A stretch of DNA of 40,741 bases from NCBI GenBank assembly GCA_023265195.1, contig JAHFUG010000011.1:1-40741 (forward strand), read 5' to 3'. A model generated the notes under the pieces. It did not search any database. It had not been told where the DNA came from and saw nothing but the letters and a program-made list of their open reading frames with translations. The stretch is from Blastocatellia bacterium (lineage in GTDB: Bacteria > Acidobacteriota > Blastocatellia > UBA7656). The position numbers were made by a program, and so were the translations under genes. Position 1 is the stretch's first letter. Every line of letters starts with the position of its first letter. Shown here piece by piece: positions 1-40,741 of this stretch.

Positions 1-874
1 TGCTGCCGGCTATCCCGCCCGCAAGCAGCCCGAAGCCGGCGGCGCCCAGCGCGAATCCAAGCTCCTTGGTCCCCGCGAGGCTGAGGATTAAGGGCGTGAC
101 CATTTGCTGACCGATTCCAAACAACAAAAAGTTTATGACCGAGAAAAACATGAGCAATCCGAAAAGGCCGGGACGCGAGGTGATGTAGGTCCAGCCGAAC
201 ATGGCTTCCCGGAGCAGAGACCGCGATTGAGTTGGATTCTCAATGTCCTTGCGCGGTTTGGGAAACCGCACCAGCAATACGGCGGCAAGGCCGAACATGA
301 AACTGCCGAAGTCGATCAGCAGGATTCCATGTGGCTTCACGGCGGCTATCAACAGTCCGGCTAAAACCGGCGACGCAATAGCAACCGAAGCTTCCGCCGC
401 TTGAACCATGCCATTCGCCCTGTAGAGATGGCGCATCGGGACCATCAGCGGAATAGAGGCTGAAAACGCCGGCCATCGGAACGACGCAAACCCGGAAGCC
501 AACGCGACGGCTATATAGATGTGCCAGGTTTCAAGGCGTCCGCTCCATAAAAGCAGCGCTACCGAGAGCGTGCAACAGGCCGCGCCCGAGTCACTCAACA
601 GCATCGCCGTGCGCCGGTCCCAGCGATCGACCAGCGCGCCGGCCAGCGGCAGGCAAATTATCGATGGGGCCATGCCGAAGAAGGAGATGAGCGCGAATCT
701 CGTCACCGAGCCCGTGGTTGTGTACACCCACAAACCCAGTGTGAACGCGGTCAGCCCCGATCCAACCATCGAGATAAGCTGGCCCAGCCACACAATGACG
801 AATGAACCAAATTCCCGATCCACCGCTATATCGTTAGCGGTTTCCGGCGACGGGCGCTCGATGTAATCAGCCAT
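1..874 (-). CDS. MFS transporter, MFS_3/EntS-like exporter (3' end truncated by window edge)
   Basis: Read by hand on the minus strand from ATG at 874: MADYIERPSPETANDIAVDREFGSFVIVWLGQLISMVGSGLTAFTLGLWVYTTTGSVTRFALISFFGMAPSIICLPLAGALVDRWDRRTAML...; open to the window edge with multiple TM segments and the DRWDRR loop. Absent from the ORF track, probably because it has no stop in the window. Confidence 0.85.
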   Translation of the reverse strand, partial: MADYIERPSPETANDIAVDREFGSFVIVWLGQLISMVGSGLTAFTLGLWVYTTTGSVTRFALISFFGMAPSIICLPLAGALVDRWDRRTAMLLSDSGAACCTLSVALLLWSGRLETWHIYIAVALASGFASFRWPAFSASIPLMVPMRHLYRANGMVQAAEASVAIASPVLAGLLIAAVKPHGILLIDFGSFMFGLAAVLLVRFPKPRKDIENPTQSRSLLREAMFGWTYITSRPGLFGLLMFFSVINFLLFGIGQQMVTPLILSLAGTKELGFALGAAGFGLLAGGIAGS

Positions 875-880
875 GCAGCG

Positions 881-2668
881 TTAACGCTGGTGGCACAGAA
901 TGCAGTTTTGCGTCTGGGCCATCCGGTCAATACGGTGAGTTCGCGAGGAGACCATCTCGGCGTGGCACTTGGCGCAGTCATACTTGCGCTCGACCACTTG
1001 AGAGTGAACCTTCTCAAAATGCCAATAGCCGTTGCGGCGAGCCGCCAGGAGCGATTCGAGATTGTGACAAGCCGAGCAATCCCGGCGGTACTCGAGGCCG
1101 CCGGTTGAGTCCATCGCGCGCCACGGGAATTTGATGGTTCCGTGCGGGCGCTTGTTCAACTGGGCGAGCGCCGTGCGGCCGGCAATCCTGCCAGTCACTA
1201 TTGAAGGGCCAAGGAATGTGCCTTCCAACCCCGCTTTTCCGTTTATGCCGCCGAAGCCGGTCAGCTCGCCAACGGCGTACAATCCGGGAATCGCCCGCCG
1301 CTTCTTGTCGATCACTCGACAGTTCATATCGACAAGAACGCCACCCATGCTCTTCCTCGTCACCGGAAAGAACTGCACCGCGAAAAATGGAGGAGTGACG
1401 ATCTTTGCCGGCCGCTCTTCATCTTTCTTAGTGAAGGCGCCGAACTCCGTGTCTTCGCCGGCGTCCACCATTTCGTTATACCGCCGTACGGTCTCGGCCA
1501 AAGCGGCGGGCGGCAGGCCGGCCGCGGCGGCGAGCCCCTCGATCGTCGAAGCAGTCCCGGTCAATTTCGGATTGTTCAATATCAGATTTTCTATTCGGGA
1601 GAAATCCCTCCACCCGGCCACCGTCACCTTGAATTTGTGTTTGCCTTCGTCGTCGAAGATAGCCCAATAAGTGGCCGGCTTCTGTTCGAGGAGAGCGACC
1701 ATGCCTTCTTTTGCGCTGGCGAGTTCCTTGATGAATCGCTTGCCTTGCGAGTTCACCCAAATCGAATCCTCATCGTACGCATTGATCCCGCGAGTCCCGG
1801 TGGGATCCAGAGGATCGGGCAAGCCGGTGATGTAGTTCCACTGATGATCGAGACGGGTCAAAACGCCGCCCGCGCTTTTGGCGATTTTGTGGCCCGACCC
1901 AACGGCGTTGACGCCGGCCCCGATCAAGAGGCGTTCGGGAAATCGGAGCGGCTTGGGCCATGACTCGCGCACGATCTCTAAGTTGCTTTGGAATCCGCCG
2001 GTCGCAAGCACCACCACGCGCGCCTTGATCTCCTGTTGAGCGCCGGTCCGCGAATCCAAGCCCTTTACTCCGGCGACCCTTCCGTTTCGCGACACCAGCG
2101 ACTCGACTTTGAAATTCCACTTATACGAAATGTTCGACTTCCCGAGACACTGTTTATAAATGGCGGTGACGAGGGCCAGGCCCCCGCCGCGCGTTTGGTG
2201 AAATCTCGGAACGCTGTTGCCGTAAGGCGCCTGTACCTCATCGAAGACAACTCCCATTGGAACCACCCAGTCATAAATGTCGCGCCTGGAATTATTGACG
2301 TAGTAGCGGGTCCATCGTGGATCGGGGTCTTCGCCCCAGGTAACGAAATCCTTATAGGCGAGTTCCGGGCTGTCCTGTATCTTTTTCCGTTCCTGCATCG
2401 GAGTGCCGACTATGCAGACGCCGCCGCCGGCCATAACTGCATGTCCACCGAACACCGAGTTCATGTCGACTACTCTTACGCTGACGGCGGCGCTGTTTCG
2501 GGCGATCTCGAGCGCGCAAGAGAGTCCTGAAATTCCCGCGCCCACGACCAGTACGTCAACGTCATAATCGGGACCGGCGGCCGTGATCCCGGCTGACCGT
2601 GACAGAGTAACTCCGAGGAGCATCGCTCCGAAGAATAGAACACCCGAGATCTTGCGGACTCTTTGCAT
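881..2668 (-). CDS. FAD-binding_2 flavoprotein (fumarate reductase/succinate dehydrogenase flavoprotein-like) with signal peptide and C-terminal tri-heme c tail
   Basis: ORF 881..2704; likely start at internal ATG 2668, preceded by AAGGAAAGGGACC. Hydrophobic N-terminus, then VDVLVVGAGISGLSCALEIARN (FAD dinucleotide-binding); GRIAGRTAL; three CXXCH motifs (CSACH, CAKCH, CILCH) at the C-terminus. Confidence 0.9.
   Translation of the reverse strand: MQRVRKISGVLFFGAMLLGVTLSRSAGITAAGPDYDVDVLVVGAGISGLSCALEIARNSAAVSVRVVDMNSVFGGHAVMAGGGVCIVGTPMQERKKIQDSPELAYKDFVTWGEDPDPRWTRYYVNNSRRDIYDWVVPMGVVFDEVQAPYGNSVPRFHQTRGGGLALVTAIYKQCLGKSNISYKWNFKVESLVSRNGRVAGVKGLDSRTGAQQEIKARVVVLATGGFQSNLEIVRESWPKPLRFPERLLIGAGVNAVGSGHKIAKSAGGVLTRLDHQWNYITGLPDPLDPTGTRGINAYDEDSIWVNSQGKRFIKELASAKEGMVALLEQKPATYWAIFDDEGKHKFKVTVAGWRDFSRIENLILNNPKLTGTASTIEGLAAAAGLPPAALAETVRRYNEMVDAGEDTEFGAFTKKDEERPAKIVTPPFFAVQFFPVTRKSMGGVLVDMNCRVIDKKRRAIPGLYAVGELTGFGGINGKAGLEGTFLGPSIVTGRIAGRTALAQLNKRPHGTIKFPWRAMDSTGGLEYRRDCSACHNLESLLAARRNGYWHFEKVHSQVVERKYDCAKCHAEMVSSRTHRIDRMAQTQNCILCHQR
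890..1078 (-). other. Three CXXCH heme c attachment motifs (1064-1078, 962-976, 890-904)
   Basis: Reverse-complement codons read C-S-A-C-H, C-A-K-C-H and C-I-L-C-H in the flavoprotein frame. Confidence 0.9.
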
Positions 2669-2892
2669 TGCAGGTCCCTTTCCTTGCGGAGAGCTTTGTC
2701 TCAAAGCGCGGAGATCATGCAGACGAGAAGACGGTCAGGAGATTCCGGTTGGCTCGCATCTTCCTGGCTTGGGCCTCCCACGCTTCTTTCCCGCTTGTGA
2801 TCTCGCGCATCTTTGTGGCTGGCGCCTTATTTCCGCCGAGCGCCATTTAGGGGCCGTAAGAAAAATAAGTTCCCTTTTTCGAGGGAGTTCGC

Positions 2893-2949
2893 CGCAGAGA
2901 GGCACGCAGCGGCCGCTTACTCTCCGCGGCTCTCTCAGCGATCTCTGCG
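2893..2949. repeat. Inverted repeat CGCAGAGA / TCTCTGCG
   Basis: cgcagaga at 2893-2900 and tctctgcg at 2942-2949, within the same non-coding repeat-rich spacer. Confidence 0.5.
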
Positions 2950-2954
2950 CCTTT

Positions 2955-3433
2955 GCAGTTGGGGGATCGTTCAATACCAACGTGGCGTCGATTGGCCATG
3001 AACACATTCCTAACCAGTCGAGGCCCTTTGTGATCAGCGGCGGTCTCGTGCCAATAGGCGGCATATGAACAATCCCCCAACTGCGAGGCCGTGTGAAAAC
3101 TCCGAGAATCCCACCAACGCAGTTGGTGGATTGTTCAGACACAGCCTACAAAGGGCGCACGCCGGACTCCCGTTTTCCTTTCCCTCTTTCCCTCGCGTTG
3201 CGAGAAGAAAATAGGACAACGAGGGGACCGCAGGCAGCTTTGCTTGTAGGCTGTATATGAACGATCCACCAACTGCGTTGGTGGGATTCGGGGAAGGGAT
3301 CTGGCGCGCCTCCTCGTCTAGGCTGTATATGAACAATCCACCAACTGCGTTGGTGGGATTCGGCGAAGGGATCTGGCGCGCCTCCTCGTCTAGGCTGTAT
3401 ATGAACGATCCACCAACTGCGTTGGTGGGATTC
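2955..3433. repeat. Cluster of palindromic REP-like units, core CCACCAACTGCGTTGGTGG, in both orientations, including 2.6 tandem copies with 72-bp period
   Basis: Forward copies start at 3247, 3319 and 3391 (TAGGCTGTATATGAAC[G/A]ATCCACCAACTGCGTTGGTGGGATTC). Inverted copy at 3106-3150 (GAATCCCACCAACGCAGTTGGTGGATTGTTCAGACACAGCCTACA). Degenerate copies at 3064-3084 and (inverted) 2955-2972. Confidence 0.92.
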
Positions 3434-3513
3434 ACTGGCTGCTCTCTTTTTTCTTGAAACAACACAGGATTAAGACACTACTCAAAACCGGGAAGTTATT
3501 TTTTTGCGCCTCC

Positions 3514-5964
3514 TTACCGATAGCGCAGGGCGATAACTGGATCGACTCGAGCCGCTCGGCGCGCCGGAAAGTAGCTCGACAAAAATGAGATCGTGGAAAG
3601 AAACATGCCCGTGGCGGCGAATATCACGCCGTCAATCGGGCCGACGCCATAGAGAAGATTAGAAATGACCCTTGTGGCGCCGAGAGCGAGACCCACGCCA
3701 AGGGCGACGCCCGTCAGCGTCAAGACCAGCCCGCCGCCTACTACCAACCTGAGAATATCTTTTCGCTGAGCGCCGAGGGCGTTGCGAATACCGATTTCCT
3801 GGGTGCGAAGGCTCACCGAGTAGTTCATGATGCCGTATACGCCGACCGCCGCCTGCGCCAGAGCTAACGCGGCAAGCAGAGCCAGCAGAATCGTGTTGAC
3901 GCGCGGCTGCGATATTGAATCCGACACAACCTGCTCCATTGTCTTGACGTCGTAAACAGGCTGGCCGCTATCAACCTGAAGCACGGCTTGGCTTATTGAA
4001 GGGATAAGCCTGGTTGGCTCAAGGCTGGTGCGCGCGGCCAGAGCCATGAAGCTCCAGGGGTGTTGGACGAAAGGCGAGTACATCTCGAGGCCTGAATCGG
4101 CGTCAAGGCTGGTGTGCTTGACGTCCGCGACGACTCCAACGATCTCTCTTGTCTTCATCCCGCCGTGCCGTATGACCACGCGCTTTCCGAGAGGGTCTTC
4201 ACCGGGCCAGAAGCGATTCGCGGCTGTTTCGTTGATGATTATGACCGGGGTGCTCGTTTCATTGTCCCGGCCGCTGAAACCGCGTCCTTTCTTGAGCGGG
4301 ATTCCCATCGTCCGAAAGTAATCCGGACTGATGGCCCGATAGTGAGTTCTCAGTCTTTCGCCGGGGCCGGCAGGGGGCCGGCCTTCAATCTCGAAGCCGA
4401 CCACCAAGAGCGAGGCGGTCAGCGGCAGGGTGCTGATTACACTAACGGACGAAACACCGGGGAGCGTTTCCGTTTTTTCGAGTAACCGCCGGACGAAAGC
4501 ATTGATCTGCGGTTTCTCGGCGTAACGGTTCGGAGACAAGGTCAATTGCATCGTCAAAACGTTGTCGGTCTTGAAACCGGGATCGACTCTTTGAAGAGAC
4601 AAGAAGCTCTTTATCATCAACCCGGCGCTGATCAACAGCACCTGCGCCACGGCGATTTCAGCGATTACGATAATGCTATACGTTCGCCGGCGGTGGCCGC
4701 CTCCGGCTTGGCTTCGCGAACCTTCTTTTAACGTCTCGACCAGGTCAATCCTTGAAATCCGCAAGGCCGGCGCCAGCCCGAAACCGACGCCGGCTGCCAG
4801 CGAGAGGAGCAGCGTAAAGCCGAGGACAAGGCCGTCAAACCTGACTTCATTCAGCCGCGGAATGTTGGCGGGGTCAAGCGACATTAATAACTTGACGCCA
4901 AGGAAGGCCAGGAGCATCCCCAAAATGCTGCTCAGTAGAGAAGCAAGAAGGCTCTCGGTTAGGAGTTGCCTGATCAGCCTGAACCGGCCGACCCCGAGCG
5001 CCAGCCGCAACGCGATCTCCTTTTGCCGGGCCGTGGCTCTCGCGAAAAGAAGACTGGCCACGTTGGCGCATGCGATCAGCAGCACGAAACCAGCCGCAGC
5101 CAGAAGAACGGTGAGCGCGAGGTCGATCTTGCCCAGTATCTCTTCCTTGATCGGAAAAACAGTAACGCTGTACTGGGCATTCGCGTCCGGATAGCGCTCC
5201 TGGAGATTCTTCCCGATGGCCAACACGTTGTCCTTAGCCTGGTTGACGCCGACTCCCGGCTTGAGCCTTGCAATGGTATTGAGAAACCTGAGTCCGCGAT
5301 TGGAAAGACCCTCCACGGTCGTGACCGAGGGCAATCTCAAGTGGTCGCCCCCGTCAAAGCACATCGGAACCCATAGCTCGTCGTCCTTGTTGGGCGCCCG
5401 AAACTCCGCCGGCGCTATTCCTATGACGGTGAAGCCGGCGTTGTTGATCTCCACGGTTTTCCCGATCAATTCCTGATCGCCGCCAAACCGGCGCCGCCAC
5501 AAGCCATGGCTAAGCACAACGACGCGATCCGACTTGGAAGAGTCTTCGTCGGGAGAAAAGCAGCGGCCCCGCCCGGCTGTCACTCCAAGCACGGAAAAGA
5601 ATGACGCGGTGACAAAGGACCCCTTTAATTGCTCGGGCTCGCCGGCGCCGGTCAAGGTGAAGTCATCGTATGTATACGCGCCAAGCTCATCCAACGACTG
5701 GTTGGAGTCGCGGTAATCGGCGTAATCGGGTGGAGAAAGCCCGGTTCTTTCCAGGCCGCTCTTCAGATTCTGGTTGCAGATTCTGACTATGCCCTCCGGG
5801 TCCTTGTAGGGCAGCGGCTTGATTACGATGGCGTTGATCAGACTGAACACCGCGGTGTTGACGCCGATGGCCAGCGACAGCGCGCCGACCACAACCAGGG
5901 TAAAAACGGGGTTGTTGATCAAAACCCGTATAGCGTATTTGATATCTTGAATCAGGCTCTCCAT
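3514..5964 (-). CDS. MacB/FtsX-type ABC permease, ADOP-like (duplicated orphan permease)
   Basis: ORF 3514..6003; MESLIQDIKYAIRVLINNPVFTLVVVGALSLAIGVNTAVFSLINAI typical of ADOP N-termini; MacB_PCD and two FtsX-like permease halves (VLLAAAGFVLLIACANVASLLFARATARQKEIALRLALG; IGIRNALGAQRKDILRLVV). Likely start is the internal ATG at 5964; alternative GTG at 6003 overlaps the NRPS stop codon (TAGTG). Confidence 0.92.
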   Translation of the reverse strand: MESLIQDIKYAIRVLINNPVFTLVVVGALSLAIGVNTAVFSLINAIVIKPLPYKDPEGIVRICNQNLKSGLERTGLSPPDYADYRDSNQSLDELGAYTYDDFTLTGAGEPEQLKGSFVTASFFSVLGVTAGRGRCFSPDEDSSKSDRVVVLSHGLWRRRFGGDQELIGKTVEINNAGFTVIGIAPAEFRAPNKDDELWVPMCFDGGDHLRLPSVTTVEGLSNRGLRFLNTIARLKPGVGVNQAKDNVLAIGKNLQERYPDANAQYSVTVFPIKEEILGKIDLALTVLLAAAGFVLLIACANVASLLFARATARQKEIALRLALGVGRFRLIRQLLTESLLASLLSSILGMLLAFLGVKLLMSLDPANIPRLNEVRFDGLVLGFTLLLSLAAGVGFGLAPALRISRIDLVETLKEGSRSQAGGGHRRRTYSIIVIAEIAVAQVLLISAGLMIKSFLSLQRVDPGFKTDNVLTMQLTLSPNRYAEKPQINAFVRRLLEKTETLPGVSSVSVISTLPLTASLLVVGFEIEGRPPAGPGERLRTHYRAISPDYFRTMGIPLKKGRGFSGRDNETSTPVIIINETAANRFWPGEDPLGKRVVIRHGGMKTREIVGVVADVKHTSLDADSGLEMYSPFVQHPWSFMALAARTSLEPTRLIPSISQAVLQVDSGQPVYDVKTMEQVVSDSISQPRVNTILLALLAALALAQAAVGVYGIMNYSVSLRTQEIGIRNALGAQRKDILRLVVGGGLVLTLTGVALGVGLALGATRVISNLLYGVGPIDGVIFAATGMFLSTISFLSSYFPARRAARVDPVIALRYR

Positions 5965-6002
5965 CACCACCTCGAACGATACGATATTCGGTCCGCCTCC
6001 CA

Positions 6003-9000
6003 CTATCGGCGTTTGGATTCGCCAACGAGATCGTACTCGGCCGCAACGCTCCTGAATCGCGGAAGGCTCGATAAGGCGAGCAGGGGGGTTTCGCTAACCG
6101 CAATGATTATCTCGTTGAAAACCGCCAGCATCTCACGGACGGTCGACGATCTGAACAATTCCGTTCTGTAAACCACCGATACGTCGACGCCGGCCGGCGT
6201 TTCCCGGCAGAACATCGACAGGTCGAATTTCGACGCGGTGACGCCGGTTGGATATGGCTCTATGCTAAATCCGTCCGGCTTCGGCGGCGGCGCCGGAAAG
6301 CTTTGCAGTCCGAAAATCACTTGATAGAGCGGCATGTCGCCGAGATCGCGATCCTGCTGAAGCGCCTCCGCGACTTTTGGAATTGAGACATACCGGTGCG
6401 CGTATGCTTCCAGTACTTCCTCGCGAACTTGTCTCAGCAGCTCCGCGAACCTAAGACCGGCCGAGAGCCTCGTGCGGATCATCAGCGTGACCACGAAGAG
6501 CCCGATCAAGTTCTCCGTCTCGAGCCGATTCCGGTCCGCGTCGGGCGAACCGACGACGATGTCTTCCTCTCCCGTAACGGAATAAAGCATGGCCTTAAAA
6601 GCCGCCAACAGCGCAACGAACAATGTGACGCCTTGCCCGGCCGCGGCCGAGTTGAGTTTCAGCTTCAACTCGTTGGGCAGAATGAGCGTCTCGACCGCGC
6701 CGTCGTAAGAAGGCTCTTCAGGCCGCGGCCAATCAGCCGGCAGTTTCAGCAACGTTGGAACGTCTCGAAGCTTTTCCACCCAATATTCCAACTCGGAGTC
6801 GCCGTGGGTTCGCTGCCGCCAATCAACGATTTCTCTGTATTGGAAAGCCGGTTCGGGCAGCGCGGGTCTCTCACCGGCCGAGAGGGCGCGGTAGAGCGAG
6901 ATGAGTTCGTTCATGAGAACGCCAAGCGACCAGCCGTCGAATATGACGTGGTGGACGGACAGGATCAGCAATTGATCCGCATCGTCGAATTGCGCAAGCG
7001 TAAAGCAAAAGAGCGGCCCTGAGAGCAAGTCGAACCGCCTATTGACCTCTCTCTCAATCAACGCCCGCGCCGCGGCGATTCGTTCCTCGTTGGAGGTTTC
7101 TCTTAGGTCAACCAGGTTGAAGACGGAATCAAGCGGCGCGTCGACCGCTTGCAACGGCCTTCCCGATTCAAAGACTATTCTAGTCCGCAGCACGTCGTGC
7201 CGCGTTGCTATCTCCGTTATCGCTTGCTTTAGAGTTCTCGGATCGAGCGCGCCGGTAATCTTCAAAGCGAAGCACATGTTCGAAACGGATCTCCATCTGG
7301 CTCGAGTCATCTCAAACCAAAGCATCCGCTCCTGCGAGTAAGAGAGCGGGGCCGGGGAATGCCGGTCGAGCCGGAGCAACGGCTCCGATTCGACCTTCGC
7401 ATCGGCGGCTAATTCCCTCTCGACATAGTCGGCGAAATCGGCCAGCTTGGGCAGCTCGAAGCACTTGCTCAGCGGAACAGGAACCTGAAACACCTGTTGA
7501 ACGCGGGCGGCCGCACGCACGGCGAGAAGCGAATGGCCGCCCAGCTCGAAGAAGTTATCATAGGCGCCAATTGACCCGGCGCCGATTACCTCGGACCATA
7601 TACCGGCCAGTATCTCCTCGACCGTGCTTCTCGGCGCGACGAACTCGGCTCGGCTGCCTATTGTTTCCGGTTGTGGCAAAGCCCGTCTGTCGAGCTTGCC
7701 ATTTGGAGTCAGGGGCAAGCGGTCCAGCGTCAGCACGGCCGCGGGCGTCATGTAATCGGGAAGCCTCTCTCTGAGACGGCGCCTGACGCTTTGCTCGCTG
7801 AATGAGGCGCGATCTACTGGAACGACGTACGCGACCAATTGTTTCTCGCGCCGGCCGTTTTCAACCGCGGCCACCGCCGATTCAGCCACGTCCGGGAGAC
7901 GATTCAGTTCGGCCTCGATCTCACCCATTTCGATTCTGAAACCGCGAATCTTCACTTGATGATCGAGCCGTCCCAGGTACTGGATATCGCCGCCGGGAAG
8001 GAACCTCGCCAAGTCACCGGTCTTGTACAATCTCTCTCCCGGTTCAGCGAAGGGGTCGGGTATGAACTTCTCCGCGGTAAGCTCGGGGCGATTGACGTAT
8101 CCGTTAGAGAGCCCGACGCCGCCGATGTGCAGCTCTCCAGGAATGCCGATTGGGGATGGCGCTAGAGTGTGATCGAGCACGCAAATCCGAATGTTCGCGA
8201 TCGGGCGGCCGATCGGTATCGGCCCAGCCGGCTGCCCTGGGCGGCAGCGCCACGATGTAACGTCGATGGCGGCCTCCGTTGGGCCATAAAGGTTGTGCAG
8301 CTCCGCGTTGATGCGAGAAAAAAAGCGCTCTTGCAATTCCCACCCAAGCGCCTCGCCGCTCGATATCACCCGTTTAACACCGCCGCATTTTTTCAGATCA
8401 GCCGATTCAAGGAAGACTTGCAGCATCGAAGGAACGAAATGCAGAGTGGTAACCCGGCTTCGAGCGATCATCTCCGCGAGGTACTCGGGATCCCGATGAC
8501 CCTCGGGCCGGGCGAGCACCAAACGGGCGCCGGCGATAAGAGGCCAGAACAGTTCCCACACCGAGACGTCAAAACTAATCGGCGTCTTTTGCAGCACTCG
8601 GTCATCCCCGGTCAGGCGGAATGCCTCCTGCATCCAGATCAGGCGATTGCAAACTCCGCGATGCGTATTCATGGCGCCCTTGGGCGCGCCCGTCGAACCG
8701 GAAGTGTAAATCACATACGCAAGGTTCAGCGGCGTGACCCCGGTATTCAGATTAGTCTTGCTCTCACACGCAATCTCGCCGCTATCGGCGTCCACTCGGA
8801 TAACGATAAGGTCATCCCGGCGGACCGTTTCATGAAATGAGGCGGCGCCAATTTCCGAAGACGTGGAATCCTTTGCGCCGTTATCGCCGGCCGTCGACTC
8901 TCGCGCTTTGGACATCGGCGGCAAGCCGGCGGCTTGTCCAACATCGGGCGTTTCGCGGCGGGAACCGATCAGCACGCGGATTCCGGCGTCCTGGATCATA

Positions 9001-12000
9001 TGGTTCAACCTTGGCGTCGGCAAATCCGGGTCGAGTGGAACGTAGGCCGCGCCTGCTTTGAGCACTCCGAGAACCGCCACAACCATCTCGATCCCGCGTT
9101 CGAGCGAAACGCCGGCAAGGCCGCCCGGATGAAGCCCCATTCTCCGCAAGTAAGCCGCCAGTTGATTGGCCCGGTTGTTGAGCTCTTCATAAGTCAAATA
9201 GCGGCCTTCGAATTCAACGGCGACGGCTGCGCCGCGGCGCTCAACCCGCCGTTGAAACATCTCGTGAAGGGTGACTTCCAAATCATAATCTCTCGCGTTC
9301 GCGTTCCATTCGCGCAGCACCTGTTGAGTCTCGGGCTCCGTCATCAAGGATATCCGGCTTAACGGCTGATCGAGATCGCGGACTATCGATATCAGGGCTT
9401 GATTGAAATGGCTCAACATTCTTTCGATGGTCGCTCGATCATACAAATCGGTGTTGTACTCGAGGTCCAGCACTACGCCGGAGGGCCCATCGCTTGCCGC
9501 GAAGTTGAGATCGACTTTCGCCGTACTCGTATGAAGGGCGAACCCGCTGACCGTCAGTCCCTGGAGATCGAGCGCCGGAGCCGGCGTGTTCTGGAGAGTC
9601 ATCATTACTTGAAACAGCGGATTGCGGCTCGCGCTTCGCTCCGGCTGCAACTCTTCCACGAGCCGCTCGAAGGGCAGTTCCTGACGCGCGTAAGCCTCCA
9701 GCGCGGCATTTCTCGCCCGCCGCAACAGGCCGGCGGCAGTCGGCTCGCCAGCGAGGTCGACCTGTATTAGAAGGGTGTTTACGAAAAAGCCGATCAGGCC
9801 CTCGGTCTCAATTCGATCCCTGTTCGCCGCCGCCACTCCTACCGCGACCTGCTCCCGGCCACTGTATCGGCTCAGCACGAGATCGAGCCCGGCCAGAAGA
9901 GACATGAACATAGTCAGTCCTTCTCGACGGCACGCGCGCTTGAGATCGCCCTCCAATGCTCCGCCCAGCGGCAGCCGAGCTGTCGCCCCGTGATGCGACT
10001 CGACAATTGGGCGAGGCCGGTCGGTGGGAATCTCGAAGGTTCTCCCGGTCCATTTACGTTTCCAGTACTCCAGGAGCGAATCCAACACCTCGCCTTCGAG
10101 CCGCTGCCGTTGCCAGCGCGCATAGTCGATGTATTGGATCGGCGGTTCCTCGATCGTCGACCGGCGCCCGCTTAGCCGATCCCGGTACAGCGCGCTTACT
10201 TCCCTGAGCAAGACTCCGATCGACCAGCCGTCGGATACGATGTGGTGCATAACGACCGACATGGAGTGTCTATCGCCGGCAAGCCTGATGGCGATCCACC
10301 TGATAAGCGGTCCGTTAGCCAGGTCGAATGTCCGGCGCGACTCTTTACGTTGTATCTCGTATGCGAGTGATTCGCGCAGCGATTCATTTTCTATAGCCGA
10401 TAAATCGACGAGCGATAGGGCCTGATATTCGCGATCGCGCACTTCTTGCGCCGGTTCCCCGCCTTCCTCGATAAACGCCGTTCTGAGGACTTCGTGACGT
10501 TCGACGATTTCGTTCAGGCTGAGTTCGAGCGCTTTCTGGTTGAGATAGCCCTCCAGCCTGGCTGCCAGAGGGACGTTGTATACGGGACTGCCGCCGTTCC
10601 ATTGATGCAGGAACCAGAGACGTTGCTGAGCGAAGGATAGCTTCGCGCGGCGCGCGCCTTCCGCTTTGATCGAGCCGGGCGCGGGCGAACCAATCGACTT
10701 CCGCGCTTCTTCGATCTTACCGGCGAGGGATTGAACGGTTGGGTTGCTGAACAGATCCGTTAGCGTGACATCGATCTCGAAAGCCGCTCGTATTTTGGAC
10801 ACGGCTTGCGCGGCAAGCATGGAATGGCCGCCCACTTCAAAGAAGTCGTCGAATATTCCGACTCTCCGAACGTCGAGCAAGTCTTCCCAAACGCCGGCGA
10901 CTATCTCCTCGACCGGCGTTCTCGGACGTTCATATTCCACTCGCTCGTCATCGGCGTCCGGATCAGGCAACGCGCTCTTATCGATCTTTCCATTCGGGGT
11001 AAGAGGAATTTGCGTCAGCCGCACCAGGTGATTGGGAACCATGTAGTCGGGCAGGTTCTGCTTTAGATAACGTCGAAGCTCGGACTCTCCAAGCGCCGCC
11101 CCAGGCCGGGTGAGAAAATATCCCACCAGTTTTTTCGCGGTCGCGCCGCCTTTGATTATCACCAGAGCCTCGGCGATCGCGGGATGGCCATTGAGCATCG
11201 CCTGGATCTCCGCCGGCTCGATCCGATAACCGCGGACCTTCACCTGGTCATCCATGCGGCCAAGGAAAGCAAGCTTGCCGTCGGCGAGATATTTCACTTT
11301 ATCGCCGCTTCTATATGTCCGGGCTCCACTGACCGCCGAGAAGGGGTCGGGCCGGAACTGCTCGGCGGTGAGATCCGGCCGATTAAAATATCCCCGAGCC
11401 AAGCCGTCGCCTCCAATGCAAAGCTCGCCTGAAGCGCCGATTGGAAGTGGATCGAATCCAGCGTCGAGCACATACGCCTTCGCGTTGGAAACCGGTCTGC
11501 CGATCGGAATTGACGAAGCGTCGCAGTCACCGCTCTCGACGACGTGAAACGTCGCATACGTCGTGCATTCAGTCGGACCGTAGATGTTGATCACTCGACC
11601 GAAGCGCCGGTTAGCAAGCACTTCGCCAACACGTCGAGGATCGGCGGCCTCTCCGCCGAAGAGCAGATCGCGCACGCCGGCGAACGCCCAAGGCGCGCGC
11701 CGCGCGGTTTCGTTCAACAGCGCGGTAGCAATAAGCAGGATGCTGACCGCGTGGTTCTCCAGTTCCTCCGCGAGAACAGGCGGTGAGAGCACCGCATCCT
11801 TCGGCAGTATTGCTAATCGCGCCCCGTTGATCAGCGCGCCCCAGATCTCGAACGTCACAAGGTCAAAAGAAGCGTTCGACACCTGGCCGACGCAGTCTGA
11901 CGGACTGAACCTCGCGTGGTTTGTGTCGATCAAGAGATTTGCAATCGCGCGGTGAGTTATCGAAGCGCCCTTTGGCGTTCCGGTCGAGCCCGACGTGTAC

Positions 12001-13916
12001 ATCACGTAAGCGAGGTTATCCGGGGTAACCCGGCGCGGCGGGTTCTCATCGCCGTGGAACTGAACTTCCGACTGAACGAGATCGAGACAGACCACTTCGG
12101 TTCCGGTTTTCGGGAGAGACTCCACGAATCCGCTTGTCGTCAAAATCAAACGCAGCGGCGCGCCAACGATCATGGCCTCGAGCCGCGCCTTCGGATAGGC
12201 GGGGTCGAGCGGCGTGTAGCAGGCCCCAGCCTTCAGAATGCCCAGCATTCCAATCACCATCAGCGAGCTTCTGTCCAGGCACAACCCGATCGGAGTTTCG
12301 GGGCGGGTTCCCATCCGCGCCAACCGATGCGCGAGCGCATTGGCGCGCCTGTTCAACTCTCCATATGTGAGGCGCTCGTCCAGGTGTATTACCGCTATCG
12401 ACTCGGGTCTGGCGAGAACCTGCCGTTCAAAGAGTATCGGCAGCCCTTCCTCCGTGTAATCGCGAGCCGAGTCATTCCACTCATGGATGATCTGCCGCCG
12501 CTCCTCCTCGCACAGCAAATCCATCTCGCCAATCTTCAGTTTCGGATTCAGCGCGAGAATCGCGAGCACCCGTTCGTAATGGTGAAGCATTCGCTGAACG
12601 GTCGGTGAGTCATAGAGTTCGGAGCTGTACGACATCTCCGCTTTCAGGCCGTCGGCTTCGGTTAGCGAAAGGCTCAGGTCGAACTTGGCCGTTCCGGTAG
12701 GCAAGTCCAGCAGGTCGATATGAAGCCGTGGAAGCTCGATGGGCGGCATCGGCGCGTTCTGAAGCACCATCATCACTTGAATGATGGGAGAATGGCTCGC
12801 CGCCCTTTCGGGCCGCAGCTCCTGAACGAGTTTCTCGAAAGGAAGCTCCTGGTGTTCGTAAGCTTCGAGAGTCGCCGCCGCCACGCCGCGTAGCGCTTCG
12901 TCGAGACTCTTGCCTGCGTCCATGTTGGATCTGATGACGATCGTGTTCACGAAGAGACCGATCAGATCCGCAACGTCGCCGCTGAGTCTGTTCGCGATGG
13001 GCGCGCCCACCAAGACGTCGCTTTGTCCGCTGTACCGGTAGAGCAGGATGTTGAAAGCCGTCAAGAGCGTCATGAATAAGGTCGCGCCTTCTTGTCTGCT
13101 CAGCAGTTTCAATCGTTCGGTTAACTCCTCGGAAAGAGAAGAGGCGACGGACCCGCCGGCCCAGGTTGTTGCATTCGGCCTAGGCCGATCAGTGGGAAGG
13201 TCGAGGTATGACGAGCTTCCCGCGAGCTTCGCCGTCCAGTAATCCAATTCTTGTTTCAGCGCCGCTCCGGACAACGCGCGCCGCTGCCTGCGCGCGAAAT
13301 CGGCGTATTGCGTCGTCATCTCGCCAAGCGGCGAAGGCCGGCCATCGAGATAAGCTTCGTATAATGCGCACAACTCCCTGACCAGCACTCCCATCGACCA
13401 CCCGTCGGCGACGACGTGGTGCAAGACGATTACCAACAGGTGTTCGGAACCAGTTAGCCGGAGCAGCTTCCATCTAACCAACGGCCCGGCGCTCAAGTTG
13501 AACGGGCGCCTCGCTTCTCGCAGGGCGGCCGAAAGCGTGGCGGTCCGCCTTGAATGCTCGGCGACTTCACTCATGTCGACTAGGGCGATGGGATAATAGG
13601 CGCCCGGGAGCGCTACTTGAATGGGAAGCGCATCCACCGTAGCGAAAATCGTGCGCAGCACTTGATGCCGCCGCACGATTTCGTTGAGCGATTGCTCCAG
13701 AACTCGGCGATCGATCGCGCCCGTGAGCCTGATAGCGCAGGGCACATTGTACAGCGGCGCTTCAGGGGCCATTTCATTCAACACCCACAAGCGCTCCTGG
13801 GCGAATGAAAGAGGATTTCGCAACGCCAGCAGGCGGCGTTTGTCGGGCGAAAGAGCCTTTATTCGGCCGATGATTTCACTCACTTCGATGCACCGTTGCG
13901 GCGGAGGTCCGATCAA
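6003..13916 (-). CDS. Non-ribosomal peptide synthetase, C-A-T-C-A-T-C (terminal C domain, no TE)
   Basis: 2637-aa ORF, TTG start overlapping the upstream stop (TTGA). C motifs HHVVADGWS, HHIVSDGWS, HHVIFDGWS; A-domain YTSGSTGTPKG / YTSGSTGAPKG; T motifs GGHSMLA and GGHSLLA; ends after the third C domain with ...AAEYDLVGESKRR. Confidence 0.97.
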   Translation of the reverse strand: MIGPPPQRCIEVSEIIGRIKALSPDKRRLLALRNPLSFAQERLWVLNEMAPEAPLYNVPCAIRLTGAIDRRVLEQSLNEIVRRHQVLRTIFATVDALPIQVALPGAYYPIALVDMSEVAEHSRRTATLSAALREARRPFNLSAGPLVRWKLLRLTGSEHLLVIVLHHVVADGWSMGVLVRELCALYEAYLDGRPSPLGEMTTQYADFARRQRRALSGAALKQELDYWTAKLAGSSSYLDLPTDRPRPNATTWAGGSVASSLSEELTERLKLLSRQEGATLFMTLLTAFNILLYRYSGQSDVLVGAPIANRLSGDVADLIGLFVNTIVIRSNMDAGKSLDEALRGVAAATLEAYEHQELPFEKLVQELRPERAASHSPIIQVMMVLQNAPMPPIELPRLHIDLLDLPTGTAKFDLSLSLTEADGLKAEMSYSSELYDSPTVQRMLHHYERVLAILALNPKLKIGEMDLLCEEERRQIIHEWNDSARDYTEEGLPILFERQVLARPESIAVIHLDERLTYGELNRRANALAHRLARMGTRPETPIGLCLDRSSLMVIGMLGILKAGACYTPLDPAYPKARLEAMIVGAPLRLILTTSGFVESLPKTGTEVVCLDLVQSEVQFHGDENPPRRVTPDNLAYVMYTSGSTGTPKGASITHRAIANLLIDTNHARFSPSDCVGQVSNASFDLVTFEIWGALINGARLAILPKDAVLSPPVLAEELENHAVSILLIATALLNETARRAPWAFAGVRDLLFGGEAADPRRVGEVLANRRFGRVINIYGPTECTTYATFHVVESGDCDASSIPIGRPVSNAKAYVLDAGFDPLPIGASGELCIGGDGLARGYFNRPDLTAEQFRPDPFSAVSGARTYRSGDKVKYLADGKLAFLGRMDDQVKVRGYRIEPAEIQAMLNGHPAIAEALVIIKGGATAKKLVGYFLTRPGAALGESELRRYLKQNLPDYMVPNHLVRLTQIPLTPNGKIDKSALPDPDADDERVEYERPRTPVEEIVAGVWEDLLDVRRVGIFDDFFEVGGHSMLAAQAVSKIRAAFEIDVTLTDLFSNPTVQSLAGKIEEARKSIGSPAPGSIKAEGARRAKLSFAQQRLWFLHQWNGGSPVYNVPLAARLEGYLNQKALELSLNEIVERHEVLRTAFIEEGGEPAQEVRDREYQALSLVDLSAIENESLRESLAYEIQRKESRRTFDLANGPLIRWIAIRLAGDRHSMSVVMHHIVSDGWSIGVLLREVSALYRDRLSGRRSTIEEPPIQYIDYARWQRQRLEGEVLDSLLEYWKRKWTGRTFEIPTDRPRPIVESHHGATARLPLGGALEGDLKRACRREGLTMFMSLLAGLDLVLSRYSGREQVAVGVAAANRDRIETEGLIGFFVNTLLIQVDLAGEPTAAGLLRRARNAALEAYARQELPFERLVEELQPERSASRNPLFQVMMTLQNTPAPALDLQGLTVSGFALHTSTAKVDLNFAASDGPSGVVLDLEYNTDLYDRATIERMLSHFNQALISIVRDLDQPLSRISLMTEPETQQVLREWNANARDYDLEVTLHEMFQRRVERRGAAVAVEFEGRYLTYEELNNRANQLAAYLRRMGLHPGGLAGVSLERGIEMVVAVLGVLKAGAAYVPLDPDLPTPRLNHMIQDAGIRVLIGSRRETPDVGQAAGLPPMSKARESTAGDNGAKDSTSSEIGAASFHETVRRDDLIVIRVDADSGEIACESKTNLNTGVTPLNLAYVIYTSGSTGAPKGAMNTHRGVCNRLIWMQEAFRLTGDDRVLQKTPISFDVSVWELFWPLIAGARLVLARPEGHRDPEYLAEMIARSRVTTLHFVPSMLQVFLESADLKKCGGVKRVISSGEALGWELQERFFSRINAELHNLYGPTEAAIDVTSWRCRPGQPAGPIPIGRPIANIRICVLDHTLAPSPIGIPGELHIGGVGLSNGYVNRPELTAEKFIPDPFAEPGERLYKTGDLARFLPGGDIQYLGRLDHQVKIRGFRIEMGEIEAELNRLPDVAESAVAAVENGRREKQLVAYVVPVDRASFSEQSVRRRLRERLPDYMTPAAVLTLDRLPLTPNGKLDRRALPQPETIGSRAEFVAPRSTVEEILAGIWSEVIGAGSIGAYDNFFELGGHSLLAVRAAARVQQVFQVPVPLSKCFELPKLADFADYVERELAADAKVESEPLLRLDRHSPAPLSYSQERMLWFEMTRARWRSVSNMCFALKITGALDPRTLKQAITEIATRHDVLRTRIVFESGRPLQAVDAPLDSVFNLVDLRETSNEERIAAARALIEREVNRRFDLLSGPLFCFTLAQFDDADQLLILSVHHVIFDGWSLGVLMNELISLYRALSAGERPALPEPAFQYREIVDWRQRTHGDSELEYWVEKLRDVPTLLKLPADWPRPEEPSYDGAVETLILPNELKLKLNSAAAGQGVTLFVALLAAFKAMLYSVTGEEDIVVGSPDADRNRLETENLIGLFVVTLMIRTRLSAGLRFAELLRQVREEVLEAYAHRYVSIPKVAEALQQDRDLGDMPLYQVIFGLQSFPAPPPKPDGFSIEPYPTGVTASKFDLSMFCRETPAGVDVSVVYRTELFRSSTVREMLAVFNEIIIAVSETPLLALSSLPRFRSVAAEYDLVGESKRR

Positions 13917-16900
13917 GCCCGCGATTCCATTTCGAGCAGCTCTTTGACCTCTTCAGGCGACAGGCCGTCGAGTTCGGAGAGTTGCCGATCGATAGCGCCC
14001 AGGGCCTGATACGAGGTGCGGCGAGACGGCTCCAATCCGCCTTCCACAAAACCGCGCTCCCGCGCCAAGCTCGCGATCTCGGCGATCGTCGCCGCCCTGA
14101 AAAGCTCTTGCAGGGCGAGTGTGACTCCAAGCTCTTCTCGAAGCCGCGTTACAACCCTGGTCGCCAACAGCGAATGGCCGCCAAGATCAAAGAAGTTGTC
14201 ATGTATTCCAAGCCGCGTGACCGCGAGTTCTTCGCTCCAGATTCGCGCGATCACGCGTTCGAGATCGTTCCTCGGCTGGATCGACGCGCGTGGGGCCGCG
14301 TCCAGGGCGGCCGGCGGCAACGCCTTCCGATCGACTTTGCCGTTGGCGGTCATGGGCAGCGCCGCCAGTTTGACGAACACGTTTGGGATCAAGTAGTCGG
14401 GCAGCTTCGATTTGAGGTGCTCCCTTAGCTCGGCAGTACCGGGCTCCGCTCCATCAACGAAAACGACATACGCCGCCAGCGACTTTCGAGAGCCTTCCCC
14501 GCGGGGCGCCACCACGGCCTGGCTGACCGCGGGGTGTTGATGAAGCGCGGCTTCAATTTCCGCCGGCTCCACCCGGTAGCCTCGGATTTTTATTTGATTA
14601 TCGATGCGCCCAAGGAATTCGATCCGCCCGTCGGCCAGGAATTTCCCAAGATCGCCCGTTCTGTATATTCTTTGCCCCGGCTCGGCCGAATACGGATCAG
14701 GGACGAATCGCTCGGCGGTCACGCCGGGTCCGCCCAGGTATCCTCTTGCCAGACCGTCTCCGCCGATATTGATCTCTCCACCCACTCCTATTGGGACCGG
14801 ACATTTCGCGGAGTCCAGAATGTAGACTCTTGCATTGTCGACCGGGCGGCCTATAGGCGCTCTCGACGCCAACTCTTCCTCGCGGCCGATGGAGCCGCAG
14901 CAAGAGAAGGTAGTGCACTCCGTGGGCCCATAACCGTTGATGACACGTCGGGCAGGCGATCGAGCCAGCGCCTTTTTTACCTGCGGCACGGGAAGGACGT
15001 CTCCCCCGGCTAGCAATTGCCGCACATTATCGAGGCTGTCGATGTGATGGTCGATCATCTGCTCGAATAAGGCCGAGGTCAGCCACAAAAAGGTTACGTT
15101 GTGGCGTTCAATCGCCTGCGCCAATTCCATGAGAGATGACTTTCCCCCGCGATGGACGACGAGCGTGGCCCCGTTCAGCAGACTTCCCCAGATTTCCAGC
15201 GTCGACGCGTCAAAAGAGATTGGAGAGGCGTGAAAGAATACATCATCGGCTCCGAAGCTGGCGTAGTGCGCGCCTCTGACCAACCTGATCACGTTGCGAT
15301 GCGTGACCATTACTCCCTTTGGCCGGCCCGTTGATCCCGACGTATACATAACATAAGCGAGATTCTCGGGACTTGCCGCGCAAATGGGATTCAACGGGTG
15401 TTGCCGGCTCGGCCACCGCCGCCACTCGTCCATCAACACGATTCGCATTGGAGGTTCGGCCGGAGAAGGCCACAGGCTCGCGCGCGTTATCACGACCTCT
15501 ATTCCGGCGTCGCGCGCCATGTAGTCAAGGCGCTCCGGCGGATAATCGGGATCGAGCGGCGCGTAAGCTCCTCCGGACTTCAACACGCCGAGTATCGCGA
15601 TCATCAGATCGAAGCTCCTGTTCAGCAAAATCCCAACCGGAGTTTCCGGACCGGCGCCGAGACCCTGTAAGTAGCAAGCCAATTGACTCGCCCGCCGGTT
15701 CAGTTCTCCGTAGCTTATGCTATCTCCCTCGAGGGTCAGGGCCACCCTATGCGGAGTGCAATCGGCTTGCTCAAGGAACAACTCGTGTATCGTTTTGCCG
15801 GATGGATAGGCCGAGGCAGTCTGGTTCCATTCCTCCAATATTCGCGCCCGCTCCCGGCTGCTCATTACTTCGATCTCGCGAATTGGACGGGCCAGGCTCT
15901 CGGCCGAGGAACTCAACACGTTTCGGTATTGATCTCCGATCCGCCGTATGGTCGTTTGGTCGAACAAGGCGGTCTTGTATTCGATCGTCAGATGCAAATC
16001 TCCATCCGTCTCCATCAGATAAAATCCCAGATCGAACTTCGACGTTTTAGTTTCCAGATCGATCGGCGTCAACCGCGACTCCCCGATCTCGAGTTCCGGC
16101 ATCGACATGTTCTGAAGAGCCATCGCTACTTGGAAGAGCGGATTTTGAGACGCGTTTCTATCAAGCTTCAACTGCTCGATGATTTTCTCGAACGGCGTCT
16201 CCGCATTGTCGTAAGCCTCCAAGGTCATCTCTCTTGTCCGTTCCACCAACCGGCCGAACGTCAAGTCTCCGGTTATCCTGGTTCGCAGAGCCAGCGTGTT
16301 CACGAAGAGTCCTATAAGCCGTTCCGTTCCCGCTTTCTTCCGGTTGGCCAGCGGCGTTCCGATCACGATATCCTCCGCGCCGCCGGTGAGCCGATGCAGC
16401 AGCACGTTCAAGCCCGCCACCAGCGTCATGAATATCGTGGCGCCTTGCCTCGCGCTGACCTCCTTCAGTCTTTCAGTCAAGTCTCGTCCTAGAAGAAAAC
16501 TCTCAGCCGCGCCCGCGTAACTCATCGCCGAGGCGGGCGGCCGGTCGTAAGGTAGTTGGATGACGCCCTCGACTCCCGCTAGTTGCCGCCGCCAGTAAGC
16601 GGCTTGCTCCGAAAAGTCCCGGCTCCCAAACCAGCTTCGTTCCAGAAGGGCATAGTCTCCGTATTGGAACGGGAGATCGTCGAGACTCGCGGGCCCTTCG
16701 GCCGGGACGCCGTATAGCCGCGCGATCTCACGCAACAGCACTCCTATCGACCATCCATCGCCGATGATGTGGTGCATCACCACGACCAGCACGTGGTCCG
16801 CTTCGCCTAGCGTGATCAATCTCCACCGCGCGGGCGGAGAGGCGGACAAGTGGAATGGCTCCCGCGCCGCCACCGAAGCCAGTTTCAGCGCCTCGCCGTC

Positions 16901-19900
16901 CCGTTCTCGCGAATCGATCGCCGTTAGATCTATTTCGAGAAGGCAATGGACCGCGTGTTGCGCAACTTCCTGAGTTGGCCGGCCCGGCTCTTCTTCGATG
17001 AAGGTGGTCCGAAGTATTTCGTGCCGGCGTACGATTTCGTTCAAGGCGCTCCGGAGCCGCTCAATATCAAGCGGCCCTCGGATCCGCGCCGCCGTTGGCA
17101 AGTTGTACAACGGTGAACCAGGCTCCCACTTGTCCAGGAACCACAGCCGCTGCTGCGCGTATGACAGTGGATTTCGCGTGGACTCGCCCGCGCCGGCGCG
17201 CCGAAGGGGAACATCGGCGGGTTTCTTTCTACATCCTTCGACTACCGCCGCGAATTCTTCCAACGTCGGGCGCTCGAATATGGTCCTAACACGCAACTGA
17301 ACGGCGAAACACTCCGCTACCCGGGACACTAGCTGCATCGCCAGAAGCGAATGGCCGCCCAACTCAAAAAAATTGTCGCTTCTCGCGATTTTCGCCACAC
17401 CCAACAAGGCCGTCCATATTCCCGCGAGTATCTCCTCGACGACGGTCGCCGGAGCGGAGTCTGTTTTTTCATCCGGCGCGATTTCCGCCGCCGCCAGCGC
17501 GCGTCTGTCGAGTTTTCCGTTGGGCGTCAACGGCATTCGCTCGATCTTGACGATTAGCGCCGGCAGCATGTATTCGGGGAGCCGCTCCGCCAGATAATTT
17601 CTTATCTCTCGCCGGCTGAAATCCGCGTCTTCTTTCGTGGCGACGTACCCAACGACCCGCTTTTGACCGGCTTGTTCCTTGGCGGCCACGGCGCATTGAC
17701 GAACGGAAGGGTGTTTAGCAAGCATCGCTTCTATTTCGCCGAGCTCGATTCGATAGCCGCGGAGTTTGATCTGATTGTCGCTTCGGCCCCGGAGCTCGAC
17801 CTTTCCATTTCGTTTGAACCGGGCCAAGTCGCCGGTGCGGTATAAGCGGCTCCCAGGCTTAGTGGAGCAGGGATCAGGCCTAAACCGGTCCGCGGTAAGG
17901 CCGGGCCGTCTCAAGTAGCCTCTTGCGAGCCCCTCGCCGCCCAAACATAGTTCGCCGATCGCGCCAATCGGGGCCAGGCGCGAATTAGGGTCCATCACAT
18001 AGAGCTGAGTATTTGTTATTGGCCTGCCGATGAGCGGCGCTCGGCTATTCCCTCTCTCGATCTCCTCGCAAGTTGAATAGGTGGTGTCTTCGGTCGGACC
18101 GTAGAGATTCAGCACTCGCTCGACGGCGGCGGTTGAGTAGACGCGCTCCACAAGCTCCGCTTCGAGCGGCTCTCCGGCGAGATTGACTATCCTAACCGAG
18201 CTTCCGAGGCCGTCTTGCCGCGCCAATTCGGCCATCGCCGAGGGCACCGTGTTGATCAGAGTCACCCAGTCGCGCGTTGGCGATTCCACGCCGTCGAAGA
18301 CGTCTTCCGCCAATACCACGCTCCCTCCCCGGGCAAGCGTGACGAACAGCTCGAAGACGGATAAATCGAAGCATATGGAGGTCGACGCAAGCACTCCCTG
18401 AAGATCTTCGTCTGAAAAAACGGAGCGGCTCCAGCCGATGAGCTCGACCGCGCTCCGATGCTCGATGGCTGCTCCCTTCGGCTTTCCAGTCGACCCGGAG
18501 GTGTATATCACGTAAGCGAGGTTCTCCGGCGCCGCGAGGCTGGCCACCCGCTCACCGTCAAACGGCGCGACGCGGTCCTGCTCGGCGTCAAGCACTATCA
18601 ACGCCGCGGCCCCTTCGGGAATTTTGTCGACGAGGCTCTGCTCCGTGACGATCATCGCCGCTTCCGCGTCTTCGAGCATGAAGGCGACTCGTTCGAGAGG
18701 ATACCTCGGGTCAATAGGCAGATAGGCCGCGCCGGTTTTCATAACCGCCAACAGCGTGATAACCAACTCGATGTTTCGGTTCATCGCGACGCCGACCAGT
18801 ATTTCGGGACGCGCTCCCTGGCGCCGCAGGTAAGCGGAAAACTGGTCCGCCCTCCGGTTCATCTCTCCGTAGCTCACGGCGGCGCCTCCGCGCCTGAGCG
18901 CTATCCGCTCGGGAGTGAGCCGCGCTTGAGCGTCGATCATCCCGTGAATCGTAGTAGCCTGCGCCGGCCGGCTCGCGGTTTGGTTCCAATCCAATGTCAG
19001 ACATCTCATCTCTGCTTCCGTCAGGAGGTTGGTGTCTCTCAGCCTGCGCTCCGGCTGCTCCACGGCCGAGCGAATTACCTGCTCCCAGTGACCCATCATC
19101 CGCCTGATTGTTTCCTGATCGAAGAGATCCGTGTTGTACTCAAAGTAAACGCCGAATCCGCCGTCGAGATCATCGACCGAAGCCGTCAAATCGAATTTGG
19201 CGGTTCCGGTCTCGGCGCGGAAGGGCCTCATCTTTAGACCACCCATCTCCAAATCCGGAATAGGCGCGTTCTGATAGGCGAACATCACCTGAAAGAGAGG
19301 GTTCCGGATGAGACTTCTTTCGGGCTGCAGCTCCTCGACAAGCTTTTCAAACGGCAGATCCTGGTGGGTGTACGCGTCCAGCGTGGCGCCGCGAACGTGC
19401 TTCAGATAGTCGATGAAGCTCTGATCTTCGATTATCCGGGTTCTCAGCACCAGCGTGTTGACGAAGAACCCAATCAATCCCTCCAATTCTTCGTGGCCGC
19501 GGTTCGCCACGGGACTTCCGACGGCCAGATCTCCCTGGCCCGTATATCCGTGAATGAGGAGCTTGAACGAAGCGAGCAGAGCCATGAACGGAGTAGCGCC
19601 GTTCCGCCTGGCGAGGAGCCTCACTCGATCGGCGAGATCTTCCGCCAACCGGCCCTGCTCGGTTGCTCCCTTGAACGTCCGCGCGGGAGGTCTCGGCCGA
19701 TCCGCCGGCAGCTCCAGTATCTCCGTTCCCTCGAGCGCGCCTTCCCAATAGCTCAACAATGCTTCGAGCGCCGGGCCGTCAAGCCACTCGCGCTGCCACC
19801 GCGCGTAATCACCGTATTGCAAAGGCGGCTCTTCAGAGTCCGGCGGCTCTCCCCTGATGAATGAGCCATACAGCGCCGAGAGTTCCTTGAGCAGGATTCC

Positions 19901-22900
19901 GGCGGACCAACCATCGGATACGATGTGATGAATCACCGCGAGCAGAATGTGCTCGTACGCCGACTCTCGTATCAAGACCCATCTCGCCGGCGAGCCTTGC
20001 TCCAGATTGAAAGGCTTCGACGCTTCATCCGTCAATATCCGATTTGTCCGGAGGTTTCGTATTGAGCCGTTCATCGCCGAAAGATCGATCACCCTTAGCG
20101 CGATCGGCTCGTGCGGTGGAACTTCTTGAACCGGGACGCCCTTCTCTTCCAGGAACCGCGTTCTCAGTATCTGATGCCTTCGAACGACCTGGTTCAGGCT
20201 TTCCACAAGCGCCGTCTGATCGAGAGAACCGGAAATCCGGACGGCCGCGGCGATGTTGTATGCGGCCGACTCCGGCTCGAACCGATCGAGAAACCACAGC
20301 CTTTGCTGCTGGTGCGATAACGGATTGCGCGACGCCAGCGGATCGCGCGTGAATGGCGGCGGTAGCGGGAGACGCTTCTTGCGGGCGGCCTCCACCGCCT
20401 CGGCCAGGCCGGCGATAGTAGGATGCTCGAAGAGCGATCGGACCGTGAGAGTCACGCTGAATGACTTCGATATCCTCGAAGCGGCTTGGGCCGCAAGCAG
20501 CGAATGACCTCCGAGATCGAAGAAGTTCTCGTGAACGCCGCAACGCGGGCGATCGAGCAACTCAGTCCAGATTCCCGCGATAATGTCCTCGATGGGGCTC
20601 GCCGGGCGAGTGATCTCAACGACGGCGGGCGGCGAATCGGCCTCGGGCAAAGCGAGACGGTCTATCTTGCCGTTGCTTGTTAACGGCAGCCTGTCCAGTA
20701 TCAAAATCGCCGACGGAACCATGTATTCCGGGAGAGTTTCCCTGAGGTGTTTCGCGAGGACCGCGTCCAGACCGCCGGGATAGTCATCCGCGGCTACGTA
20801 CGCCACAAGGCGGCGTTCTTTGCTGGCGCTCTCGCGAGCGATGACCACCGACTGGCGGACGGAGGGATGGTCGTTAAGCCTGGCTTCTATTTCGCCGGCC
20901 TCGATGCGGAACCCTCGGATTTTGAGCTGATTGTCCAGCCTTCCGATGTACTCGATACAACCATCGTGAGAGACCCTCGCCAGATCGCCGGTCTTGTACA
21001 GCCTCGTTCCCGTCCTCGCGCTGAATGGGTCGGGTATGAACTTCTCCGCGGTCAGATCCGGGCGATTCAGGTAGCCGCACGCAACGCCTCCGCCTCCGAC
21101 GAGCAGTTCGCCCGGCGCGACGGACGGCGTCGGATTCAGGTGAGCGTCCACTACATAAACTTCAGCGTTCGGTATCGGTTTGCCGATCGGCGTTGACGCA
21201 GCGCCACTGAACGAATCGCAATCAAAAGCGGTGCACCACACGGTCGCCTCGGTCGGACCATACTCATTGAAGAGCCGCGTCGTTGGGAGAATCGCTTTGT
21301 GATGCTCGACGACCCGAGGCGGACACGCTTCGCCGGCCACGATCGCCAGGCGAAGCGGCGACAGGCTGGCGGCGTTTGAACCGCGAAGCAGCGCTTCATA
21401 CAGCGCAGGCAGGCACAACAAATGAGTGACGCGGTTTCGCAGGATCACTTCCTCGATATGCGAGAGATCCTGGTGTAGTTCTTCCGCCGGCAGGACGAGG
21501 GCTCCTCCGTGGCATAGCGTCCAAAAGAGCCCCGCCACCGAGCTGTCGAAGGCGAAAGAAGAAAGAAGCAGGAAGCTGCGCGGCGCTTCGGAGTAGTACA
21601 GCAGCCGCGCTACCGTCGAATGAACCAGATTGCGATGGCTGACGATTACGCCCTTCGGCCGACCGGAGGAGCCGGATGTGTAAATGATATATGCGGGCGT
21701 ATCGGGGCCGCCAAAGTCGCCGGAGATCTCGTGCGGCCGCCGGGCAATCTCGATCCGGTCCGCGTCCAGGCAAATCTTATCGAACTCGCCCGGAAGCCTG
21801 CCTTCCAGAGCCTGCCTCGTCACGATCAATCGAACGCCTGCGTCTTCCAACACGAAGCCGGTCCGTTCACTCGCGTAGTTGGGATCGAGAGGGACGTACG
21901 GCGCGCCTGCTTTCAACACGCCGATAACCGCCACGATCATATCTACGCCGCGGTCGAGAAACACCCCGACCGGCTCGCCGCGAAGTCCTCGCTCTCTCAA
22001 GTAGAGCGCGAGCCGGCCCGCCCTTCGGCTCAACTCGCCGTAGGTTATTTGTTCGGCGCCATGAACGACGGCGGCGCGATCGGGCTCTTGCTCCGCTTGT
22101 TGATCGAGCAACTGATTGATAGTCGCTGCAATGGCGCCTTGCCGGCGACCGCCGTCACCCGAAAGGACCGCTTGCTTCCATTCTTCTTCGCTAAGCAGCG
22201 GTATGCCGTGTATTGGCAGGCCGCTCTCCGCGCTTACGCAGGCCAGCAAGCGTTCCAGATGGCGTAGCATCTTCTGTACGGTGACCGAATCGTACAGCCC
22301 CGTCTTGTATTCGAGCAGCAACGCATATCGCCGATCGGACTCCTCGACATTGAGCGTGAGGTCGAACTTGGCGGCCCCTGCGTCGACGTGAATGGGGGTG
22401 GCTTCAATTCCAGGAAACGCGGCTTGCCGGAACCACTCATTTTGAAATGCGAACATGATCTCGAACAGCGGATTGCGAGCGGCGGATCTATCGGGATGAA
22501 GTTCCTCCACCAGCCGCTCGAAGGGCAGGTCCTGGTGGTCATATGCTTCAAGAACGGTCTCTCGAACATCGCGGAGCAAGTCTTCAAAACGCATTTCCGC
22601 GGTAACGCGAGACCTGATGACGACCGTGTTCACGAAGAATCCGATAAGACGCTCCGTTTGCTCGACGCGCCTGTTCGCCATCGGCGCGCCGATGACCAGA
22701 TCCTCGAAGCCGCTGTACCTGTGAAGAAGGGCCTCGAACGCGGCCAACAAAGTCATGAATACGGTCACGCCTCGTTTGGCGCTCATCTTCTTCAGCTCAC
22801 TCGACGCGGCCTCAGTGAGTTCGATGGACACGGTGGAACCGTCGTGGGACAACGCCGCCGAGCGCGGCCTGTCGGTTGGCAATTCGAGCAGGGCCGGCGT

Positions 22901-25900
22901 TCCGCTAAGACGCGTCCTCCAATAAGCAAGCTGATCGGCCGGCGATTCTCTCCCAATCCACTCGCGCTGCCAATAAGCATAATCAGCGTACTGGACCGGC
23001 AACGGCTCCAAGCGGCAATGCGCGCCCTCCGCGAAATCTTGTAAGAAGCGCGCCAGTTCTCGAATCAAGACGCCGATCGACCAGCCGTCGCAAACTATGT
23101 GATGAACGACGACCGCGATTATGTGAAGGTCCGGCCGCAGACGGATCAACAGCCAGCGGATCAGCGGAAGCCGCGATATGTCGAACGCGCGCCGCGCTTG
23201 AACGGCCAGCAAGCTAAGCGCTTCGACTTCTCGCTCATCTTCACCCAGGGAACTCAGGTCGGCCAGCAACAGCGCCGGCTGATAGGGAACAACCTCTTGA
23301 AACGGTTCGCCGTCTTCAGTTCGGAACCGCGTCCGCAGTATTTCGTGGCGGCTGGTGATTGCTTCAATGCTTTGCCGGAGAGCTTCGACATTCAACGCGC
23401 CCTGGAGCCTTGCGCCGGCGGGAATGTTATACAGAGCGCTTGTGGGCTCCAGTTGATCGATGAACCAGAGCCGCTGTTGGGAAAACGACAACACGCGCCT
23501 TTCGTTGTCATCGCGTCTGGTAAGCAAAGGCCGGTTGAGAGCTCGCCCGCTCCCGGCGTTTATGCTTTCAGCCAGCAGCCGAACCGTGGGACTTTCGAAT
23601 ATGCGCTTCACCGGCAGCGTCACACCCACGGCTTCCTCGACTCTCGATACGACTCTCAACGCCGCGAGCGAGTGGCCGCCGCGTTCGAAGAAGTCGTCAT
23701 CGACGCCGACCTCCCGCAAACCGAGCACATCCGACCAAATGCCCGCGATCATCTCTTCGGTGGGGGTCCTTGTATCTAAGCCGGCCTCCGCATGGTTCCT
23801 GGTCTCGGGTTCCGGCAGCGCTGAACGATCCACCTTGCCGTTGGGCGTCAAAGGCAGACTTGGCAGCGTCACAACCGACGCCGGAACCATGTATTCAGGC
23901 GCCAGCCGCCGAACGTGAGCTTTCAACAACGATTCGGTTTCGCGGTCCGTCCCGCCGCCGGCAACATAGGCGACGAGGCGCTTATCGGCGCCCTCTCCTC
24001 TCACCGTGACCACCGCTTGTCTAACGAGCGGGTGCCGTTCGAGGAGGGCCTCTATCTCTCCGGCTTCTATCCTGTAACCGCGGATCTTCACCTGAGTGTC
24101 GCGGCGGCCTAAGAACGCGATGCGGCCGTCAGCGGCGTACCGCGCTCGGTCGCCGGCGTCATAGAGTCTGGAGCCGGCGGCGCCGAAGGGATCAGGCGCG
24201 AATCTCTCAGCCGTCAAATCCGGCCTTCCGAGATAACCACGCGCCAGCCCCATTCCACCGATATGCAGATCGCCAAGCGCGCCCGTTGGAGCGGGCTCCA
24301 TGAGCGAATTGAGAATGTAGACTTGGGTGTTCGCGATGGGTTTTCCAATGAGGCAGTCATCTCGATCGAGCCGGAGCGCGGCAGACCATACGGTGGTCTC
24401 GCTCGGCCCATACATGTTCCACAGCGACGCTGTTCTAGTGAGCAGTTGCCGCAGCAGGTCCGGCGTAAGAGCCTCGCCGCCGCAAAGCGCCTTCAGCCAG
24501 GCTCGTCCTTCCCATCCCGCCTCGATGAGCAGGCGCCAGGTGACCGGCGTGCCCTGCATGATAGTCGCGCCGCAATCGTTCATTGCTCCGATCAAAGCCC
24601 TCCCGTCAATCGTGTCTTCCTGACCGGCTACAACGACGCGGGCTCCGGCGATGAGAGGCAGAAAAATCTCCAGCGCCGCGATGTCAAAAGAAAGCGTCGT
24701 TACGGCCAGCAGAACGTCATTACATTCGATCCCCGGCTCCGCCAGCATTGATGCAAGGAAATTCACCAGCGAACGTTGCGTCACCGAAACGCCTTTTGGC
24801 GTTCCGGTTGATCCGGACGTGTAGACCACGTAGGCGAGATTGTCCGCGGCGACATTGCCCGGCGACCCGCTTCGCTTAGCCGAGGCGATAGCATCCCAAT
24901 CAACATCGAGGCGGATCCGATTGACGCCGCTTGCGGGCAGGGCGTCACATAAAGCGCGCTCGGTCACGACAATCCCGGCGCCGGAATCATCTAGCATGAA
25001 GGCCAGCCGCGCTTGCGGGTATATTGGATCAAGCGGCAGATACGCGGCGCCTGTTTTAAGAACGCCAAGCAGACCCACGACCATCTCGATGGAACGCGTG
25101 GTGAACAAGCCGACCACCGCCTCCGGCCGGACGCCGCGCTCACGCAAGAAATCAGCCAGGTGGTCCGCGCGCTCATTAAGTTCCTGGTAGGTAACGTTAT
25201 GGCCTGAATACTCTACCGCCACCTTTTCAGGAATCCGCCGGACCACGGCCTCGAACAACTCCTGTACGGAAGCCGCCGGGCAAGCCGCGTCCGTGTCACT
25301 CCACTCGATTAGTAATTGCTGCCGTTCGGAGCCGCTCAAAAGCGGCAACTCCCAGACCGGCAGATCGGGTCGTCGCGAGATAGCGTCGAGCAACACGTTG
25401 AAGCGCCCGATGAGCCTGCCGATCGTCGTCTCCTCGAACAGGCCCGTCTTGTATTGAAACGCGGCGTGCAACTCTCCGCCGGCTTCGGCGGCCAGGAGAG
25501 TCAGACTGTAGTGGACCGGCCGGCGCGAGAGAGCGATTGACTCGACCGGCAATCCGCCGATCTTCGCGCGCGCGCCGGCCTTGCCTGCCGCGAACAATGA
25601 TAAATCTCGATCTTCGGAGCCGGGCGTTCCTTGAAGAGAGAACATGACTTGAAAAATGGGAGACTGACCCGGCTCTCGATCAGGCTGGAGTTTTTCGACA
25701 ATCAACCCGAACGGATAATCCTGATGAGCCAGCGCGCCAAGAACAGTCTCGCGAATCCGTCGAAGGAATTCGGTGAAGGACGGATTCCTCGAGAGATCGC
25801 CTCTAATCACTATCGTGTTGACGAAGTAACCTACTATTCCATGAAACTCAGGCCGCGTTCGGCCTGACGCCGGCGACCCGACAAGAATGTCTCTCTGTCC

Positions 25901-28777
25901 GCTGTATTGGCTCAGCAACGCTTGAAACGCCGCCAGCAGAATCATGTAAGTGGTCGCGCCCTCCGAATAAGCGGCGGCTTTAAGCCTTGTAATCAGTTCC
26001 CTGCCGATAACGAAATGCAGCGAGGCCCCGTCATGACTCTCATCATGCGGAGCCGAAAAGTCGGCGGGCAAAGCCAGAGGCGTTAGTTCTCCCGCAAGCC
26101 GATCCCTCCAGTATTCCCACAGTCTCCGGCCTTCGCCGCCTTCGAGCATTTTCGATTGCCAACGAACGTAGTCCGCGTATGTAAAATCGAGTTGCGCAAG
26201 ATGCGCCGGCGGACCTCCGGTCTCCTCAATATAGAGGAGCCCCAGTTCGCGAGCCGCCAGGGATAAGGACCAAAAATCGGCGGCGATATGGTGCGCTATA
26301 AGCAGCAGGACGTGGTCATCATTCGCTCGAGTGAAGAGGCGAATCCGCAACACCGGCTCGTTCAGCAGGTCAAATGGCCGCCGCGCCAGATTCGATGCGG
26401 CTTCGCCGATCTCCTCCAAGCTTTGCCCGGCGGCGTCTTGATGCTCGAAAGATATCTCCGCCGAAGGATCGACTACCTGAGTTACGCGGCCATCCCGCAT
26501 CGAAAAGGCGGCCGTCCAGCACGGATGCCGTTGCACGACCCGTTTGAACGCGCGGTCAAGCGCCGCGACGTCCAGTTCGAAATGAAAACGAACCGCGCCG
26601 GCAATGTTATAAGCGGCGCTCTCCGGCGTCATCCGCTGCAAGAAGAAGAGAGACTGTTGGCCCTCGGAGAGCGGGAATTCACGTGGCGTCCCGGCTGCTC
26701 GATGCAAGACGTCTTTGGTGATTGGTTCGCGGCCCGCCAGTGCTATCTGTTCGCCCCCGGCCCGCGGCGTCCTGAGATGATCGGCTAGTTTGGAAAGAGT
26801 GGATGCATGGAGCAGGTCTGTTACCTGGAGTTTCAAACCGAGGCGCTCCTCGATCCTGAAAAGGAGTTGGGTTGCGGCGAGGGAGTCGAGGCCCAGGGAG
26901 ACAAGCGGTTTGAGCGGATCGATCGACGCCTCATCGACGCCAAAATATCCGGAAATCTCCGCGGCCAGCCATGCTTCGGTCTGCAAGGTTGCGTCGAACG
27001 GATTTTGCCCGTGAGAACTCCCGGGAACGAATGACGGCCTGCTCTCCCGCCACACATGAATTGCGCGGAGCGTTCCGCTAAGAAACGCGTTCCGGCATTC
27101 GCGGCGGCGGACTTTTCCGCTCGATGTTTTAGGAACGGCTCGCGGCTCCGCCATCACTACCGCGAACGCTTGAATCTCGTACTCCTCGGCTATGGTTCTT
27201 CGGATGGCTTCAACAATTTCATCAACATCGTCTCTCCTATTACGCCTCTTCACTTCCTGCACCACGACCAGCCGCTCTTGTCCCCTGGCCTCGACCGAGA
27301 AGGCGGCTCCGGCCCCGCGCCGTAGCGCGTGATGGCAGCTCCCCACAATTCGCTCGATCTCCTCGGGGTAGTAGTTTCGGCCTCGGAGTATCACCAGATC
27401 TTTGAGCCGCCCGGTGAGAAACAACTCGCCATCGAGGACAAAACCAAGGTCGCCGGTTCGAAGATATGGGCCTTCGCCCGATTCCCCAACGCTTGCTCCG
27501 AAGATCTCCCGCGACTCAGCGGGCCGGTTCCAATAACCCTGAGCCACGCTGGAGCCGGAGACACAGACCTCACCGGCTTGCCCAATTGGCCGTTCTCTCA
27601 TTGTGTCGGGGTCCACGACGGCGACCCGAAGCTCCGATGGAATCCGGCCGCAGCTTACGATTTCTCCGGGGCCGGTCTCCTCGAGAGTCTCCTGATTGGC
27701 GTTGAATTCAATTTCGCGCGCGGCCCGTTTCTTGACCAGCAAAGGGTCTTCGGCGCGCCTGGCTGAGACCAGCAACGTCGCTTCGGCGAGCCCATAACAC
27801 GGTCGAAACGCATCTCGCCGGAATCCGCTGCGCTCGAACGCCTCGGCGAACCGGCCGATCGTATCGGCGCGCACGGGCTCGGCGCCGTTGAACGCCACGG
27901 TCCAACTGCTCAAGTCGAGACCTGCTTTTTCTTCCTCTCCGATCTGATCGACGCAAAGATCGTAGGCGAAATTAGGTCCGCCGCTTGTAGCGCCTCTGAA
28001 GCGCGAGATGGCTCGCAGCCAACGCACCGGCCGCTGAAGAAAGCTCGCCGGGGCCATCAGAACTGACTGCGCGCCGGCATAGAGAGGCTGCAGCAGATTA
28101 CCGATCAGCCCCATGTCGTGGTAGAACGGCAGCCAGCCAACGATGACGGACTCATCCGTCTGGCCAAAGACTCTCGCGATGATGCTCTGGTTCTGCAGCA
28201 GGTTTCCGTGGCTGACCATAACGCCTTTGGGGTTGGCGGTCGAGCCGGATGTATATTGGAGAAACGCAAGCGTATCCGGAGTAGCGGCGTAGGCCGTGTG
28301 CGAACCCGAGTCGCTTTTGGGCAAGTCGTCCGTCACCAGCCATCTGGCGCGCCTCAACGCCTCGGACCGCTGAATCGCATCGCGAGAGCGTGAAGCGGTC
28401 TGGGACACGGTCAGAACGGCGGCTATGGGTTGAGCGTCTTGCGCAATGCCCAACACGCCGGCGAGATTTCGGTTGCCGCTGGGCGGATACGCGGGAACAG
28501 CCAGCGCCCCGTGGCGGAGGCAGCCGAAGAACGCCGGCAAGAAAGCCAGGCCCGGCGGATAGAGCAGCAGTACGCGGTCGCCCGCCTTAACTCCTTCGGC
28601 TTCGAGGAGAGCCGCGATGACCCTTGCCTGAACGGCGAGCTCGGCGCGGGTAAGCGTCTCCTGTTCCCGTTCGCCCTCAGCCAGGAAGGTGTAGATGCGG
28701 CGGTCCGGCTGCTCTTCCGCGCGCGAGTCGAGCAACGCGGTCAGGGTCTTCACCGGCTTGTTCGGGACTCGCTTCAT
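13913..28777 (-). CDS. Lipopeptide-type NRPS: FAAL-ACP-(C-A-T)x4
   Basis: 4954-aa ORF. N-terminal fatty-acyl-AMP ligase (LQYTSGSTANPKGVMVSHGNLLQNQ, GWLPFYHDMGLIGNLLQPLYAG, GRNYYPEEIE); ACP (SLGLDSLAAT); four C-A-T modules with A3 motifs near 24800-24825, 21660-21690, 18487-18512, 15327-15352. C-terminal tail LSELDGLSPEEVKELLEMESRA resembles a docking segment. Confidence 0.97.
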   Translation of the reverse strand: MKRVPNKPVKTLTALLDSRAEEQPDRRIYTFLAEGEREQETLTRAELAVQARVIAALLEAEGVKAGDRVLLLYPPGLAFLPAFFGCLRHGALAVPAYPPSGNRNLAGVLGIAQDAQPIAAVLTVSQTASRSRDAIQRSEALRRARWLVTDDLPKSDSGSHTAYAATPDTLAFLQYTSGSTANPKGVMVSHGNLLQNQSIIARVFGQTDESVIVGWLPFYHDMGLIGNLLQPLYAGAQSVLMAPASFLQRPVRWLRAISRFRGATSGGPNFAYDLCVDQIGEEEKAGLDLSSWTVAFNGAEPVRADTIGRFAEAFERSGFRRDAFRPCYGLAEATLLVSARRAEDPLLVKKRAAREIEFNANQETLEETGPGEIVSCGRIPSELRVAVVDPDTMRERPIGQAGEVCVSGSSVAQGYWNRPAESREIFGASVGESGEGPYLRTGDLGFVLDGELFLTGRLKDLVILRGRNYYPEEIERIVGSCHHALRRGAGAAFSVEARGQERLVVVQEVKRRNRRDDVDEIVEAIRRTIAEEYEIQAFAVVMAEPRAVPKTSSGKVRRRECRNAFLSGTLRAIHVWRESRPSFVPGSSHGQNPFDATLQTEAWLAAEISGYFGVDEASIDPLKPLVSLGLDSLAATQLLFRIEERLGLKLQVTDLLHASTLSKLADHLRTPRAGGEQIALAGREPITKDVLHRAAGTPREFPLSEGQQSLFFLQRMTPESAAYNIAGAVRFHFELDVAALDRAFKRVVQRHPCWTAAFSMRDGRVTQVVDPSAEISFEHQDAAGQSLEEIGEAASNLARRPFDLLNEPVLRIRLFTRANDDHVLLLIAHHIAADFWSLSLAARELGLLYIEETGGPPAHLAQLDFTYADYVRWQSKMLEGGEGRRLWEYWRDRLAGELTPLALPADFSAPHDESHDGASLHFVIGRELITRLKAAAYSEGATTYMILLAAFQALLSQYSGQRDILVGSPASGRTRPEFHGIVGYFVNTIVIRGDLSRNPSFTEFLRRIRETVLGALAHQDYPFGLIVEKLQPDREPGQSPIFQVMFSLQGTPGSEDRDLSLFAAGKAGARAKIGGLPVESIALSRRPVHYSLTLLAAEAGGELHAAFQYKTGLFEETTIGRLIGRFNVLLDAISRRPDLPVWELPLLSGSERQQLLIEWSDTDAACPAASVQELFEAVVRRIPEKVAVEYSGHNVTYQELNERADHLADFLRERGVRPEAVVGLFTTRSIEMVVGLLGVLKTGAAYLPLDPIYPQARLAFMLDDSGAGIVVTERALCDALPASGVNRIRLDVDWDAIASAKRSGSPGNVAADNLAYVVYTSGSTGTPKGVSVTQRSLVNFLASMLAEPGIECNDVLLAVTTLSFDIAALEIFLPLIAGARVVVAGQEDTIDGRALIGAMNDCGATIMQGTPVTWRLLIEAGWEGRAWLKALCGGEALTPDLLRQLLTRTASLWNMYGPSETTVWSAALRLDRDDCLIGKPIANTQVYILNSLMEPAPTGALGDLHIGGMGLARGYLGRPDLTAERFAPDPFGAAGSRLYDAGDRARYAADGRIAFLGRRDTQVKIRGYRIEAGEIEALLERHPLVRQAVVTVRGEGADKRLVAYVAGGGTDRETESLLKAHVRRLAPEYMVPASVVTLPSLPLTPNGKVDRSALPEPETRNHAEAGLDTRTPTEEMIAGIWSDVLGLREVGVDDDFFERGGHSLAALRVVSRVEEAVGVTLPVKRIFESPTVRLLAESINAGSGRALNRPLLTRRDDNERRVLSFSQQRLWFIDQLEPTSALYNIPAGARLQGALNVEALRQSIEAITSRHEILRTRFRTEDGEPFQEVVPYQPALLLADLSSLGEDEREVEALSLLAVQARRAFDISRLPLIRWLLIRLRPDLHIIAVVVHHIVCDGWSIGVLIRELARFLQDFAEGAHCRLEPLPVQYADYAYWQREWIGRESPADQLAYWRTRLSGTPALLELPTDRPRSAALSHDGSTVSIELTEAASSELKKMSAKRGVTVFMTLLAAFEALLHRYSGFEDLVIGAPMANRRVEQTERLIGFFVNTVVIRSRVTAEMRFEDLLRDVRETVLEAYDHQDLPFERLVEELHPDRSAARNPLFEIMFAFQNEWFRQAAFPGIEATPIHVDAGAAKFDLTLNVEESDRRYALLLEYKTGLYDSVTVQKMLRHLERLLACVSAESGLPIHGIPLLSEEEWKQAVLSGDGGRRQGAIAATINQLLDQQAEQEPDRAAVVHGAEQITYGELSRRAGRLALYLRERGLRGEPVGVFLDRGVDMIVAVIGVLKAGAPYVPLDPNYASERTGFVLEDAGVRLIVTRQALEGRLPGEFDKICLDADRIEIARRPHEISGDFGGPDTPAYIIYTSGSSGRPKGVIVSHRNLVHSTVARLLYYSEAPRSFLLLSSFAFDSSVAGLFWTLCHGGALVLPAEELHQDLSHIEEVILRNRVTHLLCLPALYEALLRGSNAASLSPLRLAIVAGEACPPRVVEHHKAILPTTRLFNEYGPTEATVWCTAFDCDSFSGAASTPIGKPIPNAEVYVVDAHLNPTPSVAPGELLVGGGGVACGYLNRPDLTAEKFIPDPFSARTGTRLYKTGDLARVSHDGCIEYIGRLDNQLKIRGFRIEAGEIEARLNDHPSVRQSVVIARESASKERRLVAYVAADDYPGGLDAVLAKHLRETLPEYMVPSAILILDRLPLTSNGKIDRLALPEADSPPAVVEITRPASPIEDIIAGIWTELLDRPRCGVHENFFDLGGHSLLAAQAASRISKSFSVTLTVRSLFEHPTIAGLAEAVEAARKKRLPLPPPFTRDPLASRNPLSHQQQRLWFLDRFEPESAAYNIAAAVRISGSLDQTALVESLNQVVRRHQILRTRFLEEKGVPVQEVPPHEPIALRVIDLSAMNGSIRNLRTNRILTDEASKPFNLEQGSPARWVLIRESAYEHILLAVIHHIVSDGWSAGILLKELSALYGSFIRGEPPDSEEPPLQYGDYARWQREWLDGPALEALLSYWEGALEGTEILELPADRPRPPARTFKGATEQGRLAEDLADRVRLLARRNGATPFMALLASFKLLIHGYTGQGDLAVGSPVANRGHEELEGLIGFFVNTLVLRTRIIEDQSFIDYLKHVRGATLDAYTHQDLPFEKLVEELQPERSLIRNPLFQVMFAYQNAPIPDLEMGGLKMRPFRAETGTAKFDLTASVDDLDGGFGVYFEYNTDLFDQETIRRMMGHWEQVIRSAVEQPERRLRDTNLLTEAEMRCLTLDWNQTASRPAQATTIHGMIDAQARLTPERIALRRGGAAVSYGEMNRRADQFSAYLRRQGARPEILVGVAMNRNIELVITLLAVMKTGAAYLPIDPRYPLERVAFMLEDAEAAMIVTEQSLVDKIPEGAAALIVLDAEQDRVAPFDGERVASLAAPENLAYVIYTSGSTGKPKGAAIEHRSAVELIGWSRSVFSDEDLQGVLASTSICFDLSVFELFVTLARGGSVVLAEDVFDGVESPTRDWVTLINTVPSAMAELARQDGLGSSVRIVNLAGEPLEAELVERVYSTAAVERVLNLYGPTEDTTYSTCEEIERGNSRAPLIGRPITNTQLYVMDPNSRLAPIGAIGELCLGGEGLARGYLRRPGLTADRFRPDPCSTKPGSRLYRTGDLARFKRNGKVELRGRSDNQIKLRGYRIELGEIEAMLAKHPSVRQCAVAAKEQAGQKRVVGYVATKEDADFSRREIRNYLAERLPEYMLPALIVKIERMPLTPNGKLDRRALAAAEIAPDEKTDSAPATVVEEILAGIWTALLGVAKIARSDNFFELGGHSLLAMQLVSRVAECFAVQLRVRTIFERPTLEEFAAVVEGCRKKPADVPLRRAGAGESTRNPLSYAQQRLWFLDKWEPGSPLYNLPTAARIRGPLDIERLRSALNEIVRRHEILRTTFIEEEPGRPTQEVAQHAVHCLLEIDLTAIDSRERDGEALKLASVAAREPFHLSASPPARWRLITLGEADHVLVVVMHHIIGDGWSIGVLLREIARLYGVPAEGPASLDDLPFQYGDYALLERSWFGSRDFSEQAAYWRRQLAGVEGVIQLPYDRPPASAMSYAGAAESFLLGRDLTERLKEVSARQGATIFMTLVAGLNVLLHRLTGGAEDIVIGTPLANRKKAGTERLIGLFVNTLALRTRITGDLTFGRLVERTREMTLEAYDNAETPFEKIIEQLKLDRNASQNPLFQVAMALQNMSMPELEIGESRLTPIDLETKTSKFDLGFYLMETDGDLHLTIEYKTALFDQTTIRRIGDQYRNVLSSSAESLARPIREIEVMSSRERARILEEWNQTASAYPSGKTIHELFLEQADCTPHRVALTLEGDSISYGELNRRASQLACYLQGLGAGPETPVGILLNRSFDLMIAILGVLKSGGAYAPLDPDYPPERLDYMARDAGIEVVITRASLWPSPAEPPMRIVLMDEWRRWPSRQHPLNPICAASPENLAYVMYTSGSTGRPKGVMVTHRNVIRLVRGAHYASFGADDVFFHASPISFDASTLEIWGSLLNGATLVVHRGGKSSLMELAQAIERHNVTFLWLTSALFEQMIDHHIDSLDNVRQLLAGGDVLPVPQVKKALARSPARRVINGYGPTECTTFSCCGSIGREEELASRAPIGRPVDNARVYILDSAKCPVPIGVGGEINIGGDGLARGYLGGPGVTAERFVPDPYSAEPGQRIYRTGDLGKFLADGRIEFLGRIDNQIKIRGYRVEPAEIEAALHQHPAVSQAVVAPRGEGSRKSLAAYVVFVDGAEPGTAELREHLKSKLPDYLIPNVFVKLAALPMTANGKVDRKALPPAALDAAPRASIQPRNDLERVIARIWSEELAVTRLGIHDNFFDLGGHSLLATRVVTRLREELGVTLALQELFRAATIAEIASLARERGFVEGGLEPSRRTSYQALGAIDRQLSELDGLSPEEVKELLEMESRA

Positions 28778-29592
28778 ATCATCCTGCTTAGAAACATCGA
28801 CACCGTTTCGTTATATCGATCCGGATTGCCGCGATGGATCGCGTGGGCCGCTTCCGGAATCACCGCGCTCTCCGCATGGGAGAGGATCTCCACAAGCTTA
28901 TCGAACACTTGCCGGAAGAACGGACGCGTGTTTTCACCCGACAGGAGTAGCATCGGCGTCGGGGTTCTCCGGAGCCGGTCAAGGTCGACGGTGAAATTGC
29001 CGTCTTCCGACATCACTTGCGATCGGAGGGCGGGCGCATTGTCCATCCTGTTCCGAAGTTCGCTTGCCGGGAGGCGATCGTAAGCTCCGGGGCCGTTGAT
29101 CGCGTCCACGAAAGCTGAGATCGCCCCGGTAACGTCTTCGGCCTGAAACGCCGCCCGGCATTTCTCAATCGCATTCAGAAATAAGCGGCGTTCCCCGCCG
29201 CCGTTGCTCGCCAGCGCCGGTATGAGCGGTTCGGCAAGAACGAGACTCTTGATCAGCTCCGGGTTGGTCAGACACAAGTCAAGAGCCACGCTCGCTCCGT
29301 ATGACGAAGCGGCGACATTGGCCGCTCCCAGGCCGAGGCGCCGTATCAACTCAGTCAGGTCCTGGGCATGGTTGCGGATTGAATAATCGAGTTCGGTTCC
29401 CATACATTCGTTTGGATAGTGGCGCCTCCGGCTGTATACGACCGTTCTGAACCGCTTCGAAAAGAACTCCGCCTGATTGTCCCACGTCCTAAAGTCGCTC
29501 AGACTCCCGTGTACGAAGATCAGCGGCGCGCCATCTCCAAGGATCGCGCAGTGAAGCGAGACGCCGTTTACATTGATTCGATCGCTATCCAT
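28774..29592 (-). CDS. Alpha/beta hydrolase
   Basis: APLIFVHGSLSDFRTWDNQ oxyanion region; nucleophile elbow ASSYGAS; C-terminal EAAHAIHRGNPDRYNETVSMFL. ATGA overlap with the NRPS start. Confidence 0.88.
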   Translation of the reverse strand: MDSDRINVNGVSLHCAILGDGAPLIFVHGSLSDFRTWDNQAEFFSKRFRTVVYSRRRHYPNECMGTELDYSIRNHAQDLTELIRRLGLGAANVAASSYGASVALDLCLTNPELIKSLVLAEPLIPALASNGGGERRLFLNAIEKCRAAFQAEDVTGAISAFVDAINGPGAYDRLPASELRNRMDNAPALRSQVMSEDGNFTVDLDRLRRTPTPMLLLSGENTRPFFRQVFDKLVEILSHAESAVIPEAAHAIHRGNPDRYNETVSMFLSRMI

Positions 29593-30670
29593 TCCGAGTT
29601 TCGTGGCCGTCCCGCCGCTCGCCGGGCGCGGCGCTCCACAGGCGAAGCAACTCCGCCTCCCGCGCGGCTGACATAATCGAGCGATTCTGGTCGTCCCGCG
29701 GAATGGCGGGTCCGGCCGACAACCATTCGAATGTGTCGAAGATAGTCCTGTCCAACGGCCGAAATCTCAGGCCGGACCCAATCGCCTTGCTCGAGTCGAT
29801 TGAGAGAAAACCGTACTTGGCGCCGTCCGGACGTTCTGAAATCCAGAGCGGCAACTCGACCCAAGGCGTTACGCCGTTGTCGAGAAGGAAGTCTTCGCCG
29901 ACCCAAACGAATTCCGCGCCGCCGCCGGTGATTCTCCGGCACTCTTCCAGGAACCGGCCCATGGTCGATACTCCATCGGGGCCGGTGGCGTTGTAGACGC
30001 CGGTCCCGCCGGCTTCCACCATTCCAACTATCCATTCCGCCAGATCTCCAACATCGATCAGTTGAATTCCGCGGTCCGGCCTTCCCGGAGCCAGGACCAT
30101 TCCGCCTTTGGCTACTCGCGCAACCCAATACGCGAACCGGCCCGAAGGGTCATGCGGACCCACGATCAAGCCGGGCCTTACGATGAGCGTCTTGCCCGGC
30201 AAGGCCGCTTCAGCCGCTTGTTCGCACATCGCCTTCAGCGCACCGAACCAGCCGCCATAGGCCGCCGAGGTTACGCGCCCTTTGACTTCCACGCGTTCGG
30301 CGGCGCTCAACTCCTCGGGTGAAAGAGCGGCGGCGGGCGAGGATTCGGCGATCCCAATCGTTTGGAAGTCCGCGTACGCCGCGATGCTCGAGATGAACGT
30401 GTAATGCTCGACGGCGCCCGCGAGAAACTCGGCGGAAGCGCGAACCTGAGACGGCGTGAATCCCGAAGTGTCCACCACCGCATCCCATCGGCGGCCTTCA
30501 AGAGGATGGAGGCTCAGGGTGCGGTCGCCGGCGATGCGCTCGAGCGAAGGAAAGAGATCCCTTCCGTGAATACCGCGGTTGAACAACGTAACCTCGTGAC
30601 CCCGAGCTACGGCCGCCTCGACTATACGCCGGCCGAGGAACAGCGTGCCGCCTAAGATCAAAAACTTCAT
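29585..30670 (-). CDS. NAD-dependent epimerase/dehydratase-like extended SDR
   Basis: MKFLILGGTLFLGRRIVEAAVARGHEVTLFNRG Rossmann fold; LIVRPGLIVGPHDPSGRF; IQLIDVGDLAEWIV. Confidence 0.88.
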   Translation of the reverse strand: MKFLILGGTLFLGRRIVEAAVARGHEVTLFNRGIHGRDLFPSLERIAGDRTLSLHPLEGRRWDAVVDTSGFTPSQVRASAEFLAGAVEHYTFISSIAAYADFQTIGIAESSPAAALSPEELSAAERVEVKGRVTSAAYGGWFGALKAMCEQAAEAALPGKTLIVRPGLIVGPHDPSGRFAYWVARVAKGGMVLAPGRPDRGIQLIDVGDLAEWIVGMVEAGGTGVYNATGPDGVSTMGRFLEECRRITGGGAEFVWVGEDFLLDNGVTPWVELPLWISERPDGAKYGFLSIDSSKAIGSGLRFRPLDRTIFDTFEWLSAGPAIPRDDQNRSIMSAAREAELLRLWSAAPGERRDGHETRNG

Positions 30671-30672
30671 GC

Positions 30673-31572
30673 TTACGAGATCTCCCTATCGCACTTGCCG
30701 TTGTTGCGGCGAAACCTGTCCGAACTCTTGTACCACAGATATCCGCAGGAATGGACCATCTCGGTAAACGCGGCGACCAGCGCGGGCATTGTCAGATTAG
30801 GATCGGAACGCGAGGCGTTCATTATTGCGCTGAACCCCCTCAATTGGCCCTTTGGCGACCATCTCTGGAGGTGTGAATAGCTCCTCTCCAATTGAAGGCG
30901 GTAATAGGCCGAGCGAAACGACTGCGTAAGCGCGAGCTTTAGCCCCTTGTAATGCCGATGTCTGATCAATAAGTCATGGACATAAAAGCAGTGCTTGTTT
31001 TCCTTCCGCAACCGAAGAACCAGCTCTTGATCATGCATCGCGGTGAACGCGGTGTTGAAGCCGCCGAGGTTTTCAAAGTCCGCTCTTCGTATCGCCGAGT
31101 TACCGCCCGCAAGAAACGACACGGGGCCCTGCTGGGCCAGCGCATTCCGCTGCCGCAGTTCATAGCGCAGTTGGCGCGCTCGCGAAAAGAGCTTCTGCTC
31201 GTCGAGAGGCAGAATGCGGCCCGTGATCGCGCTGACTTCCGCTTTTTCCATGTGAGTGGCGATGACCCTCAGCCAGTTGGCCGCGGGAATTGCATCGTCA
31301 TCCAGGAATGCGATTATCTCTCCAACGGCGTACCGGCATCCGTGATTACGGGCGTCAGCGGCCCCCCGTCCGGCGAAGTCCGCGGGAGAAATAACCGGCG
31401 CGCCGGACTCGGCCGCGAAACGCGTTATCAGATCGCCATAGGGCCTGCGCGAATTGTCGTCGACCACGACGATTCGCGACAGCAGTGAGCGTGAGTCTTG
31501 GCAAGCCAAGCCGGCCAAACAAGCGAGCAAGTCGGCTGGGCGGTCGCGCGTCGGGATAATTACCGTGATCAT
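30673..31572 (-). CDS. Glycosyltransferase family 2
   Basis: MITVIIPTRDRPADLLACLAGLACQ..RIVVVDDNSR; EIIAFLDDDAIPAANWL (DxD); GGNSAIRRADFENLGGFN. The ATG at 31572 overlaps the stop of the deacetylase; the ORF-track start at 31668 is probably too far upstream. Confidence 0.9.
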   Translation of the reverse strand: MITVIIPTRDRPADLLACLAGLACQDSRSLLSRIVVVDDNSRRPYGDLITRFAAESGAPVISPADFAGRGAADARNHGCRYAVGEIIAFLDDDAIPAANWLRVIATHMEKAEVSAITGRILPLDEQKLFSRARQLRYELRQRNALAQQGPVSFLAGGNSAIRRADFENLGGFNTAFTAMHDQELVLRLRKENKHCFYVHDLLIRHRHYKGLKLALTQSFRSAYYRLQLERSYSHLQRWSPKGQLRGFSAIMNASRSDPNLTMPALVAAFTEMVHSCGYLWYKSSDRFRRNNGKCDREIS

Positions 31573-32270
31573 AATCGAGCTTCTCCATTGACTATGGCCA
31601 GGATTCGCGGAGGCTCCGCATCGACCGGTATGTAAGTGCGCCGGAGCGCATGTCTGCCCTTGAACCAATCCGTCTCGCTGCTCTTGACCGTCGACAGGGC
31701 CACGTCGTAATGAGCCGCCGCCAATCCGCTCACTTCCCGGTTTGTCATTCCGTACGGAAAGCTGAAACTGGACGGAGGAACACCGATTCTTTCCTGAATC
31801 ATCTTCTTCGACACGCGCAGCTCGCGTTCGACTTCCGGTAGGCTGAGTTGAGTGAAAGGCGCATGCAAGAGGCCGTGACTCGCGATTTCATGCCCTTCCG
31901 CCAGCAGCGCGTCAACTTCATGCCAGCTCAGATGAGGGGTTCGATATCCGCACTTTTGATTCCATTCATTCATGCGGCCCGCGAACTCGGGAAGGATGAA
32001 AAAGGTCGCTTTGATCCCGAAGTCCTTTAGCACCGGGAGGGCGAATAGAAAGTTGTCCTTGTACCCATCGTCGAACGTCAGGACTACCCGCCGGTCCGCG
32101 GGTTCCCCCGATAGGAAGGCGCGGTGCGCCTCCCGCACCGTCAGAAACTCAAACTCATCAGCCAGCGCCGCGATCTGACTCCTGAAAATCGCTGGCGGAG
32201 TGTTTGTGTAGTAATCGAGATCGGGCGACACGTGATGAAATATCAAGACTGTTACGCACCATTCCGCCAT
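31569..32270 (-). CDS. Polysaccharide deacetylase (NodB/CE4)
   Basis: VTVLIFHHVSPD; VVLTFDDGYKDNF (motif 1); EIASHGLLHAPFTQLS (SHxxxH zinc motif); FSFPYGMTN (motif 3). Confidence 0.92.
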   Translation of the reverse strand: MAEWCVTVLIFHHVSPDLDYYTNTPPAIFRSQIAALADEFEFLTVREAHRAFLSGEPADRRVVLTFDDGYKDNFLFALPVLKDFGIKATFFILPEFAGRMNEWNQKCGYRTPHLSWHEVDALLAEGHEIASHGLLHAPFTQLSLPEVERELRVSKKMIQERIGVPPSSFSFPYGMTNREVSGLAAAHYDVALSTVKSSETDWFKGRHALRRTYIPVDAEPPRILAIVNGEARL

Positions 32271-32279
32271 CGGTCACCT

Positions 32280-33251
32280 TCATTGCCGCCGGGCCAGCTT
32301 GTAAACGGCTTGTATAAGGCGAAGCGCCGGCTCAACGTCCCGCGGTCCGACCAGCGGCGGCCGTCCCTCGTCGATCGCGAGCAACAGATCGCTTAATTGA
32401 CGCGCATGCAATTCGAATCGATCAAAAGGAGGCGCCGATTCATTCGCAAGGCCGGGCGGGTAGCCGACGGCGAGGCGGTCTCCGCGAAGCTCGATCGCTC
32501 CCCGCGACGTTCCGATCGAAAGCGTGTCCTCCAGGTTGGGCGTCCGGCCCCAACGCGCCGAGACCGTGCATGGCAGAGCGCCCGCCACAAGCTCGGCTTC
32601 GATAGCCAGTTCAACGCCGTCAATCTCTTCCGTGACGCCCGCCTCGCGCGCGCGGAGTTCCCCGAGCATCCAGCAGGCTAGATCGAGATAGTGAAATCCG
32701 ATCGTGATCAGCACTCCGCCGCCGCTTCTCCACGCATCCTTTCGCCAATCGGCGGCGCTAGCCTCGAAGTACTCTCTGGACCGATGCCGTTGCACGCGGA
32801 TCGACGCCGATTCGATCTCGCCGCGTCCCTCTGCCCGTATCCAATCGCGCAATCTTGCCGCGTCATCCGCGAACCGGTGCTGAGCGACCGCGCCCGCCGC
32901 CAAACCGCGGGACTGGGCTAGCAGTGCGACTTGTTCGATGGTCTCGAGATCGACGTCGAAGGGCTTTTCCACCAGCACGTGCGCATTCGCCTCTAACGCC
33001 TTCAGCGCGAGTTCTCCGTGTGTATTGGGAGGCGTGCAAATGATCGCTACGAAAGGACGCCGCTGGTTAAATGCGTCTTCCAGCGTGGAAAAACTCGGAA
33101 CTCCGAATTCTCGGGCCTTCGATTCCGCGGCTCCGGCGATCGTGTCGTAGAAGCCAAGCAACTCCGCGCGAGGAGTTCGAGCAGCGGCCATAGCGTGCCG
33201 ATAGCCTGAACGTCCGGCTCCTACGATGATTACTCCAGTACGATCGGCCAT
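32280..33251 (-). CDS. Gfo/Idh/MocA family NAD(P)-dependent oxidoreductase
   Basis: GVIIVGAGRSGYRHAMAAAR; AIICTPPNTHGELALKALEANAHVLVEKPFDVD (EKP motif). Confidence 0.92.
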   Translation of the reverse strand: MADRTGVIIVGAGRSGYRHAMAAARTPRAELLGFYDTIAGAAESKAREFGVPSFSTLEDAFNQRRPFVAIICTPPNTHGELALKALEANAHVLVEKPFDVDLETIEQVALLAQSRGLAAGAVAQHRFADDAARLRDWIRAEGRGEIESASIRVQRHRSREYFEASAADWRKDAWRSGGGVLITIGFHYLDLACWMLGELRAREAGVTEEIDGVELAIEAELVAGALPCTVSARWGRTPNLEDTLSIGTSRGAIELRGDRLAVGYPPGLANESAPPFDRFELHARQLSDLLLAIDEGRPPLVGPRDVEPALRLIQAVYKLARRQ

Positions 33252-33278
33252 GCAGTCACTGCGCCTCCAATCGCGAAG

Positions 33279-34106
33279 TTAAGGCAACGTATATCCGAAT
33301 GCGGCTGCTACTTGACGCAACTCCGGCTCGAAAGGCCGAGTCTTATTCGAGTCAATGCGCAAGTCCGCCCCCAATCCGCCTCGGTCGCTCTTGATTTCAT
33401 TTTGCACCCGTCTCAGGAATTCGCTTGTGCACTTGATCCCGAGGAACGCCGCGATGGACTCAAAGACTTCTCGCGGCGCGGAGGTCAGATTCCCGAACCC
33501 GATCTCAAGGCGCCGATCGGAGGGAATCGAGCCGCGCGCGGCAAGCCAGCACTCGTTCCATCTGGTCCACTTTTCCAGGGCCCGCGCGGCGTCCGCGGGA
33601 ACCCAGGGCCGGCCCCGAAAAGCCCTCAACATTGATTCGGCGGCATCGAGAGGATCGCGATGCAGAAAAATGTAGCGCGCGCATGGAAACAGATTCGCGA
33701 TTTCGCTGAGTTGGAGCAAGTACTCGTTGTATTTGTCGCCTACCACGGGTTTGCCCTCGCTTAGTTCCTCGTACACCTCGCGCCAGATCGTCCGCGTTAT
33801 CTCGAACGGAGTAACGCCGGCGAATCTCTCCGGCGGAAATCCGGTGAGCAGCATCTCGATCATGCGATCGACGCCGCTTTCGGCGATTCCAATAATTGGC
33901 TTTCTGCGCAAGCTGTAAGCGATTTCGTCGAGCCGCGGGTGTGCGGACTTGGCGGCGGCTGGGTCCCGGCAGATCCAGACGATCAGGTAGTAGAGAAGCT
34001 TGCCGTTAACCGTCAGGTACACGTCTTCCAATTCGGCTAGCAACCGGCTGACGACGGTTGTCCCCGATCTCTGGGCTCCGATTACGAATAGCGGTTCAGC
34101 GAGCAA
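33279..34106 (-). CDS. PAPS-dependent sulfotransferase family protein
   Basis: LFVIGAQRSGTTVVSRLLAEL (5'-phosphosulfate-binding P-loop) and RYIFLHRDPLDAAESML (3'-phosphate-binding motif). Confidence 0.88.
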   Translation of the reverse strand: MLAEPLFVIGAQRSGTTVVSRLLAELEDVYLTVNGKLLYYLIVWICRDPAAAKSAHPRLDEIAYSLRRKPIIGIAESGVDRMIEMLLTGFPPERFAGVTPFEITRTIWREVYEELSEGKPVVGDKYNEYLLQLSEIANLFPCARYIFLHRDPLDAAESMLRAFRGRPWVPADAARALEKWTRWNECWLAARGSIPSDRRLEIGFGNLTSAPREVFESIAAFLGIKCTSEFLRRVQNEIKSDRGGLGADLRIDSNKTRPFEPELRQVAAAFGYTLP

Positions 34107-34176
34107 GGTTTGTCCCTCGCTTGTTTATCGAGACAAAAAAGATGAAGAGCGGGCCAAAGAGGTCGAACAACAAGTC

Positions 34177-35040
34177 TCAGTCGACTTGCAGCAATTGCCC
34201 AAGTTTCACGAGGCACTGTTCCGTGGCCTCGTAGCCGGATTTCGAGAATGACTCCCCGCCTGGGTAGTCGAGCTCTCCCTCGGACATCACGCGTTCGGGC
34301 CTCCAATGAGTCTCCAGTGACGCGTACCCGGAGTATCCATTCGCGTTCAGGGCGTCGATTTGCCTGCGCAAATCAAGTTGGCCTCTGCCGATTTCAACGT
34401 ACCTGCGGCTGCCGTCGGAGTAGACTGCCGGATCCTTGATGTGTACGTGAGAGACCCATTTCGCGATCAACGGGTATCCATTCGACACCGGGTCCGGGTC
34501 CGTGCGTCCGTAAATTGAGTTGCCGGGGTCCCATAGAGCGCGGAAGACTTGCTGGTCGAGCGCTTCAAGCAGTGAAGCGAGCTCGGCTCCCGTGGCGTGC
34601 ATGGTTCGTTTGCCGTTTTCGATGGCGAGTGTGATCCCGGAAGGCTTCGCCACCTCTCCGGCCGACATCAGCCGCTCTGTCACCTCATCGAGATAGCGGT
34701 CCCTGTCTTCTTTGCGCCAGAACGAGAAGATCCTGACCAGCGGAGAACCAAAGTAGGCTGCTGCATCCAGCGCTTTCTCGAGCTTGTCGATCTCATCTTC
34801 CGGGTTGGACGCCAGGTCGCATTTGAACACCGGACTGCCAATGCAACATACGCTCAAGTCGCCGTCATCGAGCCTGGATTTCAATTCGCGCCGCTCCACG
34901 GCGTTGAAATCCGATATGTGCTTCCCCGACACCGTGCGCAATTCGACACTGTCGAGAGACAGTTTATTCGCCAGCGCGATGAACGCCGCGGGGTCTTGAC
35001 TTGCTTCATCCGTAATGAACGTCAGTTTCATCGAACTCAC
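34177..35040 (-). CDS. Sugar phosphate isomerase/epimerase family TIM-barrel protein
   Basis: MKLTFITDEASQDPAAFIALANKLSLDSVELRTVSG; GITLAIENGKRTMHATGAELASLLEAL; FRALWDPGNSIY; WVSHVHIKDPA; GQLDLRRQIDALNANGYSGYASLETHW. Confidence 0.88.
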   Translation of the reverse strand: MSSMKLTFITDEASQDPAAFIALANKLSLDSVELRTVSGKHISDFNAVERRELKSRLDDGDLSVCCIGSPVFKCDLASNPEDEIDKLEKALDAAAYFGSPLVRIFSFWRKEDRDRYLDEVTERLMSAGEVAKPSGITLAIENGKRTMHATGAELASLLEALDQQVFRALWDPGNSIYGRTDPDPVSNGYPLIAKWVSHVHIKDPAVYSDGSRRYVEIGRGQLDLRRQIDALNANGYSGYASLETHWRPERVMSEGELDYPGGESFSKSGYEATEQCLVKLGQLLQVD

Positions 35041-35049
35041 CTTTTTCGA

Positions 35050-35451
35050 TCACGGGGAATCCCGACCGGCGTCCGAAACGCGCTCGGCAATCTCTATGCG
35101 ATTGCCGCCAGGGTCTCGAACGTAGAATCGCCGCCACTCAGGGACGGGCTGTTTGTCGGCTATGATCTCGACGCCTGCTTGCTGAAGATCGCGTTCGGCC
35201 TCGGCGAGATTTCGCACCACGAAGCAAAGATGCCGCCTGCTCGAACGATTACCGGAGGCCGACTCCTCCACCGACAGGTGCATCTCGATCTCTCCCAGCC
35301 GATACCAGGCGCCGCCTCGCTTCTTGAGATCGTCCGGCTTGGGAATTTCGGAAAGGCCGAGAGTCACGCCATAAAAGTGCTTGCACGCCGCCTCGACGGC
35401 CGCCTGCACCGTGATCTGCACGTGATCGATTTTGATCGTCTCGATCGCCAT
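35050..35451 (-). CDS. VOC (glyoxalase/bleomycin resistance/dioxygenase) family protein
   Basis: IKIDHVQITVQ; FYGVTLGLSEIPKP; IEMHLSVE; RRHLCFVVRNL; RRFYVRDPGGNRIEIAE. Confidence 0.88.
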   Translation of the reverse strand: MAIETIKIDHVQITVQAAVEAACKHFYGVTLGLSEIPKPDDLKKRGGAWYRLGEIEMHLSVEESASGNRSSRRHLCFVVRNLAEAERDLQQAGVEIIADKQPVPEWRRFYVRDPGGNRIEIAERVSDAGRDSP

Positions 35452-35462
35452 CGCAACCTCGG

Positions 35463-36521
35463 CTATTTGAGCGTTAGAAAATCGGCGCCGACTGATAAGG
35501 CTACGTCGTCCATGACGCGGCGTATTTGAGGCGTCAACTCCACGCCTTCGATCTCGGCTTTTCTTCCGGCGAGCATCTCAGGGTCTCCGGGCGCCATGAC
35601 CGGCGTCGAAGCGAGCCCCGGGACCGTTTGCCGAAGCGTCTCCGCGTAGTCTCCAACGGCTCTCTTAAGGTTGTCGCGGCCGATAAACAATTCCGGATCG
35701 ATGGCCGCCAGAGCCTGGCTTACGCCCGTCGGCCGCGAAGGCTCCGAAAGCTGGCTTGTTAATTCGACGCTCGGCTTCCCGCCCGCCAGCAGCGCCGTCA
35801 GGACATCGATCATTACGCCAAGCGCATAGCCTTTGTATCCCCCTAGCGGCGTCAGGCTTCCACCGTTACTCAAATCGGCCGGATCATCGGAAGGATTGCC
35901 GTCTCGATCCAGCACCCAGCCTGATGGAATTTGGAGTCCGTGCATAGCGGCGTACTGTATCTTGCCCGCCGCTACCGTGCTGCTGGACATATCGACGACA
36001 AGCGGCTCGGGCTCAGCAGGAGCGGCGACGCAAAGAGCGTTGCTTCCCGTGCGCTTCCCAAGCCCGTGCGTAACGCTGACCGCGGGCGATGTATTGGTGA
36101 GAATGACGCCGATCAACTGGGAACGGACGGCTTGCAGTCCGTAGGTCGCCAGCATCCCGGCATGGTTGCTGTTGCGAAGAGAAACGAATGAGACCCCGAA
36201 GCGCCGCGCCCGCTCGATCGCCAGCGACATCGCGGTGGCCGCCAATGCCTGGCCGGGCCCGCCGTCGCCATCAAGTAAAAGGACCGGGCCAGTGTCTTTG
36301 ACGACCTTGACTGAGTAATCAGTCTTTATCCCTCCCATGCGAATTCGCTTTATGTATATCGGCAGCAGCATCAAGCCGTGGGATTTGACGCCGCGAGCTT
36401 CGGCTCCGGCTAGGTTTTCAGCGATTAGCCTCGCGTCATTAGAGGCGACGCCGGCCCGCGACAGCACCTCTACGAGCCATTCCACTAATCGCTGTATTTG
36501 AAGATGAGGATTTTCCGGCAT
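35463..36521 (-). CDS. Ldh family (malate/L-lactate/2-oxo acid) NAD(P)-dependent dehydrogenase
   Basis: NLAGAEARGVKSHGLMLLPIYIKRI; VVKDTGPVLLLDGDGGPGQ; NSNHAGMLATYGLQA; GSNALCVAAPAEPEPLVVDMSSSTVAAGKI; GGYKGYALGVMIDVLTALLAGG. Confidence 0.92.
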   Translation of the reverse strand: MPENPHLQIQRLVEWLVEVLSRAGVASNDARLIAENLAGAEARGVKSHGLMLLPIYIKRIRMGGIKTDYSVKVVKDTGPVLLLDGDGGPGQALAATAMSLAIERARRFGVSFVSLRNSNHAGMLATYGLQAVRSQLIGVILTNTSPAVSVTHGLGKRTGSNALCVAAPAEPEPLVVDMSSSTVAAGKIQYAAMHGLQIPSGWVLDRDGNPSDDPADLSNGGSLTPLGGYKGYALGVMIDVLTALLAGGKPSVELTSQLSEPSRPTGVSQALAAIDPELFIGRDNLKRAVGDYAETLRQTVPGLASTPVMAPGDPEMLAGRKAEIEGVELTPQIRRVMDDVALSVGADFLTLK

Positions 36522-36678
36522 AGGTACTATTGCATTAGATCTTCGCTAGGGACCTCTTCCGCCATATGCGGAATCGCATGCACGGACCCAATCTCTCACT
36601 CAAGGCGCGCCCGGCAAATCATGCCTGCCGCCGCCCAACCAGCAAATATCGAAACTGAACGTTTACGGTGAACCCCTG

Positions 36679-36734
36679 TTCGGGGCGAACGCCGCGATCC
36701 AAGAATTTCGGGGCGAACATTGCGATCCATGAAC
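36679..36734. repeat. Two tandem copies of a 28-bp imperfect repeat
   Basis: TTCGGGGCGAACGCCGCGATCCAAGAAT (from 36679) followed by TTCGGGGCGAACATTGCGATCCATGAAC (from 36707). Confidence 0.75.
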
Positions 36735-36810
36735 TTAAGACGCAATCCAGGAACTCCACGATGCAGACTATCGAGAAAATAATTTTGACCGAAAATGAGC
36801 AACGCAAGAG

Positions 36811-36913
36811 CCAAAAGCTGACGGCTGAAAGCTGATCGCGCTTTTTCGCGGACTGCGCGGGAGAATTGGTTGCCCGACGGCCCATTTTGTCGCGGCGCAG
36901 TCCGCGAAAAAGC
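36811..36913. repeat. Repeat element A: conserved leader plus perfect 19-bp inverted repeat
   Basis: Leader ccaaaagctgacggctgaaagctgatcgc; arms GCTTTTTCGCGGACTGCGC (36840-36858) and GCGCAGTCCGCGAAAAAGC (36895-36913), 36-nt loop. Confidence 0.85.
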
Positions 36914-37023
36914 CTAGCCGCTTACGGAAATAAGAACGACAACAAGTTGGTTCCTAATATAAGAGCCTATGAGCAAACGGCTCAGCGCCTCGTCGAGTTC
37001 AAACGCATGCTCACCGGACTAAT

Positions 37024-37092
37024 CCAAAAGCTGAGCGCTGACGGCTGAAATGCTGATCGCGCTTTTTCGCGGAGCGCAGTCTACGAAAAAGC
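37024..37092. repeat. Repeat element B: second copy of the same leader with a compact hairpin
   Basis: ccaaaagctgagcgctgacggctgaaatgctgatcgcGCTTTTTCG...CGAAAAAGC; arms 37061-37069 and 37084-37092. Confidence 0.82.
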
Positions 37093-37219
37093 CCAGGCCA
37101 CTCACCTTTTCAGGCTGGCGATTCGGTAGAAGCTATTATCATTCCTCATACGTGTGCTCCTGCCATGCAAAACGACCATCCCTTACGTAGGAAAAGTTAT
37201 TCGATAGGAGTCTTTGCCT

Positions 37220-39775
37220 TCAAATCTTCAAATCATATCCGGTCAATTCCCGGAACCTCTCAAGCAGCGTCGGCCATTCGGCGCTGTCGCGGGGCGGCGC
37301 GCTCGCGCACTTGATCCGCACCCTGCGCCCAGCGATGTGAAAGCTGGGTTTTCCTACCAGCCCCCATTCGCGCGGGATGATGTCCTCGAGAACCTGAACC
37401 ATGGCGACTTGATTCGGCTCACTCTTGATGCTCAAGGGCCAGCCGATTCTCGCCGCCAGCCGTTCGAGCTTCTCAACGTCCCGCATTCCGACCTCAGGCG
37501 TGATAAACGATAACTCGATGAATTGCCTCCTGCCTTCCGACTTGAGCGACTTCTTGTATGGCCGCGAGGTCGCGACGGTATCGCTGAATTCGTCGTCGAT
37601 CGCCCGGTATGCGGCGTTGATCTCCATCGCCTTCCTCGATCCCGGCGGAAAACGCGGCAGGCCTCTCGACGGGGCCTCCGAAGCAGCGGACGACGGCGGC
37701 TTGATCTCGAGTTTGAAGCCGGTCTGTTCTTTTAAGCGCGCGGCGGCGGCCTGAACCGCTTCGGGCGGCAAGGGCGCGGCGACGGAAACCACAACCTCGT
37801 TCCGGTCCAGATGAATGCCGGGCTCGCACAGCAGGGCGATACCCTCAGGCAAGCATCTGGCGGCCTCTTCGGCGAGCCGCTTCTGATGAACTGCTTTGCT
37901 GACCTCGAAGGTCCAGCCCGTATCAGCCAGCAGTTGTTCGATCTGCTCTTTGTAACGCTCGCCGGCCACGAGCGGAAACTCAAACGTCAGCGTCAATCTG
38001 CGATTAGCCGGATCGTAGCCGGTGCGATATAGGCCCGTTTCCGCCCCAAGCGCCTTCACCAGTCGCTGCAGAAGTTGATTCGGCTCGGCGAACCCCTTCC
38101 TTTTCACTCCGACTTCGCCGCCCTCGCCGCTCAGGTAATACAAACGCGGCCTATCGGCGCGGCGGTAAAAATGTTCGCTCGCATTGAGCAGCCCTATCAC
38201 TTCCGTGTATTGATCCTCATTCCAACTGCGCAACCCGTACCAGAGATCGAGTAACTCGACGATGCTCCACGCCCGCTGTGACTCGGCGGAGGCTCGCAGC
38301 TGCCCGGCAAACCCGGGCATGGCTTCGGCGGTGAGACGAGCGCCGCCGCCAAGTATCTCGCGTTGCTCGAGCGGCTGCGCGCTCGTTCTCTTTTCATCGA
38401 ACCGCAGGGTTTGGCCCGTCTTGGGCAGATGGATCGGCCGCTTGCGAGTCCCGGAGCGGCGGAGCATCTCGGCGAGCGCCGGCCTGGCCGTGCCTTCTCC
38501 GTGAACGAGGACGACGTGACGGGGATTGATCATCTCGATCAAGGCGGCAATCTCGCCGGCGTCCGCATGCGCCGAGAGCGCGTACTTGGCGACGCTGCAT
38601 TTTACTTCCAATGCGGCGCCGCCTATCGTTACGTGGTTAGTCTGACCGGCCGCCAGTTCCAGGAGTTGGCGTCCCGGCGACTCTTCATCTTGATATCCCG
38701 TTATCGCGAGCCCGTTGCGATTGTCGGCCAGGATCGTTTTCGCGTAATACGCGCTGGCGCCGCCGGTGAGCATGCCGGAACTGGCGATGATCACGCAGCG
38801 ATCGCCGGCGAGAATTCCGTCTCGATCGGTTGGCGCGGCGACGCTGCGAATCTCATCCACGACGTTGAAGAACGGATTGCCGTGCCGCCCGATTAGCTGC
38901 TGCAGGTAAGGCGTCTGGTCCTCGGGGAAGCCTGAATAGACGCTGCAGACCGGCCGAACCATGCCGTCGATGTAAACGGGAAATCGCGGGAGCCGCTTTG
39001 CGCGAAACTCGCGCAAGAGAATAAGGATGACCTCCTGCGCGCGGCCTACGGCGAAGGCCGGAATGAGCAGCTTGCCTCTGCCCAACATCACCGCCTGGAC
39101 CATCTCCAGGAGACGCTGCTCTTCGATGGCCCGGCCCGAGTGCAGGCGGTCACCGTAGGTAGACTCGATAACCAGGACCTCGGGGTGAAAGCCGGCCGGC
39201 GCGGTCATGCCTGACACGGTGATTTGATCGGCCGCCGAGATGTCGCCGGAGAAGAGCACTCGGCGCGTCCGCCCTCGTTCTATACCCTCGATGCCGACCG
39301 ACGCGGCGCCGAGAATGTGGCCCGCTGGAAACCAGGTCGCCACAAGGCCGGAGTTGCCGATTTCCAGGGGCGAGCCGGCCGGAACCGCAATCATCCGATC
39401 CAGCATCGATTCGACCGTCGGCTTGGAGTAGAGGGGCAGCTCGCCCTCGGTCTCGGCCTTGCTGCGCATGATGTTGAGCGCATCGCGGAGCAATACCTCA
39501 ACCAGCTTGCGCGTCGGACCCGTGCAGTAGATAGGCACGGATGGAAAATGCTGATGCAGGACCGGCAGCGCCCCGCTGTGGTCCATGTGAGCGTGAGTGA
39601 CCAGCACCGCGTCGAGATGAGTCAACCGGGATTTGGTAATAGCTTCGAGGTCAGGCAGGACGTCCGCCCTGTTCATCCGAATGCCGCAATCGACCAGCAC
39701 TCGTCCGCTGCCTATTTCGACGATGGCGCTGCTCGCGCCGATTTCATTGCCGCCGCCCAGAAAGCTGATGTTCAT
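37220..39775 (-). CDS. MBL-fold/beta-CASP RNA-processing nuclease-like protein with long C-terminal extension
   Basis: MNISFLGGGNEIGASSAIVEIGSGRVLVDCG; VLVTHAHMDHSGALP (HxHxDH); FPAGHILGAASVGIEG; FSGDISAADQ; VLVIESTYGDRLH; CSVAKYALSAHADAGEIAALI; RHVVLVHGEGTARPALAEML. ATG 39775 is preceded by GAGAGGTGAG; the listed upstream start at 39847 is less likely. Confidence 0.93.
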   Translation of the reverse strand: MNISFLGGGNEIGASSAIVEIGSGRVLVDCGIRMNRADVLPDLEAITKSRLTHLDAVLVTHAHMDHSGALPVLHQHFPSVPIYCTGPTRKLVEVLLRDALNIMRSKAETEGELPLYSKPTVESMLDRMIAVPAGSPLEIGNSGLVATWFPAGHILGAASVGIEGIERGRTRRVLFSGDISAADQITVSGMTAPAGFHPEVLVIESTYGDRLHSGRAIEEQRLLEMVQAVMLGRGKLLIPAFAVGRAQEVILILLREFRAKRLPRFPVYIDGMVRPVCSVYSGFPEDQTPYLQQLIGRHGNPFFNVVDEIRSVAAPTDRDGILAGDRCVIIASSGMLTGGASAYYAKTILADNRNGLAITGYQDEESPGRQLLELAAGQTNHVTIGGAALEVKCSVAKYALSAHADAGEIAALIEMINPRHVVLVHGEGTARPALAEMLRRSGTRKRPIHLPKTGQTLRFDEKRTSAQPLEQREILGGGARLTAEAMPGFAGQLRASAESQRAWSIVELLDLWYGLRSWNEDQYTEVIGLLNASEHFYRRADRPRLYYLSGEGGEVGVKRKGFAEPNQLLQRLVKALGAETGLYRTGYDPANRRLTLTFEFPLVAGERYKEQIEQLLADTGWTFEVSKAVHQKRLAEEAARCLPEGIALLCEPGIHLDRNEVVVSVAAPLPPEAVQAAAARLKEQTGFKLEIKPPSSAASEAPSRGLPRFPPGSRKAMEINAAYRAIDDEFSDTVATSRPYKKSLKSEGRRQFIELSFITPEVGMRDVEKLERLAARIGWPLSIKSEPNQVAMVQVLEDIIPREWGLVGKPSFHIAGRRVRIKCASAPPRDSAEWPTLLERFRELTGYDLKI

Positions 39776-40019
39776 CTCACCTCTCGATGCGAGACTATAT
39801 ACTGGCGTTGCGGCACGATCAATCCGCGCCTCGAATGTGGCGCACATGGCGCATCTGCTTCAGAAAACAACGTGGAGAATCATAAACGCCGGCGCGTCCA
39901 CACAAGAGGGATTGCTGTCACTCAGCCCAAGGCCGATGTACTCGGCTACGCCGGCAAAACGGACGGCGTGAGCCTGCCAACCGTAGCGGGGTTGTGGCTC
40001 AGTCCCACGCATGATGGGC

Positions 40020-40052
40020 GAAGCGATAATATGAGCAATCATTTATTGCTTC
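40020..40052. other. Imperfect hairpin GAAGCGATAA ... TTATTGCTTC in the intergenic region
   Basis: Arms 40020-40029 and 40043-40052, one G:T-type mismatch, 13-nt loop. Confidence 0.45.
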
Positions 40053-40099
40053 ACCGAGGCGCGAGAGCAGAGTTCACGATCGTGATCAGGAAGCAGTGA

Positions 40100-40741
<642 letters not shown>

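Follow-up and report, generated by a model that had tools for sequence, protein, structure and literature searches.

Palindromic repeats in a Blastocatellia genome and their probable link to a two-domain Y1/HUH transposase with a split active site

RESULTS AND DISCUSSION

The repeat cluster and its setting

The window (the whole stretch of 40,741 nucleotides analyzed here) contains a repeat cluster at 2955-3433, with a flavoprotein gene (881-2704, minus strand) and a MacB/FtsX-type permease gene (3514-6003, minus strand) as its neighbors. Farther along the same strand (6003-13916) is a 2637-aa open reading frame that by eye resembles a non-ribosomal peptide synthetase. The first-pass annotation described the cluster as six units of one hairpin. 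Four of these are intact copies of the CCACC palindrome CCACCAACTGCGTTGGTGG, one in minus and three in plus orientation (Table 1). As annotated, the three plus copies are direct tandem repeats with an exact 72-bp spacing; these direct units have 97% identity, linkers included. The inverted copy is also as well preserved as claimed, being 90-95% complementary over 43-51 nt. The two units thought to be decayed (2955-2973 and 3055-3085) are in fact half-hairpins of a sister palindrome, CCCCCAACTGCGTTGGGGG (CCCCC...GGGGG type), and each stops in the loop.

Table 1. Coordinates of features in the repeat cluster of the window and loci of a MITE-like element elsewhere in the same genome
Feature	Position	Strand	Remarks
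Sister (CCCCC-type) element remnant	2955-3084	+	Both ends within hairpin loops; related center and flank at C574
Sister minus half-hairpin GCAGTTGGGGG	2955-2965	-	End in loop
Sister plus half-hairpin CCCCCAACTGC	3074-3084	+	End in loop; adjoins recurrent element end at 3085
Recurrent left end of CCACC element, GAGGCCGTGTGAAAACTCCGAGAATC	3085-3110	+	Common to aligned copies elsewhere, mostly adjoining palindrome loop
Intact palindrome	3111-3129	-	GTAG on minus strand at 3149-3146, 16 nt off
Non-coding center separating minus and plus hairpins	3150-3245	+	Conserved across aligned copies
First plus unit	3246-3284	+	GTAG 3246-3249, 16 nt, hairpin 3266-3284
Second plus hairpin	3338-3356	+	72 bp further; GTAG changed to CTAG
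Third plus hairpin	3410-3428	+	72 bp further; GTAG changed to CTAG
Right flank	3434-3482	+	Near identical (reverse complement) to C574 CCCCC-element flank
MITE-like element in hairpin loops	L172, L167, L078, L175, L007		G000 contigs C249, C215, C299, C282, C101

The annotation proposed that the cluster could affect transcript ends. A terminator consensus scan of the cluster region gave four terminator-like matches compared with a chance mean of 1.3, and one of these falls on an intact hairpin (minus strand, 3356-3338). An Rfam search of the same region returned chance-level matches only. A CRISPR or attC array was ruled out because the complete linkers between the direct repeats are near identical, with no variable spacers or cassettes. 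The right flank of the cluster ends in TTAAGACACTACT, the mirrored form of which, GTAGTGTCTTAA, occurs at C574 and C149; a further repeat may end here.

The palindrome is dispersed through the genome

We counted copies in the window's genome (7.5 Mb in 686 contigs) by pattern and BLAST searches. Exact copies of CCACCAACTGCGTTGGTGG number 50, as read by eye from the match list, so the motif is not unique to this locus. Allowing up to two mismatches, there were 96 matches genome-wide in the forward and 96 in the reverse orientation, and none with a reversed control pattern. BLAST with the cluster as the query gave 188 matches. Many copies lie at contig ends, as expected since repeats break assembly. 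Both the high copy number of dispersed palindromes and their arrangement as inverted pairs and clusters are as in REP/BIME sequences.

The CCACC palindrome was also found in G005 and G006, two genomes that belong to a different genus of the family. It was absent, at up to one mismatch, from a genome of the same genus (G001) and from 35 other relatives, and the repeat had no relatives in plasmid collections. The search for an empty site in relatives gave none, and the syntenic region was not recognized in them.

The anatomy of the units is conserved

Each unit consists of GTAG, 16 nt, the hairpin, and then in most cases GATTC or TATTC. Of the 45 CCACC units of the window's genome, 41 have a gap of exactly 16 nt between GTAG and the hairpin, and in most other palindrome families the majority of units have a gap of 15-17 nt; a comparable GTAG occurs at 0.6% of random window positions. 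C533, L149, and L136 depart wholly or partly from this spacing. Units pair inversely around a conserved center of approximately 95 nt, and tandem arrays repeat every 68-72 bp. At C584, CCACC and CCCCC units are mixed within one array. Several element copies have right ends that stop inside the loop of the plus hairpin, and one has a mirrored GAGACTGTG end. In REP/BIME sequences, by contrast, GT[AG]G lies 0-2 nt from the hairpin foot (PMC6006769). We also considered IS608-style guide pairing of the hairpin foot with GTAG, which by eye was inconsistent between families.

Palindrome arrays flank genes for a tandem transposase

The first-pass annotation suggested a RAYT-type transposase. The Y1_Tnp profile (PF01797) matches 18 places in the window's genome, including three pairs each within one open frame. 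Related genomes encode a tandem protein of approximately 275 aa made of two fused IS200-type TnpA (Y1/HUH) domains. In G005, the tandem gene (L083:1356-2186, minus strand) has three minus and three plus exact copies of the window palindrome on its sides. One of the three pairs in the window's genome, a homologous tandem gene on contig C290, has CCCCC hairpins on both sides, three minus on one and six plus on the other. Further homologues, each with arrays of its own palindrome on its flanks, were found in C279, in G002, and in metagenome-assembled genomes with the labels Pyrinomonadaceae, Blastocatellia, Pirellulaceae, and Anammoximicrobium. The C533 locus has an array on one side only, and no clear array was found at the Verrucomicrobia locus L148. 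Thus, a Y1 gene flanked by the same palindrome, as the annotation proposed looking for, exists in the relative G005; the tandem gene in the window's genome is flanked by the sister palindrome only, and no CCACC-flanked tandem gene was found in that genome as assembled.

The tandem gene is rare, with a match in five of 396 genomes of the phylum, one of them partial only. It was not detected in G006, where the repeat is present, and G005:C3 carries a frameshifted copy. The tandem protein had no relative in plasmid and viral collections; of two weak viral matches, one (L183) looks like an ordinary single TnpA, and the other (L184) was not open in the frame examined. Two further repeats were seen near tandem genes. 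A separate GCCCTCCGTTAGGAGGGC hairpin array with a spacing of approximately 48 bp lies 3' of the tandem gene's neighbor (G000:C290 L063:5237-5912), and in G005:C4 the CCACC arrays are flanked by CTAGCAGGCTGCTGAAAAAG and its mirror (L083:1145-1165 and 2940-2962), an outer end that differs from the one in the window's genome.

A hallmark of RAYTs is the dispersal of inverted palindromes that carry GTAG (PMC6006769), and the window's genome has several single-domain Y1 genes. The hairpins could thus be classical REP/BIME sequences moved by an ordinary single-domain RAYT (TnpAREP), with the tandem protein incidental. We regard this as quite unlikely, since the palindrome is beside none of the single-domain loci examined, the arrays flank the tandem genes instead, and GTAG is 16 nt away from the hairpin and not at its foot. 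The tandem proteins themselves score 128-149 bits with NCBIfam transpos_IS200 (cut-off 55) and 49-65 bits with REP_Tyr_transpos, below its cut-off of 80, and the transposase does not qualify as a member of the RAYT/TnpAREP family. The interpretation in the annotation is thus supported in part: a relative has a palindrome-flanked Y1 gene, but its product joins two IS200-type TnpA domains and is not a classical RAYT.

The catalytic residues are divided between the two domains

We read 16 distinct tandem proteins from three phyla. In all 16, the first domain (D1) keeps the Tyr and Gln of YxxxQ and has no intact HxH (AHVQ, DNLR, DHIR, DHLR, TDVK, etc.), whereas the second domain (D2) has an intact HxH and no longer has the Gln. 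The Tyr position of D2 is Phe in nine proteins (one by eye), Trp in two, and Tyr in five. Where it is Phe, this residue aligns with Tyr132 of ISDra2, which is the residue mutated in the 2xo6 Y132F structure. Three proteins found after this rule had been set (L197, L199/L217, and L215) conform to it, two of them being partial or frameshifted. By contrast, most single-domain relatives retain both motifs.

AlphaFold predicts two TnpA folds for the tandem protein (pLDDT 85, pTM 0.82), and in Foldseek searches the predicted folds are nearest to ISDra2 and IS608 TnpA. Pfam, NCBIfam, and AlphaFold/Foldseek thus agree on the Y1/HUH TnpA fold of the IS200/IS605 family; the HUH motif and catalytic Tyr, which that family has in one domain, are here split across two. 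In a tree of ten D1 and ten D2 domains, the two sets form separate clades (support 98/94 and 100/99), so that a single fusion event is enough to account for the sample.

The active site of IS608 TnpA is assembled in trans from two chains, one of which contributes H64 and H66 and the other Y127 and Q131 (PMC5934647). The simplest reading of the residue pattern is that the tandem protein is a fused dimer with exactly one composite site that resembles that of IS608. In such a site, D2 would provide the metal-binding HUH motif and D1 the nucleophilic Tyr and the metal ligand Gln; we infer the inter-domain geometry that this would take.

Neither domain alone has a full IS200 active site, arrays in tandem can grow by slippage, and one tandem copy (G005:C3) is frameshifted, all of which might be expected if both domains were inactive and the repeats were drifting beside a dying transposase, with arrays growing only by replication slippage and recombination. 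However, the two domains have lost complementary residues, and those that remain (Tyr, Gln, and two His) do not vary across phyla, a constancy that drift would not maintain. The copies are also dispersed as well as tandem. We therefore consider decay a very improbable explanation.

A split-site transposase as the likely agent of dispersal

The dispersed copies, inverted pairs, arrays, and palindrome-flanked Y1 gene of the relative all support the proposal of the first-pass annotation that these are BIME/REP-like mobilized hairpins. We think it likely that the cluster consists of REP/BIME-like, non-autonomous hairpins that are substrates of the split-site tandem Y1/HUH TnpA. The hairpins are most likely recognized by this two-domain transposase of IS200-type TnpA descent, which would bind them as single-stranded DNA and use its composite site to cleave one strand near the GTAG 16 nt upstream. 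Units would then spread as inverted pairs and 68-72-bp arrays. The same enzyme would presumably have moved the window's own copies; this link is drawn from the G005 locus, the gene beside the sister palindrome on C290, and the mixed arrays. Across Acidobacteriota, Planctomycetota, and Verrucomicrobiota, one ancient fusion of IS200-type TnpA followed by complementary residue loss has probably produced a one-site, single-chain transposase and a REP-like system apart from the classical RAYTs.

As a comparison, the REP/BIME/REPIN sequences and their RAYTs ('REPtrons') share with this system dispersed GC-rich hairpins, inverted pairs, clusters, GTAG, and a Y1 gene flanked by the palindrome. They differ in having GTAG at the hairpin foot, and head-tail dimers are absent or rare among them (PMC3733652), whereas direct tandem arrays are common here and the two-domain, split-site transposase resembles that of IS200. 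The TnpA proteins of IS200/IS605 elements (IS608, ISDra2) are similar in the Y1/HUH fold, YxxxQ, the NCBIfam match above cut-off, a tetranucleotide some 16-19 nt upstream of the hairpin, and a site built from two TnpA units. Unlike these, the tandem protein is one chain with complementary losses that would leave one site versus two, many hairpins in inverted arrays surround its gene, and hundreds of copies lack the gene. Acidobacterial TIRYTs (Di Nocera et al., 2013) are also Y1 transposases flanked by inverted repeats, but they were described with both Tyr and HUH conserved and with no mention of a two-domain form (PMC3733652).

A two-in-one, split-site transposase appears to be undescribed. 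We found no tandem split-site TnpA in the open-licence literature, and an earlier description is possible. In the work of Quentin et al. (PMC6006769), which divided TnpA-Y1 proteins among three classes, unusually long proteins were left out and both motifs had to be present within a single core domain, so tandem split-site proteins would probably not have been retained. The spread of REPs and the relationship between RAYTs and IS200/IS605 transposases are open questions, and the tandem family joins IS200-type catalytic motifs with REP-type genomic behavior. Through the natural Tyr-to-Phe changes and HUH losses, evolution has itself put the trans active site of TnpA to the test. If the enzyme does have one site, two sites per dimer are not required for hairpin dispersal.

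A second element that appears to target hairpin loops

The CCACC element starts with GAGRCYGTGTGAAAACTCCGAGAATC. Of 34 distinct occurrences of its GAGRCYGTGTGAAAA end, 26 come directly after a palindrome's 5' arm and loop, and this palindrome often belongs to another family; the same pattern is found immediately ahead of 0.4% of window positions. Some insertions have the 3-nt loop repeated on both sides (GTA at L172 and GAA at L078). This end looks like that of a terminal-inverted-repeat element that targets hairpin loops. Insertion into REPs is known for IS1397, IS621, and other insertion sequences (PMC1525189).

These data raise the alternative that the hairpins have spread mainly within such an element (ends GAGRCYGTGTGAAAA), and that an unseen transposase of the DDE type, with palindrome loops as its targets, has moved it. 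The GAGRCYGTGTGAAAA left end of the CCACC element occurs at many loci, both ends are present in one copy (C4), and the frequent junctions with loops fit this idea. However, loops have to exist before they can serve as targets, arrays without these ends occur, also around tandem TnpA genes and in other phyla, and the G005 elements have the same palindrome with different ends. We consider this alternative unlikely as the main route and continue to favor the tandem transposase, although a second element type (GAGRCYGTGTG ends) may be responsible for part of the dispersal.

The putative loop-targeting element explains the nesting in the window and not the GTAG-hairpin units. The CCACC element would have become linked to the older sister CCCCC element at its loop, or have inserted there, and the CCACC plus arm would have been amplified in tandem. 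A short MITE-like element with ends GAGGCTGTGTGAAAAGTC, the inverted ends being approximately 132 bp apart, is also found repeatedly within hairpin loops (Table 1).
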